Part shown: in pieces, positions 1-62,479 of the stretch | How positions within the stretch are numbered: position 1 is the first letter of the stretch | Layout: each line of letters starts with the position of its first letter | DNA from: Candidatus Bathyarchaeota archaeon | GTDB taxonomy: Archaea; Thermoproteota; Bathyarchaeia; 40CM-2-53-6 | Length of the DNA: 62,479 nt | NCBI GenBank assembly: GCA_005882895.1 | Contig: VBBD01000007.1 | Coordinates: 1 to 62,479 of the forward strand | Direction: 5' to 3' | Translations under genes and position numbers: made by a program | The notes under the pieces: generated by a model | What the model was told of the DNA's origin: nothing | Database searches by the model: none | What the model saw: the letters and a program-made list of their open reading frames with translations, nothing else

Positions 1-177
1 TGGAAGAAGACTCATGGAAAACAGTCCTTCCACAGGGTCGTGGTCTACATTGGGATTCCAAAGGAATACGAAGGAAAAACCTTCAACACTGTGTCTCATG
101 CGAACGCGTCAAAGCTGAGAGTTCCATTCATCACTGTAGCTCAGCTAGCAGAAGAGATTGGAGGCATTCCCGCCTGA
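1..177 (+). CDS. rpl13: 50S ribosomal protein L13 (uL13), C-terminal part, truncated by window edge
   Basis: Frame 1 reads WKKTHGKQSFHRVVVYIGIPKEYEGKTF...EEIGGIPA*, followed directly by uS9. Confidence 0.85.
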   Translation, partial: WKKTHGKQSFHRVVVYIGIPKEYEGKTFNTVSHANASKLRVPFITVAQLAEEIGGIPA

Positions 178-584
178 GTGAGAAGAAGAAACCGGTTCTC
201 GAAACGGGTAAGCGAAAGACCGCGATAGCCCGCGCTGTCGTGAAACCTGGAAAAGGTCGAATCTACTTTAACGATCATTCTCTCGACTATGTTAGTCCCG
301 AGGTCGTCCGGATGAAGATCCAAGAACCGCTCATCATAGCTGGGGAACGAGCCAAAGGAGTCGACATCCGCGTATCAGTAAATGGTGGAGGTTTCATGGG
401 CCAAGCCGAAGCAGCCAGAATCGCGATCGCACGATCACTCGCCTCGTGGACAAAGAGCAGCGAGCTGAGAAAGAACTTCATCGCTTTCGACAGGGTAATG
501 CTGGCTGGGGATCAACGGGTAACTGAACCGAAAAAGTTCGGTGGGCCAAGCGCACGACGAAGAAAACAGAAATCGTACAGGTAA
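174..584 (+). CDS. rps9: 30S ribosomal protein S9 (uS9)
   Basis: [24 protein letters not shown]...[17 protein letters not shown]; the ORF track starts at 240, but homologous sequence extends to a CTG at 174. Confidence 0.9.
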
Positions 585-591
585 GAATGAA

Positions 592-816
592 ATGATCATC
601 CCGGTAAGATGCTTCACCTGCGGCAAGCAGATAGCTGACAAATGGGAAACATTCAGTCTCAGGGTTAGAGCCGGCGACAGACCAATCAAGGTACTGGACG
701 AGCTAGGGATCCGACGATACTGCTGTCGAAGAATGCTCATAACTCACGTCGAAATAATCGACGAGTTCCTAAAGTACCCCCAAGTCTCCGCCAAGAAACG
801 AGCCGAGATCATATAG
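592..816 (+). CDS. rpoN: DNA-directed RNA polymerase subunit N
   Basis: [21 protein letters not shown]...[15 protein letters not shown] zinc motif; internal ATG in ORF 541-816. Confidence 0.95.
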
Positions 817-826
817 ACGAGGAACC

Positions 827-1507
827 ATGTTGGAAAGCCAAGACATCGAGGATAGGGAAGCGATACCGAGAGCAGAAAACCTCCTCCTCTCTCTCGAAGA
901 GCTCTTGGCTGCGGGCCTCCATATAGGCACACGAATCAAGACCGTGGACATGGAAAGGTACATTTTCAGAGTCCGCCCCGACGGCCTGTTCATCCTCAAC
1001 ATTGGCGATACCAACGAGAAGATAAGAATCGCCGCGAGGTTCATGGGCCGATTCGATCCTGGCAGAGTGCTGGCAGTATCCTCCAGACTTTACGGCAAGA
1101 CCCCCGTGGAAAGGTTCGCGGAGATAACGAGAACGGTTCCGATTGTAGGCCGGTTCATGCCAGGGTTGATATCCAATCCTCTGCAGCCCCATCACGCAGA
1201 GCCTCAGGTCGTCCTAGTCACGGATCCTAGAGCTGACTGGCAAGCGATCAAAGAGGCTACGTCGGTAGGCGTGCCCGTCATTGCGTTATGCGACACTGAC
1301 AACGTCTTTGCTGGTGTGGATTTTGTGATTCCGGTAAACAACAAGGGAAGGAGAGCCCTAGCCGTCGTCTACTGGCTGCTCGCTAGACAAGTGCTCCGCG
1401 AGAGAGGAGAACTTCCCCAAGATGGAACGATTCCCCAGACGGTGGATGATTTCGAAACGAAGCTTGCCGCCATGCCCATGGGACGAGCTTCCGGTGGAGA
1501 GGCGTGA
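827..1507 (+). CDS. rps2: 30S ribosomal protein S2 (uS2)
   Basis: LLAAGLHIGTRIKTVDMERYIFRVRPDGLFILNI; PVIALCDTDN. Confidence 0.95.
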   Translation: MLESQDIEDREAIPRAENLLLSLEELLAAGLHIGTRIKTVDMERYIFRVRPDGLFILNIGDTNEKIRIAARFMGRFDPGRVLAVSSRLYGKTPVERFAEITRTVPIVGRFMPGLISNPLQPHHAEPQVVLVTDPRADWQAIKEATSVGVPVIALCDTDNVFAGVDFVIPVNNKGRRALAVVYWLLARQVLRERGELPQDGTIPQTVDDFETKLAAMPMGRASGGEA

Positions 1508-2352
1508 AAACACGCCCTCCAGCACAAGCAGGCACCTTCTACTCTGATACTGAAGGCGCGCTCCGGACCCAGATACACAACTGCTTCCTGCATCCTCTCG
1601 GACCAAGAACAATCCCATCCATTCCCACCACGAACGACGACCAGCTTGTGGCGATTGTTGTACCACACGCGGGCTACGATTACTCCGGACCCGTCGCTGC
1701 CAACAGCTACTATCGCTTGGCTACTTCCGGTCTGAGAGAGTCCGTGATAATCTTAGGACCAAACCACACCGGCTATGGAAGCGGTGTCTCAACAATGATC
1801 GATGGGCAATGGGCAACTCCGCTTGGCGAAGTTCCTGTAAACAGCCCGTTGGCTTCCTCAATTGCGAGATTATCAGGCCTGATCGACGTAGAAGAGGAAG
1901 CCCACAAGAGCGAACACTCGATAGAAGTCCAACTTCCCTTCCTACAATTCATCTATCCACGACGTTTCCAGTTCGTGCCCATCTGCATGATGCTCCAAGA
2001 CCTTGAAACGAGTATAGAGATAGGCAACGCTATCGCCAAAGCCTCCACTGGGACGGGAGCGATGCTTATCGCCTCATCAGACTGGACGCACTACGAGTCC
2101 TACGAATCTGCGAAGAAAAAGGACATGGAAGCCATTCAGGCCGTGCTCGAAGTGGACGAGAAAAAATTCCAAGACACGATCGAAGAAAACCACGTGTCAG
2201 CGTGCGGATACGGCCCGGTCACGGCTGTCATACATGCGTCCAAGATCCTTGGCGCAAAACGTGCCAAGTTGCTATCATACCAGACGAGTGGGGACACGGC
2301 AGGGGACAAGCGTTCAGTAGTCGGTTACGCAGCGATCGCATTTACGAAGTGA
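1504..2352 (+). CDS. MEMO1 family protein
   Basis: RPPAQAGTFY...VVPHAGYDYSGPVAANSYYRL...HSIEVQLPFLQ. Confidence 0.92.
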   Translation: MKTRPPAQAGTFYSDTEGALRTQIHNCFLHPLGPRTIPSIPTTNDDQLVAIVVPHAGYDYSGPVAANSYYRLATSGLRESVIILGPNHTGYGSGVSTMIDGQWATPLGEVPVNSPLASSIARLSGLIDVEEEAHKSEHSIEVQLPFLQFIYPRRFQFVPICMMLQDLETSIEIGNAIAKASTGTGAMLIASSDWTHYESYESAKKKDMEAIQAVLEVDEKKFQDTIEENHVSACGYGPVTAVIHASKILGAKRAKLLSYQTSGDTAGDKRSVVGYAAIAFTK

Positions 2353-3341
2353 GCTCGTCCTCGCCATCACCCTCTCCAGTGACCGTCTCATCCAGAGCGC
2401 CTGGAAAAATCATATTGTCAGGAGAACAATTCGTCGTCCTTGGCGCACCGGCCGTCGCGATGGCTGTTAATCTCTACTCAAAGATAGATGTAAGCCCCTC
2501 TCAGAGTGGCAGGGTCGAAGTAACTGCTGACATTCCGCTTCATCTAGTTGGCGACGCCGACAAGCGATCGTCCTCTCCTGAGAATCAAGAGCTTCTAGAA
2601 CCACTGCGCCTCGCAGCGAGTGCGACACTCGACCACCTAGGAACAGAAGAACAAAGTGTCCATGTGGATGCCAATTGCCAGATTCCTATCGGCGCAGGCC
2701 TCGGCTCATCTGCCTCTACTACAGTCGCAACCATCTCGGCGGTAGCCAAATCGAGAGGAAGGAGGCTCGACCGACGAGAAATCTTCAAGCTCGCTTTCAT
2801 TCCAGAGAACTATCTTCATGGACACCCTTCGGGGGTCGACCAGGCAACTTGCACCTATGGCGGAATTATCCAGTTCAGAAAACCCTCAAGGATCAGGGCG
2901 ATCGGCATCAAACGACCACCCATGATTCTTGTATGCGACTCCGGAGTCCACCGGTCAACCAAAGCCTTGGTAGGGTCAGTAGTCAGGAGATCAAGTGAAC
3001 AAACAGATAGGTTCCAAACACACCTAGACGAGATCTCTACAATGTCGAATGCAGTGGTCAAGGCTCTAAAGAGTGAAGACGATAACGAGCTGGGGTCCTT
3101 GATGAACAGAAACCACGAATTGCTCCGTCAGATTGGCGTTTCAACAACCAGGTTAGACAGGCTTGTGGCTGCGGCCAGGAAAGGAGGAGCTCTCGGAGCC
3201 AAGCTCACGGGGGCTGGAGGCGGTGGATGCATGATAGCACTATGCGATGACAAGAAGTCCCGATCGAATATCGCCAGGGAATTACGAAAGTTGGGAGGAA
3301 CAATTTACAACGTGTCCCTTGACGTGCGAGGAGTCGACTAA
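2349..3341 (+). CDS. mvk: Mevalonate kinase (GHMP family)
   Basis: SRAPGKIILSGEQFVVLG, IPIGAGLGSSAS, KLTGAGGGGCMIAL; GTG start overlaps the MEMO1 stop. Confidence 0.92.
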   Translation: MSSSSPSPSPVTVSSRAPGKIILSGEQFVVLGAPAVAMAVNLYSKIDVSPSQSGRVEVTADIPLHLVGDADKRSSSPENQELLEPLRLAASATLDHLGTEEQSVHVDANCQIPIGAGLGSSASTTVATISAVAKSRGRRLDRREIFKLAFIPENYLHGHPSGVDQATCTYGGIIQFRKPSRIRAIGIKRPPMILVCDSGVHRSTKALVGSVVRRSSEQTDRFQTHLDEISTMSNAVVKALKSEDDNELGSLMNRNHELLRQIGVSTTRLDRLVAAARKGGALGAKLTGAGGGGCMIALCDDKKSRSNIARELRKLGGTIYNVSLDVRGVD

Positions 3342-3408
3342 TTCCCGATGACTCCGGTCGGAAAGGCAGAAAAAGAGCGCTTCCTACCTCCACAATCGAA
3401 GAAAGATA

Positions 3409-3942
3409 ATGCCTGAAATCATCGTTCTAGTCGACGAGAAAGACAATCCAATCGGATACGAAGAAAAACTAGCAGCTCATCGCGGTGGTGGGAAACTGCA
3501 CAGAGCCTTTTCCATCTTCATCTTCAATTCCAAGAACGAGGCGCTTCTCCAGCTCAGATCGAAAGCAAAGCACCATTTTCAGAGCCTGTGGAGTAACCCG
3601 TGTTGCAGTCATCCAACAAAAGGTGAAAAACTGGAGGCTGCAGTCCATAGAAAGCTGAAGCAAGAGTTGGGCTTTGATACCCCGCTGAAGGAGGCCTTCA
3701 GCTTTGTGTACAAGGCGACCGACCAGAAGAGCGGCTTGACAGAACACGAGTTCGATCATGTCTTTGTCGGGCAATACGATAGAGATCCGAAACCGAACCC
3801 TGATGAGGTCGACGATTGGAAATGGGTCACCCTCACCGAGCTCAAAAACGACTTAGACAAGAATCCGGGGAAATATACTCCCTGGTTTCCGATCGCATTT
3901 AACAAACTGCGAAAGGAAAACCTAGGTCTACCAGAGGCCTAG
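3409..3942 (+). CDS. idi: Isopentenyl-diphosphate delta-isomerase, type I (Nudix fold)
   Basis: LHRAFSIFIFNSKNEALLQLRS...WSNPCCSHPTKGE...HEFDHVFVGQY. Confidence 0.93.
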   Translation: MPEIIVLVDEKDNPIGYEEKLAAHRGGGKLHRAFSIFIFNSKNEALLQLRSKAKHHFQSLWSNPCCSHPTKGEKLEAAVHRKLKQELGFDTPLKEAFSFVYKATDQKSGLTEHEFDHVFVGQYDRDPKPNPDEVDDWKWVTLTELKNDLDKNPGKYTPWFPIAFNKLRKENLGLPEA

Positions 3943-3944
3943 AT

Positions 3945-5264
3945 TTGGAAACGTCTGTTCTAAACAGAAGCTCAACTATTGGTTCGTTCTACAAACTTCC
4001 CTTGGAAGAGAGACTCAGAATCGTCAAAGAGTTCGCAGGACTAACATCTGAGGAGGCTCAGACCCTAGCCAAGGGAACGATGCCGAGCGCGACTGCGCAG
4101 CGAATGATAGAGAACGTCATCAGCATGTTCCCGATTCCCCTTGGAATCGCCACGAACTTCCTGGTAAACGGCAGAGACTACTTGGTACCGATGGCCATAG
4201 AGGAGCCGTCAGTGGTCGCCGCGGCAAGCAACGCGGCCAAGATGGCACGACCAACAGGGGGCTTCACAGCTACTAGTACAGAGCCTGTGATGATCGGCCA
4301 GATCCAGATAGTGAAATGTCCTTCGCCGAAAGATGCTGAAAAGGAAATTCTCTCGGCGAGAAAAGAGGTTCTCGAAAAAGCCAACCAGCAGGATCCGATG
4401 CTGCTATCGATGGGTGGTGGGGCAAAAGATCTCCGCGTCAGGATTCTACCCAGTCAAGTCGGAACATTGGTCATTGTTGAGCTTCTGGTTGACTGCCGCG
4501 ATGCTATGGGGGCGAATGTCGTCAATACGATGGCTGAGGCTGTTGCACCTATGGTTGAGAAGATTTCGAAGGGTCAAGCCCGACTACGCATCATTTCAAA
4601 CCTTGCAGATAGAAGGCTTGCCAAAGCCACAACGACCGTTTCGAAAGAGGCCCTGGGCGGCGAGGACATCGTTGACGGGATTGTAGAGGCGTACGCGTTT
4701 GCTGCCGCTGACCCGTACAGATGTGCAACTCATAACAAGGGAGTCATGAACGGGGTAACCGCCGTCTGCCTAGCGACCGGGAATGACACTCGCGCGATAG
4801 AGGCAGGGGCTCATGCTTACGCGGCACGATCTGGACGCTACTCTCCCCTCACAACATGGAAGAAGGATTCTAAAGGAAACCTGGTCGGGACCATCGAAAT
4901 CCCTGCTGCAGTCGGAATTATCGGAGGAGTCACCGCCGTCCACCCTATGGCGAAGATATGCCTGAAGATCCTTGGCGTAAAGACAGCGCGTGAACTCGGC
5001 GAGGTTATGGCCTCGGTGGGCTTGGCCCAGAACATGGCCGCACTACGAGCCTTGGCCGCGGAAGGAATTCAGAAGGGACACATGTCTCTGCACGCTAGAA
5101 ATATCGCCGCAATGGCGGGAGCACAAGGTGATCTGATCGACTTGGTCGCGGACAAGATGGTCGCCGAGCGGAAGATCCGCTTGGATAGGGCTAGAGAGGT
5201 TCTGCTCGAATTATCCAGGTCAAAGGATAGCGGCGCCGCCCAAAAGAAAACCCACAAGGCCTAA
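3945..5264 (+). CDS. hmgA: Hydroxymethylglutaryl-CoA reductase
   Basis: MFPIPLGIATNFLVNGRDYLVPMAIEEPSVVAAASNAAK; NIAAMAGAQGD. Confidence 0.96.
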   Translation: METSVLNRSSTIGSFYKLPLEERLRIVKEFAGLTSEEAQTLAKGTMPSATAQRMIENVISMFPIPLGIATNFLVNGRDYLVPMAIEEPSVVAAASNAAKMARPTGGFTATSTEPVMIGQIQIVKCPSPKDAEKEILSARKEVLEKANQQDPMLLSMGGGAKDLRVRILPSQVGTLVIVELLVDCRDAMGANVVNTMAEAVAPMVEKISKGQARLRIISNLADRRLAKATTTVSKEALGGEDIVDGIVEAYAFAAADPYRCATHNKGVMNGVTAVCLATGNDTRAIEAGAHAYAARSGRYSPLTTWKKDSKGNLVGTIEIPAAVGIIGGVTAVHPMAKICLKILGVKTARELGEVMASVGLAQNMAALRALAAEGIQKGHMSLHARNIAAMAGAQGDLIDLVADKMVAERKIRLDRAREVLLELSRSKDSGAAQKKTHKA

Positions 5265-6086
5265 CAGCATCCATAGCAGAACTTGGCGTTTGACCGCTCG
5301 AACGTTCTCAGGCGTCTGATCGCCCACCAACCTATAAGCTGAGTAAAGAAAGCCGACATCGGCGATTATCACCGGAGGAAAATACAGCCAGGAGATCGTC
5401 TCGAGAAACGGCGGGAGGAAACTGAGCAGAACCGCGATGATAAACAATCCCGTAGATGTTAGCGCTGCAACCTTTGTTCCCCTGACTACTGCCAGGGTCC
5501 GGACTTGACGGAGGTTATCGCCCTTCACATCGGCTATTCCCTTTGCGACCTCTCGGGCAAAGTTTGCGAGAAACGCGACCACGGAGAAGATGAAGAGCAG
5601 GGGCCCAATCGAATTCACTGCGAGGCCTCCATAGAAGAAAGGCAGAGCGACGTTGAAGCTTACAACCGCATTTCCTATCAGGCCAGTCTTCTTTCCCCTC
5701 GTGTTATAGTAGACCATAAGCGCAAGAGCGAGAAGTGCAGTCAGAAACGTCCATAGACCAAGGAGCGCGGAGAATCCTATCGCAGCCACGGAGAGAGCTA
5801 CTGCCAATACGACCGCGTCTCTGGTCCTCACCGTTCCGGAAGGGAGAGGCCGTTGCGGGCTGTTGACCTTGTCAATTTCAACGTCGTAAACGTCATTGGC
5901 TACCATCGTTCCCGCCATCATCAGTGACGCCGTCAGGAACCCGAAAACAGCCTCTGGAAGTCCAGGGAGTTTGCCGAGACCTATCGCTTCGCCAATGACT
6001 ACTCCAAGCCCGATCATTATGGTATTTGGGGGCCGTATCAGCGTCAAGTATGCGCTCAAGCGAGCTGACGTTGCACGGCTAGACAC
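5220..6086 (-). CDS. UbiA prenyltransferase, likely digeranylgeranylglyceryl phosphate synthase
   Basis: TLIRPPNTIMIGLGVVIGE; NDVYDVEIDKVNSPQRPLPSG; DVKGD. Confidence 0.88.
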   Translation of the reverse strand: MSSRATSARLSAYLTLIRPPNTIMIGLGVVIGEAIGLGKLPGLPEAVFGFLTASLMMAGTMVANDVYDVEIDKVNSPQRPLPSGTVRTRDAVVLAVALSVAAIGFSALLGLWTFLTALLALALMVYYNTRGKKTGLIGNAVVSFNVALPFFYGGLAVNSIGPLLFIFSVVAFLANFAREVAKGIADVKGDNLRQVRTLAVVRGTKVAALTSTGLFIIAVLLSFLPPFLETISWLYFPPVIIADVGFLYSAYRLVGDQTPENVRAVKRQVLLWMLLGLVGFLLGGAAIL

Positions 6087-6181
6087 GCTCAGAGCTCAGT
6101 CCCTCCACAGTTTTCGGCCTTGTGATTTCCACAACATCTGGCTGTTGGAATAAGGCTAAAAAGACTCCCGGAGGCTATGCA

Positions 6182-6652
6182 ATGGTTCGACCAGTCTTGT
6201 CAGTCAAGAAGGAACCGACGCTTCTCGATGACCTCAACCAAGCTCTTGCCGGAGAAACCTTGGCTGCCTTTCGATACCTCTACTTGAGCAAGATCGCTAG
6301 CGGAATAAGCTCTCTTCCTCTCTCGAAGCTCTTCAAGGAGATGGCTGACGGAGAATGGGACCACGCCTCAAGATTCATGGAGAGAATCATACAGCTAGGG
6401 GGAGTGCCTATATCAAAACCGGTCGAGTGGGAAAAGAAGGCTTTCTTCTCTTATTCAGACCCACCGCGAAGGGGAAACGATCTGAAGGCAATGATCAAGG
6501 AAAGCCTAAAGCTTGAAAGATCCTCACTCGAATTCTACCAGAGACTCGCCAGCAAGACTCGAGATACCGACATGGTTACTCACAAGATGGCGATGGATGC
6601 AATGGCCGATGAAGCACGCGAGGAACGGAAACTTACCGCGTTGCTAGACTGA
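6182..6652 (+). CDS. Ferritin-like/rubrerythrin-like diiron protein
   Basis: LNQALAGETLAAFRYLYLSKIA...EMADGEWDHASRF; helical E...ExxH pattern. Confidence 0.7.
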   Translation: MVRPVLSVKKEPTLLDDLNQALAGETLAAFRYLYLSKIASGISSLPLSKLFKEMADGEWDHASRFMERIIQLGGVPISKPVEWEKKAFFSYSDPPRRGNDLKAMIKESLKLERSSLEFYQRLASKTRDTDMVTHKMAMDAMADEAREERKLTALLD

Positions 6653-6667
6653 CCGCTCAGAAGTCTT

Positions 6668-7957
6668 CTAAACCCAGCCTCTGATCTGCATAGCATCTCG
6701 GACTTTTCCGATAGCGTAGACGTAGGCTCCGGTCCGCATATCGACATTCTGCTCCTGACTGGTCTTCCAAACCTCGGCAAACGCCTTCTTCATAATCGCC
6801 GTTAGACGATGGTCCACTTCCTCAGCAGTCCACCAGAGGTGTTGGAGATTCTGGACCCATTCAAGGTAACTTGTACTGACCCCGCCAGAGTTTGCCAGAA
6901 TATCCGGTATCAGAGTGACGCCCTTCTTGAAGAGAATGTCATCCGCCTCAGGTGTCGTCGGCCCATTCGCGCCTTCTGCGACTAGCTTTGCCTTGATGCT
7001 TCGAGCGTTGTTTTCGGTAATGACGTCCTCTAGGGCCGCCGGCACGAGTATGTCTACGTCTAGTTCGAGTAGTTCCTCGTTCGTAATGTTCTCGGAGCTA
7101 GGCAAGTTCGCCAGGCTCGTGTTCTTCTTCTTGTGCGCTGCGACTTCGTTGAACCAGAGGCCTGTCTTCTTGTGAATTCCTCCTTTCGAGTCGGAGACGG
7201 CGACAACTTTGACTCCGGCTTCTTCAAGGAACATGTGGGCGAACGAGCCTACGTTTCCCCACCCTTGGATTGCGCAAGTTGCCTTCTTCAGATCGATCTT
7301 GAGATGTCTCGCGGCTTCCTCAACCGTGACTGCAACTCCTTTCCCGGTGGCCGAGTCCCTTCCAAGAGATCCTCCAATTATTATCGGCTTACCTGTCACG
7401 ACTGCGTTCGCGTTGTTCCTGTCCACTTTGCTGTATTCATCCATGAACCAGGCCATCGTCTGAGAATCGGTGTAGACATCAGGCGCTGGAATGTCGCGGA
7501 ACGGACCGACGATTTCGCTTATGAGCGAGAAAAATGTTCTGGAAAGCCTCTCCAGTTCGTGTTTGGACAGGAGTTTCGGGTTAACCGTGACTCCTCCTTT
7601 CGCGCCCCCGAACGGGATGCCTGCGACCGCGCACTTCCACGTCATCCACATGGATAACGCCTTTACCTCTTCGATGGTAACGTTCGGGTGATATCTGATT
7701 CCACCCTTGTAAGGTCCCAGGGCGTTGTTGTGCTGGCTTCTGAATCCTTGATAGAGGAGGATTCTACCGTCGTCCATTTTGACAGGGAAGTTTATGCTGA
7801 GAATTCTTCTAGGCTTTCGAAGAATCTCCTGAACGTTCTCGTCCAGCTTCATCAGGTCAGCGGCCCGCTGGAACTGTTCTACAGCAATGTCGTACTGGGT
7901 TTTCTGCATGCCGAGGCTCGATGGAGCGGCTTCGTGCTTAGAAGTGGTCTCTAGCAA
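6668..7957 (-). CDS. gdhA: Glutamate dehydrogenase
   Basis: [21 protein letters not shown]-type motif ([20 protein letters not shown]); [18 protein letters not shown]. Confidence 0.96.
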   Translation of the reverse strand: [429 protein letters not shown]

Positions 7958-8319
7958 TCATTATGCCTTCGAATCGGAGAGCAGCAAGAAACTTCCCATT
8001 TAGACCTTTCCTCAGAATTCAGGGAAAAACCTAGTTCTAGTTTTTCATCGAGTGAGAAGAGTGGAAAACTGACGGACAAGCCCTTTTAAAAAAAACAGTG
8101 AAAACCCTCATTCTTCGTTACCGCATATCACGGTATTTTTCGTAACACAACACCCGTAGCTCAAGCCCTCCCATTTCCTAGGGGATTACGCATGGCAATA
8201 GCGAACCGCCTGCTACTATACGTCATGTCTTCCGGGTTACTTCACCAACCGTCTTTGGAAGGATGCACTCCGCCGGCAGCTCACTTCCTACTCCCTCTTC
8301 GGGGATGCTTCTCGCCGGA

Positions 8320-9435
8320 TCAGCCGAGCGTTTGACGTTGACCGGTTGCCGCGGCCATCTCGATCGCGTTCAGCATGCGATGGCGCGTGACCGCGTCGTC
8401 GAACGTGGGGCAGAGATGCGTTCCCTCGCGATAGTCGCGCGCGAAACGCGCGTATGCCTGGGCGACGTTGGTGGAAGGGCCCGGGCCTTGCGGCGGCGAC
8501 CACCGATACTGCTCAGGCACGAGCAGGACCTCGAGCGATGACTGCGCGCCCTTGCCGCCGCGTATGGTCATCTCGAAGATCTGAGCTTGGCCGCCGGCGG
8601 CGGTGAGTTGCAGATCGCCCTCGGTGCCGTTGATCTCCCAGAGCAGGTTAGTGCCGCGCGAGACGCCGCCGCGATAGTGGATCGAGAGTGCGGCCCCGCC
8701 CTCGAGCAGTCCGGTGACGCACACCTGATCCTCCGCGGTCATGGGCTTGCTTTCGCCGGTCTGCGCGATCGTGAAGGACTTTCGGCGCACAGTCATTGTG
8801 GCCGAGAGCTCTCGCACTTCGCCGAGGCAGTGGCACAGTGCGTCCGCCGCGTGGCCGAGTGCGATCGAGAGCATCGTCGCGCCGTTTTTCTTGTCGTTGA
8901 GGTAGGCGTTGTAGGGCTCCACCGTTGGTCCCCAGCCCATTCCTGAACCGATCAATGTGGTGGAGAGCACCTCACCGACGTAACCTTGTTTGATCAGGTC
9001 ATGCACGTAGGCTACCGACGGCGCAGAGCGGGCCTGTAGTCCCGCGACGGCGAGGACGCCCTTCTTCTTCGCCAGTGCGGCCAAGGTCTGCGCCTCTTTC
9101 AAGCCGTTACCGAGCGGCCATTCGCAGTACACGGCCTTGCCCGCGCCGAGCGCTGCAGACGCTAGTTCGAGGTGATACGGCACCTTCACGGTGACAGCGA
9201 CGACGTCGACGACAGCGCTGTTCACGAGGTCTTGGTAGTTGTCGAATGCGACAGGCGCACCAAAGAGCTTGCTGGCGGCGTCGGCAGATTCGCGTCGGCT
9301 GGTGGACAGCGCCGTGATCTCGAAGTCATCCGAGAGCGACTTCAAAGCAGGAATGTGTGCCTGCGCCGCCCATCCGCGATCCGGGTTGGCGCCGATGATG
9401 CCAACACGAATCCTCTTCGTTCCACCCTTGCTCAT
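8320..9435 (-). CDS. Gfo/Idh/MocA family oxidoreductase
   Basis: RVGIIGANPDRGWAAQAHIPALK...GKAVYCEWPLGNGLKEA; GC-rich codon usage; start reassigned from 9528 to MSKGGTKRIR. Confidence 0.85.
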   Translation of the reverse strand: MSKGGTKRIRVGIIGANPDRGWAAQAHIPALKSLSDDFEITALSTSRRESADAASKLFGAPVAFDNYQDLVNSAVVDVVAVTVKVPYHLELASAALGAGKAVYCEWPLGNGLKEAQTLAALAKKKGVLAVAGLQARSAPSVAYVHDLIKQGYVGEVLSTTLIGSGMGWGPTVEPYNAYLNDKKNGATMLSIALGHAADALCHCLGEVRELSATMTVRRKSFTIAQTGESKPMTAEDQVCVTGLLEGGAALSIHYRGGVSRGTNLLWEINGTEGDLQLTAAGGQAQIFEMTIRGGKGAQSSLEVLLVPEQYRWSPPQGPGPSTNVAQAYARFARDYREGTHLCPTFDDAVTRHRMLNAIEMAAATGQRQTLG

Positions 9436-9589
9436 AGCGGTCTTCACATCTTTCTCTCCTAAAAAATTGTAAGCCGCGGATCCGCGGAAAGCGACAAGAA
9501 CGCCTTCAACTGTTGAACCAGTAGGCACAGAAAAGTAGTTTGGCTGTGGGTATCCCGGTAGGAGAAGCGTAAGGTCCTCACACGAGCCT

Positions 9590-9599
9590 TTTTATAAAG
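9590..9599 (+). promoter_or_regulatory. Putative TATA box of the EF-1alpha gene
   Basis: ttttataaag about 55 bp upstream of the EF-1alpha ATG. Confidence 0.55.
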
Positions 9600-9650
9600 A
9601 AACTAGGTGTTTTCTCTCTCCGTTTCGGGAAAGGAGTTTGAACTAAGACA

Positions 9651-10949
9651 ATGTCCGCAAAACCCCATCTCAACCTGATAGTGATGGGTCATGTTGACCA
9701 TGGAAAGAGTACGCTGACAGGTCATCTTCTGTTCGATGCGGGATACATTGACCAGAAGACCATCGAGCAGTACGCGAAAGAATCTGAAAAGACAGGAGCA
9801 GGTGATACTTTCAAGTACGCCTGGGTCCTAGACACGATCAAGGAAGAGAGGGAAAGAGGAGTTACCATCGATCTCTCTTTCCAAAAGTTTGAGACACCGA
9901 AGAATTTCTACACGATCATAGACGCGCCCGGACACCGGGACTTCATCAAGAACATGATCACCGGCGCCAGCCAAGCGGACGTCGCAATTCTTGTCATTTC
10001 GGGTAAGAAGGGCGAATTCGAAGTCGCCGTTGGACCTGGAGGACAAGCGAGAGAGCACGCTTATCTTGCAAGAACTCTCGGAGTGAAGAACCTTGTCGTG
10101 GCCATCAACAAAATGGATGACCAGACAGTCAAGTATTCTGAGGAACGCTACAAGGAATGCCGGAAAGAGCTGGAAGGATTGCTCAAGACCGTGGGCTTTG
10201 ACGTTTCAAAGGTCCCGTTCGTGCCGACCAGCGGATGGCTGGGCGACAACCTGTCGAAGAAGAGCACGAACACGCCCTGGTACAAGGGAGTTACAGTGTA
10301 CGATGCCCTTAACGATTTCATTCCGCCACCGAAACCCTTGGACAAGCCTCTTCGCGTTCCGATTCAGGACGTGTACACAATCACCGGTGTTGGAACTGTC
10401 CCGGTAGGACGCGTCGAGACGGGTATTGTGAAAGATGGTGACAAGGTCATCTTTAATCCCTCCGGAAAGCTCGGCGAGGTAAAATCGATCGAGACCCATC
10501 ATGTTCGGATGACGAAGGCTGAGCCTGGAGACAACATCGGCTTCAACATCAGAGGAGTTGCAAAGAACGAGATCGGACGGGGAGAGGTTATGGGCCACAC
10601 GGACAAGCCACCGACGATAGCGAAAGAATTCATCGGACAGATCATCATAATCTACCACCCAACTGCCATCGCTGCAGGATACACCCCGGTGCTTCATGCG
10701 CACACTGCTACGGTCGGGGTGACTTTCGAGGAACTGATCAAGAAAATCGACCCACGAACAGGCCAGGTGGTCGAAGAGAAGCCTAGTTTCCTCAAGGTCG
10801 GCGACAGTGCCCTGGTGAAGATGAAGCCCTTGCACAACATGGTCTTGGAAGCGTTCTCGGACATTCCAGAACTTGGAAGGTTTGCTATCCGCGACATGGG
10901 CAGCACCGTCGGGGTCGGCGTGGTCAAAGAGATCATCACGAAAGGCTAG
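9651..10949 (+). CDS. tuf: Translation elongation factor EF-1alpha (aEF1A)
   Basis: LNLIVMGHVDHGKSTLTGHLLFD; DAPGHRDFIKNMITGASQAD; NKMD. Confidence 0.97.
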   Translation: MSAKPHLNLIVMGHVDHGKSTLTGHLLFDAGYIDQKTIEQYAKESEKTGAGDTFKYAWVLDTIKEERERGVTIDLSFQKFETPKNFYTIIDAPGHRDFIKNMITGASQADVAILVISGKKGEFEVAVGPGGQAREHAYLARTLGVKNLVVAINKMDDQTVKYSEERYKECRKELEGLLKTVGFDVSKVPFVPTSGWLGDNLSKKSTNTPWYKGVTVYDALNDFIPPPKPLDKPLRVPIQDVYTITGVGTVPVGRVETGIVKDGDKVIFNPSGKLGEVKSIETHHVRMTKAEPGDNIGFNIRGVAKNEIGRGEVMGHTDKPPTIAKEFIGQIIIIYHPTAIAAGYTPVLHAHTATVGVTFEELIKKIDPRTGQVVEEKPSFLKVGDSALVKMKPLHNMVLEAFSDIPELGRFAIRDMGSTVGVGVVKEIITKG

Positions 10950-11165
10950 CTCAACACCACAGTAACTGTCCAAGGTACTCTACGACTCCAAGAACGAGTC
11001 CACAGATCTTCTGTCTTGCTGGCATTGCCTCAAACGGTGTTCTTTGTTTGAAGAACGCCTGAATTCAATACCGCGGTTTCCGCGGGAGTTTACACCAAGG
11101 TTTTTAACAGCACCGGACCCGCCCTAGCCCTTCGCTACAAAGGTCGACAATGAAGGTGTCTTGGG

Positions 11166-11474
11166 TTGGTTTCCAAAGCTAGAATTCGCCTGTCCAGCAC
11201 TGACCCCCAGGACATCAATACAATTTGCACAGAAATACGCGACATCGCCGACAAGACAGGCGTCAAGCTGAAAGGACCCATACCGTTGCCAACCAAGAAG
11301 CTCATCGTCCCATCAAGAAAATCGCCAGCCGGACAAGGAACACACACGTTCGACAAGTGGGAGATGAGGATTCACAAACGCCTCATCGACGTGGACCCAA
11401 ACGAACGATTCTTGAAAAGACTGATGAGGATAAGAGCACCTGACGATGTTTTTATCGAAATAGAACTACTGTAG
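11166..11474 (+). CDS. rps10: 30S ribosomal protein S10 (uS10)
   Basis: [21 protein letters not shown]...[18 protein letters not shown]...[17 protein letters not shown] start. Confidence 0.95.
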
Positions 11475-11477
11475 GGA

Positions 11478-13010
11478 CTACTTTCTCATTCGTCCGACAG
11501 AATTCGACTTTCGCTTTCGCGGCCGTCTTACGAATATTGCGAGGCTGCCAAGTACGATCATAGAGGCAAACCCGACGGTGACATATGACACGGACGAATC
11601 AACGACATTGACTCTTACAAAGACGTCGAGACTCACTTGCGAGTTGAATGCGGTCAGTGCTACATACCGCTGCCCTAGGGTCGCGTTCCAGGCAGCAAAA
11701 ATCGTAATGCTCGTAGAATAGGGAACGCTGGCTGGAACAATATCTGATTGAGAGGAGCTGTAGATCTGTGGAGGATAATAACCCGGGGCGTCCTGAGTCA
11801 CCGCCGACGAATTGAGCGAGAATTTTCCCTGGTCCGCTGAGTTGACAATAACCGATACCGGCCGGGACCCACCCCTCTGAATTACTACGTCAGGCAGCAC
11901 GCTGCCAAGGCTAATCGGGACCGGTACACTCGCGTTCACGTAACCTATCTGGCCCAGTGCCCAGGCGACGAACCAAACGAGATTATTCGGCCCTGGCATC
12001 GCCCACCACATCAACGGGATGGAACTTCCAGGGACCCAATACTCGGTAAGGACGCCGGTCAAGGGGTCATAACGAGCAATCCGCCCGGCAATGTGTTCCG
12101 AGAACCAGACCATGTTCTTTGCGTCGATAAAGATGGCATTAGGAAGCCCGTTGATGCAGTTGTCCGGACAATAACCAATCGGAAACACCTTCCAAACGTT
12201 TGTGAGCGGATTTAACACTCCAAATTGGTTGCTACCGTGATCAGTAAACCAGACGTTGCCAGAAGAGTCAACTGCGACCTGTATTGGTGCGGCCAGGTTC
12301 ACGTACGAAGGGGGAGAAAACTCATCGGGGACGGGAGAGACCTCAGGAACAAGACGACCAATTTTCTTAGACCCGGCCTCGGCAAACCATATTGTCTTCC
12401 CAGAGGGAGAAACGGTAATGCCTTGAACGATGGCCCCGCTCGTTCGAACCGGATAGGTCTGATTCAAGTGACTCAACGGGTCGTACATGGCAATACTACT
12501 CGCCCCAGATGAGCCCACCATGGACATCCATATTCGACCTTGAGTGTCATTCGCGAGGTACTGTAGGCTTTGGTCTGGAAAGGTAATCGCCTTTGTCTCG
12601 CTTGTTTGGTCCGTACTCGTGTCGTAGAAGGCCAGTGTCGAGTTCTCAGTGAACCAAACCTTCGTTGAAGGATTCACCGGATCGGCAAGAATCGAACTTA
12701 CGATCACGTTTGGGAGACTTATGACTCCTTTCGAGGTTCCATCGATGAAGAATTCTCTGATTTGGGAAGTAGGAGGATTCCCTGTGGCTATGCCGGCAAC
12801 CCAAATCGTTGAGCCTGTTGGATAGATGAGCCAAGGGCTCGGGCTTCCACTAGGGACCTTCGGCAGAAGAGTCACATATTGTTGAGCACTGGTCTGGAGG
12901 ACAAGGGCGGGCCCTGCGGCCTGGGGAGGATGAGTTAGCGCGTTACCTAATGCCGAGAGAGCAATAAGAATCAGGATTGGTCCGATCGAGTGTGATAATC
13001 GCATGATCAT
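11478..13010 (-). CDS. Secreted/anchored Vgb-like (streptogramin-lyase type) beta-propeller protein
   Basis: Repeated VWFTE/IWFAE/VWFTDHGSNQ/VWFSEH blades, N-terminal hydrophobic signal, C-terminal TM plus RRPRKRK tail. Confidence 0.82.
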   Translation of the reverse strand: MIMRLSHSIGPILILIALSALGNALTHPPQAAGPALVLQTSAQQYVTLLPKVPSGSPSPWLIYPTGSTIWVAGIATGNPPTSQIREFFIDGTSKGVISLPNVIVSSILADPVNPSTKVWFTENSTLAFYDTSTDQTSETKAITFPDQSLQYLANDTQGRIWMSMVGSSGASSIAMYDPLSHLNQTYPVRTSGAIVQGITVSPSGKTIWFAEAGSKKIGRLVPEVSPVPDEFSPPSYVNLAAPIQVAVDSSGNVWFTDHGSNQFGVLNPLTNVWKVFPIGYCPDNCINGLPNAIFIDAKNMVWFSEHIAGRIARYDPLTGVLTEYWVPGSSIPLMWWAMPGPNNLVWFVAWALGQIGYVNASVPVPISLGSVLPDVVIQRGGSRPVSVIVNSADQGKFSLNSSAVTQDAPGYYPPQIYSSSQSDIVPASVPYSTSITIFAAWNATLGQRYVALTAFNSQVSLDVFVRVNVVDSSVSYVTVGFASMIVLGSLAIFVRRPRKRKSNSVGRMRK

Positions 13011-13021
13011 CCTGGCGTTGC

Positions 13022-13447
13022 CTAGGTTACATTTAGGAGACCAGTCCGCATGAATTGGTGGACTGTGCAAACGCCGAGTGAGCAGTACATAGTGAACTGC
13101 CCTATTTTGGTCGCTTGGAATTTCAATGTCTGGGGGGGGCTTCCTCCGACAATTTCCAAGCCGCTGTTGGAGTAGTAAGTCACTGCGAACCCGTGAGCCT
13201 GTGTGTCGTTGTTAATTATGGTGATCTCAACCCTATCGCATTGGTGAACTGTGGTGACAGGCCAAGGACCAGTTTGAGACTTGCTCCCGTTGTACCCGTT
13301 TAGATCAGCAACAATCGTGATGGAGCGAGTGGCTCCACTCACACCCGAACAGGGAGATGGGGGAGGGCTGAGTACTACTGCGAACACTCCGCCTGCTGCG
13401 AGAGAAGTGGCAACGAGCGCGATTATGACCATCTCGCTAGTTCTCAA
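13022..13447 (-). CDS. Membrane-anchored cupredoxin (copy A)
   Basis: N-terminal TM; NNDTQAHGFAVTYY; ...GQFTMYCSLGVCTVHQFM: C-x4-C-x2-H-x2-M ligand loop. Confidence 0.83.
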   Translation of the reverse strand: MRTSEMVIIALVATSLAAGGVFAVVLSPPPSPCSGVSGATRSITIVADLNGYNGSKSQTGPWPVTTVHQCDRVEITIINNDTQAHGFAVTYYSNSGLEIVGGSPPQTLKFQATKIGQFTMYCSLGVCTVHQFMRTGLLNVT

Positions 13448-13651
13448 CGATCACACCCAAGGTTCTCAGCCTGATATACGGCCCGGACTAGAAGTTTGGA
13501 GGAACCCCGCTAAATAGAGCCATGGTCAATACGTTCAACAGGACATTGGCCCGTAGAGCACAGGTACCAAAGGAACATGATCTGGCTCTCTAGGCTAAAG
13601 AGGACCATGAGCTCGAAAGGCTTAGCCTAGGCTACTTTTGAACCTGCCGGG

Positions 13652-14245
13652 CTATCCGTATGTTATGACTATGTTATCAGGCACACAGGGCTGGAATACG
13701 CAAAGAGCGGTAGAGGACGCTGCTTTGCGGGGGAAAACGTAATTTTGAAAGCTAGTGTCGGGATTGCCATTTACAGTCATGTTTAGGTGGTGTGTCCCGT
13801 CTACTTTGTGGTCGAAAATCTGAGTAGAGTTGAAGATAGCCGTAGTGGGATTGTTTGCCCAATGTCCCCAGAGAAGGAACCAGTCGCCAAGCGTGTAGTC
13901 TCTGTTTTGATCAGTTTCAATATGGAGGGTACCAGTCGCGTCATGGGTGTGAATCGGTTGCTGACATCCATTGTCGAATGTTCCAGGCGATGGGGGAAGG
14001 GCAAAGTTGGCCCCGTTTATGGAGATAGTCAAATTTGGGTGGGAGTGGTAGGCTTGACCCTCAACGCAATGGCTCAGATAGTCAGGCAGCGGTACAAGGT
14101 TCGGTGGCGGGCGCAAGAAGACGATGGCGACTACGATTACCGCAATGAGAATTATCGCAATAGCCAAGGTGGTTAGTGCTCTCTGTCGGCGTTTTCTCTT
14201 GACATCCCCGAGAATCTTCTGCTTTCGGGTCTGGGTCTGAGACAT
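13652..14245 (-). CDS. His-rich single-TM extracytoplasmic protein, function unknown
   Basis: N-terminal TM; YHSHPNLTISINGANFALP...HTHDATGTLHIE...DHKVDGTHHLNM. Confidence 0.65.
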   Translation of the reverse strand: MSQTQTRKQKILGDVKRKRRQRALTTLAIAIILIAVIVVAIVFLRPPPNLVPLPDYLSHCVEGQAYHSHPNLTISINGANFALPPSPGTFDNGCQQPIHTHDATGTLHIETDQNRDYTLGDWFLLWGHWANNPTTAIFNSTQIFDHKVDGTHHLNMTVNGNPDTSFQNYVFPRKAASSTALCVFQPCVPDNIVITYG

Positions 14246-14395
14246 CGAGAGCGACCTATGCAGGAATTCGAGTGCGTTCGAGCAATAATATCTTTCCCGC
14301 GGAACTCGAAAAGAGAGAGGATAAGACCCTAAGACCTTCAGTCGAGATGGAGAGCCTTAAGACATATTTGAGAAGGCTGTCGAGGGGTTTCTCCT

Positions 14396-14577
14396 GCGGG
14401 GGTACCAGAGTCAGGTCAAATCATCTGACTAAATGGGCGGGTCGCGCCTAGCACGCGCGCGCTACACTCAAGACCCAATACCGCAAAGGCGTCGGAGCGA
14501 TTAATGCCTTGGCAAAACGCGGGTGTGCTATCCCGTGGCGTAGGCCTTCGTGGGTTCGAATCCCACCCCCCGCACCA
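14396..14577 (+). tRNA. Probable tRNA (Leu-like ends) interrupted by a large insertion/intron(s); anticodon not assigned
   Basis: GCGGGGG (14396-14402) pairs with CCCCCGC (14567-14573)+A+CCA; T-arm GTGGG-TTCGAAT-CCCAC (14550-14566); long variable arm GGC-GTAG-GCC; D-loop-like AGGTCAAA. Span is ~180 nt. Confidence 0.6.
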
Positions 14578-14601
14578 ACTTATCATACTGTGATGGACAC
14601 A

Positions 14602-15459
14602 TCAAGGGTGAGCAGTCAGAATATCGGGGGTAGGGCTCGCTTTGACTTCTCTCCAGGTGAAGATCATTACGGGAATTATTACGCCTATCATGAACGCCAG
14701 AACTATCAGATTTCCAAAATCTAGGGGAATGATGTCTTGTATGCCAGTTCGGAAGAGTATCCCCGCAATGATGAATATTATGCCGCCGTAAAATAGACTG
14801 CGTGCCCCTGCTCTCGTTCCGAAGGTCTGGATTCTTTCGGGACCCCACTTCTTCGCGATTTGGAGGACGCCACCGAAGAGCGAACCAATTGCTAGCAACA
14901 CGATTAGTGTGCCAAAGCCGAATGCTGCCCCCGGTGCGAACCCAAGGTATGCAACAGGCATTGCTGGAACGGCGACCAAATAGATGAAAGTGGTGAACAG
15001 CCCAGTGTCCACGCCGAAGCCCGCGATGAACCCGTGGATTACGCACCAGTGTGTGGGAACCCGTCTTGAGGCGCCTTTCTCATCGTAATGCGTTTTAGCA
15101 TGAGTGCGCAGGAATCGAGCAAGGGGATGCCAAGACGGCAATTTCCCGGACAATATCAGATATCCCGCGAGGGACATGGCGATTCCGACAGCTACGTAGA
15201 CGAGTGCGTTCAAACCTTCGTCGAAGGCGAGATAACTAGCGAGCGCGAAGTAGACGAGCTGGGCCATAATTGCGCGTTGGAGTGTAAAGGCTGAGGCGAA
15301 GAACATGCCTGAGAGCATTCCTCCTCTCCCAGTAGCTGAACCCACTGAATAGCTGAAAGTGATAGGCCAAGTGTGTTCGTCTGGAATGACCCCGTGCAGC
15401 ATTCCGAGCCCCAGAGAGCCCAGCAAGAGAACGATCCATTCCGGGAGAAGAGGGATCAC
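14602..15459 (-). CDS. NicO/RcnA/UreH-like metal permease (multi-TM)
   Basis: LGLGMLHGVIPDEHTWPITFSYSVGS (Hx4DxH-type TM motif), HGFIAGFGVDTGLF; start reassigned to GTG at 15459. Confidence 0.65.
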   Translation of the reverse strand: MIPLLPEWIVLLLGSLGLGMLHGVIPDEHTWPITFSYSVGSATGRGGMLSGMFFASAFTLQRAIMAQLVYFALASYLAFDEGLNALVYVAVGIAMSLAGYLILSGKLPSWHPLARFLRTHAKTHYDEKGASRRVPTHWCVIHGFIAGFGVDTGLFTTFIYLVAVPAMPVAYLGFAPGAAFGFGTLIVLLAIGSLFGGVLQIAKKWGPERIQTFGTRAGARSLFYGGIIFIIAGILFRTGIQDIIPLDFGNLIVLAFMIGVIIPVMIFTWREVKASPTPDILTAHP

Positions 15460-15481
15460 GGCACGAGAGATGGAGATGGAA

Positions 15482-15509
15482 TTATTAAGTATTTTCTGGA
15501 TTTTAATAA
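15482..15509. promoter_or_regulatory. Candidate NikR-type operator: TTATTAA-N14-TTAATAA
   Basis: 7-bp perfect inverted repeat, 28 bp overall, between divergent permease (GTG 15459) and NikR-like (ATG 15554) genes. Confidence 0.5.
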
Positions 15510-15553
15510 CTCTAATATAAGCAGTCACCTGGAAATTATTATGGCACAGTCAA

Positions 15554-15940
15554 ATGCCCATCGTTAGCGTCTCGTTACCCGACGAACTAGTCGATTCCAT
15601 GACTGCGATTCAGGAATCCCAAGGATATGCCGGAAGATCTGACGTAGTCAGAGCTGCAATACGTCTCCTGCTATCTGACTCAAGAGAGAAAGCGTCACTC
15701 ACCGGCCGAGTAGCTGCAATTCTCGTGGTTACACATGATGAATCGAACGAAGAGCCAATCACTCGGTTGAAGCACGCTTACGATGACATTGTGCGAACCC
15801 ACATTCACAATAAAATGGGCCAAAACAACTGTTTCGAACTGTTTCTCCTAGAGGGAGAAGGAAGGAAGGTCGCTTCAATGACTAGTGCATTCCAGAAAGA
15901 GAAGAAGCTGAAAAGCGTCAGGCTTCTCGTGGTCCGATAG
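15554..15940 (+). CDS. NikR-like ribbon-helix-helix metal-responsive regulator
   Basis: VSVSLPDELVDSMTAIQESQGYAGRSDVVRAAIRLLL (CopG fold) plus ACT-like THIHNKMGQNNCFELFLLEG (HxH...C metal ligand pattern). Confidence 0.85.
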   Translation: MPIVSVSLPDELVDSMTAIQESQGYAGRSDVVRAAIRLLLSDSREKASLTGRVAAILVVTHDESNEEPITRLKHAYDDIVRTHIHNKMGQNNCFELFLLEGEGRKVASMTSAFQKEKKLKSVRLLVVR

Positions 15941-16074
15941 AGAGTTGACGAAGGGTTCAGAGGTACACAGCGAGACCATAGAATCTGAGATCTTTGGATC
16001 GATTTGAAACCCGACACTTTCATCGAAATGACCCGGCTTTGAATCGACGCGAGATTTGCAGTAGCGGTTAGATC

Positions 16075-16896
16075 TTAGCCTGAATGGAATAGAGCCGCGA
16101 AGTAGATCGTGAGGAGTCCAAGGGTTATGAGCACCGCCATCGTCATCGATTCCTTCGAGCTTGCAGGGTTCGCCTTGTTGAACATCGATCCAAAGAGCCT
16201 CACCGCGGCATAGATCGCCGTTCCGGTGCCCAGGGCGTAGAAGTAGCTGCTGTCGTAGGTTAGGTAATAGCCGCTGGCAGCGCCGATGAGCGAGGGAATC
16301 GCGAAGACTATGCTCAGAATTGCAAGGTCTCTCAGGCGACCTGTGGTATTCTTAGCGTGCTGGATAGAGTATGCGCAATAGCAAGCGCCTATTATCATAG
16401 GTTCAAGTGCCTTGTGCAGAACATATGCTACTCCGCCGGAAACGCCGCCGAATGTGTCCAGAAGCGACGTGCTTGTTGTCAGCGCAGCAGTTCCCCCGAA
16501 GGCTGCGCCCTCGCCGAGCCCGTGGACGCCTAATGCCGCTGCAACTAGCATCGGTATCGCCAAGCCATACTTTCCAATTGCTAACTCAGGCGAGAAGATA
16601 TTTCGATTACGATCAATTGAAAAGAAGAAGAGAAGGCCGATGGCAAAGAGTCCTACGATTGCAAGCTGACCTGCACCTCCAGAGAAACCCGAGTTGACAT
16701 CGAGGCTTGCTGCCCCGGTTATCGTGTCGACGAAAAACCAGAACAAAATCCCGAATGCAAATGCCGCAACGTATCTTGTCTGAAATTTCATTCCCACCAA
16801 CACAATAAGGGACAACCCTACAAACGCGGGAATCAGCGTCGACGCAGTCCACGGAAGGAAACTCTCAGCGAATCCCAGCATGAGCAAGTGTCTCAA
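16075..16896 (-). CDS. ZIP-family-like metal transporter
   Basis: Multi-TM; HGLGEGAAFGG and VLHKALEP resemble ZIP HNxxEG / HKxPE motifs. Confidence 0.65.
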   Translation of the reverse strand: MRHLLMLGFAESFLPWTASTLIPAFVGLSLIVLVGMKFQTRYVAAFAFGILFWFFVDTITGAASLDVNSGFSGGAGQLAIVGLFAIGLLFFFSIDRNRNIFSPELAIGKYGLAIPMLVAAALGVHGLGEGAAFGGTAALTTSTSLLDTFGGVSGGVAYVLHKALEPMIIGACYCAYSIQHAKNTTGRLRDLAILSIVFAIPSLIGAASGYYLTYDSSYFYALGTGTAIYAAVRLFGSMFNKANPASSKESMTMAVLITLGLLTIYFAALFHSG

Positions 16897-16917
16897 GCCT
16901 ATTGTTCTAAGGTTTTT

Positions 16918-16934
16918 TGGCTCAAGTTACGAAC
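16918..16934 (-). promoter_or_regulatory. Motif copy 1: GTTCGTAACTTGAGCCA upstream of ZIP-like gene
   Basis: Same-orientation match to copies at 16978 and 23977; followed by a CTTA-containing stretch. Confidence 0.6.
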
Positions 16935-16977
16935 AGGACAAAGAATATCCTTTGAGTGCGAGACTAACTAGCTTCTT

Positions 16978-16994
16978 GTTCGCAGTTTGAGCCA
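16978..16994 (+). promoter_or_regulatory. Motif copy 2: GTTCGCAGTTTGAGCCA upstream of cupredoxin B
   Basis: Shared motif, followed by ATAACTTTCTTAATC. Confidence 0.6.
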
Positions 16995-17058
16995 TAACTT
17001 TCTTAATCATCGGACGCCAGTCTGTACATTCCCATATTCGCAGCGTAGTTAGGTTTCC

Positions 17059-17601
17059 ATGCAACTTACCTTGCCGGTCCACTCGGAGACTAGTGGTAAC
17101 GGAAAATTAGCTGGGAGCTCAAGCGGGGAAGAGTCCGCGCGAACAAGACTTTTGCGACGGGTGCTGGTGATCGTACTCATCGTCGTGGTAGTCACCGGGT
17201 TTTTCGCTGCGGCGTATACGTTTCATTTCTTCGGTCTCGGGGCAACCAACTGTTGGGCCCGTCCCGCGAGCGTGCCGGCAAGCTCTGCCTACTTCGTCGT
17301 CGTGATGGCTAACGAAGGGATGAATGTCGGGTTCAACGGTAGCAAGTTCCAAAGCGGCTCTTGGCCTATAATGAATGTAACGCTGGGGAGAAACGTTACG
17401 ATTCATGTCATAAACAATGATACAATTCAGTCTCATGGATTTGCGATACAGAGCTACTTCAACGGTTTTGCGCTGGGTCCCGGCAAGTGTAGTGATGTGA
17501 CGTTTACAGCGGATCAACCTGGCTCGTTCTTGGTTTATTGCTACATTTCCTGCACAATCCATGTGTTCATGCAGAATGGGAAAGTTAACGTGAACCCTTG
17601 A
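17059..17601 (+). CDS. Membrane-anchored cupredoxin (copy B)
   Basis: TM; FNGSKFQSGSWPIMNVTLGRNV...NNDTIQSHGFAIQSYF...FLVYCYISCTIHVFM: C-x3-C-x2-H-x2-M loop. Confidence 0.83.
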   Translation: MQLTLPVHSETSGNGKLAGSSSGEESARTRLLRRVLVIVLIVVVVTGFFAAAYTFHFFGLGATNCWARPASVPASSAYFVVVMANEGMNVGFNGSKFQSGSWPIMNVTLGRNVTIHVINNDTIQSHGFAIQSYFNGFALGPGKCSDVTFTADQPGSFLVYCYISCTIHVFMQNGKVNVNP

Positions 17602-17604
17602 ACG

Positions 17605-17943
17605 ATGGAAGGAGCGACGTGGCTATCCATGTTTAACGTCACCGACGGGCTGGTGCATGTTCTCCTCGTGGCTTTCTCGGCCTTAGTCCTGTTGATCTCT
17701 CTGCTCGCGTACGTCGGTCGGAGAGACTCGAGGTATCTTTTTCTCTCGCTAGCTTTCGCCTTCCTCGCGCTTAGCCAAGTAGTCGAGCTAGTTGAGACCA
17801 TATTTTTGTCGAATCAGTTGATCTTCATTCCCCTAACAGGGGTACACTTGTCGCACTTTCTAGACTTCCTGATGCTGTCTAGCTTCAGCTTGGCCTTGCT
17901 TGTTCGAAATGGAGAGAGCCTTGGGAGTTCAGGGAAACAGTAG
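17605..17943 (+). CDS. Small 3-TM membrane protein, unknown function
   Basis: Hydrophobic segments; tightly linked to the cupredoxin upstream and HTH gene downstream. Confidence 0.6.
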   Translation: MEGATWLSMFNVTDGLVHVLLVAFSALVLLISLLAYVGRRDSRYLFLSLAFAFLALSQVVELVETIFLSNQLIFIPLTGVHLSHFLDFLMLSSFSLALLVRNGESLGSSGKQ

Positions 17944-18430
17944 GGTCAGGGTCAAGCAGCTTGTCTCGCTTGCCCCAGGCGTTCACCTAAGAGAACTCCA
18001 GCGACTCCTGGGCATGTCATTCAATTCTACACGGTACCATGTGGACAAGTTGACGACGGCCGGCGAAATTATCCGAGTAGAAGAAGGAGGGTATTCTCGG
18101 CTCTATCCCGCCGGGATCAGCGAAGCAGAAAGGGCCATTTTCACCCTTGTTCGCGGCGAGACGGATAGGAAGATCTTGGCGAGTCTAGTTGCTGACCCAA
18201 TCCTCTCAAACAAACAGCTATGCGAGCAAACAAACCTGGCGAAATCCACCGTCAGTGAACATCTAACGGGACTTGTGCGAGCGGGCATAGTCAAGACGCG
18301 ACAAGTGACCGAGAACTTTGTTGCATATGAACTGGAGCAACCTGATCAAATCCGATTCCTGTTGAGGAGCCAGAACCCGAGTATTCTCAAGAAGGCAAGT
18401 GACCGATTCATAGACCTGTGGGACTTCTGA
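17909..18430 (+). CDS. Double winged-helix transcriptional regulator
   Basis: GVHLRELQRLLGMSFNSTRYHVDKLTTAGEI and LSNKQLCEQTNLAKSTVSEHLTGLVRAGIV. Confidence 0.8.
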   Translation: MERALGVQGNSRVRVKQLVSLAPGVHLRELQRLLGMSFNSTRYHVDKLTTAGEIIRVEEGGYSRLYPAGISEAERAIFTLVRGETDRKILASLVADPILSNKQLCEQTNLAKSTVSEHLTGLVRAGIVKTRQVTENFVAYELEQPDQIRFLLRSQNPSILKKASDRFIDLWDF

Positions 18431-18441
18431 GACGGCAGGGC

Positions 18442-20235
18442 ATGCGCTTGAAACTTCAGAACAAGCGACGCTTAGCTCTGACATTCGTCATTATCAGCTT
18501 TCTCTCACTATCTACAATAACCTTGGGACAGCCATACGGCCTTCTCAAAGCAACGGGAAGCAGTCTGGTCTCTCAACAACCCAGTTCCAGCTCTCCGATT
18601 ACAGAATTCCCTATACCTTACGCGAACCCCGGGCCGAATGCAATTGTCTCTGCCCCGAATCACATCTTCTGGTTCGTGGAATACAACACAGGCGAAATCG
18701 GCGAGTTCAACGAGACAGCAAAAACCTTCAGTCAAATTCCGATACTCGAGACAGGAGGGGCCATCCCGGCATCGTTGGCATTGGATGGTTTTGGCAGAAT
18801 CTGGTTTACTGATCAAAACAAGAATAATCCTAGTGTCTGGGTTCTCAATGCGTCCGCGTCTCCTGTAACGTTCCACCAATACTTGACGAACACGTCGAAT
18901 TCGACACCCGTCTTCGTCATCGTAGACAATAGCACCAACGACGTATGGTTCACTGACACAACCGCCAACAATATTGGAAAAATCGACCATCTGACAGGTC
19001 AAATTACAAAATTCACTCTTCCGACCTCGAACTCAGGCCCCGCTGAGCTTGCCCTCCAGAACGGTACGTCATACCTGTGGGTCACCGAAAGTTTTGCGAA
19101 CAAGGTTACCCGGTTTGATATGGCGTCTCACAATTTCCAGGAATTCACGCCCTCCGTCTCACTAGTTTCGCCGGTGGGGATCGCTGTCGACAAGAACGGG
19201 AACGTGTGGGTCTCGGAGCACGGTGCGAGTTCAATCGCGGAGTTGATCCCATCTAATTCGACCTTCAGAAAGTATCCGACCACCCAACCCTCAACCTACA
19301 AGACGACGGCTCCAGCAACAATCGCTATCGACAAGCAAGGCCGATTCTGGTTTGTCGAACACTTCGGAAACAGGGTCGGACGGCTAGACCCTGCGACCGG
19401 GATAATGGATGAGTTCGCTATTCCCACCTCGGGTCTTGCATACTCCCTCCGTAACGCACTGGACCCTAGTGGCAACTTCTGGTTCACAGAGTACACGGGG
19501 AACCAACTTGGAATGATCCCGTGGAACGCGACTTCCCCTATCGCTCCTAGCTCAATGCTAGCTCCTCTAACAATGAACGCCGGCCAAACAGTCACCTCGC
19601 AGATCTCCCTGTCAGGTACTACAGCGAGTTCCGTCACCGTCAACTTGAATGTCACAAGCACATTCACAACCTACGGCCAAACATCCGCGAGCGAGGTAGC
19701 GCTGTCAAACTACAGTCTCGTGCTCAACCCGAATCAAGCCAAGACTGTCACTCTCTCGATCACCCCGGATGGCAGCTTACCTTCCGGACTCTACACAGTG
19801 GGTATTGTCGCAACGGATGGGAAGACTTCGTCAGTTGGTGTTGTCTTTCTCCAAGTACACGGCACCTTCTCAATACTCAATCTTCTCCAAACCTACCTCC
19901 CGGCGATCCTAATCGCTGCCGCTTCGGTCTTGGTACTGACGAGCATCCTGATTAGAAGAGGGAGGGCAAGGTCGGCTCCGCTGGATTCGAACACTAAGCT
20001 TCCGCTCGGCACGATCATAGTCATCGGGACAATTCTAATCGTGCTTGCCGTACAAGCGATACCTCCTTCGACAGCCAAGTGTATAGGCCTTCCCCCGCCT
20101 CCACCGAACGGACAGCCAGCCGGGCCAGACTATATCGGGCTGGGCTTGGACATTGGATCTCTAGCCTTCTTTGTCGTGGTACTCTATTTGATACTAAAGA
20201 GCCGACGCAAGAACAAGCCTTCTAGTCCAGGGTAG
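18442..20235 (+). CDS. Secreted/anchored Vgb-like beta-propeller protein (second copy)
   Basis: IFWFVEY, IWFTDQN, VWFTDTTANNIGKID, VWVSEHG, FWFVEHFGNRVGRLD repeats; signal peptide; C-terminal TMs. Confidence 0.83.
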   Translation: MRLKLQNKRRLALTFVIISFLSLSTITLGQPYGLLKATGSSLVSQQPSSSSPITEFPIPYANPGPNAIVSAPNHIFWFVEYNTGEIGEFNETAKTFSQIPILETGGAIPASLALDGFGRIWFTDQNKNNPSVWVLNASASPVTFHQYLTNTSNSTPVFVIVDNSTNDVWFTDTTANNIGKIDHLTGQITKFTLPTSNSGPAELALQNGTSYLWVTESFANKVTRFDMASHNFQEFTPSVSLVSPVGIAVDKNGNVWVSEHGASSIAELIPSNSTFRKYPTTQPSTYKTTAPATIAIDKQGRFWFVEHFGNRVGRLDPATGIMDEFAIPTSGLAYSLRNALDPSGNFWFTEYTGNQLGMIPWNATSPIAPSSMLAPLTMNAGQTVTSQISLSGTTASSVTVNLNVTSTFTTYGQTSASEVALSNYSLVLNPNQAKTVTLSITPDGSLPSGLYTVGIVATDGKTSSVGVVFLQVHGTFSILNLLQTYLPAILIAAASVLVLTSILIRRGRARSAPLDSNTKLPLGTIIVIGTILIVLAVQAIPPSTAKCIGLPPPPPNGQPAGPDYIGLGLDIGSLAFFVVVLYLILKSRRKNKPSSPG

Positions 20236-20240
20236 CCGCG

Positions 20241-21008
20241 CTAGAGTTTCGAGTACCAGATGTAACAGATTGTTCCCAGCAAGGCAAAGGCGAGTGAGGG
20301 TCCGGCTAGGATCAATATCGATCCTAGGGAATCGCCAGCTGGGACTTGTGCAAAAGAAATGGGCGACAGTTGCCGGAACGCCTGAATAGCCCAGGTCATG
20401 GGGTTTGACGCTACTATTGGGGCTAGGACACGAGGAAACACGCTCACTGGATAGAACAATGCGCTGAGGAAGGACAGGTAGAGCTGGATTGCGCTTCTGA
20501 CGGTGACCCACATTTCTATGCTCGAAGAGAACGCGGAGATAGCCATGGAAAGTCCGACTATTCCCAGCGAGAAGAGACCTACTATCAAATAGGCTACGAA
20601 AATCTTTTGAGTAAAAAGTATCCCATAGAGGTAGCATATGACAAGGGTCCCAGGGAAGGTCGCTATCACGCTTCTAACGACTCCGCCTAAGACCCTTGAG
20701 AAAGCGAGAATCGGCCTCTGCACCGGAAGGGTCAGAAGGTACGATGTTAGGTCTTTGATGTACTTCTCACGCCATACATCTCTGCCGGACTGGAATGCGG
20801 CAACCATCGCCGTTATGAGGTTCGATCCGGGCGCGATGAAGAGGAAGTAGTTCTCGCCTTGGCCGGTAACGAGTCGGCCGAAAGTCGCGGCTGTCACAAA
20901 GAGGTCGATCGCAAAGTTTGCGAACATTATCGCGACAAGAAACGCGTCGGAGAAGAGGATCCGAACGTCTCGCTCGATGATCAGCGGGATGAGTCGCGTA
21001 TTGCTCAA
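20241..21008 (-). CDS. ABC-2 type transporter permease
   Basis: FYPVSVFPRVLAPIVASNPMTWAIQAFRQ typical ABC-2 C-terminus. Confidence 0.82.
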   Translation of the reverse strand: MSNTRLIPLIIERDVRILFSDAFLVAIMFANFAIDLFVTAATFGRLVTGQGENYFLFIAPGSNLITAMVAAFQSGRDVWREKYIKDLTSYLLTLPVQRPILAFSRVLGGVVRSVIATFPGTLVICYLYGILFTQKIFVAYLIVGLFSLGIVGLSMAISAFSSSIEMWVTVRSAIQLYLSFLSALFYPVSVFPRVLAPIVASNPMTWAIQAFRQLSPISFAQVPAGDSLGSILILAGPSLAFALLGTICYIWYSKL

Positions 21009-21817
21009 CCGTAGATTCCTCCTTCCAGACGGCGGAAATAGAACGCGGCGCCCAACCCAAGGAAGATTACGACGAACGCTACCAGCCCCGCGATCGCGGG
21101 AATGTCCAGAGTGAACCCGACAAGAGAATTACGCGCAGTGTCAGCGGCAAACGAAACCGGCGAGAAAGGGGCGAACAACGAGACATAGAACGGCATGAAA
21201 GCGATTGGGTAGAGAGCCGTGCTTCCCCTCGACACTGCGAGCTCAAGGAGGGCAAGAACCACGTCAAATCTGTTAGCGCTCTTCACGCTCACGGCCACGG
21301 TTATCGACATGCCAGTAACGCCGAAGGCCAGGAGGAAGAGCGATACGAGAGCTGTTAGGATCGAGAGCGGTTGGTTGAACCCCCAAACGAAGGCGACGAT
21401 GACAAACATTGGTATGGTGTAGATTATGGCTCTCATCGCTCCGCCGAGCGCTCTTCCAATGATGAACTGCCGTCTTGCGATTGGAAGCGTTAGCAGATAA
21501 TCGAGTACTCCCTCTTCCGCTTCTTCGAAGATGTCGTAGCCGATGACAAACGAGATGGAAGCGATCGTCGCTACTACGCTCCCAACGGCGTAGTACTCGA
21601 AGAAATTGAGCCCCGGAATATGGATGAGTCCGCTAATGAGGAACGCAAAGACAAAGAGCTGTATGATGAAGGCCAGACTTCGGGTTATGATGATCCAAGG
21701 GGTCCTGAAGAGGACCGATACATCTCTGAGAGCCATCTGAAGGATGAGATGCGTGGGTGATTCTGCGGCTATGGTTGTCTTACTCGAGCCGTTGGCCGGT
21801 GTATGTGAGGAAGACAT
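21005..21817 (-). CDS. ABC-2 type transporter permease
   Basis: Multi-TM, EEAEEGVLDYLLTLPIARRQFIIGRALGG; operon with neighbour. Confidence 0.82.
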   Translation of the reverse strand: MSSSHTPANGSSKTTIAAESPTHLILQMALRDVSVLFRTPWIIITRSLAFIIQLFVFAFLISGLIHIPGLNFFEYYAVGSVVATIASISFVIGYDIFEEAEEGVLDYLLTLPIARRQFIIGRALGGAMRAIIYTIPMFVIVAFVWGFNQPLSILTALVSLFLLAFGVTGMSITVAVSVKSANRFDVVLALLELAVSRGSTALYPIAFMPFYVSLFAPFSPVSFAADTARNSLVGFTLDIPAIAGLVAFVVIFLGLGAAFYFRRLEGGIYG

Positions 21818-22715
21818 CTTCCAGACTGACCTCCTTCAGTTTGACGCTTTCGATCTTGAACCCTTGAGTGCTCAGGGTGTCGACTATCTTTGGAAGAAGA
21901 AGTGTGCCTGAGTTAAGGAAGACCAGGATCCTGTTGTCCTGTTTCTTGACATCATGTACCTCTGGGAACTTGGTCAACATGTCGGGTCTGAATTCGGATC
22001 CATCGTTCAGTGTAAGCTCTAACACTTCTCCGCCCTTTACGGTTCCCTTCAACTGTTCCGGGGTTTCACTGGCAACCAGCTTGCCCTTGTTGACTATCGC
22101 AACTCTCTCGGAGAGACGCTCAGCCTCGTCCATCATGTTCGTGGCTACAATGACGGTCGAGCCCTCGTCCCTCAGTTGGCGTATCATCTTCCAGACCAAC
22201 AATCTGCTCGGGACGTCGAGGAAGGCGGTAGGTTCGTCGAAGACCGCTATGCTCGGCCGCTGAACCAGTATCTTCGCATCCTCCACTTTCTTCTTCATAC
22301 CTCCACTCATCAGCCAGGTCCGCTTCTTACGTGCCTCCCAAAGGTCGAGAGCTTTCAGGACGTCTTCCACGCGACGTCGGCGCTCGTCTTTGTCAAAGGT
22401 CGTGGTCATCTTGAGGTGCCAGTTCAACACCTCGAACCCACTCAGGATTCCGTCCACCCGTGGATCCTGGAAAGCGATTCCGATAAGTCTCCTAACCTCG
22501 TTAGGCTGCTTCACAACATCAAAACCGTTGACTGTTATCGTCCCGCTCGTGGGGCGATAGACCGTTCCCATCATAAGCATCAGAGTGGTCTTTCCAGCAC
22601 CGTTCGGACCGAGAAGCCCTAGAATCTCTCCATCCTTGATTGTAATGGAGAAGTCTTTGACAGCGTCAAGATCGCCAAATCGTTTTCCAGTTCTCTCAAA
22701 CGTTATCATTGACAA
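21780..22715 (-). CDS. ABC transporter ATP-binding protein
   Basis: GLLGPNGAGKTTLMLMMGT Walker A; LMSGGMKKKVEDAKILVQRPSIAVFDEPTAFLD. Confidence 0.94.
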   Translation of the reverse strand: MSMITFERTGKRFGDLDAVKDFSITIKDGEILGLLGPNGAGKTTLMLMMGTVYRPTSGTITVNGFDVVKQPNEVRRLIGIAFQDPRVDGILSGFEVLNWHLKMTTTFDKDERRRRVEDVLKALDLWEARKKRTWLMSGGMKKKVEDAKILVQRPSIAVFDEPTAFLDVPSRLLVWKMIRQLRDEGSTVIVATNMMDEAERLSERVAIVNKGKLVASETPEQLKGTVKGGEVLELTLNDGSEFRPDMLTKFPEVHDVKKQDNRILVFLNSGTLLLPKIVDTLSTQGFKIESVKLKEVSLEDVFLTYTGQRLE

Positions 22716-22847
22716 TTAATCCTGGATTGTGAGATCGCAGGGAACACCTGTATGCAGTTCGCTCAGCGAATCGGAGCGAAGCCGGATAAAAACCCGCGAC
22801 CCGTCTACGCACGCTTTTGAAGAGGCCCAGAGCAAGGCCCTTCCAAG

Positions 22848-23420
22848 ATGGACTTCGCGAGAACGGTTCTAACCCGTAAAATGATCCGAGCCTTCAAACC
22901 AGACCCCGTGCCCAAAGACAAGATAGAGCGGATTCTCTCCATCGCCCAACACTATCCCAGTGCCGGATACAGCCAGGAGGTCGCGTTCATCGTCGTCACC
23001 GACAAAGAGAGACGAAAGAGGATAAGGGAGCTAAGGGATCTGAGAAGCGACGCCCCTGTCCTATTGATACCATGCGTCAGCGAGAAGGTGGTCCATGATC
23101 GCTATCATGAACCTGACAAGATCCGCTCGGGAGGAAGAGAAATCGACTGGCCTGTCCCGTTCTGGTACTTCGACGTCGGATGCAGTTGTATGCTAGTATT
23201 CCTGGCAGCCGTAAACGAGGGGCTTGCAGCGTCTTTCGCCGGCAGCGTTGGAATCTTCAAACCTGGAATTCTGAGAAAGGAGCTTGGGATTCCAGAGCAT
23301 TATGAGCCTGTCGGTGTTCTATCGCTGGGTTACCCAGATCATACTAGTGACGTTCCTTCGCCATCGCTGAAACGTGGAAGGCGACCCTTCAGGGATTTTG
23401 TCCACGACGACAAGTGGTGA
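22848..23420 (+). CDS. Nitroreductase family protein
   Basis: RKMIRAFKPDPVPKDKIERILSIAQHYPSAGYSQ...LGIPEHYEPVGVLSLGYPD. Confidence 0.88.
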   Translation: MDFARTVLTRKMIRAFKPDPVPKDKIERILSIAQHYPSAGYSQEVAFIVVTDKERRKRIRELRDLRSDAPVLLIPCVSEKVVHDRYHEPDKIRSGGREIDWPVPFWYFDVGCSCMLVFLAAVNEGLAASFAGSVGIFKPGILRKELGIPEHYEPVGVLSLGYPDHTSDVPSPSLKRGRRPFRDFVHDDKW

Positions 23421-23463
23421 TTGCAGAACTCAAGTGTCGACGCGAACCGATACTTTGCGTCGA

Positions 23464-23952
23464 CTAATTTACGTCTAGTTCTGCTTTTTCGAAGACATAG
23501 ATCGTCGTAAAGATGGGTTCATAGATTTGGAATTTACCTGTTGTTGTCGCCTGGAACCTGACTGACTTGGTCTCGCCAATGTGAGCAATTATTCCGTTAG
23601 GCGTGTAAAACTGAACAGCTAACCCGTGGGCTTGTGTAGAATCATTGTTGATGATGCGCAAGACAACGACCTCCCCTTTCTGAACACTCATGACAGGAAG
23701 TGATTGATGAACACTGTCGTTGTATCCGATTGAACCAGCCACGATTGTGAAACAATGAGTGTTCCCGGCAGTGACGCACGGTGTGATGGCGGTTGAAGGA
23801 ATATAGATTACAAAGAAGTAGGTCGCGACGGACGATACGACCATTATGATCACAACTATGATCGCCACTATGTTAGCAAGGGTACTCTTGTCAAGTCGAA
23901 GCGTAAATGTTTGCCTCTGAGATGCATCTGCCCGAGTTTGCAGATCCGCCAA
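23464..23952 (-). CDS. Divergent cupredoxin-like membrane protein (copy C), copper ligand loop apparently lost
   Basis: Same architecture as copies A/B (YNDSVHQSLPVMSVQKGEVVVLRIINNDSTQAHGLAVQFY) but the ligand loop reads FQIYEPIFTTIYVFEKAELDVN. Confidence 0.75.
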   Translation of the reverse strand: MADLQTRADASQRQTFTLRLDKSTLANIVAIIVVIIMVVSSVATYFFVIYIPSTAITPCVTAGNTHCFTIVAGSIGYNDSVHQSLPVMSVQKGEVVVLRIINNDSTQAHGLAVQFYTPNGIIAHIGETKSVRFQATTTGKFQIYEPIFTTIYVFEKAELDVN

Positions 23953-23976
23953 GGGGTAGTTACGATTTAAGAGCTA

Positions 23977-23993
23977 TGGCTCAACATGCGAAC
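23977..23993 (-). promoter_or_regulatory. Motif copy 3: GTTCGCATGTTGAGCCA upstream of cupredoxin C
   Basis: Shared motif, followed by TAGCTCTTAAAT (TATA-like). Confidence 0.6.
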
Positions 23994-24073
23994 CGTTCTT
24001 GACAAATCTTCTGGGTCGCATTGCAGCTGGCACGCTTATGCTCAATCAGAATTGCGAGCATCCCTTCGACAGG

Positions 24074-24841
24074 TTAGGATTGGAGCAGTGAGTCCACGGA
24101 CCGATTAAGGTTAGTGTTTCGCAAATCGTAGTATAGTCTTCTGTTCGTTTTTCCTTTGTTCTCCAGCTTCAGCAGTTGGATCTGTCCGATCTCTTTGAGA
24201 TGGGACACGTGTAGTCCTCCGTCGGCTTGTCGGTCTATGCCTTCGATTTCGACGATTCTAAGCTGGGCTTCAGCTGGTGGTGCGGCTTCTGCAAGTTTCA
24301 CCATGTCCGGGAGCTTGAGGGCTTCTTCCCGTTTCAAAAAGTACGTTTTGATCGGCGCATCTTTTCTGATCAATTCATTCGCTTCTGCAACGTATCCTTC
24401 GATCTGGGTCCGGTCGAACGATTCCAAGTTGAAGTCCATTCTAGACCGGTCCACGTCGATCTGATTCCCTGTTATTCGGCAGTTGGCCCTCGAATAGAAC
24501 AGGGAGCTGAGAAGGTGGCCGGCCGTATGCATCTTCATCAGTGTATGTCGTCTTTCCCAATCGACCTGTCCCGTCACTTTGTCTCCGACCTTCAAAGATG
24601 CGGGGGATTCCAGCGTGTGAAGTATGTTGTCGTCAGCTTTTGTCGTCTCTTGGACCTTTGACGCGTTTAGGGTCCCGGTGTCGCAAGCTACACCGCCACC
24701 TCGTGGGTAGAAGAGTGTCTGGTCCAGAACAACCCCCTGCCCCTCGACCGAAACTACCTTCCCGATGAAGTCATTGGAATACGGCTCTTCCCAGTATAGC
24801 TTCCTCGTAATGGATAATCTCCCCAAACTACTATCGTACAA
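24074..24841 (-). CDS. alaX: Alanyl-tRNA editing protein (AlaX family)
   Basis: VVLDQTLFYPRGGGVACDTG; MHTAGHLLSSLFY; DGGLHVSHLKEIGQ. Confidence 0.88.
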   Translation of the reverse strand: MYDSSLGRLSITRKLYWEEPYSNDFIGKVVSVEGQGVVLDQTLFYPRGGGVACDTGTLNASKVQETTKADDNILHTLESPASLKVGDKVTGQVDWERRHTLMKMHTAGHLLSSLFYSRANCRITGNQIDVDRSRMDFNLESFDRTQIEGYVAEANELIRKDAPIKTYFLKREEALKLPDMVKLAEAAPPAEAQLRIVEIEGIDRQADGGLHVSHLKEIGQIQLLKLENKGKTNRRLYYDLRNTNLNRSVDSLLQS

Positions 24842-25658
24842 CAGATGGCCTTACGATTACTGCCTCTTTCGTACTCTTCGACTGGTTGTATACTTCCTGG
24901 GCTTCCCTTACAGTCGCGCCTCCGTGCACTATCTCTCGAATTGCTCTGATCATTGGCACCGGGTGATCGGACTGCCAGATGTTCCGACCCATGTCAACTC
25001 CTACGGCTCCCTCTTGAATCGCGTCGTAGGCGAGTTGAAACGCGTCCAGCTCTGTCTCCAGCTTGGGTCCTCCAGCGACAACCAAAGGCACTGGACAGCC
25101 CTTGACAACTTTTCCAAAATCCTCGCAATAGTAGGTCTTGACAAAATGGGCACCCAGCTCTGCGGCGATTCTACAAGCCAGTGCAAGATAGCGCGCGTCT
25201 CGTTTCTCCAGCTCCTTGCCCACCGCCGTAACGGCGAGAACCGGAATACCATGTTCCTCGCCCTCATTCACAAGCCTGCCAAGGTTCGTCAAGGTCTGAT
25301 GCTCGTGAGCAGACCCCACAAAGATCGAAAGGGCCATCGCCGCAACGTTCAGCCGAACAGCATCGCTCACAGAGGTTGTGATAGCTTCGTTAGTCAGAGA
25401 ATCCCCAATAATGCTAGCTCCACCTGAAACCCGGAGCAAAATAGGCACGTTGGATCTCGGGTCAATAGATGTCCGGAGTACTCCACGGGTGCACATTATC
25501 CCGTCCGAGTACGCGAGGAGAGGCTCGATCGTTTTCCGAGGCTCTTCCAGCTTGTGCGTGGGACCCATGAAGTAGCCATGGTCCACCGCAAGCATTACAG
25601 TTCTTCCCGTTTCAGGTTTGATTATTCTTGAAAGCCGGTTTTTCATTCCCCAGTCCAC
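24831..25658 (-). CDS. Class I aldolase (DhnA/LsrF/ADH-synthase family)
   Basis: MLAVDHGYFMGP; FVKTYYCEDFGKVV; PLVVAGGPK; GAVGVDMGRNIWQ. Confidence 0.88.
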   Translation of the reverse strand: MDWGMKNRLSRIIKPETGRTVMLAVDHGYFMGPTHKLEEPRKTIEPLLAYSDGIMCTRGVLRTSIDPRSNVPILLRVSGGASIIGDSLTNEAITTSVSDAVRLNVAAMALSIFVGSAHEHQTLTNLGRLVNEGEEHGIPVLAVTAVGKELEKRDARYLALACRIAAELGAHFVKTYYCEDFGKVVKGCPVPLVVAGGPKLETELDAFQLAYDAIQEGAVGVDMGRNIWQSDHPVPMIRAIREIVHGGATVREAQEVYNQSKSTKEAVIVRPSVVR

Positions 25659-25897
25659 GATACGTCAGCTCAAACGGTGTTGGGACAACAATAGAATATT
25701 ACAGTTTCTCCCCGGAGGCGTCTGAGATTCCGATCTCGACAGCAGTCTCGGAATGGCTGTGAAATCCTCAAGGAATAATCTTCGAGCAGAGTCAAGAACT
25801 CGATACCTCAAGCGATGGCCGCGAGCTACTAAATCCCTATATCACAACGGGGCTGCGCATCTCGTCAACGAACAGGCTGCTTGCAAGAGGCTTGTAG

Positions 25898-26731
25898 ATG
25901 ATTCGACAAGGCTGGCCATACTTCGACGGATGGCCCTTCCCAGAAAGATGGGTTCACTTAGATGGGCTCGCAATCCACTACGTGGACGAGGGCTCCGGTG
26001 CTCGTCCAGTTGTGATGGTTCACGGCAACCCAGCTTGGTCCTATATGTGGAGGCGCCTCGTCCCAGCGATTACCGGCTCCGGTCATCGAGCTCTCGCATT
26101 TGATTTAATGGGCTTCGGAAAGTCAGACAAGCCAAACCCAGACCTCCATGATTTTCCGCATCACGCAAGGATAGTATCTGGTTACATCGAATCTCTAGGG
26201 CTCAGGAACCTGATCCTGATACTGCACGACTGGGGAGGACCCCTAGCCATGCAGTATGTGATACGACACCCGCAAAACGTCGCCGGCCTAGTTATCATGA
26301 ACACTTTCCTCACACCGGACTATCGTCTTCCTCCTCAAGTAGCCGCAAAAATAACTCCCGCGATTATCAAGGAATCATCCCTGCATCCAGAGAACATCCC
26401 AGAGAGTGCGATGGAGGCCTACTGGGCACCTTTCCCCGATGACGAAGCGAAGAAGGCCTATCAAGCCTTCCCCAGAATGTTCCCAGATTCCCCAACACAC
26501 CCTAGCTTCAAACCAATGAAGGAGATAGAGCAGGGTCTCTCTCGGCTGAAGGTTCCAACGCTAATGATCTGGGGAACAGGAAAATCGCCGCCGACGTATG
26601 CTGAGAGAATATCCAAGATGATTCCAAACGCAAAGTTGACCCAGGTGAAGGCAGGCCACTTCGTCCCGGAGGACGCACCGGACGAAGTCGAGAAGCTCAT
26701 CCTAGGCTTCTTCTCCGATAACCTCCTCTAA
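25898..26731 (+). CDS. Alpha/beta hydrolase, haloalkane dehalogenase-like
   Basis: HGNPAWSYMWRRL oxyanion motif; LHDWGGPLAMQ nucleophile elbow; AGHFVPEDAPDEV. Confidence 0.8.
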   Translation: MIRQGWPYFDGWPFPERWVHLDGLAIHYVDEGSGARPVVMVHGNPAWSYMWRRLVPAITGSGHRALAFDLMGFGKSDKPNPDLHDFPHHARIVSGYIESLGLRNLILILHDWGGPLAMQYVIRHPQNVAGLVIMNTFLTPDYRLPPQVAAKITPAIIKESSLHPENIPESAMEAYWAPFPDDEAKKAYQAFPRMFPDSPTHPSFKPMKEIEQGLSRLKVPTLMIWGTGKSPPTYAERISKMIPNAKLTQVKAGHFVPEDAPDEVEKLILGFFSDNLL

Positions 26732-26859
26732 CAACCTAATTGAACGTCTCGACAGAGATTGCTTCCAGATTGCAAACCTACTGCCAACCTAGTAACCTCC
26801 ATCTCGTAGCCGAGAAATAAGTTAAAAGGTTCAACATAGTCACCGGTCGTCGATCCAAG

Positions 26860-27948
26860 ATGAAGAACGACGCGTTACCCATAGAAGGAATAGATTACGT
26901 CGAGCTCTACGTTGGAAACGCGAAGCAGGCAAGTTACTTTTACAAAAACGGATTCGGCTTTTCACCGGTCGCCTACAGCGGACCTGAGACAGGAGTCAAA
27001 GACAAGACATCCTATCTCATGCAGCAAGGCGACATCCGACTTCTACTAACCTCCTCTCTCATCCCCGACCATCCAATCTCTAGGTACGTAATCACACATG
27101 GAGACGGTGTAGCCGATGTTGCCATGCGAGTCAAGGATGTTGACTGGACGTACAAGGAGGCAGTTCGACGCGGAGCTAAGGGAATACAAGCACCCAAGAT
27201 ACTCAAAGACGACAATGGAACGATCCGAGGCGCAGCCATCGCAGCTTACGGTGACACGGTTCACACGTTCATAGAGCGTCACGACTATCACGGAATATTC
27301 GCGCCAGGATACGTACCTTTCCAAGGGAAAGCTGAGCCAGTCGGATTGAAACACGTAGACCATGTCGTCGCTAACGTCGAAGAAGGAAAGATGGACTACT
27401 GGGTAGAATTCTACGGCAACGTTTTCGGTTTCACCCAGCTCATCAGCTTCGACGACAAAGACATCAGCACTGAGTACTCCGCCCTTCGCTCCAAGGTCAT
27501 GCGTAACCCCACCGGGACGGTCAAGTTCCCGATCAACGAGCCGGCAGCAGGGAAGAAAAAATCGCAGATACAAGAATACCTGGACTATTTCAAAGGAGCC
27601 GGGGTCCAACACCTCGCCATCTCCACAGAGGATCTCGTGGCCACTGTCGCAAGACTGGCAGAGCGGGGCATCGAATTCCTGCGCACACCCGACAGCTACT
27701 ACGCAGAGCTTCCTAAGCGCGTCGGAGGAATCTCGGAGAGGATAGATGATCTAAAACGTCTTGGCATACTGGTGGACAAGGATGAGAAGGGCTACATGCT
27801 CCAGATATTCACCAAACCCCTCCAAGACCGGCCCACACTGTTCTTCGAGCTGATCCAGCGGAAAGGAAGCGAGTCCTTTGGAAAAGGCAACTTCAAGGCC
27901 CTCTTCCAATCGATAGAAGCCGAACAGGCGAAACGGGGAAACCTCTAG
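26860..27948 (+). CDS. hppD: 4-hydroxyphenylpyruvate dioxygenase
   Basis: GLKHVDHVVANVEEGKMDYWVEFYGNVFGF; GVQHLAISTEDL; FFELIQRKG...GNFKALFQSIE. Confidence 0.95.
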   Translation: MKNDALPIEGIDYVELYVGNAKQASYFYKNGFGFSPVAYSGPETGVKDKTSYLMQQGDIRLLLTSSLIPDHPISRYVITHGDGVADVAMRVKDVDWTYKEAVRRGAKGIQAPKILKDDNGTIRGAAIAAYGDTVHTFIERHDYHGIFAPGYVPFQGKAEPVGLKHVDHVVANVEEGKMDYWVEFYGNVFGFTQLISFDDKDISTEYSALRSKVMRNPTGTVKFPINEPAAGKKKSQIQEYLDYFKGAGVQHLAISTEDLVATVARLAERGIEFLRTPDSYYAELPKRVGGISERIDDLKRLGILVDKDEKGYMLQIFTKPLQDRPTLFFELIQRKGSESFGKGNFKALFQSIEAEQAKRGNL

Positions 27949-27954
27949 CCTCAG

Positions 27955-28965
27955 ATGAAACTGGTCGCCTACAGCACAAAGAAAGCGCCAACCAAGACTC
28001 GTACTGGGCTGCTGTGGGGAGAATGGATACTAGACATCGATCGAGTTACTAGCGTCGCTAAGAAGCTCAATATTCCCGCTCCACGATCAATTCGAAACCT
28101 ACCAGCAGCGGCCACCATCAAACAGATCTTATCGAGGAACCCCAAACTCCTGGATGACCTTCAATCCGTGTCGTGGCGGATCTTCAACAGAGTCCCGCCT
28201 GAGCACGTTCACCGATTTATGACTCGGACTGAAGATGCCAGGATTAAGACTCCGATTCCAGATCCTCCCACTCTACGAGATTTTTACGCATTCGAAGACC
28301 ACGTCAAGTCGGCCCGAGCGCGACGAGGCCTTCCTATGCCGCAAGAGTGGTACGAGTTTCCCGCCTTCTATTACTCCAACCCGCATGTGATCTATAGTCC
28401 TGAAGACGATCTGCCCTATCCATCCTACACCAAAACCCTCGACTACGAGCTTGAGGTTGCTTGCGTCATCGGACGCGGCGGAATTGACATACCTGAAACG
28501 GAAGCCGAAGCCCACATAGCGGGCTATACTATAATGAACGATTGGAGTGCGCGGGACGTGCAGGTAGGCGAGATGAAAATCGGTCTCGGCCCAGCTAAGG
28601 CCAAGGACTTTGCTACCTCTCTCGGACCCTGGCTCGTCACAGCTGACGAGCTGCAAGACAAGAAGACCGGGCCTGGCAGGTTCAATCTCAAGATGACCGC
28701 CAAAGTCAACAACAAACAACTATCATTGGGAAACATGGGGAAAATGCACTGGACCTTCCCCCAGATGATAGCTCGCGCGTCACAATCCGTTCAGCTTCAA
28801 CCCGGAGAGGTATTTGGATCTGGGACAGTCGGAACAGGGTCGCTCCTGGAGCTCGGACAGGATGTACATCCTTGGCTTAAACCTGGAGATGTCGTGGAGC
28901 TTGAGATCGAAAGACTGGGAGTGTTGAGAAACAAAGTTATACGCCCCGAGAAAAGGTCAGAGTGA
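27955..28965 (+). CDS. Fumarylacetoacetate hydrolase family protein
   Basis: RDFYAFEDHV; YTKTLDYELEVACVIGRGG; NDWSARDVQ; GSGTVGTGS. Confidence 0.93.
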   Translation: MKLVAYSTKKAPTKTRTGLLWGEWILDIDRVTSVAKKLNIPAPRSIRNLPAAATIKQILSRNPKLLDDLQSVSWRIFNRVPPEHVHRFMTRTEDARIKTPIPDPPTLRDFYAFEDHVKSARARRGLPMPQEWYEFPAFYYSNPHVIYSPEDDLPYPSYTKTLDYELEVACVIGRGGIDIPETEAEAHIAGYTIMNDWSARDVQVGEMKIGLGPAKAKDFATSLGPWLVTADELQDKKTGPGRFNLKMTAKVNNKQLSLGNMGKMHWTFPQMIARASQSVQLQPGEVFGSGTVGTGSLLELGQDVHPWLKPGDVVELEIERLGVLRNKVIRPEKRSE

Positions 28966-30137
28966 CCGAATTGCCCAGTTATTACAGCCTCGGCAAACTT
29001 CCAGCCAAGAGGCATACACAGTTCCGAAAGCCGGACGGCTCGTTGTACCAGGAAGAGGTTTTCGGGACAGAAGCATTCTCAGGCGTCTACTCAACCCTCT
29101 ATCACGTCAACCCTCCGACTAGAGTGTCTCACATCAAGAAGCTGAAAGAGCTGGCGATAACTCGCTGGCACCCCGACCTTCACCGTCATCATCACGTCCG
29201 CACCAAGAACTCGGAGCTGGCAAAGGACCCGGTTGAAGGACGCCAGCCCCTCTTCTACAATGATGATGTGTTCGTCTCAACCGTCCGACCCTCCCACGGC
29301 ATGGACTGGTTCTTCAGAAACGCCCAAGGAGACGAGTTATACTTCATCCATGAAGGAAGGGGAAGCTTGGAGTCTGTCTTCGGGATCTTACCCTTCCACG
29401 AGGGGGACTTCGTTATCGTCCCGCGAGGGACCACTTACAGAATAAGCCTCGATGGAAAAGACAATCGGTTCATGATAACCGAATCCGCTGGACCAATCGA
29501 GATTCCCAAACGATACAGAAACGATTACGGCCAGTTGGTAGAACTCGCGCCCTACGCGGACCGAGATTTCCGTCGGCCAGAGAAGCTCGTCCCACACAAC
29601 GACTCAGGAGAATTCGAAGTCCGGGTCAAGATCGACAACTCGTTAATGTCATACGTTTTCGACTACCACCCTATCGACGTTGTTGGATGGGACGGCTATC
29701 TCTACCCTTGGATCTTCAATGTCAGCGATTTCGAGCCCCTAACCGGCCGCGTCCACCAACCGCCACCGATCCATCAGACCTTCGAAGCGCCGGGGTTCGA
29801 CGTGTTATCGTTCGTCCCGCGAAAACTCGACTACCACCCTCAAGCAATACCCGTCCCATACAACCACAGCAACATCGACAGCGACGAGGTCCTCTACTAC
29901 GTCAGCGGAGACTTCAGCAGCCGCCGAGGAATCGAAGTAGGATCCTTCACACTCCACCGGAGAGGCGTACACCACGGACCACAACCAGGAGCCGTCGAAG
30001 CAAGCCTGGGAAAAGACTCTACTAATGAACTGGCAATTATGATCGAGACCAAGAAGCCGTTGAAGGTGACCTCGATCGCTGAGAAGCTGGACGATCCCAA
30101 CTATCCCTTCAGCTGGCAGACACCCGCCAAGAAATAG
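28962..30137 (+). CDS. hgd: Homogentisate 1,2-dioxygenase
   Basis: GDELYFIHEGRGSLESVFGILPFHEGDFVIVPRGTTYRI; SFVPRKLDYHPQAIPVPYNHSNIDSDEVLYYVSGDF; HHGPQPG. Confidence 0.95.
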   Translation: MTELPSYYSLGKLPAKRHTQFRKPDGSLYQEEVFGTEAFSGVYSTLYHVNPPTRVSHIKKLKELAITRWHPDLHRHHHVRTKNSELAKDPVEGRQPLFYNDDVFVSTVRPSHGMDWFFRNAQGDELYFIHEGRGSLESVFGILPFHEGDFVIVPRGTTYRISLDGKDNRFMITESAGPIEIPKRYRNDYGQLVELAPYADRDFRRPEKLVPHNDSGEFEVRVKIDNSLMSYVFDYHPIDVVGWDGYLYPWIFNVSDFEPLTGRVHQPPPIHQTFEAPGFDVLSFVPRKLDYHPQAIPVPYNHSNIDSDEVLYYVSGDFSSRRGIEVGSFTLHRRGVHHGPQPGAVEASLGKDSTNELAIMIETKKPLKVTSIAEKLDDPNYPFSWQTPAKK

Positions 30138-30173
30138 ACTGACGGTATTCTTCCAGACCGGAAGCCGACGCTC

Positions 30174-31280
30174 TTGTCTAGCGCGCAAGTCGTTAGCGGC
30201 GAGTATTCTTACCTGCCCATCGAGAGGGTCCACTTTGGACCCGGGTCAATTGCAAGGTTGGCCGAGGAACTCGACAAAATACGGTCAGACCGTCCGTTCG
30301 TCATAACAGGACAGACCATCGCCGAGAAAACAAGAATAGTAGACGCAGTCGAAAAGGCGTCAGGACGAAAGCTTGTCGGTGTCTTCTCCCGCATAAGACA
30401 GCACGCTCCGATAAGTGACATAAAACAAGCAATCAGTGAAGCACAAAGGGCAAGAGCTGACTCTCTTATCAGCCTTGGAGGCGGTAGCCCTATCGACTCG
30501 ACAAAGATCGCTGTCAAGGAGCTGTCAGAAAACTTCGCTAAACCCATCATTGCTCATCTCGCGATTCCTACAACACTCTCAGCCGCTGAATTCTCACACT
30601 CAGCTGGAATGACAGATGAGACCTCGAAGAGAAAGACCGGGATTCGGGATCCAAGGCTCGTTCCACGCTTCATCTTCCTCGACCCGAAAATCACAGTTGA
30701 TACTCCATCCTGGCTCTGGGCTTGTACCGGAATCCGAAGTCTCGACCATGCAGTCGAATCAGTCTACTCCCCCAAACACCAACCCTACGTTGACACTCTA
30801 GCACTCGAATCTATCAAGCTCCTTTTTCAAAACCTCAAATCTTCCACCAACAACCCGAGGGAGATTGGCCCTCGTCTAGCCTGTCAAATGGCAGCATGGA
30901 TGTCCTTCGCAGGCGTCCAAAGCGTCGGGACCGGATTAAGCCACGCAATAGGCCGCGTGATCGGTTCCACTTGGGACATCCCTCATGGTATCACATCCTG
31001 CTTGACACTTGCCGAGGTAATGAGGCACCAGGCTCGGAAACATCCAGACAGGCTTGCGTTGATTGCTCGGGCAGAAGGACAGGACCCGAAAGGCCTCAGC
31101 AAGAGCAAACAAGCCATGTCCGCACCTGAGCGAGTCGAAGAGTTAGTCAAAGACCTCAGACTGTCCAAAAGGCTCAGCGACTACGGCATCAAGAAGGATG
31201 ATCTCCCATCAATAGCAAAAGAAGCAGCAGGGCCGGAAGAATACTCGATGGCTCTGGAAGTTCTACAAGCGATATTCTAG
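30174..31280 (+). CDS. Iron-containing alcohol dehydrogenase family (maleylacetate reductase-like)
   Basis: DSLISLGGGSPIDSTKIAV; HLAIPTTLSAAEFSHSAGMTD; LSHAIGRVIGSTWDIPHGITSCLTL. Confidence 0.85.
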   Translation: MSSAQVVSGEYSYLPIERVHFGPGSIARLAEELDKIRSDRPFVITGQTIAEKTRIVDAVEKASGRKLVGVFSRIRQHAPISDIKQAISEAQRARADSLISLGGGSPIDSTKIAVKELSENFAKPIIAHLAIPTTLSAAEFSHSAGMTDETSKRKTGIRDPRLVPRFIFLDPKITVDTPSWLWACTGIRSLDHAVESVYSPKHQPYVDTLALESIKLLFQNLKSSTNNPREIGPRLACQMAAWMSFAGVQSVGTGLSHAIGRVIGSTWDIPHGITSCLTLAEVMRHQARKHPDRLALIARAEGQDPKGLSKSKQAMSAPERVEELVKDLRLSKRLSDYGIKKDDLPSIAKEAAGPEEYSMALEVLQAIF

Positions 31281-31290
31281 ACATCATTAG

Positions 31291-32211
31291 GTGAAAGACT
31301 TAACCCAAGAAACTCCGACAACCCAGTCTCGCTCTCACAAGAGATCGGGTTCGGACAAGATGCCAGGGCTAACCGAAAAGCTGCTCTACCGGGTCGCAAA
31401 GCGATGGATAGCGGGATACACCCTCGAAGACGCGATCAGAGTTGCCCACGACGCCAACAATCGAAAGCTCAGAGTAATCCTCAACCGGCTGGGCGAACAC
31501 ACTCCTGACGAGAAGCTGATTCAAGGCTACACAGAAGAGTACCTCAAACTTCTCGACCGGATACAAGAAGAGAAAATAGAGGGCACGATCTCCGTAAAAC
31601 CATCTCAGCTCGGACTTGCCGCAAGTTCTGCCCTCTACAATACGAACCTTCTACGGATCATAGAGAGAGCCGAAACTTATGACGAGTTTGTCTGGATAGA
31701 CATGGAAAACTCACCGTACACCCAAGGGACGCTAAAGACGTACAGGGAAATTCTTCCAGGTCATCGGCAATTGGGAGTCTGTTTGCAGGCAAACATGAAA
31801 CGAACCGAGTCTGATCTCAAAGACCTCATTTCTCGCGGAGGAATAATCCGCTTAGTGAAAGGTGCCTATCCTGAGACCGGAGAGTTGGTTTACAAGAAGA
31901 GAAGCGATGTTGATGCGAACTATGTCAGGCTCATGACCATGCTCTTTGAGGGAGGAGGTCGGTTCGCAATCGGGACCCACGATGGAAAGCTCATTGACAA
32001 GGCAAGAGAACTTTCAAAAGAACAGAAACGAGACTTCGAGTTTCAAATGTTGAAGGGTATCAGGGATGACATCAAGCCAACTTTGATCGAGGAAGGATAC
32101 CGAGTAAGCGAGTACATTCCCTATGGACCAGAATGGTACAACTACAGCAAAAGAAGGATGCGCGAGCGAAAGCGGAACATTCTACTCCTGCTACGATCCA
32201 TTACCGGCTAG
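31291..32211 (+). CDS. Proline dehydrogenase
   Basis: VSVKPSQLGL-type (ISVKPSQLGLAAS), GVCLQANMKRTESDL, IRLVKGAYPE, FEFQMLKGIRDD, YIPYGPEWYNYSKRR. Confidence 0.93.
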   Translation: MKDLTQETPTTQSRSHKRSGSDKMPGLTEKLLYRVAKRWIAGYTLEDAIRVAHDANNRKLRVILNRLGEHTPDEKLIQGYTEEYLKLLDRIQEEKIEGTISVKPSQLGLAASSALYNTNLLRIIERAETYDEFVWIDMENSPYTQGTLKTYREILPGHRQLGVCLQANMKRTESDLKDLISRGGIIRLVKGAYPETGELVYKKRSDVDANYVRLMTMLFEGGGRFAIGTHDGKLIDKARELSKEQKRDFEFQMLKGIRDDIKPTLIEEGYRVSEYIPYGPEWYNYSKRRMRERKRNILLLLRSITG

Positions 32212-32277
32212 ACCAAACCGGGAAAACGGAGCAGAGCTTATCTACAGTTTCAGACTGCCCGCTGAACATTCCGTGAG

Positions 32278-32472
32278 ATGAAGCTGAGAGACGGAGGATT
32301 GGTCGTTACGGATCAAGTGGACAAGAACTTCATCGCTGATCTTCTAGTACTACTCGTCATCCTCGTAGTTGTTGTCGGAGGCTTCGCCTTTCTCCACTCC
32401 CCATCAATCCTTCTCGGCGGAGGACTGGCACTAGTCGTCGCCGTCGCTGCCGAATTTGCCTGGTCTCGTTGA
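32278..32472 (+). CDS. Small 2-TM hypothetical protein
   Basis: Short ORF with two hydrophobic segments; convergent overlap with next gene. Confidence 0.4.
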   Translation: MKLRDGGLVVTDQVDKNFIADLLVLLVILVVVVGGFAFLHSPSILLGGGLALVVAVAAEFAWSR

Positions 32473-33036
32473 CGCTCCCGCGACTCTTGCAGCCCTCTTC
32501 CTAGCCCTTAATCTCCTCGCTTGTCTTTCCCGCTTCTTCTTGGAAACTCTCTCCCGCCTCATTCGGGATCGAAGAGAAACAAAGAGCTTTCTCACTTCCC
32601 CAGCGTAGGAGTCCTTTGGACCTTTAATGTGTCTGTCAGCGAAGACAGCGCAGAAGAGGCCAACCCAAGCGATCCAAAGCGGAGGTCCATAATTGCTCGA
32701 TGCTAGAGCGGGTACCGTGGTCAAAAGGTCGACCAGTCCGAACGTTGTTCCGAATCCAACGAGTTCCTTTCCTAGCCTCAGATGGTTTGCATAGCACAGG
32801 ACGCCACCCAGAAGGATCGTGACTCCCCCGATCTGCACGAGTATTGAGAGAATGCCAGCTAGTACCCAGAATACAGTCACGCCGTTTCCAGAAAGGCTCG
32901 TAAATAGAGCAGCCCACGGGTTCGATGCATTGCCTGGCACTAGGTTCGATAGGACCGGCCTCGTCAAGGTGAGAATAACGCCGGCTACCATGGCAAGGGC
33001 GCTGGAGTATCTGTTGTCGATGTTTACAAATGCCAT
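32431..33036 (-). CDS. Multi-TM hypothetical protein with basic C-terminus
   Basis: Four hydrophobic segments followed by RMRRERVSKKKRERQARRLRARKRAAR. Confidence 0.6.
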   Translation of the reverse strand: MAFVNIDNRYSSALAMVAGVILTLTRPVLSNLVPGNASNPWAALFTSLSGNGVTVFWVLAGILSILVQIGGVTILLGGVLCYANHLRLGKELVGFGTTFGLVDLLTTVPALASSNYGPPLWIAWVGLFCAVFADRHIKGPKDSYAGEVRKLFVSLRSRMRRERVSKKKRERQARRLRARKRAARVAGASTRPGKFGSDGDD

Positions 33037-33091
33037 GGAAGCGTCTCCTCAGTTCCGCTTGGATTCTTCCGCTAAAAGGGTACAGATACCC

Positions 33092-33715
33092 TCACGGGGG
33101 TTGTGCGTGGGTTTTCGTTTTGACCCATTCGATCCGGAGCAACGCGGGCATGTTGTCGCTGAGGATTTGCTCAATACCGGTTCTCAGGCGTTGGATGTCA
33201 AGGCCCTTGAAACTGTCGAGGGCGGCTAGCTTTTTCATAGCTCTTCCAAGAATTGAGACGCAAACGGCCTTTTCGTTTTTCTGGTAATGAACGAGCGCTG
33301 CAGCCGTCAGGATCAGGCCCTGAATGATGTCTCGTTCAACGCCCGTTGCGGGATGCCAGATCTCCTCTAGGACTTCGTGCGCTTCCCAGAATCTCTCCTG
33401 ATTGAACAAATCGATTCCTTCTCGTAGCGTTTCTCGATCCCCTCTCGGTGAGGCACGGGATTCAATGGGTCTGAGAGTTACCACCTTAGAGATCTTGGCT
33501 TCTAGGAGGCTTTTGGATCTGTTGATGTCGGTTTGCTCTGCGAAAAGGTCGAACTCGATCGCGCTCGTGCTTATTCTGAGGTTGCCGATCTTATCTGCGG
33601 AGCCCAACAATTCTCGAATCCTCGCCTGAAGCACCTCGACGTCTCTGGGCGTGTAGCCCTGGCTGTTAGCCAGCCTCACGAGATATCTCATCATTGTCCT
33701 CCCTGTCTCGGACAA
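33092..33715 (-). CDS. DUF309-domain protein
   Basis: GIDLFNQERFWEAHEVLEEIWHPATGVERDIIQGLILTAAALVHYQ signature. Confidence 0.8.
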   Translation of the reverse strand: MSETGRTMMRYLVRLANSQGYTPRDVEVLQARIRELLGSADKIGNLRISTSAIEFDLFAEQTDINRSKSLLEAKISKVVTLRPIESRASPRGDRETLREGIDLFNQERFWEAHEVLEEIWHPATGVERDIIQGLILTAAALVHYQKNEKAVCVSILGRAMKKLAALDSFKGLDIQRLRTGIEQILSDNMPALLRIEWVKTKTHAQPP

Positions 33716-33721
33716 TCCGTA

Positions 33722-34666
33722 CTATGCGAACGCTTGTTCGCGGAGGAACTTGATACGAAGAAGTTCCTCACCTGTTAGCGAAGGTGATTCAGAGGAAGCG
33801 AAGTCCTCATCCACCTGCTCCCGAGTCTTCGTTCCCGGGATCACTGTCGATATGTCTTTGTGGTCTAGGACGAACTTTAGTGCGGCCTGTGCGAGGGTTC
33901 GCTTATTCGATTCCAGGAACCGCAATCGATCGGCTGCCAATGTGAGTTGCGAGATATAGTCGAGAGGAAAGTTGTGCCGAATGTCTCCTTGGGGGAAGGT
34001 GGATTCCGCCTTGAGTTTGCCGGCAAGGAATCCGTTCGCTAATGGTTCTCGAGCGATGATTCCGACATTATTCTTTGTCGCCTCTCGAAAGAGCTGGTTC
34101 TTGGCCTCCTGTCGTAGGATGTTGAATGCGACTTGAATGGCTCCTAGTTCGCCTGCTCTCATTGCCAGAAGCCCTTCTTGAGGATCGTGAATCGAAATCC
34201 CATAGTGCCTGATTTTTCCCGAGGCTTTGAGCCTGTCAAGGATCTTGAAGACCCTACTGTCTTTGATCATTTGGATTGGGGGGTTGTGGAGCTGGTAGAG
34301 GTCAATGTAGTTAGTGCCCAATCGTTCACAGCTTTTCCCTAGGGCAAACTCTAGATAGTCAGAGTTGAAATTCATTCGAGGAGTTCCATGATAAAAGTCA
34401 CCACCTACCTTGGTGGCGATGATGACCTCTGATCGGTGTCCCCTTAGGGCTTGGCCAAGCAGCTCCTCGCTGTGTCCGTGACCGTAGACGTCGGCTGTAT
34501 CGAAGAAGTTGCATCCCAGCTCTAACGCCCTTCCGATCGCTGATAGGGATTGTTTATCGTCGGTAGGCCCGTAACTGTTTCCATGAGCGTTGCCTCCAAT
34601 TGCCCAGGCACCGAAGCCTACTTCGCTGACCTTGAGTACTGTCTTGCCTAGAACTCTGTACTTCAT
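33722..34666 (-). CDS. Aldo/keto reductase
   Basis: VGFGAWAIGGNAHG; CNFFDTADVYGHGHSEELLGQAL; YIDLYQLHNPP; VIPGTKTREQVDED. Confidence 0.94.
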   Translation of the reverse strand: MKYRVLGKTVLKVSEVGFGAWAIGGNAHGNSYGPTDDKQSLSAIGRALELGCNFFDTADVYGHGHSEELLGQALRGHRSEVIIATKVGGDFYHGTPRMNFNSDYLEFALGKSCERLGTNYIDLYQLHNPPIQMIKDSRVFKILDRLKASGKIRHYGISIHDPQEGLLAMRAGELGAIQVAFNILRQEAKNQLFREATKNNVGIIAREPLANGFLAGKLKAESTFPQGDIRHNFPLDYISQLTLAADRLRFLESNKRTLAQAALKFVLDHKDISTVIPGTKTREQVDEDFASSESPSLTGEELLRIKFLREQAFA

Positions 34667-35111
34667 CCGAGCTTTCCTAGAGTGGCACGGTTTGTGGTGA
34701 ATACATTAACCTTGAACGAGTCCGGACAACGAAGGCTGTCCCGTCCCTCCGTGGCTTGACCCGCGACAAGCATTGGGATGCAGCATATCCCTTGGAAGGC
34801 CAATCTGGCCGTCCAAGAACAGACGTGCTTCTCCAATCAATCTTTCCACCTAACTTTCCTTCTTAGCAAATCTTTTTTTTCTGTAACTATTCTTTTTCGG
34901 TAACTAGTCTATGACCCCCGGGGTGGTCGATTTTCCCGCGCCCCGCCCTTCACGAAACACCATTTCTAGACCTGTGAGAGCCTCCGGAATCGGCATAAGG
35001 ACGCTTTGCAGAATCTTTGCCGTGATTGTGCATCGAAGTGCGTCATGCACAGGCTCGGGGGTTACAGTTCGTTGATAGTCTACAAGCGTAGGTTACCTGT
35101 AAGGATGAACT

Positions 35112-35465
35112 TTGGCAGTAAATTCTGCACCAAAGCCTACAGCTGCCTTTGCGCTGTCAGCGCTCGCAGGGCTAATCACCCTGATCAGTGCCTTCATCGC
35201 TACCACAGTCAGCTCCCTGCTGATACCAGGAATCGACTCGACTATGATCCTGGTATGGGGTAGCATCGCAGGCATACTGACGCTCGTCGGATCTTGGCTG
35301 CTGTACAACAACGCGGCTCAGAGGAAAATAGGGTCAATACTCGTGCTCGTCTTCTCGGTAATATCACTGAACTTTGTCGGATTGATCCTAGGCCTCATCG
35401 GAGGATTCCTCGGATACACCTTCAAGGGTGCATCCGTAACCACATCCAACACCTCAGGCCGCTAG
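35112..35465 (+). CDS. Small multi-TM hypothetical protein
   Basis: TTG start; four hydrophobic segments, GLILGLIGGFLGYTFKG. Confidence 0.6.
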   Translation: MAVNSAPKPTAAFALSALAGLITLISAFIATTVSSLLIPGIDSTMILVWGSIAGILTLVGSWLLYNNAAQRKIGSILVLVFSVISLNFVGLILGLIGGFLGYTFKGASVTTSNTSGR

Positions 35466-35582
35466 CCTCAATCCGCCCTAGGCAAAGGGCGGACCCCTTT
35501 CTTTGTCAACAAAAAAACAGCCGCAGACGAGAGACGATTCTATAATCCTTAAATCAGCTACGAGCAGATACCAACCGTAGCC

Positions 35583-36887
35583 TTGACCAGCACGGTCAGC
35601 CTCTCCGTTCTAGACCAATTCGGTGGCAGCAAACTCCTATCACCCGAAAAGATCCGATGGATAAAACCAACACCCCTGCCGACAAAGCCGGTCGAACTCG
35701 CCTTCCGCGAAGCCTTAGCAGCCCCGATAGGCGCGAAACCCTTCGAGAGAGAAAAGTGCTGGAGCCCCGCCATCATCTTCTCCGACTTCACACGAAAACA
35801 CTCACCCTTCATCTCACAACTCATCAACATGATAGAACCAAAAACCGATGATATCAAAATCATCTGCGCCGGAGGAACCCACGTTCCATCCGAGCCAGAC
35901 TTCATCAAGAAAGTAGTCGGGGAAGACATCTACAAACGCTACCAGAAGAACATCAGAGTAAGCTCGGTGAAAAACCCCGCGAGCAAGTACGAGTGGATCG
36001 GAGTCACGAGCAGAGGCACCCCCGTCGAGCTAAACAAGGAACTATTCGATAGAGACCTTCTAATCTCAACCCTCAACGTTCAACCACACTATTTCGCAGG
36101 CTACGAGGGAGGGGCGAAAGCGCTCCTCCCCGGCTGCTCAGGACTCAAGACCATAACCATCAATCACGGATACGTAATCGGAAACCCGAACTGCAGAGAG
36201 CTCGCGATCAAAGGCAACCCCACGAGGGAGGACATGAACGAGGTACCTGGTGTTCTCCGGGAGTTCATGAAGATAGAGCATCGAATCCTCGATTTCGTCC
36301 TCAACCAAGACGGGACACTGGTCAAAGCGGCTTATGGAGATCCCAACCTTGCACACCAACAACTCGCCGAGAACTATTCCCGCAGAGCCCACTCCGTCAC
36401 CTCACGCCCATCAGCCCTTGTTGTCACGGTTGCAGACGGACCCGCCGGAACGAACCTGTACCAGGCCCTCAAGGCCGCAACCTTCGGCGCGGGCCTCGTG
36501 AATCCCTCACACCAGCCCAAGTCCACGGTAATGTTGCTTGCCTCGCTTGAAACGGGAATAGGAGGAGACGCGTTCAAGGCCGAGATGGAAACCTACGGCA
36601 AGATGGAACCCGAGATGGTAATCGAGGACTTGAAGAAGCGAGTTAAGCTTGGAAAGGTCACAGAGGCCTCGCAGAAGCCGAACCGCTTCTCCTTGGACGA
36701 CAAGAAGACAGACTTCATCGTGGTCTCACCTAAAGCGCCTGCCCCAGTTGAAGAGCTCTTGAACAAGACGAGGGTCAAATTCTTCAGATCAATAGACGAC
36801 GCGCTGAGAACCCTCGACCAGAAGCTGTACGAGAAGGATGTTGCGGTGATTCCCTATGGCTCATCCACCGTTCCAGTAGCCTCATAG
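35583..36887 (+). CDS. LarA-like protein (lactate racemase/DUF2088 domain)
   Basis: SPAIIFSDFTRKHSPFI; IICAGGTHVPS; LNVQPHYFAGYEGGAKALLPGCSGLKTITINH. Confidence 0.85.
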   Translation: MTSTVSLSVLDQFGGSKLLSPEKIRWIKPTPLPTKPVELAFREALAAPIGAKPFEREKCWSPAIIFSDFTRKHSPFISQLINMIEPKTDDIKIICAGGTHVPSEPDFIKKVVGEDIYKRYQKNIRVSSVKNPASKYEWIGVTSRGTPVELNKELFDRDLLISTLNVQPHYFAGYEGGAKALLPGCSGLKTITINHGYVIGNPNCRELAIKGNPTREDMNEVPGVLREFMKIEHRILDFVLNQDGTLVKAAYGDPNLAHQQLAENYSRRAHSVTSRPSALVVTVADGPAGTNLYQALKAATFGAGLVNPSHQPKSTVMLLASLETGIGGDAFKAEMETYGKMEPEMVIEDLKKRVKLGKVTEASQKPNRFSLDDKKTDFIVVSPKAPAPVEELLNKTRVKFFRSIDDALRTLDQKLYEKDVAVIPYGSSTVPVAS

Positions 36888-36955
36888 GAAGAGCCCAACC
36901 ACGACAGCGCACTAGACCAACTAGGTTTAACCGCAACCTATCAACCCGATTTTTT

Positions 36956-37390
36956 ATGATCTACACACAACTAGGAACCGACAAGTATGTCATGAGGCTC
37001 GAATCCGGCGATGACATTCTCCAATCCCTCCGACAATTCGCAACGGCGAAGAGGCTGAGCGCTAGTCTACTCGAGGGCGTCGGCTCTCTGAGCAAGGTCA
37101 AGCTCGGCCACTACGACTTCAAGACAAAACAATACAAGTACGAAACATTCGAAGATGATCTGGAAATCCTAAACCTCTCCGGCAACATATCAACCATGAA
37201 CCGCCGGCCCCTCCCTCATGTTCACGTAACCCTCGGCCGAAGGGACTTTTCAGTAATTGGCGGTCATTTGGATGAAGGGTCAGCAGCCAACATGGTAGAG
37301 ATCGGCATATGGAAACTCTCAGGGAAACTGGTAAAGGCTAAGGATGAAGCAATCGGGTTAAATGTGCTACAACTAGCGCGAAGAATATAG
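36956..37390 (+). CDS. PPC/DUF296 domain protein
   Basis: YVMRLESGDDILQSLRQFA; SASLLEGVGSLSKVKLGHYD; PLPHVHVTLGRRDFSVIGGHL. Confidence 0.85.
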   Translation: MIYTQLGTDKYVMRLESGDDILQSLRQFATAKRLSASLLEGVGSLSKVKLGHYDFKTKQYKYETFEDDLEILNLSGNISTMNRRPLPHVHVTLGRRDFSVIGGHLDEGSAANMVEIGIWKLSGKLVKAKDEAIGLNVLQLARRI

Positions 37391-37511
37391 CCAGTTACTC
37401 GTCAGTCTCACTCATCCCGGTTTTGATCCCAGTTTCTTCATAATCGCACCTTCAGGACCACTTAGCCTATTACACGCTCGACACAGTCTCGAACCAAAGA
37501 TAGGTGCCTAA

Positions 37512-38672
37512 TTGCCGCGTAAGGTCGGGCTACGAATGGTGCTATACCTCTACGTAGCAGTCTTTCTGACAAGGATTGGATTCGGATCAATAACAATCCT
37601 CTTCCCACTCTATCTCCAGGCACCCAGCTACGTAATCGGGGTCATACTCGCACTCTATCCAATGTCCGAAGCGGGCTCAGCGCTGCCTATCGGCCGTCTC
37701 GCGGACCGGTTCAGCCGCAAGAAACTCCACATCATCGGAATGATATTGATCACAATTCTCACCGCAGCGATCGGCTTTACCCGAAGCCTGCTGAACGTCT
37801 CTGTTCTCCATGCAATGATGGGAGTCTCAGCTGCAATCACCGCAGTAACTTCGCTGACACTTTTGGGAGACGCAACCAAACTGACGAATCGGGGGAAGCA
37901 GATGGGAGGATTCGACCTAGCAAACCTAGGAGGCTACGGACTCGGGTTCGGAGTCGGAGGACTACTAGTCAACTCCTTCGCGGATAGGCTGTCGTATGCT
38001 TTCTGGGTGACTGCAGGGCTCTTTCTCTTCGCCGGAATATTGGCGGCCAAGTTTCTTGTGGAACCGGTCAGGGTCTGGGAGCTCAAGCAGCCCAAAATGA
38101 GACAGAGAAGAATCGGAGGCAAGATACGTCCCGTAATCCCTGTCTGGATCGCCCAGACTGTAATACTAGGAATGTACTTTCTACTACCAAAAGCCTTCAG
38201 AGACTCCAGCTCCAGCATTCCTGTTACACGAGATACGCTGATTTTCCTTGGAGTCCTCGGCGGGCTCTTCGCACTTGGGGCTATTGTGTTCGGCCACATA
38301 TCCGATAAGATCGGGAGGACGAGGATAATGGTCGTTGGGGCGTTGGGAGAACTCGGATTCTTACTCCTCTTCGGGTGGTCCGTTCCGGGCGGCGGTTTTG
38401 TGAAATACGAGCTAGTGCTCTGGCCTATGTTCTTTTTAGCGTCTGCAATTGCCCCGGCAATACTCGCCTACGTAGGGGATATCTCGGGCAAAGCCAAGAG
38501 GGGCTCGGCGAACGCGCTCTACAGCATAGTTCTAAGCATCGGTCTAGCTATCGGGAATATCATCGGCGGGTTTGTCGCTGCTTTGGGAATCCAAATGATC
38601 TTTTACGTTGGGGCAGGAATATTGTTCCCCTCAATACTGGCCACGTCAACACTTCTTCGGAGACGCCAATAG
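37512..38672 (+). CDS. MFS transporter
   Basis: 12 TM pattern; IGRLADRFSRKKLHIIG; GHISDKIGRTRIMVVG. Confidence 0.88.
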   Translation: MPRKVGLRMVLYLYVAVFLTRIGFGSITILFPLYLQAPSYVIGVILALYPMSEAGSALPIGRLADRFSRKKLHIIGMILITILTAAIGFTRSLLNVSVLHAMMGVSAAITAVTSLTLLGDATKLTNRGKQMGGFDLANLGGYGLGFGVGGLLVNSFADRLSYAFWVTAGLFLFAGILAAKFLVEPVRVWELKQPKMRQRRIGGKIRPVIPVWIAQTVILGMYFLLPKAFRDSSSSIPVTRDTLIFLGVLGGLFALGAIVFGHISDKIGRTRIMVVGALGELGFLLLFGWSVPGGGFVKYELVLWPMFFLASAIAPAILAYVGDISGKAKRGSANALYSIVLSIGLAIGNIIGGFVAALGIQMIFYVGAGILFPSILATSTLLRRRQ

Positions 38673-38724
38673 GCAACCGTAAGAATCATCTAGGAGATAG
38701 CTCAACGCGACATCTCGGCCAATA

Positions 38725-39555
38725 ATGCCTCTAGAATATGCCTGCATCATGCCGCACGGCGGAGACATTATCCCACAGTTGGCAGCACGGAAAACCAAGC
38801 ACCTGTTCGTGAAGACAAGAGAATCCATGCGCAAGATTGCAAGAGATATCAGAGAGGTGAGACCCGACACGATCGTAATCGCGAGCCCGCACAACCTGAG
38901 ACTTCAAGACAAGATTGGGATCATGACCTCCGAAAACACAACAGGCCGACTAAATGGTCCAAGGGGAAAAAAAGTCAACCTGAGCCTAAAGTGCGACCGA
39001 GAATTCGCCCAAGACCTCCTCCAAGAATCAACCCGAAAGCATCTACCCGTTGTAGGCGCCAACTACGGAACTGCTGAAGGGCCTGCGTCAGATATGCCGA
39101 TGGATTGGGGGACCCTTGTCCCCATGTGGTTTGTCGCCAAGGAAGAACGGGTCAAAGCTAAGACGGTTATTGTCACACCGTCAAGAGAGATTCCTCTGAG
39201 ACAAAATATCGCGCTAGGGACGACAATTGCCGAGATTGCTGAGAAGAAAGAGAAGCGCATCGTCTTCATTGCAAGTGCTGATCAGGCTCACGCGCACAAG
39301 AGGTCAGGACCTTATGGATACCATTCAAGCGCTGCAAAGTATGACGAGTTCGTCTCACAGGCAATCCGAAAGAATCGCATCGAATCCATTTCTCGGCTAA
39401 AAAAGCGATTCATCGAAGATGCGAAGCCAGACAGCCTCTGGCAGATGGCAATGCTTGCGGGTTTGACCCGAGTAGTCAAGATGCGGGGGAGCCTACTTTC
39501 ATATGATGTTCCAACGTATTATGGAATGATATGCGCAAGTTTCCGCCGAGGCTGA
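38725..39555 (+). CDS. Class III extradiol ring-cleavage dioxygenase-like protein (LigB/MEMO superfamily)
   Basis: CIMPHGGDIIPQL; DTIVIASPHNLRLQDKIGI; FIASADQAHAHKRSGPYGYH. Confidence 0.78.
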   Translation: MPLEYACIMPHGGDIIPQLAARKTKHLFVKTRESMRKIARDIREVRPDTIVIASPHNLRLQDKIGIMTSENTTGRLNGPRGKKVNLSLKCDREFAQDLLQESTRKHLPVVGANYGTAEGPASDMPMDWGTLVPMWFVAKEERVKAKTVIVTPSREIPLRQNIALGTTIAEIAEKKEKRIVFIASADQAHAHKRSGPYGYHSSAAKYDEFVSQAIRKNRIESISRLKKRFIEDAKPDSLWQMAMLAGLTRVVKMRGSLLSYDVPTYYGMICASFRRG

Positions 39556-39579
39556 ATCGCGATCTTGCTGGAAGTGTTC

Positions 39580-40095
39580 TTACTCTTCGGTCATTCGGTT
39601 CATCATCTCTCTGACCTCGTGCTTGATATCAGGTGAGGTTGTTACCACGACAACTCCCTGTGACGGTTGTCCATAGACGATGAAGGATTTGTCAGGAGAC
39701 TCAAGAATAGCTGGAATGGCAAGCAGGTCTTCTTCGCCATCCACGTAGATTACCGCTTCTGTATGTTGCAGGGCCCCTTTGATGGCATCCCACGCCTCTT
39801 TTGTCACGATCCCTGCCGGGTTTCTGACTCTGTAAATCCGCTCCGCCTTAATCTCAACTGGACTGATGCTTTTTCTGAGAGTCATCTGGTCTACTATTCT
39901 CAGGTTGACTTGTATTCCACTTGCTAGTGTCTCTCGGGAGACTATGTCACCAACTGTGGTGACCTTAGGGGGCTTGTTCTGCTGAATCAGTGTCCTCAAC
40001 TTGGGCATAGTTTCTGCGGGCGTCCCTGTGAGGAGTTTTCCCAGGGGAGTCTTTAGGCGAACGAGGTCGGATTGAGATGGACGGAAGCTTGTCAA
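39580..40095 (-). CDS. GTP-dependent dephospho-CoA kinase (DUF359)
   Basis: TTVGDIVSRETLASGIQVNLRIVDQMTLR; VRNPAGIVTKEAWDAIK; VIYVDGEEDLLAIPAILESPDKSFIVYGQPSQGVVVV. Confidence 0.87.
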   Translation of the reverse strand: MTSFRPSQSDLVRLKTPLGKLLTGTPAETMPKLRTLIQQNKPPKVTTVGDIVSRETLASGIQVNLRIVDQMTLRKSISPVEIKAERIYRVRNPAGIVTKEAWDAIKGALQHTEAVIYVDGEEDLLAIPAILESPDKSFIVYGQPSQGVVVVTTSPDIKHEVREMMNRMTEE

Positions 40096-40210
40096 TGCGC
40101 CGTTCGTTGGCGTCTAGCTTTCTAAACTAATCTATGATATCGTAGACCCAGCTCGAAAGGAAACTCAGCTTCAACGGCAAGAGCTTGCAGTTAGAGTCGA
40201 TAGGAGTTCC

Positions 40211-40516
40211 CTATGGACTAGCTGCTTCTTCGGCAAGCTTCTTGATAGTAATTTCAAGCCGATCTACTTCTGTAAGAATCAAGGAACCATCGGTTCCGTA
40301 TTGAGGGTCCTTAGAAACCTCTCCAATGAACTCTCGAATACGCTTCAGCAGCTCCATAGCCCCTTCCTCTCTAGACAGGATCATAGTTTCACCGCAAGCT
40401 GGGCAGGCAAAGCCTGTGGGGCTCCTCGGAAGGCTTCCGGTTTGTGCGGTAGGTGGTGAGAAGAAGTTGCCCTCAAAGATGTGCCCGGCCAAGCACTCCC
40501 ATCGGCTCAAAAACAA
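40211..40516 (-). CDS. Small zinc-ribbon-like hypothetical protein
   Basis: WECLAGH...FACPACGETM Cys pattern with C-terminal helix. Confidence 0.5.
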   Translation of the reverse strand: MFLSRWECLAGHIFEGNFFSPPTAQTGSLPRSPTGFACPACGETMILSREEGAMELLKRIREFIGEVSKDPQYGTDGSLILTEVDRLEITIKKLAEEAASP

Positions 40517-40758
40517 ATCTTCCTCACCAGTGGGCGTGATTCAAAGCTAGCTTTCAAATCAGAGCAACTTATGGACGGAGTGACACTCTATCCCGAAATC
40601 GAGAAGGTCGTTGCCGATTTAAGAGTCGCGTACTTTTTTGCGAAACAAAGGGAAGGACGATCTTGGCTTATTGTGAGAAGCTTCGATAACTGGATTGGTC
40701 TCAGCGGTTAATACAAATTGGCAAAACTAGGGAGACGGAAATATGTCCAAGCAGTGTG

Positions 40759-41790
40759 TCAGGCGTTTCTGGAGGGAATTTGCGGGGCGACGTTCGATCC
40801 GTCGATTCGTTGTAACGTGTCGACCAAGCGCATCGCGTATGCCCATTCGTTGTCATACCAGGCTAAGATGCGAACCATCCCACCAATAGTTTCGGTTGAG
40901 AGCCCATCTACAACCGCGGAATGAGGATCCTTCTTGTAATCAACGGACACTAACGGCTCGTGAGAGACTGTGAGAATTCCCCTCAAGTTTTCGGCCGCCG
41001 CCTGCTCGTACGCGTTGTTAACCTCGTTCCTGCTCACCTCGCCATCGCATTCGACGACGAGGTCTAGAAGCGACACCGTTGAGGTGGGCGCTCTTATTGC
41101 CGAGCAGGTAATTTTTCCTTTAAGTCGAGGGAGAATCTTGCCTATTGTCTGGCTGGCTCCAGTGCGAGTGGGTATGAGGGATTGGCCTGCTGCTCGGGCT
41201 CTTCGAAGATCCTCATGAGACCCGTCGAGCAATCTTTGATCGTTAGTGTAGGAATGGATTGTCGTGGCAAATCCGTGTTTGACCCTGAAATTATCGTCCA
41301 TGACCTTTAGAGTAGTCGCTAGACAGTTTGTGGTGCATGAGCCCATGGAAATGATCCTGTGGTGATTCGGGTCATACGTTTCCAAGTTACAGCCAGGTAT
41401 GAGAGTCACGTCGGCCTCTTCTGAAGGAGCGCTGACTAACACTGTATGGGCTCCGTTGGAGAGGTATGTCTTGAGCACTTCGCGCTGAAGTGGCTGTCCG
41501 GTGCTTTCAAGCACTATGTCGACTTCGAATTTTTCCCAGTCGATCTTTGATTGTATCGTTTCGCTGAGACACGGTGTCTTTTTCCCTGCGCACATAATGG
41601 TATCCAAGTCACAGCCAACATCAAGTGGCAGCGTTCCGTAGGTTGAGTCGTACTTCAGGAGATGAGCGAGTGTTCGTGGCGGAGAGGTTGAGTTTATCAC
41701 CGCGACTTCCATGTCAGAGTTTTGATTCTCCAAGAGCGCCCGGTAGAAGCACCTTCCGATCCGGCCAAAACCGTTGATGGCTACTCGCAA
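40759..41790 (-). CDS. gap: Phosphorylating glyceraldehyde-3-phosphate dehydrogenase, bacterial/eukaryotic class
   Basis: MRVAINGFGRIGRCFYRAL; SMGSCTTNCLATTLKVMDDNF; VWYDNEW-type (LAWYDNEWAYAMRLVD). Confidence 0.93.
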   Translation of the reverse strand: MRVAINGFGRIGRCFYRALLENQNSDMEVAVINSTSPPRTLAHLLKYDSTYGTLPLDVGCDLDTIMCAGKKTPCLSETIQSKIDWEKFEVDIVLESTGQPLQREVLKTYLSNGAHTVLVSAPSEEADVTLIPGCNLETYDPNHHRIISMGSCTTNCLATTLKVMDDNFRVKHGFATTIHSYTNDQRLLDGSHEDLRRARAAGQSLIPTRTGASQTIGKILPRLKGKITCSAIRAPTSTVSLLDLVVECDGEVSRNEVNNAYEQAAAENLRGILTVSHEPLVSVDYKKDPHSAVVDGLSTETIGGMVRILAWYDNEWAYAMRLVDTLQRIDGSNVAPQIPSRNA

Positions 41791-42050
41791 CTAGCGGTTG
41801 GCCACCAGATTCATGATGATAGTCCAGGTGGCTCGGTGAACTCTTGCGGATGACTGGGGGTAGGTAGACCTCTGCAGGACGAATCTGCCTCATTTCTTCT
41901 GGTGGTTCTGTTGCGCGTTGAAGTATTTATTCAATCTTAGGTCTCTAACTACTATGAGGGCGGAAGATATCTCAAGATTTATTTGTCATTACAACGGTTG
42001 ATATCGGTGGTTCCTTTTAGGAAGGGTTAAAACTCGCGAGTCTGCAAGCC

Positions 42051-42065
42051 CTCCGCAAGGCGGAG
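42051..42065 (+). repeat. Small perfect hairpin CTCCGC-AAG-GCGGAG in the DegT gene leader
   Basis: 6-bp stem, 3-nt loop, 25 bp upstream of the first gene of the glycan cluster. Confidence 0.4.
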
Positions 42066-42089
42066 TTAGGTACGAGCGGAGAAGCCATC

Positions 42090-43247
42090 TTGAGAACTTA
42101 TCCTGCAAACCAGGCTCAGGCGATCGTGCAAGCACGGCATGAGTTCAATATCGGGTTGATGAGGCCTGTTGTCGATGAGGAGATGATTGAGGCCGGTATT
42201 TCCGCGCTACGAAACGAGAGGCTCGTTATGGGCGAGAGTGTCTACAAGTTCGAGGAAGAGTTTGCACGGTACTGCGGCACGCGTTACGCGGTTTCGACAG
42301 CTTCAGGGACTGCTGCGCTACAAATTGCCTTCCAGTCGATAGGGATCCACGGTGACGATGAGATCTTGACAACTCCCTTTTCGTTTTTTGCAACCTCTAA
42401 CGCAATCATTCACGCAGCTGCGCAGCCGAGGTTTGCGGACGTTGAGGATTCCGGATTCAACTTGGATCCTGAAAACGCGTCTAAGAAAATCACCTCGAAG
42501 ACCCGAGCAGTTGAGCCGGTGCATCTCTACGGCCAGCCAGCACGAGTGGACGAATTCCTAGCAATGGCGGAAGACCGAGGTATCAGTATCGTTGAAGATT
42601 GTTGCCAGGCCCATGGTGCAGAGTATGATGGAAAGAAAGTTGGATCGCTTGGTCTAGCGGGATGTTTTTCTTTCTACTCTAGCAAGAACATGACCGTCGG
42701 CGGTGACGGTGGCATGATAACGACCAACGACAAGAATCTTGCCGATGCTGCTCGATCCTTCAGAGATTGCGGGAGGGCGTCCAAATACGAAATGTCCCGT
42801 GTCGGATATACATCGAGGCTGAATACTGTTAACGCCGCGATCGGCAGGGTCCAGCTTCGAAGGCTCGACAAGTGGAACAGTCTTAGAAGGGGAATTGCCA
42901 GCCTCTACCGGCGGGATCTCGAAGGCGTAGAAGGAATCACGCTCCCGCCCGAAGAGAATTCGAAAGAGGTCCCCGTGTACCACTTGTTCGTGATCAGAAG
43001 CGAGCACCGCGATCGAATCGCGAAGCGGCTCGAGGAGAAGGGAATAGAGTCTGCCATCCACTATCCCATTCCAATTCATCTCCAAGACTACTACCGGCGC
43101 CAGTATGGATTCTCAGAAGGATCCTTCCCCGTATCAGAGAAGCTTGCGAAAGAAGTTCTCAGCCTACCCATGCACCCGATGCTCTCAGAACAAGAGGTCA
43201 GTCTAGTCTCTCGAACAGTTCGAGAGGCTGTTCATCAGGACTCCTGA
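42090..43247 (+). CDS. DegT/DnrJ/EryC1 (WbpE-like) sugar aminotransferase
   Basis: YAVSTASGTAALQIAFQSIG; IVEDCCQAHGAEYDGKKVG; FSFYSSKNMTVGGDGGMI (PLP Lys). Confidence 0.93.
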   Translation: MRTYPANQAQAIVQARHEFNIGLMRPVVDEEMIEAGISALRNERLVMGESVYKFEEEFARYCGTRYAVSTASGTAALQIAFQSIGIHGDDEILTTPFSFFATSNAIIHAAAQPRFADVEDSGFNLDPENASKKITSKTRAVEPVHLYGQPARVDEFLAMAEDRGISIVEDCCQAHGAEYDGKKVGSLGLAGCFSFYSSKNMTVGGDGGMITTNDKNLADAARSFRDCGRASKYEMSRVGYTSRLNTVNAAIGRVQLRRLDKWNSLRRGIASLYRRDLEGVEGITLPPEENSKEVPVYHLFVIRSEHRDRIAKRLEEKGIESAIHYPIPIHLQDYYRRQYGFSEGSFPVSEKLAKEVLSLPMHPMLSEQEVSLVSRTVREAVHQDS

Positions 43248-43269
43248 AACCACTAGGAAGGCTTGGAGC

Positions 43270-44274
43270 GTGGAACCTCTCAGAATCGCCGTCATCGGGG
43301 CGGGGTATTGGGGAAAGAAGGTCATCCGTGAGACTCTGGACGTTGGCAGGACTACAGGACGCGTCCAAGTTCACGCAGTGGTTGACAACTCCCCTACCAT
43401 GCTGTCCCACTGCCAGAATGAGTTTGGCCCCCTAGACTACAGGCTAGACTATCATGAGCTTCTCACAGACCCGAAACTGTCAGGGGTACACATCTGCTCC
43501 CCGAACGCGACCCACTTCGAAGTCGCCTCTGACTTCCTCAAAGCCGGAAAGAATGTTCTAGTTGAAAAGCCGCTTACTCTAAGATCGAAAGAGGCGTATC
43601 AGCTAGTGCAGCTGGCGAAGGACAATAATCTCGTCCTCTGCACGGGCCATATTCACAGGTTCAACAATGGTGTCAGGGAGCTAAGAAGAGCCCTCTCCAG
43701 CGGCGTCCTCGGCGATCTCTACTACCTCAGATTCGTCTGGACAGGTTTCCTGCCTCCCCAAGGATTCCGGGAAGTCATCACGGACCTTGCGCCGCATCCG
43801 TTCGATATTTGCAATTACCTTTTGGACATGTGGCCTAACAAGGTTACTTGCAGGGGTAAAGGATACAGGACAAAGGAGAACGAGGAAATGGCTTTCATAA
43901 CAGCAGAGCACTCAGGAGAGCTTACCGCGCAAGTCGAGGTTAGCTGGTTGAGTAGAGAGAAGCGGAGAGAGGTAACTGTGGTCGGGAGTAAGGCGGAAGC
44001 GTACTTGGATTGCTCTGACCAGAAAGGCGTTCTCCGGACTGCAGAGGGTACCCAGCAGATATCGATCACGCCTAGCAACACCTTGAGGGAAGAGGTCGAA
44101 CACTTCCTGAATTGTATAACCAGCCATCAAGACTCCAAACCCTTTTCCAACCAGTCAGACGGGGTCCTAGGGGCCCGGGTAGTCAGCGTCCTGGAATCTG
44201 CACGTGAATCTATCCGTCAGGAGCGCACGATGCAGATTCAGATGCCTACTGCCGAGGAGATCCCTGCAAAGTGA
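43270..44274 (+). CDS. Gfo/Idh/MocA (WbpB-like) sugar dehydrogenase
   Basis: LRIAVIGAGYWGKKVIRE; HICSPNATHFEVASDFLKAGKNVLVEKPLTL; GHIHRFN. Confidence 0.9.
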   Translation: MEPLRIAVIGAGYWGKKVIRETLDVGRTTGRVQVHAVVDNSPTMLSHCQNEFGPLDYRLDYHELLTDPKLSGVHICSPNATHFEVASDFLKAGKNVLVEKPLTLRSKEAYQLVQLAKDNNLVLCTGHIHRFNNGVRELRRALSSGVLGDLYYLRFVWTGFLPPQGFREVITDLAPHPFDICNYLLDMWPNKVTCRGKGYRTKENEEMAFITAEHSGELTAQVEVSWLSREKRREVTVVGSKAEAYLDCSDQKGVLRTAEGTQQISITPSNTLREEVEHFLNCITSHQDSKPFSNQSDGVLGARVVSVLESARESIRQERTMQIQMPTAEEIPAK

Positions 44275-44735
44275 GGAGCAGCTCGAAATATTCCGTTATC
44301 AAGAAATCTAGGATCGGGAAAGACTCCCGAGTCTACGACCAGGTAAACCTTTACGGCTGCACGATTGGCAAGAACACGAAAATAGACGCTTACGTTTACA
44401 TCGAAGAAGGCGTCACTATAGGGGATAATTGTAAGGTCAGACCGTTTGTTTTCATCCCGACCGGAGTAACGATAGAGGACAGTGTCTTCATCGGGCCCAA
44501 CGTCACTTTTACCAATGACAAATATCCCAGGAGCAGCGGTGACTGGTCTCTGCTCAAGACCCGGATCAAAAGATTCGTGTCCATAGGAGCTGGGTCCACC
44601 ATAAACCCAGGAGTAACCATCGGCGAGAACGCCCTCATCGGGTCCGGCTCCGTGGTTACAAAAGACATCCCCAGCAACGCAGTTGCAGTCGGTAATCCAG
44701 CCCGGGTCGTCGGCCAGAGAGAACCGCACAGGTAA
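44271..44735 (+). CDS. WbpD-like left-handed beta-helix N-acetyltransferase
   Basis: TIGDNCKVRPFVFIPTGVTIEDSVFIGPNVTFTNDKYPRSSGDW; hexapeptide repeats; NAVAVGNPARVVG. Confidence 0.9.
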   Translation: MRSSSKYSVIKKSRIGKDSRVYDQVNLYGCTIGKNTKIDAYVYIEEGVTIGDNCKVRPFVFIPTGVTIEDSVFIGPNVTFTNDKYPRSSGDWSLLKTRIKRFVSIGAGSTINPGVTIGENALIGSGSVVTKDIPSNAVAVGNPARVVGQREPHR

Positions 44736-44791
44736 GGGACTCGCTTTCGAAAACTCTTGCGATAATTCCAATCTACAGCGAAGCCCCGTCA

Positions 44792-45475
44792 GTGGGAACG
44801 GTCCTAGAGAGATTCGGGCCGGGCGTCGTTGACGAGATTTGTCTAGTCGCTGACAGCCCATCGCCCAGGACGCTGAAGCGGATCGAAGAAGCGCGCCGAA
44901 GCATCGATGTTCCAGTATACTTGATCCATAATCCTGAGAGGAAGGGAATCGGTTACGCTATCAGGCAGGGATACAGTTACGCCCTCGATAACAAGTTTGA
45001 CCTGATTGTGGTGATGGCTGGGAATGGGAAAGATGATCCTAGGGAAATTCCTAGGCTGACCGCACCGATACTGAAAGAGGGGACGGACTACGTCCAAGGA
45101 TCTCGGTTCCTCCCCGGAGGACGACGGAAAAAGAATCCGTTCCTCAGAAGCATCTTCACCCGCCTGTTTCCGGTCATCTGGACTTCGATGACCGGTGTCC
45201 ACTGTACGGAGGTTACGAACGGATTCAGAGCCTATAGATCCTCGATTCTAAAAGACCCCCGGATCAACGTATGGCAGAGCTGGCTTGACAACTACGAGCT
45301 GGAGTATTATCTGCACTACAAGGCTCTCACACTAGGCTACAAGTTTGCAGAACGGCCGGTCTCAAAAGACTATACGGAAATCAGGAAGGGAAAATACTCA
45401 CACATTTCTCCCCTCAAAGACTGGTGGCAGATAGTTGGGCCCGTATTCATGTTGAAACTCGGGGTCAAAAAATAG
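44792..45475 (+). CDS. Family 2-type glycosyltransferase (true N-terminus likely upstream of 44792)
   Basis: Upstream frame reads SLSKTLAIIPIYSEAPSVGTVLERFGPGVVDEICLVAD; LIVVMAGNGKDDPREIPRLT; YVQGSRFLPGG. Confidence 0.82.
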   Translation: MGTVLERFGPGVVDEICLVADSPSPRTLKRIEEARRSIDVPVYLIHNPERKGIGYAIRQGYSYALDNKFDLIVVMAGNGKDDPREIPRLTAPILKEGTDYVQGSRFLPGGRRKKNPFLRSIFTRLFPVIWTSMTGVHCTEVTNGFRAYRSSILKDPRINVWQSWLDNYELEYYLHYKALTLGYKFAERPVSKDYTEIRKGKYSHISPLKDWWQIVGPVFMLKLGVKK

Positions 45476-45477
45476 CC

Positions 45478-47070
45478 TTGGAACCGGCTATCGCTCAAGG
45501 CATAGTCCTGAGAGGCAACCAGGACAGAGACGTTCGAGTCTTGCGAGAATATGCTGAATTCTGGAAAATACCGTACGTTGTCGATCCTCTCCGTGAAGAG
45601 AACCAGATTCTCGTCTCGTCTGGGATGATACCGCGGACCGAAGTAAGGAACAGTGCAAGTGTCATCATTTTCCCATCGGGACCGGAAGACTCCAAAGATA
45701 TTGCGAAAGAATACGGCCTTACGTTCCATACTAGGGACACCCTGCTTCGACTTCCAGTTAGTCCCGACGTCTCCGTTGCAATAAGAACCAGAGTGAACGA
45801 GTTCTCAGGAGCCGGCATCGAGCCAGTGATCAGCGATGGCAAAACAGCAGTGTTGTCCAAGATCCGCGATACACGCATTCACATATCATCGGTGGATCTG
45901 GTCTCCGAGTACGAGAGACTGGTAACCGGGGGATTAGAGGAAGCTCCGAGCAGAAAATTCCGACTTGTGACAAAGTTTCCATTCTCGTATCGAGCGATAC
46001 CGTCTTTCATCAGGAATCGAGCATTCAGAACCCCCGATGCTGTCACGGAATTCACGGAGGACAAGCTTTCCCCTGTTGAATGCCTTCGGGCTGTCTTTCT
46101 GGCAAGCCTAGTTGTCGCGGCAGGACTTGCAATACCGCGGATAGCCTTCTGGCGGAAGGGAAAATCCCACGCTCTGGCGATCACCCACGATGTGGAGACG
46201 AGACTGGGCCTTGATGAGGGCGCGGGAAGATGCGCGGACATAGAGTCTAAGCTCGGGGTCCGTTCGACCTGGAACATTCCCAGCGAACGATATCCCCTCT
46301 CATCCCAACTACTGATCTGCCTTGCAAGTACGGGGGAAGTTGGGGGGCACGATACGAAACATGATGGCCGGCTGATTTTCGAGAGCTTTGAGAACAAGGT
46401 GGAAAGGGTCGGCAGGTGCAAATCCCGACTTGAATCCCTCTGCAAAAAGGAGGTTCGAGGGTTCAGGTCCCCTCTACTCCAGCATGGACGAGAACTACTA
46501 GGCGCGCTGGGAAAGGCAGGGTACATGTACGATTCATCCGTTCCAAGCTGGGAACCTCTCTCGCCCACATCCCTCAGGCCACATGGGGTCGGAACTGTCT
46601 TCCCATTCTTCATCTCGGGGATGTTAGAGATCCCTGTTTCTCTACCTCAGGACCACCAGCTCATCAGGGTGAGCGGTCTCGCCACTTCGGAGGCTGTTGA
46701 GGAGCTCTTTCGGATTTCGCGATGGATCCACGGTGTCGGTGGCGCGTGTGTATTACTAGTTCACCCGGATTACGAGTTTGGCCGGCCCGAGAATGCGGAG
46801 GAGTACTATCGCCTTCTCGACAGGTTCAGGTCTGATCCCGAGTGCGAGGTTCTAACGCTAGGGGAATTGGCGCAGTGGTGGATTCATCGGGCCAACTCCC
46901 GCATCGAGACGCGCAACGGGAACGTGTCCATCCAGTATGGGGATAGGGACCGGCCTGGCGATCTTGAACTTGAGATAGTGACTGGGTACGGTAGTGATGG
47001 ATTCAAGGTTTCCCGCCTCGACAGCCCAGAAATAGTCCCGCTCCGTGAGCACACTTTCAGGGGGGAATAG
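45478..47070 (+). CDS. Polysaccharide-deacetylase-like protein
   Basis: HALAITHDVETRLGLDEG (NodB-like motif); GGHDTKHDGRL; VRGFRSPLLQHGRELLGALGKAGYMYDSSVP; TTG start at 45478. Confidence 0.78.
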   Translation: MEPAIAQGIVLRGNQDRDVRVLREYAEFWKIPYVVDPLREENQILVSSGMIPRTEVRNSASVIIFPSGPEDSKDIAKEYGLTFHTRDTLLRLPVSPDVSVAIRTRVNEFSGAGIEPVISDGKTAVLSKIRDTRIHISSVDLVSEYERLVTGGLEEAPSRKFRLVTKFPFSYRAIPSFIRNRAFRTPDAVTEFTEDKLSPVECLRAVFLASLVVAAGLAIPRIAFWRKGKSHALAITHDVETRLGLDEGAGRCADIESKLGVRSTWNIPSERYPLSSQLLICLASTGEVGGHDTKHDGRLIFESFENKVERVGRCKSRLESLCKKEVRGFRSPLLQHGRELLGALGKAGYMYDSSVPSWEPLSPTSLRPHGVGTVFPFFISGMLEIPVSLPQDHQLIRVSGLATSEAVEELFRISRWIHGVGGACVLLVHPDYEFGRPENAEEYYRLLDRFRSDPECEVLTLGELAQWWIHRANSRIETRNGNVSIQYGDRDRPGDLELEIVTGYGSDGFKVSRLDSPEIVPLREHTFRGE

Positions 47071-47075
47071 TCTTC

Positions 47076-48218
47076 CTGATCGACTCCGTCCTCATTGCCT
47101 GGATTCTCATAGGCCTCGTCCATATCGGGATTCCTCTCGCATACTTCGGCGTAATGGGGAGATTGGCCTCTTCGAGAGGTTATGGCCTTAACCTCTCCAA
47201 GGAATGGGAGCCAACTGTCAGCATCATCGTCCCAACATACAACGAGAGTCCTGTGGTTGAGAAGAAGCTCCGCAACCTCGCCGAGATCGATTATCCAAGG
47301 GAAAAGGTCGAGCTTATCGTGGTTGACAGCGCTTCGTCTGACGGGACCGCTCAGCAAGCCCGGAAGGCCTTCGAGGAAATGGGCTTCAACGGAGTTGTGT
47401 TGGAGGAAACAGAGCGGAAAGGTAAGGCGTCGGGTCTCAACACAGGTTTGAAGCGCGCTTCAGGAGAGCTCGTCTGTATCAGTGACGCTGAGTGCTTGTG
47501 GAACCAGGAGACTCTGCGAAACGCCGTAAAGTATCTCTCGGATCCTTCAGTCGGCTCTGTCTCGGGAGTTCACGCTAGCCAAGCGCTGGGGTCTAGTCTG
47601 CCGGTCAGCATGGAGAATTCCTACAGGTCGATCTATCGCGCGGTGAGAATTGGCGAGTCCAAAGTTCACAGCACTCCCGTCGCTGAGGGGGAGATTCAGC
47701 TCTTTCGTCGGGCGGATATGCCGAGTTTTAACACTCGGATCGGAGGGGATGACACGGATGCTGCCTTGGCAATGGTGGAGAAAGGGCTTCGCGCGATCAG
47801 CGCTGAGGACGTGGTTTTCTTCGAGCCTACCCCCAGCGTTTGGGGCGCTCGGTTCAGGCAGAAGATACGGCGAGGCCAGCACGTGATCCAGGCATTTCTT
47901 GGTCATCGACGCCTGTTCACCGGAAGGTCGACTCCCGCGGGAATCATCTTTCCGATGGAGTTTTTCCTGTACGCTGTCAACCCGGTTCTCTTTGTCCCAT
48001 TTGCGGCGTTGACGATCTGGGTAGTCGCGATCTTTCCACTGGTTCTCTACATGGCATTAGCTGGGCTAGCTGTGATAATCTTGGTTCCTAGTCTCAGGCG
48101 GATGGGAGCGACGTACCTAACTAACAACGTGATCATGCTGGCCGCCCTGTATCAGGAGGCGCGGGGGAACAAACAGCTGACATGGGAAAAGATCGAAGAA
48201 AACCGGCTGGGTCAATGA
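47076..48218 (+). CDS. Membrane-associated family 2 glycosyltransferase
   Basis: PTVSIIVPTYNESPVVEKKLRNLAEIDYP; GDDTDAALAMVEKG; QKIRRGQHVI; N-terminal TM upstream of the called ATG (47154) in the same frame. Confidence 0.87.
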   Translation: MIDSVLIAWILIGLVHIGIPLAYFGVMGRLASSRGYGLNLSKEWEPTVSIIVPTYNESPVVEKKLRNLAEIDYPREKVELIVVDSASSDGTAQQARKAFEEMGFNGVVLEETERKGKASGLNTGLKRASGELVCISDAECLWNQETLRNAVKYLSDPSVGSVSGVHASQALGSSLPVSMENSYRSIYRAVRIGESKVHSTPVAEGEIQLFRRADMPSFNTRIGGDDTDAALAMVEKGLRAISAEDVVFFEPTPSVWGARFRQKIRRGQHVIQAFLGHRRLFTGRSTPAGIIFPMEFFLYAVNPVLFVPFAALTIWVVAIFPLVLYMALAGLAVIILVPSLRRMGATYLTNNVIMLAALYQEARGNKQLTWEKIEENRLGQ

Positions 48219-48412
48219 ACGACTCAGTTTTGAGGTTGGGCCCGCGCCCCGTATCGGCAAGTGATTTCAAATTCAGGCATATTACCAAATGCACCTTTGG
48301 ATATAGGACTATACATTGGTATTCGGTTAGATTTTTGTTTCCATTCGCATTTCGTTTCAGAGTTTATTACTGCCTCAACTCCTCCATTATGGTTTAGGGT
48401 CCAGAGGGCGTC

Positions 48413-49522
48413 ATGGAGAGCATAACGTATGTGAGTCCCCGATATCCTCCGTATATTGGAGGGGTGGAGACTCATGTCTCAGAGCTCACCACAAGGGCAT
48501 CTGGCCGGTTTCGCAGGGTTTCTGTTGTGACCACAGACCCCTCAGGGGGCCTTCCCTCGACCCAGAGCCTAGGGAATGGTTCGACGATATTCAGAGTGAG
48601 ATCCTTCGCACCGGGGGGAAACTATCATTTTCCAATGTCGGCGAGTTTTGTCAAGATCCTTCGATCTTGTCGTTCGCGTATTCTCCACTTGCATAGCATA
48701 CACGATGTTCCAGGTCCACTAGCGGCAATCCTTGAAAGCAAGAGTGGTAGCTCGATTGTCTTCACTCCTCATTTTCATGGAAAATTCAGTTCTAGCCTTG
48801 GAGAGCTATTCTTCGAAGCATCTCGGCCGGTGTTGGGCATGGTCATGGACCGGGTGGATTGTCTGATCTGCGTGTCGGAGTTCGAAGCGGGAATAATGGG
48901 CGAGGCCTTTCCCAGTGCGGCGCGCAAGATTACCGTGATACCTAACGGTGTGGACTCTAGACTTCTCTCTCGGTATTCATGGTATCCGCCTGCGTCTCCC
49001 AGAATCCTTTTCGTTGGCCGGTTGGAGAAGTACAAGAATGTGGACAAGATCTTGACGGCGTTCGCCGTCTTGAAGGAAAAGCACCCTTCTCTCAAGCTCA
49101 CTGTCGTGGGGAGAGGACCGGTCAAGGAAGAACTCTTGTCCCAAGCGGAGCATCTCAAGCTAGGTTCGAGCGTGGAATGGCTGGAGGGGTTGACGAAACC
49201 GGAGCTATACGAACTCTACCAGTCGAGCACCGTGTTTGTTCTACCATCCTATCTTGAGGCTTATGGGATAGTGGTCGCTGAGGCCGTGGCTGTTGGCACC
49301 CCTGCCATAGTGGCGAACTCCTCCGCCTTATCCGAGTTTGTAACGGCCGGATTGGCTACGGCTGTTGAGCCTCCGGTCGAGATGGAGAAATTGGTCAATG
49401 CAATGTCCCTGGTTCTGGAGGATCCGAAATCATACTCGGCTAGGAAAAGAAGCTCTGACATGATTCTGTCATGGGATGACGTGGCAGCGAAGACCTTCGA
49501 AACGTACCAGTCCCTTCTTTGA
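48413..49522 (+). CDS. GT4-family glycosyltransferase
   Basis: SPRYPPYIGGVETHVSEL; VIPNGVDSRLL; ILFVGRLEKYKNVDKILTAF; EAYGIVVAEAVAVGTPAIV. Confidence 0.94.
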   Translation: MESITYVSPRYPPYIGGVETHVSELTTRASGRFRRVSVVTTDPSGGLPSTQSLGNGSTIFRVRSFAPGGNYHFPMSASFVKILRSCRSRILHLHSIHDVPGPLAAILESKSGSSIVFTPHFHGKFSSSLGELFFEASRPVLGMVMDRVDCLICVSEFEAGIMGEAFPSAARKITVIPNGVDSRLLSRYSWYPPASPRILFVGRLEKYKNVDKILTAFAVLKEKHPSLKLTVVGRGPVKEELLSQAEHLKLGSSVEWLEGLTKPELYELYQSSTVFVLPSYLEAYGIVVAEAVAVGTPAIVANSSALSEFVTAGLATAVEPPVEMEKLVNAMSLVLEDPKSYSARKRSSDMILSWDDVAAKTFETYQSLL

Positions 49523-50592
49523 GAGAGGTGAATCATTTGCGGATGAATTTTCTCGAATCGATGGGAATAGTGAAAACAGCCAGAAAAGAGGCTGACTCAT
49601 TGATCCTGGCTCGAGTCCTCCTTCGAAAGGAGTCCCTGCCGATCGACTCTGAGAAATTCGTGGAGCTCGCTAAGCTCAACAAGGTACTGCTCAGGACAGC
49701 TTCCCGGCTGAGGGTTCCTGCCCCGGTCGCACGGGCCGCGAAGGACGGAGCAACAGAGGCATGGGAACTATACGACCAAATGAGCCGGGCCTTCGAGGAG
49801 CGAGGAATCCCCTTCGTGCTGATAAAATCCTTCGACTCCCTGCCCGACATAGGCCATGACCTAGATTTTCTGGTTCCCTCTCCTCCTGAGTTCCGCAGAG
49901 CCAAGGATCTACTTGTGACCGAATACAGGGTTCGCCCGCAGGATCTGACACATTGCGACAAACTTGTCGGCAAATTCAGCTGCTACCTGCCGAAATTTGT
50001 GCACGACTTCGAAATCTACCCTACTATCAGCCAGCTCGGAGAAGAATACCTGGCACCGGAAGACGTTCTGAAACACCGCAAGAAAGAAAATGTAAACGGC
50101 CGCGAAGTTTGGCTCACATCTGACGTGGACGGCGTTCTGATAAGAGTTATCCATGCAATGTTTCGTCACAACGCTCTGAAGCTCTCTGACATCATCGATT
50201 TTGCCAATATGACTCGTAGTTGTCCCAGTCACGAGATAATAGACGGAATTGAGAGGACTGGGACCCAGGACGCGTTCCTCTTCTATCTCTCAATCGTGGA
50301 GCGATTCTTAGAAGCGTGCGAGGTCGATTTTCCCCACGTTACGCGTTTGAGAGAAGAAGCAGTAAGGAATTTCGGCGCCGACAGGCTGGGCTTTCTTGGA
50401 AAGGATAGGCTCGTTCTTCCCTACCGCATCCCTCTTCCTGCGCAAGTAATGGTCTTCCTCCTCAAGGCGGCACGGGATACTGCGAGGGGCCGTCTCGGAA
50501 GTGCTGTCAGATGTTGGCTCGCTCCTCCCCTATTGCTTCTGAACTTTGTCAACGCGCTATCGGCGGACCGGCTTCTCAAGAAGGTCTGGTGA
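49519..50592 (+). CDS. Uncharacterized nucleotidyltransferase-fold protein
   Basis: FEERGIPFVLIKSFDSLPDIGHDLDFLVPSPPEFRRAKDLL. Confidence 0.68.
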   Translation: MREVNHLRMNFLESMGIVKTARKEADSLILARVLLRKESLPIDSEKFVELAKLNKVLLRTASRLRVPAPVARAAKDGATEAWELYDQMSRAFEERGIPFVLIKSFDSLPDIGHDLDFLVPSPPEFRRAKDLLVTEYRVRPQDLTHCDKLVGKFSCYLPKFVHDFEIYPTISQLGEEYLAPEDVLKHRKKENVNGREVWLTSDVDGVLIRVIHAMFRHNALKLSDIIDFANMTRSCPSHEIIDGIERTGTQDAFLFYLSIVERFLEACEVDFPHVTRLREEAVRNFGADRLGFLGKDRLVLPYRIPLPAQVMVFLLKAARDTARGRLGSAVRCWLAPPLLLLNFVNALSADRLLKKVW

Positions 50593-51231
50593 ATGCGAAC
50601 GGTGCTCGTGACACTGAGTGGGACCCATGGAACCGGAAAGTCCACGAATGCCGGTAAATGCTACTATCTCCTGAACAAGCAAGGTCTAAGGTTCTCCTAT
50701 CTCAGGCATCAAGATCTCTTGGACCCGCTTGGTTTCATACTGAGAAGAGCAGCGAGGATTCTTAGGTTCGAGAGTACCACCGACTTCGAGAGGATAGCGC
50801 CCGTACGCGTCCTTTCATCAGCTTACTATCTATTCATCTATCTGCCATTCCTGGCGGGCGGAATCAGGATTCGTAAGCTCCTCGGATACAGTACTGTGGC
50901 GGACCGGTACCTGTACGATCTTATGGCCGGCTCTTGGGGCAACGGGATGAAGGTGCCGTTGGAAAAGCTGCTCTTACGCATGGTTCCCCGCCCTGACGTT
51001 TCCTTTGTCTTCGATGCTGACGTTAAGAGAATTCTCACCGATCGGCCGGAGCACACTTTCGAGTACATCATCAACGAGAAGGCGCAGTACAGCAAGCTTG
51101 TGGGCGCCTTTGGGCTAAGAAGGGTCAGCACTGACGATCCTCCCGAGACAGTCTGGAACAGCATCCTTCACGACATTAAAGCCGCATTCCCTCAGGGCGA
51201 CCAAGAGAGAAGACCGGGCCTTGGTGCTTGA
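50593..51231 (+). CDS. Thymidylate-kinase-like P-loop kinase
   Basis: VTLSGTHGTGKSTNAGKCYYLLNKQG; VADRYLYDLM; FVFDADVKRILTDRPEH. Confidence 0.8.
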   Translation: MRTVLVTLSGTHGTGKSTNAGKCYYLLNKQGLRFSYLRHQDLLDPLGFILRRAARILRFESTTDFERIAPVRVLSSAYYLFIYLPFLAGGIRIRKLLGYSTVADRYLYDLMAGSWGNGMKVPLEKLLLRMVPRPDVSFVFDADVKRILTDRPEHTFEYIINEKAQYSKLVGAFGLRRVSTDDPPETVWNSILHDIKAAFPQGDQERRPGLGA

Positions 51232-52754
51232 TATTGAAGGCTCTGGTAATAGGCCTGGACGCGGCTTCTCCTCACCTAATTGAGAAGTGGATTGACAAAC
51301 TTCCCAATCTCAAACGTCTCACCCAGCGAGGCGTGCACGGGGTCCTCGAATCAATTGTACCACCGTCAAGTGTGCCGGCCTGGCAATGCTTTGCCACGGG
51401 GAAGAATCCGGCGAAGATAGGGAACCTAGGTTTCATCTACATCGGCAGGGACCTTCAGATCAAACACGGCAGGACAATTCCTGAAATGGGATGCATATGG
51501 GACATTTGTTCTAAGGCTGGGTTTAGGGTAGGAGTCTTCAACGTTCCGGGAACCTATCCCCCTTACCCGGTAAACGGGTTCATGGTATCCGGCTTCCCCA
51601 TTCAACCCGGGAAGGCCTGGACATACCCAGCCGATCTGATGAAGAAGCTCGATTCCGCAGTGGGAGGCTACGAGGCTGACGTGCCACTGGCAAAGCCGTC
51701 AGAGATGAAAGGTGGAGAGAGAGCCTACCTGTCAGAGGTCGAGCGGCTTCACTCAAAAAGTGTCGAATCCGCTAGACTGCTCCTCGAATGGTTCCGGCCC
51801 GACCTGTTCGTCATGACTCTCCAAGGCCTGGACATGGTCCAACACGACTTTTGGCATTTCATGGAAGATCCAGCGTCGCAGTACGCCAGCGTCGTACAGG
51901 ACTGGTACGTGAAGATGGATGAGGCGATTGGGAAACTGACCCAGAGTGCAAAAGAAGATACATACGTCCTGATCATGTCGGACCACGGCTCCGTTCCGGT
52001 CGCTGGTTCTCTCTACATCAACGAGTTCCTGAGGTCCCAAGGCCTACTAGCTTGCAACGTCAATGGAGGCGAGCGAGCTGGGGAAAAAGGATCCTCTCGG
52101 AAGATCCGAGAGTTCGCCATAAGACATGTGCCCCCACGGATCATTAGAACCATCTACAGTCTCTCTCCGAGTTTCATAGCAAGCAAGCTAACAGTGTCCG
52201 CTGAGATGGAAAGAGTCCTACGGGATCTGGTCCAGAGCATTGATTGGACGCGGACCCTAGCTTTCTCAACTGGCGGACATGGAGCGGCGATCTATGTGAA
52301 CTCCCAACCTGAAAGGCCTAAGGAATTGTCAACAACCACTGCTCGGTCGGAAATCGTTCGCAAGATCTGCGACCTCTTGAGCGACCTGACCGATCCCGTT
52401 TCAGGAGAGAAAGTTCAGCCCGTCTTCCATCTCGGCGAGAAAGTTTTCCGGGGGCCGTATAAAAGCGAGGCACCAGATCTTTGTGTGGAACTTTTCGAGG
52501 AGGACAAGAAGGTTCAGGTCAACCCGCGACTGGGGTCGCGGAAGATATGGAGCTCGAGCTCGCATTTCGCGGCCACGCACGTGAGGGACGGGTTTTGGGC
52601 TCTGACCGGCCCACAAGTTAGACCAGGGATTACTCAAGATGCGGGGATTCTCGACTTGGCACCAACCCTGCTCAATCTCCTAGGCTTGCGGGTTGAGGAG
52701 GATTTTGACGGACAGATCCTTGACTCAGTATTTTCTAAGACCGGATCACGATAG
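51228..52754 (+). CDS. Alkaline phosphatase superfamily (type I phosphodiesterase/nucleotide pyrophosphatase-like)
   Basis: ALVIGLDAASPHLIEKW; VPPSSVPAWQCFATGKNPAKIGNLGF; YVLIMSDHGSV; LDLAPTLLNLLGL. Confidence 0.88.
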   Translation: MILKALVIGLDAASPHLIEKWIDKLPNLKRLTQRGVHGVLESIVPPSSVPAWQCFATGKNPAKIGNLGFIYIGRDLQIKHGRTIPEMGCIWDICSKAGFRVGVFNVPGTYPPYPVNGFMVSGFPIQPGKAWTYPADLMKKLDSAVGGYEADVPLAKPSEMKGGERAYLSEVERLHSKSVESARLLLEWFRPDLFVMTLQGLDMVQHDFWHFMEDPASQYASVVQDWYVKMDEAIGKLTQSAKEDTYVLIMSDHGSVPVAGSLYINEFLRSQGLLACNVNGGERAGEKGSSRKIREFAIRHVPPRIIRTIYSLSPSFIASKLTVSAEMERVLRDLVQSIDWTRTLAFSTGGHGAAIYVNSQPERPKELSTTTARSEIVRKICDLLSDLTDPVSGEKVQPVFHLGEKVFRGPYKSEAPDLCVELFEEDKKVQVNPRLGSRKIWSSSSHFAATHVRDGFWALTGPQVRPGITQDAGILDLAPTLLNLLGLRVEEDFDGQILDSVFSKTGSR

Positions 52755-52777
52755 CTTGTTCTCTCTGGTTTGGTTCG

Positions 52778-53434
52778 ATGCGTAGACGAGGCCGCCTCAT
52801 ATCTTTCTCGGGCATAGACGGTAGTGGGAAGACGACACAGGTCAAGTTGCTGGAGAATCGGCTCAGGGAGAATGGGGTTGAAACTGTGAAGATTTGGTCA
52901 AGGTGGCGGCCGCTCCTCTCGCTTCCCCTCTTGCAAGTTCTTCGTCGAACCGGCCAGGTGCGAGTTCACAAAGCGGATTTCCTTTCTATTGTAGAGTTCC
53001 ACAACCCCAAGAACGAGGCACTCGCGTCTCTCTGGTGCTTTGCGACGCAGTTAGAAAATCTCCTGAAAACGATCCTGAAGGTATTCTTTCCCATGGCGCT
53101 AGGACGAACTGTCGTTTGTGACCGATATTCGCTTGACTTGTTGGTTGATGGTATGTCCGATCTTCATGATCCGCCGACGAAAATGAGGCTCGGTTTCAAG
53201 CTGCTCAAGCTTCTACCAAGGCCCGAGGAGGCTTTTCTGATAGACGTCGATGCGGGATCGGCTTACGGGCGAAAGCCTGACCTGCCGAGCGTTTCCCATA
53301 ACGTGCAGAGGATCCACCTCTACCTCAGCATGTGCGAGCAATCTGGCGTGAAAGTAATGGATGGCAGAAGGCCGGCGGAGACAATTCATCAGGATGTCTG
53401 GAATCTCGTATCCTCGATGGTAACATCTCGGTGA
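52778..53434 (+). CDS. Thymidylate-kinase-like P-loop kinase
   Basis: LISFSGIDGSGKTTQVKLLENRLRENG; VVCDRYSLDLLVDG; FLIDVDAGSAYGRKPDLPS. Confidence 0.84.
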   Translation: MRRRGRLISFSGIDGSGKTTQVKLLENRLRENGVETVKIWSRWRPLLSLPLLQVLRRTGQVRVHKADFLSIVEFHNPKNEALASLWCFATQLENLLKTILKVFFPMALGRTVVCDRYSLDLLVDGMSDLHDPPTKMRLGFKLLKLLPRPEEAFLIDVDAGSAYGRKPDLPSVSHNVQRIHLYLSMCEQSGVKVMDGRRPAETIHQDVWNLVSSMVTSR

Positions 53435-53444
53435 GCGATGAAGT

Positions 53445-54572
53445 TTGGAAGTATGTTTCGTCGGGGACGATGCGCATCCACCTTGGAATCATGCGAGCTC
53501 TGCATTGACAAAGCGGATGATAGAGTGTCTCTCGCCAGAGGTGACTTGTACGCTGGTTACCACCTCCGAGGAAGATGTCCGGCATTTCAAGACAGGTTGG
53601 AGTACGGTCACGACGAAGCCTTCTGGAAGGCGGGCTTTGGACGCGGCGAAGCTTGGACTGCTCGCTACTCAATGCTCCGCTGACATCATCCACGTCGTAG
53701 GAACTAACGCGTTAGTCTTCTCACCAGTCTGCAAATTGCTCGGAACCAGCGGTGCAATCGTACGACACATCTTCACCCCCTACGATAGGAAGGATGGAAT
53801 GGTCCGTCCACTAAGGTGGCTGGTCAACAAGCTCTTCGTAGGCGCGTACGCATTTACCACTCCATGGATAGGCCGATGGGATAGAGATCTTGGCTCGGGA
53901 ATACGAAAATTGCTCGTAAGGCCTCCCATTGACTGCGAACTCTATCGACCATATGACGTGGAAAATGACCATTCGGCAAATGGTGGTTCGCATGAATACA
54001 GCCTTCTCTACATGGGCCCGCTCTGGCCCTCTCGGTTTCCAGCCGAGAACGTTCTAGGAGCGCTTAGGCTCTTGCTTGGTAAGGGATTTGATATCGGACT
54101 GAACGTCCTCACCAGCGCTAGAAGTTCTGTAAGTCTGTGCGAAAATGTGTTGGCTCTTGCGAAGCGCCTCAGCGTGGACCGAAACATGGCGTTGGAAAGG
54201 AAGGATCTTTCGGAGATCGACAGGGTCCGGGCGTACAATGCGGCTGACGCGATAATTTTCCCATACGTAGGTCCCGAACCAGAGCAGCTTGCCGATCCGC
54301 CCTTTGGAATCCTGGAGTCGATGGCGTGCGGGAGAGTCGTTATCTCGACGCGAGTACTAAGCGTCCCCGAAGTTGTGAGCGATGGAAATACTGGTTTCCT
54401 AATCGAGTCCGCCTCATCAAACGACATTTGCAGCGGTGTCGTATACGCACTGACCGCTCCGGACAGGAAGGAAGTTGGAATCGGTGCACGGGAGAAGATC
54501 GTTGGACAGTTCAGCTATCCCGCGGTTCGTCGAAGTCTGCTCGAGGCATACGAGTCCCTCCTGGTGCGTTGA
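53445..54572 (+). CDS. GT4-family glycosyltransferase
   Basis: LLYMGPLWPSRFPAENVLGALRLLLGKG; PPFGILESMACGRVVISTRVLSVPEVVSDGNTGFLI. Confidence 0.85.
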   Translation: MEVCFVGDDAHPPWNHASSALTKRMIECLSPEVTCTLVTTSEEDVRHFKTGWSTVTTKPSGRRALDAAKLGLLATQCSADIIHVVGTNALVFSPVCKLLGTSGAIVRHIFTPYDRKDGMVRPLRWLVNKLFVGAYAFTTPWIGRWDRDLGSGIRKLLVRPPIDCELYRPYDVENDHSANGGSHEYSLLYMGPLWPSRFPAENVLGALRLLLGKGFDIGLNVLTSARSSVSLCENVLALAKRLSVDRNMALERKDLSEIDRVRAYNAADAIIFPYVGPEPEQLADPPFGILESMACGRVVISTRVLSVPEVVSDGNTGFLIESASSNDICSGVVYALTAPDRKEVGIGAREKIVGQFSYPAVRRSLLEAYESLLVR

Positions 54573-54694
54573 GCCAGTTGGCATTCTGACCGGCTATTCC
54601 AATGGGAGGTCTAGAACACCCGAGCTCACAAATCTACTGACGTGAATATCCGTCCGTGTCCTCGATTCGACATGCATTTCACGTCAACTATTTC

Positions 54695-54712
54695 CTAATG
54701 GTATTCCATTAG
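54695..54712. promoter_or_regulatory. 18-bp palindrome CTAATGG-TATT-CCATTAG
   Basis: Perfect 7-bp arms, intergenic, upstream of metallophosphatase. Confidence 0.5.
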
Positions 54713-54727
54713 ATTGAAATTTATTGA

Positions 54728-54745
54728 GAAGCGTTTATACGCTTC
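54728..54745. promoter_or_regulatory. 18-bp palindrome GAAGCGT-TTAT-ACGCTTC
   Basis: Perfect 7-bp arms; centre 33 bp from the preceding palindrome. Confidence 0.5.
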
Positions 54746-54859
54746 ACCGATCGAGGTGCTACTTTAGCAGGGTGAGAATATCCACTTCGAACAGCGACCT
54801 TGTTTGGTAGTCGTTGCCAAAGAAGTGTTTTTCGGCCTCGCTGCCATGTGGCGGTCTCG

Positions 54860-56005
54860 ATGAGAGGGAAATCTTCCTTATTACTGGCGATTCTCCTTTT
54901 CTCATTCTTCTGGATTCCAGTACGTAACAATGTGGTGTTGGCAGCCGGCCCAACCTTCCAATTTGCGGCCGCGGGGGATCATAATCAGAGTCTAACCACA
55001 AACTCTAGCCTTAAGCGCCTCGCTGACTCCGGAGTAAATTTCTATCTGGCCCTCGGGGACCTAAGCTACACGACTGTCGGCGAGGAGAGCGATTGGTGCA
55101 ACATAGTAAAGTCGTACGTGGGTCCAAACTTTCCATTCGAACTCGTGTCAGGGTTCCATGACGACGGGCTGGAATCACCGCCTAGTAACGGTGGTCTAAT
55201 CGACAGCTATGCGAACTGCCTCCCCGACAAATTGGGGTCTACGGGCATATACGGAAAAGAATACTACTTCGAGTATCCTCAATCCAGTCCTCTGGCACGA
55301 ATCATAATGGTATCACCAGATCTCAACTTCACCAACGGCGGATTCTATTCGTACAGCAAGGGGTCTTCACACTACTTATGGCTGGCAAGCGCGATAGACG
55401 GGGCAAGGGCCTCTGGGATCACCTGGGTCATAGTGGCGATGCACAAGCCCTGCATTTCGGCGGGACTATACCCTTCATGCATAGTGGGGCGAGACCTGAT
55501 GAACCTTTTGTTTCAGAAAAAGGTTGATTTGGTATTACAGGCTCACGACCATAACTATCAACGCAGCAAGCAACTGACATGTGCCCTCGTTGAAAAGTTC
55601 TCAAGTTCTTGTGTGGCGAATGACGGCTCGTCAGGAATCTATTCGAAAGGCCGAGGAACAGTATTCGTAATAGCGGGAACATTTGGACAGGTATTTTATC
55701 CCATTAATTTTACCGACCCTAACGCCGCCTATTTTGCAAGCCTCGCGAGTAACAACACTAGTGGGATGGGACATGGATTTGTTCAGATCTCCGTTACAGC
55801 TAGCGAGATCAGGGCTCAGACGGATTTCTCAGGCAGCTTCTCCGACTCTTTCAGCATAGTCAAACCCGGAGTCTTGCAATCAATCACCTTCTTTGTAGAG
55901 GACAATCTCATCTTGGTTTGGCTTTCTATGGTCCCTATCTTGGCAGGGATAACGGTAATCTCGTTTAGACGCTGGAGAAGATGGCCCCTAATCGCGAAAA
56001 ACTGA
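54860..56005 (+). CDS. Secreted, C-terminally anchored metallophosphoesterase
   Basis: Signal peptide; FAAAGDHNQS; YLALGDLSYTTVGEESDW; QAHDHNYQRSKQ; C-terminal TM. Confidence 0.85.
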   Translation: MRGKSSLLLAILLFSFFWIPVRNNVVLAAGPTFQFAAAGDHNQSLTTNSSLKRLADSGVNFYLALGDLSYTTVGEESDWCNIVKSYVGPNFPFELVSGFHDDGLESPPSNGGLIDSYANCLPDKLGSTGIYGKEYYFEYPQSSPLARIIMVSPDLNFTNGGFYSYSKGSSHYLWLASAIDGARASGITWVIVAMHKPCISAGLYPSCIVGRDLMNLLFQKKVDLVLQAHDHNYQRSKQLTCALVEKFSSSCVANDGSSGIYSKGRGTVFVIAGTFGQVFYPINFTDPNAAYFASLASNNTSGMGHGFVQISVTASEIRAQTDFSGSFSDSFSIVKPGVLQSITFFVEDNLILVWLSMVPILAGITVISFRRWRRWPLIAKN

Positions 56006-56114
56006 ACAGTTGATGCGTCTAAGCATTTTTGCTCCAGCATAGCCGCGGAACTTCTCTGCCGGATAGGTTTTTTTTGTGGGACTCGGCTTACTTTTTGCCA
56101 GCCCCGGCACTGGC

Positions 56115-57296
56115 CTAGCGATAGTGTCTCCTGACCAGTATTACCGCGGTGACAGTCAAGGTTAGTCCGACGGCGAGTCCTATGAGGAGCGGCGAGGATG
56201 AGGAGAGGTTGCTGAGCAGGCACTGGAGGCAGAACCCGCTTGGAGCGGATGGTGGAGTGACGATAGCTGTTAAGAATTCTGACATTGTGGTTGAACCGCA
56301 GTCGTTTCCTGAGACTAGGCAACTTAGCGACCAGTTGGATTCGATCGTGGCAAGCCAGTTCAGATGGGTAAACTTGGTCGACGAAGAGTAGTGGAGTTTT
56401 GCTCCGGGACCGGCGACTACGAAGTAGACTGGAGTTGTTCCATATGTGCCCGTAGTGGGCTCGTCCAATGTAATCATAACGGTTGCAGACAGGTCGGTCT
56501 CAAATGTTTTCGTAGTAAGTATCGCCGGGACAACAACTGATAGCCAGCTGTCCGCCTGTTGCATGTTACAGTCGTGGCTATCATCGATTACGTTGGGGGT
56601 TACCCATGAGAAGTGAGGAGCAGTACCATTAAGGTCACTCACCAAGCTGCTGATGACAGAGGTCGTTACAGATGTTCCGCACGAGGTTGCGCCTCCGCTG
56701 AGTCCTGAGGGGACTACTAACGAACATCTTGTTGAGTTGTTCACGATGTTACCGAAGTAGACAAACGGATTATGATGCGCGACATAGTCTGTTCCGCCAT
56801 CAGAACCGCCATTACCGTTGCAGATGTCAGCGGCGGGCATTCCTTCCATGTAGCCTTTCCAAGATACTCCGGCTTTGGAAAATCTGTCAATTACATTACA
56901 AGGGCTTGAACAGGTCCAAGGAGCGGTAACACAACCACCGGAGTTTGGGGGTGGGTCAGATGTACATCCCCAGGTCTGCGCCGAGACTAAGCCGAGATAA
57001 TTGGGTAAGCTTGGATTCCACGTAGAGGAGACCGGGCCCACATAATTGGTACTATTGGCGTACAAATTGCCCAGGGACATCATATAGGGAGCGCAGCCGC
57101 TGCAAGTTACAGATGATAGAGGATGATTCTCTAATATTATGAAAACGATGTGGTTGGAGTAAGAAGGGCTGGGTGATGCGAAGGCCTGGAAGCCCATGGA
57201 ACCTTGGCTGTTGATTGGAGAAATAGTTGTCTGTGCCAGGGTAACCATTCCCAACAGGATGGAACACGTGAAAAAGGTCCGGAGGCTCACTCTCAT
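56115..57296 (-). CDS. Secreted phosphoesterase-family (acid phosphatase/phospholipase C-like) protein, C-terminally anchored
   Basis: HIVFIILENHPLSSVTCSGCAPYMMSLGNLYANSTNYV...NPSLPNYLGLVSA; SWVTPNVIDDSHDCNMQQADSWL; VMITLDEP; C-terminal TM. Confidence 0.83.
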   Translation of the reverse strand: MRVSLRTFFTCSILLGMVTLAQTTISPINSQGSMGFQAFASPSPSYSNHIVFIILENHPLSSVTCSGCAPYMMSLGNLYANSTNYVGPVSSTWNPSLPNYLGLVSAQTWGCTSDPPPNSGGCVTAPWTCSSPCNVIDRFSKAGVSWKGYMEGMPAADICNGNGGSDGGTDYVAHHNPFVYFGNIVNNSTRCSLVVPSGLSGGATSCGTSVTTSVISSLVSDLNGTAPHFSWVTPNVIDDSHDCNMQQADSWLSVVVPAILTTKTFETDLSATVMITLDEPTTGTYGTTPVYFVVAGPGAKLHYSSSTKFTHLNWLATIESNWSLSCLVSGNDCGSTTMSEFLTAIVTPPSAPSGFCLQCLLSNLSSSSPLLIGLAVGLTLTVTAVILVRRHYR

Positions 57297-57424
57297 CTCA
57301 TTTCCTTGGCGATCACGTTCAATATTCAACGCCGCTGTTCCCTCTCCATCCACTCTATGTGTCTTACAACCAGAGTACATGGGAAGGTTGCTGATCCTAG
57401 ACTTGGAATCAGGCTTCGAGCATT

Positions 57425-57457
57425 GAGAGTTTTAACCCATGTCCTGACAAAACTCTC
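57425..57457. promoter_or_regulatory. Inverted repeat GAGAGTTTT-N15-AAAACTCTC
   Basis: Perfect 9-bp arms between divergent genes (start 57296 minus; 57637 plus). Confidence 0.45.
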
Positions 57458-57636
57458 GGTTTCAATCGTTGTAATGACAAAGCGATCCGGCGATATCCTC
57501 CCCTCGTCTCAAGGAGGGCCGACCCCGAAGTGGGATAAATAGGACATGAAGGAAATCATTGGTGAAACCCATCTCCGGAGATTTAGCCAACATGAACGGT
57601 GCAGAATTGCGGTAGGTATACTTACCTAGTGGGTTC

Positions 57637-58710
57637 GTGAAAATCAGGGTCTCGGACGACAAGGTATTAACTCGATTGCGCAGTCGTGAACCTGGAAAAC
57701 CCGTGGCCAATGCTCGACTAGGCGAAGCCCTGATCGATATTCAGACCATAGTGATCATCGGATTGCTGTACTGGCTACTCACCGAAGAACAATCAAACCC
57801 CTTCCTACGCACTTGGCTCTCAGATAACTTTCCGCTGGGATTGTATATCCTATCCCCTCTGGCGGTTGCGGTGATCAGCGGGACCCTATTGGTCGTTACG
57901 GCGTTCCGGATCGGACTTTTCGTAACTGGCAGAAGCATGACTTTTGTGGGTGGTGAAGTTCTTCGCGGGCTATCCGGGCTCGAAATACAGCTCCGAAAAT
58001 TCGTCTCGACCAAGGGAACCACCACCTCAGCGCTAATACTAACGAGCTTTGGCACGGCGTTAGGTCTGTATTCATACTTCATAGCCGGAATCATCCCACT
58101 CACGGCGCTGGGTATCTCATGCATCATTCTAGGTCTTACTGCACTGTCGCTCCCTCGCCACGTCAGGGGCGGTCCGGGTATGAGGGCGATGCTTCAAGGG
58201 GCTACACGAGGTGTGGAAGCGTTGCTCGAACAGGGTACCGTTGGAAGGGCAACGTACCTTCCGCCAGCTGACGGCGATGCAATCTTCGCCTATGTCCCCT
58301 TGACTCCTCAGCCCGAGACCCTTAGCATCGACGAGATGAAGCAAGCTCCCAAGAGTCATGTTGGTAATAACGAGAAGGGACTGCTCGTCCACCCAGTGGG
58401 GTCGGAACTGAATAGAATACCCGAGTTCCAAGAAGCCCTTTCTCTCGAGGAGAGGCTGAGATATGTTCTCGTGGAATCGGCAGATGTCTGCTCCCGAGTA
58501 ATGGTCGAGGAGACTGGGAGCGTCGTAGTGGTGGCGATGGAGAGTGCAGACACGGACCTTCAGGGACAGAAATATCTGGAGTCGCTCGGCAGCCTTCCTT
58601 CGAGCCTGGCGGCCTGTATAATTGCTACATTGCACAATAAGCCTGTAACACTGCTTGACGAGAAGAAGACGGGGAACAGACTTATTGCCCGTTTTCGGTT
58701 GCTTGCATGA
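57637..58710 (+). CDS. Membrane protein with cytoplasmic C-terminal domain, unknown
   Basis: Four hydrophobic segments then a soluble domain; no recognised motif. Confidence 0.65.
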   Translation: MKIRVSDDKVLTRLRSREPGKPVANARLGEALIDIQTIVIIGLLYWLLTEEQSNPFLRTWLSDNFPLGLYILSPLAVAVISGTLLVVTAFRIGLFVTGRSMTFVGGEVLRGLSGLEIQLRKFVSTKGTTTSALILTSFGTALGLYSYFIAGIIPLTALGISCIILGLTALSLPRHVRGGPGMRAMLQGATRGVEALLEQGTVGRATYLPPADGDAIFAYVPLTPQPETLSIDEMKQAPKSHVGNNEKGLLVHPVGSELNRIPEFQEALSLEERLRYVLVESADVCSRVMVEETGSVVVVAMESADTDLQGQKYLESLGSLPSSLAACIIATLHNKPVTLLDEKKTGNRLIARFRLLA

Positions 58711-58731
58711 GCCGAAGGGAGAGGTAGAGGG

Positions 58732-58965
58732 TTGCGTCGAGAAAACTCGTTTCTGATATCGCTTGCAATCCTGCTCGTAACCTCAGTGGTTCTGCTCTCA
58801 ACGTTACGAGTCCAAAACCTCGCCACTTACCTGAACCTCTTTACATTATGCTACTTCGCGGATTCGTTCGTTTTCAGGCCCAAGAGAAGATCAATCGATT
58901 TCGTAGGGCTGGGTCTTCTATACTACAGTGCACTCTTCCTCGCCATCGCCTTCCGGGTGTTATAG
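58732..58965 (+). CDS. Small membrane protein
   Basis: TTG start, about 3 TM segments, 5 nt before next gene start. Confidence 0.55.
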   Translation: MRRENSFLISLAILLVTSVVLLSTLRVQNLATYLNLFTLCYFADSFVFRPKRRSIDFVGLGLLYYSALFLAIAFRVL

Positions 58966-58970
58966 ATCTC

Positions 58971-60761
58971 TTGCGTGGTTTTCTAGCCGCACTGCATTTG
59001 ATCTCATTTGGTGCTTGCTCTTTTGTCATGCTGTTTCAAGCGTACACTCATGACCTGCCCACTTTGGCCTATTATCTGGCGCTTCTCGTCTTTGTTGGGA
59101 CGGTTGCAACCTCGATTGTTCTTGGAAGCGAATTCCTGGCGGTGGCGGGCGTCCTCTCCTTCTTTCTCGTGACCCGGTTGATGTTCTACGTCTCGACTTT
59201 CTTTCTCGCTTTTCCCTTTGGCGATCCCTACGGCCAGTTCGGAGTTCTACGGGTATTTGCCCAATCTTCTCACATCTCGATACTATTTCCCAACACCCCT
59301 CCCTTTGACCAAACAAAGTACTTGGCCCTTATCACGAACTCGTATTCTCAATGGCCGGGATTCCAGATACTGACACTCAGCCTCTCAAGAATCACCGGCC
59401 TACCGCTGCTTGGATCGGCAATGGCCATAACCATGATCCTTGATGTGGGTTGGTTCATGGTATCGTACGCTCTGGTTCGGAAAGTTCTTGCCCGAACGAT
59501 CGTGAACCTTCCAAACGCCGTAGCTCTCAGCTTGGCGATTGTTACGGCGCTGCCGACAACTGAGATGCCATCGTATTTCAAATACGACTTTCCAGCGACG
59601 CTGTTCCTCCTCGTCTCCGTCCTACTCTTGCTGAGGGTATACGACAATCACGACTTCAAGGTGTTGGCTCCGCTAACCATCCTCAGTATGGCGATTACGG
59701 TGACCCATAGCATAACATCCCTCTTCTGGGTGCTGGTGCTGTTACCTTTCGCGCTCTGGACAACGGCGCCACGTCTCTTTACGACTCTCTCTTCGAAGCT
59801 TCCGTTTGTTCTGGGGCGGTCGATTCAATGGCCGAAATTTAGCCGTCAACCTCCGGTGCATGCTCTTTTCGTCTTCGCGCTCATCTCATTCCTCTCATGG
59901 TCGGCCTTTTACGCGGTATACCTAGTCAAGTACGTTAGTGTCTCGGCGGGAAAGATTCTTTCTTCACTTTCACTAGGAACTCTTTCGCGACTCTCGTCCA
60001 ACCAGAGTAATATCGGTATGCTGACTCCCAAATGGCTACTTGACCTCCTGTATGTCAGAGACCGTGTCTTTCTTGGGCTTCTTCTGGCTGGAGTTGCAGC
60101 GTTAGTTATCGTCCCATCCCTGGTCCGGAGGGCTCACGTGAAGATCATGCTTCTCACTCTATCGGTGATTATTGTCGCTACGGAATTCTCCGGTGCGTTG
60201 AACTTTGGAGACCGTGCCCTCCTGCTTTTTGCCCCACTGATCGGATTTCTTACCCTTGCGCCCTTGATCGTCGTAGGCTCTCGGTGGCCCAAGCTCAGCA
60301 AAGTCCTAATCGTCTCTATGATGATCTTGCTTATGTTCAGTGCAGGGGTCGGGTTTTGGGGGTCCTCATTCGCTCCCACCGGCCTCTATGTCCAAGGAGC
60401 CAACCCCTCCTCAATGAGCGGAAGGCCTCTTACGTGGCCAGGGGTTGCTTCGTATCTGTCTTTTTCGGGCCGGCAAGATTGTATATTGACCAACGAGATC
60501 TATATGACTTCAATGAGCGTTCCAGTGGATGAGTGGAATATTTCCGGAATGATTGGAAATGTCCGTCCCGCACCAGGCTGCCTTGTTGTAGTTTACCCCG
60601 GCCTCTATTCAACTGTCAATTCGAACGTGTCATCATTCGGCTTCGGTGAACCCTACATCCCATATCGCGGGTTCTCACCCAACGCGTTTTACAATCATCT
60701 CTACAATAACACGGATAGAATTTTCTCGACAAGAGAAGCCGCAATATACTACTATTCATGA
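58971..60761 (+). CDS. Large multi-TM protein, GT-C glycosyltransferase-like (tentative)
   Basis: 12+ hydrophobic segments; FPFGDPYGQFGVLRVFAQSSHIS...SQWPGFQILTLSLSRITGLPLL; TTG start at 58971. Confidence 0.65.
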   Translation: MRGFLAALHLISFGACSFVMLFQAYTHDLPTLAYYLALLVFVGTVATSIVLGSEFLAVAGVLSFFLVTRLMFYVSTFFLAFPFGDPYGQFGVLRVFAQSSHISILFPNTPPFDQTKYLALITNSYSQWPGFQILTLSLSRITGLPLLGSAMAITMILDVGWFMVSYALVRKVLARTIVNLPNAVALSLAIVTALPTTEMPSYFKYDFPATLFLLVSVLLLLRVYDNHDFKVLAPLTILSMAITVTHSITSLFWVLVLLPFALWTTAPRLFTTLSSKLPFVLGRSIQWPKFSRQPPVHALFVFALISFLSWSAFYAVYLVKYVSVSAGKILSSLSLGTLSRLSSNQSNIGMLTPKWLLDLLYVRDRVFLGLLLAGVAALVIVPSLVRRAHVKIMLLTLSVIIVATEFSGALNFGDRALLLFAPLIGFLTLAPLIVVGSRWPKLSKVLIVSMMILLMFSAGVGFWGSSFAPTGLYVQGANPSSMSGRPLTWPGVASYLSFSGRQDCILTNEIYMTSMSVPVDEWNISGMIGNVRPAPGCLVVVYPGLYSTVNSNVSSFGFGEPYIPYRGFSPNAFYNHLYNNTDRIFSTREAAIYYYS

Positions 60762-60894
60762 CAGAATCCGGTTTACAGCGGTAAGGCTTCAGCGGCCGGG
60801 CGAGTGGGTTCGAAATATTTCGATTCTACAACTATCACGCAATGATTTCTTTTAGGTCGTAAGCGATTTCATCCTAGGAATCACTGAGGAGTTG

Positions 60895-61605
60895 CTATTC
60901 ACTAGTCGTGATGTTCGCAAGACGATAGTAGGAATACTTTCTATGAGCAGTGAGAAACAATAGCCCAATGGTTACGGTGCTAAGCGATAAAACCACCGCG
61001 AGCAACGTGATGCCGAATGGAGTGAAGTTCAGCGCGAGCCCGACTAACGTCGTTATGGCCAGACTCATGACGAAGGAAACTGAAGTTCGAGTTAAGTAAT
61101 CAATGTCCTCTTTCTTGGAGTAGATGAAGCCGAGGAGTGTGTACCCTGGGAGAAATAGGACCAACAGGGCCCCGAATATGTAACGGAGGTAGAGCGCAAG
61201 ACCTGATGATGCAAAGACAAAGCCGATGGAGGCTAGGGTTGCGAATGTCTGTTCCCAGAACCAAATGGAGAGCGGAGAAAGAAGATAGTCTAGAAATCGT
61301 TTGTACGGGACCGGTTCTCGGATCAGAATCTTCCGGTCTGCTTGAAGGCTTGCTATTTTCGCAATGATTTTGTCAGACGTGTAGGCCAGGTCATTGGACA
61401 GTTCTCTCACTAACCTTGCAAGGGGAATGGGTTTCGTCGTCAATTTCTGCAATACGAGAGTTTCGATCTCCTTCCCGGTCTTTGACTCGTTAGCTAGAGT
61501 CTCTTTTCTTCTAAAACCGTTATTGAACTGTGCCCTAGTCTTTTCCGCTGGCGACGAATTCCTATCGATGCCTAGGCTGTTACGTTTAGCCAAATCTGGT
61601 TCCAT
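60895..61605 (-). CDS. DUF1616-like membrane protein, N-terminal half
   Basis: YIFGALLVLFLPGYTLLGFIYSKKEDIDYLTRTSVSFVMSLAITTLVGLALNFTPFGI. Confidence 0.65.
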   Translation of the reverse strand: MEPDLAKRNSLGIDRNSSPAEKTRAQFNNGFRRKETLANESKTGKEIETLVLQKLTTKPIPLARLVRELSNDLAYTSDKIIAKIASLQADRKILIREPVPYKRFLDYLLSPLSIWFWEQTFATLASIGFVFASSGLALYLRYIFGALLVLFLPGYTLLGFIYSKKEDIDYLTRTSVSFVMSLAITTLVGLALNFTPFGITLLAVVLSLSTVTIGLLFLTAHRKYSYYRLANITTSE

Positions 61606-62045
61606 AATCCGGTGTATTCGAAATTGGAAGCGGGAACATTGTAAGACCATAACTCGAATATGATCCTCGTATTATTTCCCACTTGGTTCACGCTAAGGGT
61701 CATCGGGAATGTCCAGGTTTCATTGTCCCTAACAATGTGCCAAAAAGTTGTGAGCACTGGCGCATTAGCGTAGGTTGAATTGCTCACCAAGGTTGACTGG
61801 ATGCCAAGTTTGACGAGCATTTGGTAGTTTTCGATGCTGCCCTCATGGTTTCCTACAAAACCGTAGAGCAGAAACGGCTGGTTCACCCCGACAGTTGTCG
61901 GATAGCCTCTGGTTGTCTGGTCGGGACCTAGGATACCTAGTTCCGAATACCTCTGCTGTTTTACCGGTATTAGGGGTGCCAGAGCGGTTACTACGACGAG
62001 TATAGTTATGGATGCTAGGATTATTGTTGCGGTCTGCCTATTCAT
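61572..62045 (-). CDS. DUF1616-like extracytoplasmic domain, C-terminal half as separate gene
   Basis: One TM; YSELGILGPDQTTRGYPTTVGVNQPFLLYGFVGNHEG...YQMLVKLG...IIFELWSYN. Confidence 0.65.
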   Translation of the reverse strand: MNRQTATIILASITILVVVTALAPLIPVKQQRYSELGILGPDQTTRGYPTTVGVNQPFLLYGFVGNHEGSIENYQMLVKLGIQSTLVSNSTYANAPVLTTFWHIVRDNETWTFPMTLSVNQVGNNTRIIFELWSYNVPASNFEYTGLWNQIWLNVTA

Positions 62046-62475
62046 CGCTCTTTTTCACAACATGGTTTCTATAGACTCGCAACCACAGCCGCCTGTAGAC
62101 ACGGTCTCCCATGAGATAGGCCAGTGCAGCTATACCAAGCGTTGCAGCAACGGTGCCTAGAGATTCGTACAAACGGAGTTGGCGTGCCAGGGAACCGCCA
62201 GATGAGACCGAAGTAGAATTCATAGAAACCATTTGGGCTATGGTAGTTGCGTTAGAGAGATCCGCGGAGGCGGCATTCGGATCTGTCGCATTTTCCGCCA
62301 GGGCCCTTTGAATAAGGGAAACGGCTATGTTCAGCTTTTCGACAAGTGCGGAAACGTCTCCACCTTTCTGTTCCGCGTAATAGACTGAGGAAAAAGCGCT
62401 ATTAACCGAGCTGTTCGCGGTCGCTAATTGTCCTCCGGTAGCTTCGTGCGAACTAATAGGAGTAATCGAAATCAC
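62038..62475 (-). CDS. Hypothetical secreted protein with C-terminal TM; start may lie beyond window
   Basis: Helical region then LGTVAATLGIAALAYLMGDRVYRRLW; called ORF abuts window edge. Confidence 0.5.
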   Translation of the reverse strand: MISITPISSHEATGGQLATANSSVNSAFSSVYYAEQKGGDVSALVEKLNIAVSLIQRALAENATDPNAASADLSNATTIAQMVSMNSTSVSSGGSLARQLRLYESLGTVAATLGIAALAYLMGDRVYRRLWLRVYRNHVVKKSDE

Positions 62476-62479
62476 CAGA

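Follow-up and report, generated by a model that had tools for sequence, protein, structure and literature searches.

Why would a cluster of glycan biosynthesis genes in a soil archaeon encode two proteins that resemble thymidylate kinase? The locus lies in a stretch of 62,479 nucleotides of Candidatus Bathyarchaeota DNA, here referred to as the window. Its core encodes, all on the + strand, NT5, a nucleotidyltransferase-fold protein (49543-50592; PF14907) with a GHDxD ... HDFE motif; K1, a P-loop kinase of the TMPK fold with a DRYxxD motif and the P-loop GTHGTGKS (50593-51231); AP, an alkaline-phosphatase-superfamily phosphodiesterase (51228-52754; PF01663, 123 bits); K2, a second DRYxxD kinase (52778-53434; PF02223); and the glycosyltransferase GT4b (53445-54572; PF13692/PF00534). 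Junctions range from -4 to +23 bases, with no spacer between NT5 and K1, a 4-base overlap of K1 with AP, and gaps of 23 and 10 bases separating AP from K2 and K2 from GT4b, respectively. NT5 likely starts at 49543 rather than at the TTG at 49519. Immediately upstream is the glycosyltransferase GT4a (48413-49522, +; PF00534, 130 bits), and Pfam assigns the proteins flanking the block to the GT4 and GT2 families. The remainder of the cluster (42090-48218, +) encodes a DegT aminotransferase, a UDP-GlcNAc 3-dehydrogenase-like oxidoreductase, a hexapeptide acetyltransferase, a GT2, a deacetylase-like protein and another GT2. Because of the upstream aminotransferase, oxidoreductase and acetyltransferase together with the GT2 and GT4 proteins, we regard the setting as a glycan cluster, and this gene set would perhaps yield a 2,3-diacetamido sugar. 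The block is, thus, real as it had been described from its letters: the reading frames, their shared direction, the short or overlapping junctions and the glycosyltransferase neighbors are all there.

The sequence-only reading considered two housekeeping dTMP kinases in one glycan operon improbable, and the data bear this out. That K1 or K2 could be a housekeeping tmk located in the cluster by chance is suggested by their Pfam and NCBIfam names, which are weak. Against PF02223 (cut-off 27 bits), K1 scores 13.1 bits and is under the cut-off, and K2 scores 31.7 bits; against TIGR00041, they score 19.6 and 34.6 bits, respectively, both far under the equivalog cut-off of 83.25 bits. By contrast, the genome of the window encodes a canonical tmk elsewhere (G000:C10, 22588-23136; 107 bits), and a tmk above the TIGR00041 cut-off is present in 17 of the 18 genomes checked, the exception (G018) being a draft. 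In an alignment of 18 TMKs, 18 K1, 11 K2 and 27 kinases encoded beside NT5 elsewhere, the thymine-reading Arg (AADR / NRWE) is present in 17/18 TMKs but in 0/18 K1, 0/11 K2 and 0/27 of the other kinases. Conversely, an Asp is present at K1 position 109 (DRYxxD) in 18/18 K1, 11/11 K2 and all 27 other kinases with sequence there, and in 0/18 TMKs, in which the last position of the DRYxxS motif is Ser, Ala or Gly. In TMPK structures, the Arg and the Ser of DRYxxS are parts of the thymidylate pocket. An inspection of the base pocket, which had been recommended together with the search for a canonical tmk, accordingly finds the thymine pocket replaced in K1 and K2 (Arg in 0/29, Asp in 29/29). Neither K1 nor K2 is a housekeeping dTMP kinase; the canonical tmk elsewhere and the loss of the Arg and the Ser refute this explanation, to which we assign next to no probability. 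Instead of a sole tmk with TMP-binding residues in a neighborhood that is not conserved, we find a tmk elsewhere and a synteny that is kept.

K1 and K2 share with thymidylate kinases (PF02223, TIGR00041) the TMPK fold, the P-loop and the DR motif, and the top 50 PDB fold matches of the K1 AF2 model (pLDDT 89.5) are all TMPKs. They differ from these kinases in having lost the Arg and the Ser and gained the Asp, and in the tree, where the TMKs make up one side of a branch with a support of 100/99. By comparison, K1 and K2 are thus TMPK-fold kinases with a rebuilt thymidylate pocket. K1 forms a single clade (100/100), the deeper placement of which is unsure and possibly subject to a long-branch effect, while K2 forms a weak clade (84/55) that groups with kinases adjoining NT5 in other genomes. 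K1 and K2 represent distinct lineages, each with its own history, and of the two only K1 is part of a conserved cassette.

This cassette emerges from a comparison of related genomes, all soil MAGs and mostly labelled Candidatus Bathyarchaeota. Based on mechanical ORF calls, NT5, K1 and AP are contiguous and co-directional in 16 of 18 loci of the family (the window and 15 of 17 others) with protein identities of 52-84%, and because the order is kept at this level of identity, the block reflects more than chance. In the two exceptions, K1 is inverted beside AP (G007) or the contig ends after K1 (G011). K1 orthologues are present in 18 of 21 genomes of the family, and none were found elsewhere in the order. 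K2 behaves differently. Relatives of K2 are present in 11 genomes of the family, and the window and its two closest relatives (G009 and G013) are the only places where K2 adjoins AP; in the remaining genomes, it is kilobases away, on another contig or not found. GT4b adjoins K2 in the window, G009, G013 and G020. In a divergent arrangement in G003, an NT5 relative with 34% identity, which scores just under the PF14907 cut-off, is followed by a PF01663 protein, a K2-type kinase and then a glycosyltransferase. One family of soil Bathyarchaeota, therefore, conserves NT5-K1-AP as a cassette, to which K2 is an optional and mobile addition. Thus, the association with the cluster that had been proposed for checking is conserved, but the idea of the whole block as one unit has to be narrowed to NT5-K1-AP, because K2 varies in position and is often apart from AP. 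Among the other genes of the window, the polysaccharide-deacetylase-like protein (45424-47070, +), which is below the Pfam cut-off, is retained in nearly all clusters of the family. A phosphoesterase-family protein (56115-57380, -; PF04185) has relatives close to the same clusters in several genomes, and a protein of the LarA-like nickel-dependent racemase family (35583-36887, +; PF09861) has relatives that are 80-95% identical where they flank the cluster.

Outside the family, it is the pairing of kinase and NT5 that recurs. We searched 300 genomes of the phylum with PF14907 only and examined the 40 loci that resulted, 23 of which have a full-length or profile-confirmed NT5; PF14907 matches of 230-275 residues that failed the NT5 profile were excluded from this count. 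A DRYxxD-type kinase is encoded within two genes of NT5, or in the same protein, at 15 of these 23 other archaeal loci; eight have no such kinase within two genes, and two of these eight are at contig ends. Among eight further loci from a search with the NT5 profile, the kinase is adjacent or nearly so in five, within about 4 kb in two and absent in one, and it is adjacent at 3/3 bacterial NT5 loci (two from Elusimicrobia, one from Acidobacteriia). Because 14 genomes of 1.3-2.4 Mb, which were picked mostly for a kinase-NT5 pair seen there and serve as a background of kinases per genome only, have only 1-4 kinase-profile matches each, some of them an ordinary tmk, a kinase within 2 kb of NT5 would be expected by chance in about 1% of genomes. 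Moreover, the two are fused in a 536-residue kinase-NT5 protein in the archaeon G185 and, in the opposite domain order, in a 765-residue NT5-kinase protein with a low PF14907 score in G406, a genome from the same phylum as the Acidobacteriia locus. That the two domains have been joined in either order argues strongly that they are functionally coupled, and together with the conserved pairing makes the kinase-NT5 coupling well supported. By these sequence comparisons, many archaea and some bacteria carry the pairing, which probably serves to add phosphate-linked groups to glycans. A literature search that covered few of the subscription journals returned nothing on the kinase-NT5 pairing or PF14907. 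We considered bacterial PF14907 proteins with high scores (94 of 149 genomes of the phylum of locus L094) as part of the same system and set them aside, since most have no DRYxxD kinase nearby. One such protein from Acidobacteriota has a neighbor weakly similar to Hpr_kinase_C. Variations on the pairing include two tandem DRYxxD-type kinases ahead of one NT5 (L098:6804-8306, G300) and a transketolase-like gene downstream of NT5 in L093 and L094 (PF00456 in L094), with a sugar transferase (PF02397) also downstream in L094, hinting at an unusual sugar pathway.

NT5 matches PF14907 (NTP_transf_5), which Pfam describes as uncharacterised, with 31.9 bits at a cut-off of 31.2 bits. It shares the domain and the catalytic motif with PF14907 proteins of bacteria and archaea, but the sampled high-scoring Acidobacteriota members differ in their neighborhoods, as described above. 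The GHDxD and HDFE residues are invariant in 17 relatives, and the D-x-D and a third acidic residue are kept. A search of the PDB by sequence found no solved relatives, and the top fold matches of the AF2 model (pLDDT 89.7) are nucleotidyltransferases, although weak. NT5 resembles a pol-beta-type nucleotidyltransferase rather than the usual sugar-1-phosphate nucleotidyltransferases. LicD/fukutin-type phosphotransferases, which transfer phospho-groups to glycans, also have the nucleotidyltransferase fold and may resemble NT5 in this respect; in the PDB, NT5 has no significant match by sequence or fold.

In AP, the metal ligands and nucleophile (D11, S48, D202, H206, D252, H253 and H451) are present in 16/16 proteins. 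AP aligns with the phosphonoacetate hydrolase structures 3szy and 3t02, in which the position of Ser48 is Thr and Ala, respectively, and Ser48 is likely the nucleophile. AP belongs to a nucleotide pyrophosphatase family. In other Thermoproteota, AP relatives have an ATP sulfurylase (13/20) or an APS kinase (13/20) within three genes, and both in 11/20 (the loci examined include L261, L264, L266, L269, L274 and L278); our literature search found no paper on a role of this AP-superfamily (PF01663) protein in sulfate activation. Both types of gene group combine a homologous AP with a nucleotidyltransferase and a P-loop kinase, but in the sulfate-activation groups ATP sulfurylase and APS kinase replace NT5 and K1, and the nucleophile position of their AP is mostly Thr instead of Ser. 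The same phosphodiesterase family is, thus, found beside two different pairs of nucleotidyltransferase and P-loop kinase, a parallel in composition and not in homology of the other partners. At the other archaeal NT5 loci, AP is not beside NT5. We, therefore, rejected AP as the general partner of the kinases and consider its link to kinase-NT5 chemistry lineage-specific. The earlier suggestion of an unusual phospho-enzyme system stands, but the widely conserved partner of the kinases is NT5 and not AP.

Based on these data, we suggest that the NT5-K1-AP cassette carries out glycan phospho-modification, with glycan precursors as its substrates and the cytosol as its site of action (probability roughly 0.55). 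In this model, the K1-type kinase would use ATP to phosphorylate a hydroxyl group of a sugar, a polyol or a lipid-linked glycan intermediate. NT5 would act second, on the phosphate made by the kinase, and transfer a nucleotidyl, sugar or phospho-X group, with a diester or an activated intermediate as the product. AP, a phosphodiesterase that would rely on metal ions and a nucleophilic Ser, would then cleave, and in that way edit, or transfer the phospho-group, and the neighboring glycosyltransferases would finish the glycan after the AP step. The order of the steps, the substrate, the reaction of NT5 and the role of AP are all putative, and the substrate of K1 and K2 might instead be another nucleotide. 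No transmembrane stretch was found in NT5, K1, AP or K2, which fits a cytosolic stage of glycan assembly. The nearest functional precedent for the kinase-NT5 pair is the maturation of the lasso peptide pseudomycoidin, in which PsmK is reported to phosphorylate a Ser and PsmN, which is annotated as a nucleotidyltransferase, to attach one or two hexoses to this phosphate, although host enzymes may contribute (PMC9266682, PMC8498205). The two systems are alike in pairing a kinase with a gene annotated as a nucleotidyltransferase, with phosphate added first and hexose second in the precedent. They differ in that PsmK is an HPr-kinase-like enzyme acting on a peptide in a bacterium, while K1 and K2 are TMPK-like and the cassette lies in a glycan cluster and includes AP.

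Other functions can be envisaged for the same genes. The cassette could make a nucleotide-activated building block, with the kinase generating a sugar-, polyol- or acid-phosphate, NT5 converting it to an NDP-linked donor, AP acting as a quality-control pyrophosphatase and a glycosyltransferase using the donor. Donor synthesis usually proceeds from kinase to nucleotidyltransferase, and the adjacency and fusion of kinase and NT5 as well as the glycosyltransferases next door agree with this possibility. However, the pol-beta-type appearance of NT5 speaks against it, as does PsmN, which acts on a phosphorylated acceptor, and we consider it doubtful. Alternatively, K1 and K2 could recycle the NMPs (UMP, CMP, dTMP) released by the glycosyltransferases, and AP could be a nucleotide pyrophosphatase; the TMPK fold, the family of AP and the archaeal AP relatives beside the nucleotide-using ATP sulfurylase and APS kinase would all be in line with this. 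Yet, all members have lost the base-reading Arg and have an Asp in place of the DRYxxS Ser, and recycling leaves the pairing and fusion with NT5 unexplained, making this explanation unlikely. The neighbors of the AP relatives could also point to a sulfation or PAPS-like module; this is largely refuted by the absence of ATP sulfurylase in all 11 genomes of the soil Bathyarchaeota family analysed, K1 is TMPK-like and not an APS kinase, and we regard such a module as highly improbable.

Returning to glycan phospho-modification, the undescribed part of the system is the kinase family. In a broader proposal, in which we place somewhat less confidence than in an even bet, DRYxxD TMPK-fold kinases would represent a family of enzymes that phosphorylate glycans or their precursors, is widespread among archaea and some bacteria and is paired with PF14907 proteins for phosphodiester-linked glycan modifications, and one family of soil Bathyarchaeota would have added a phosphodiesterase from a family that elsewhere accompanies sulfate activation. 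Many genes in archaeal and bacterial glycan clusters that would be called dTMP kinase by similarity would be misnamed, and the combination of the Asp after DRYxx, the missing thymine Arg and the adjacency to NT5 provides a signature that separates such kinases from tmk. PF14907, in turn, acquires a specific partner and a reaction that can be put to the test. For the uncultured soil Bathyarchaeota, the cassette points to surface glycans that are phosphorylated or bear phosphodiesters.
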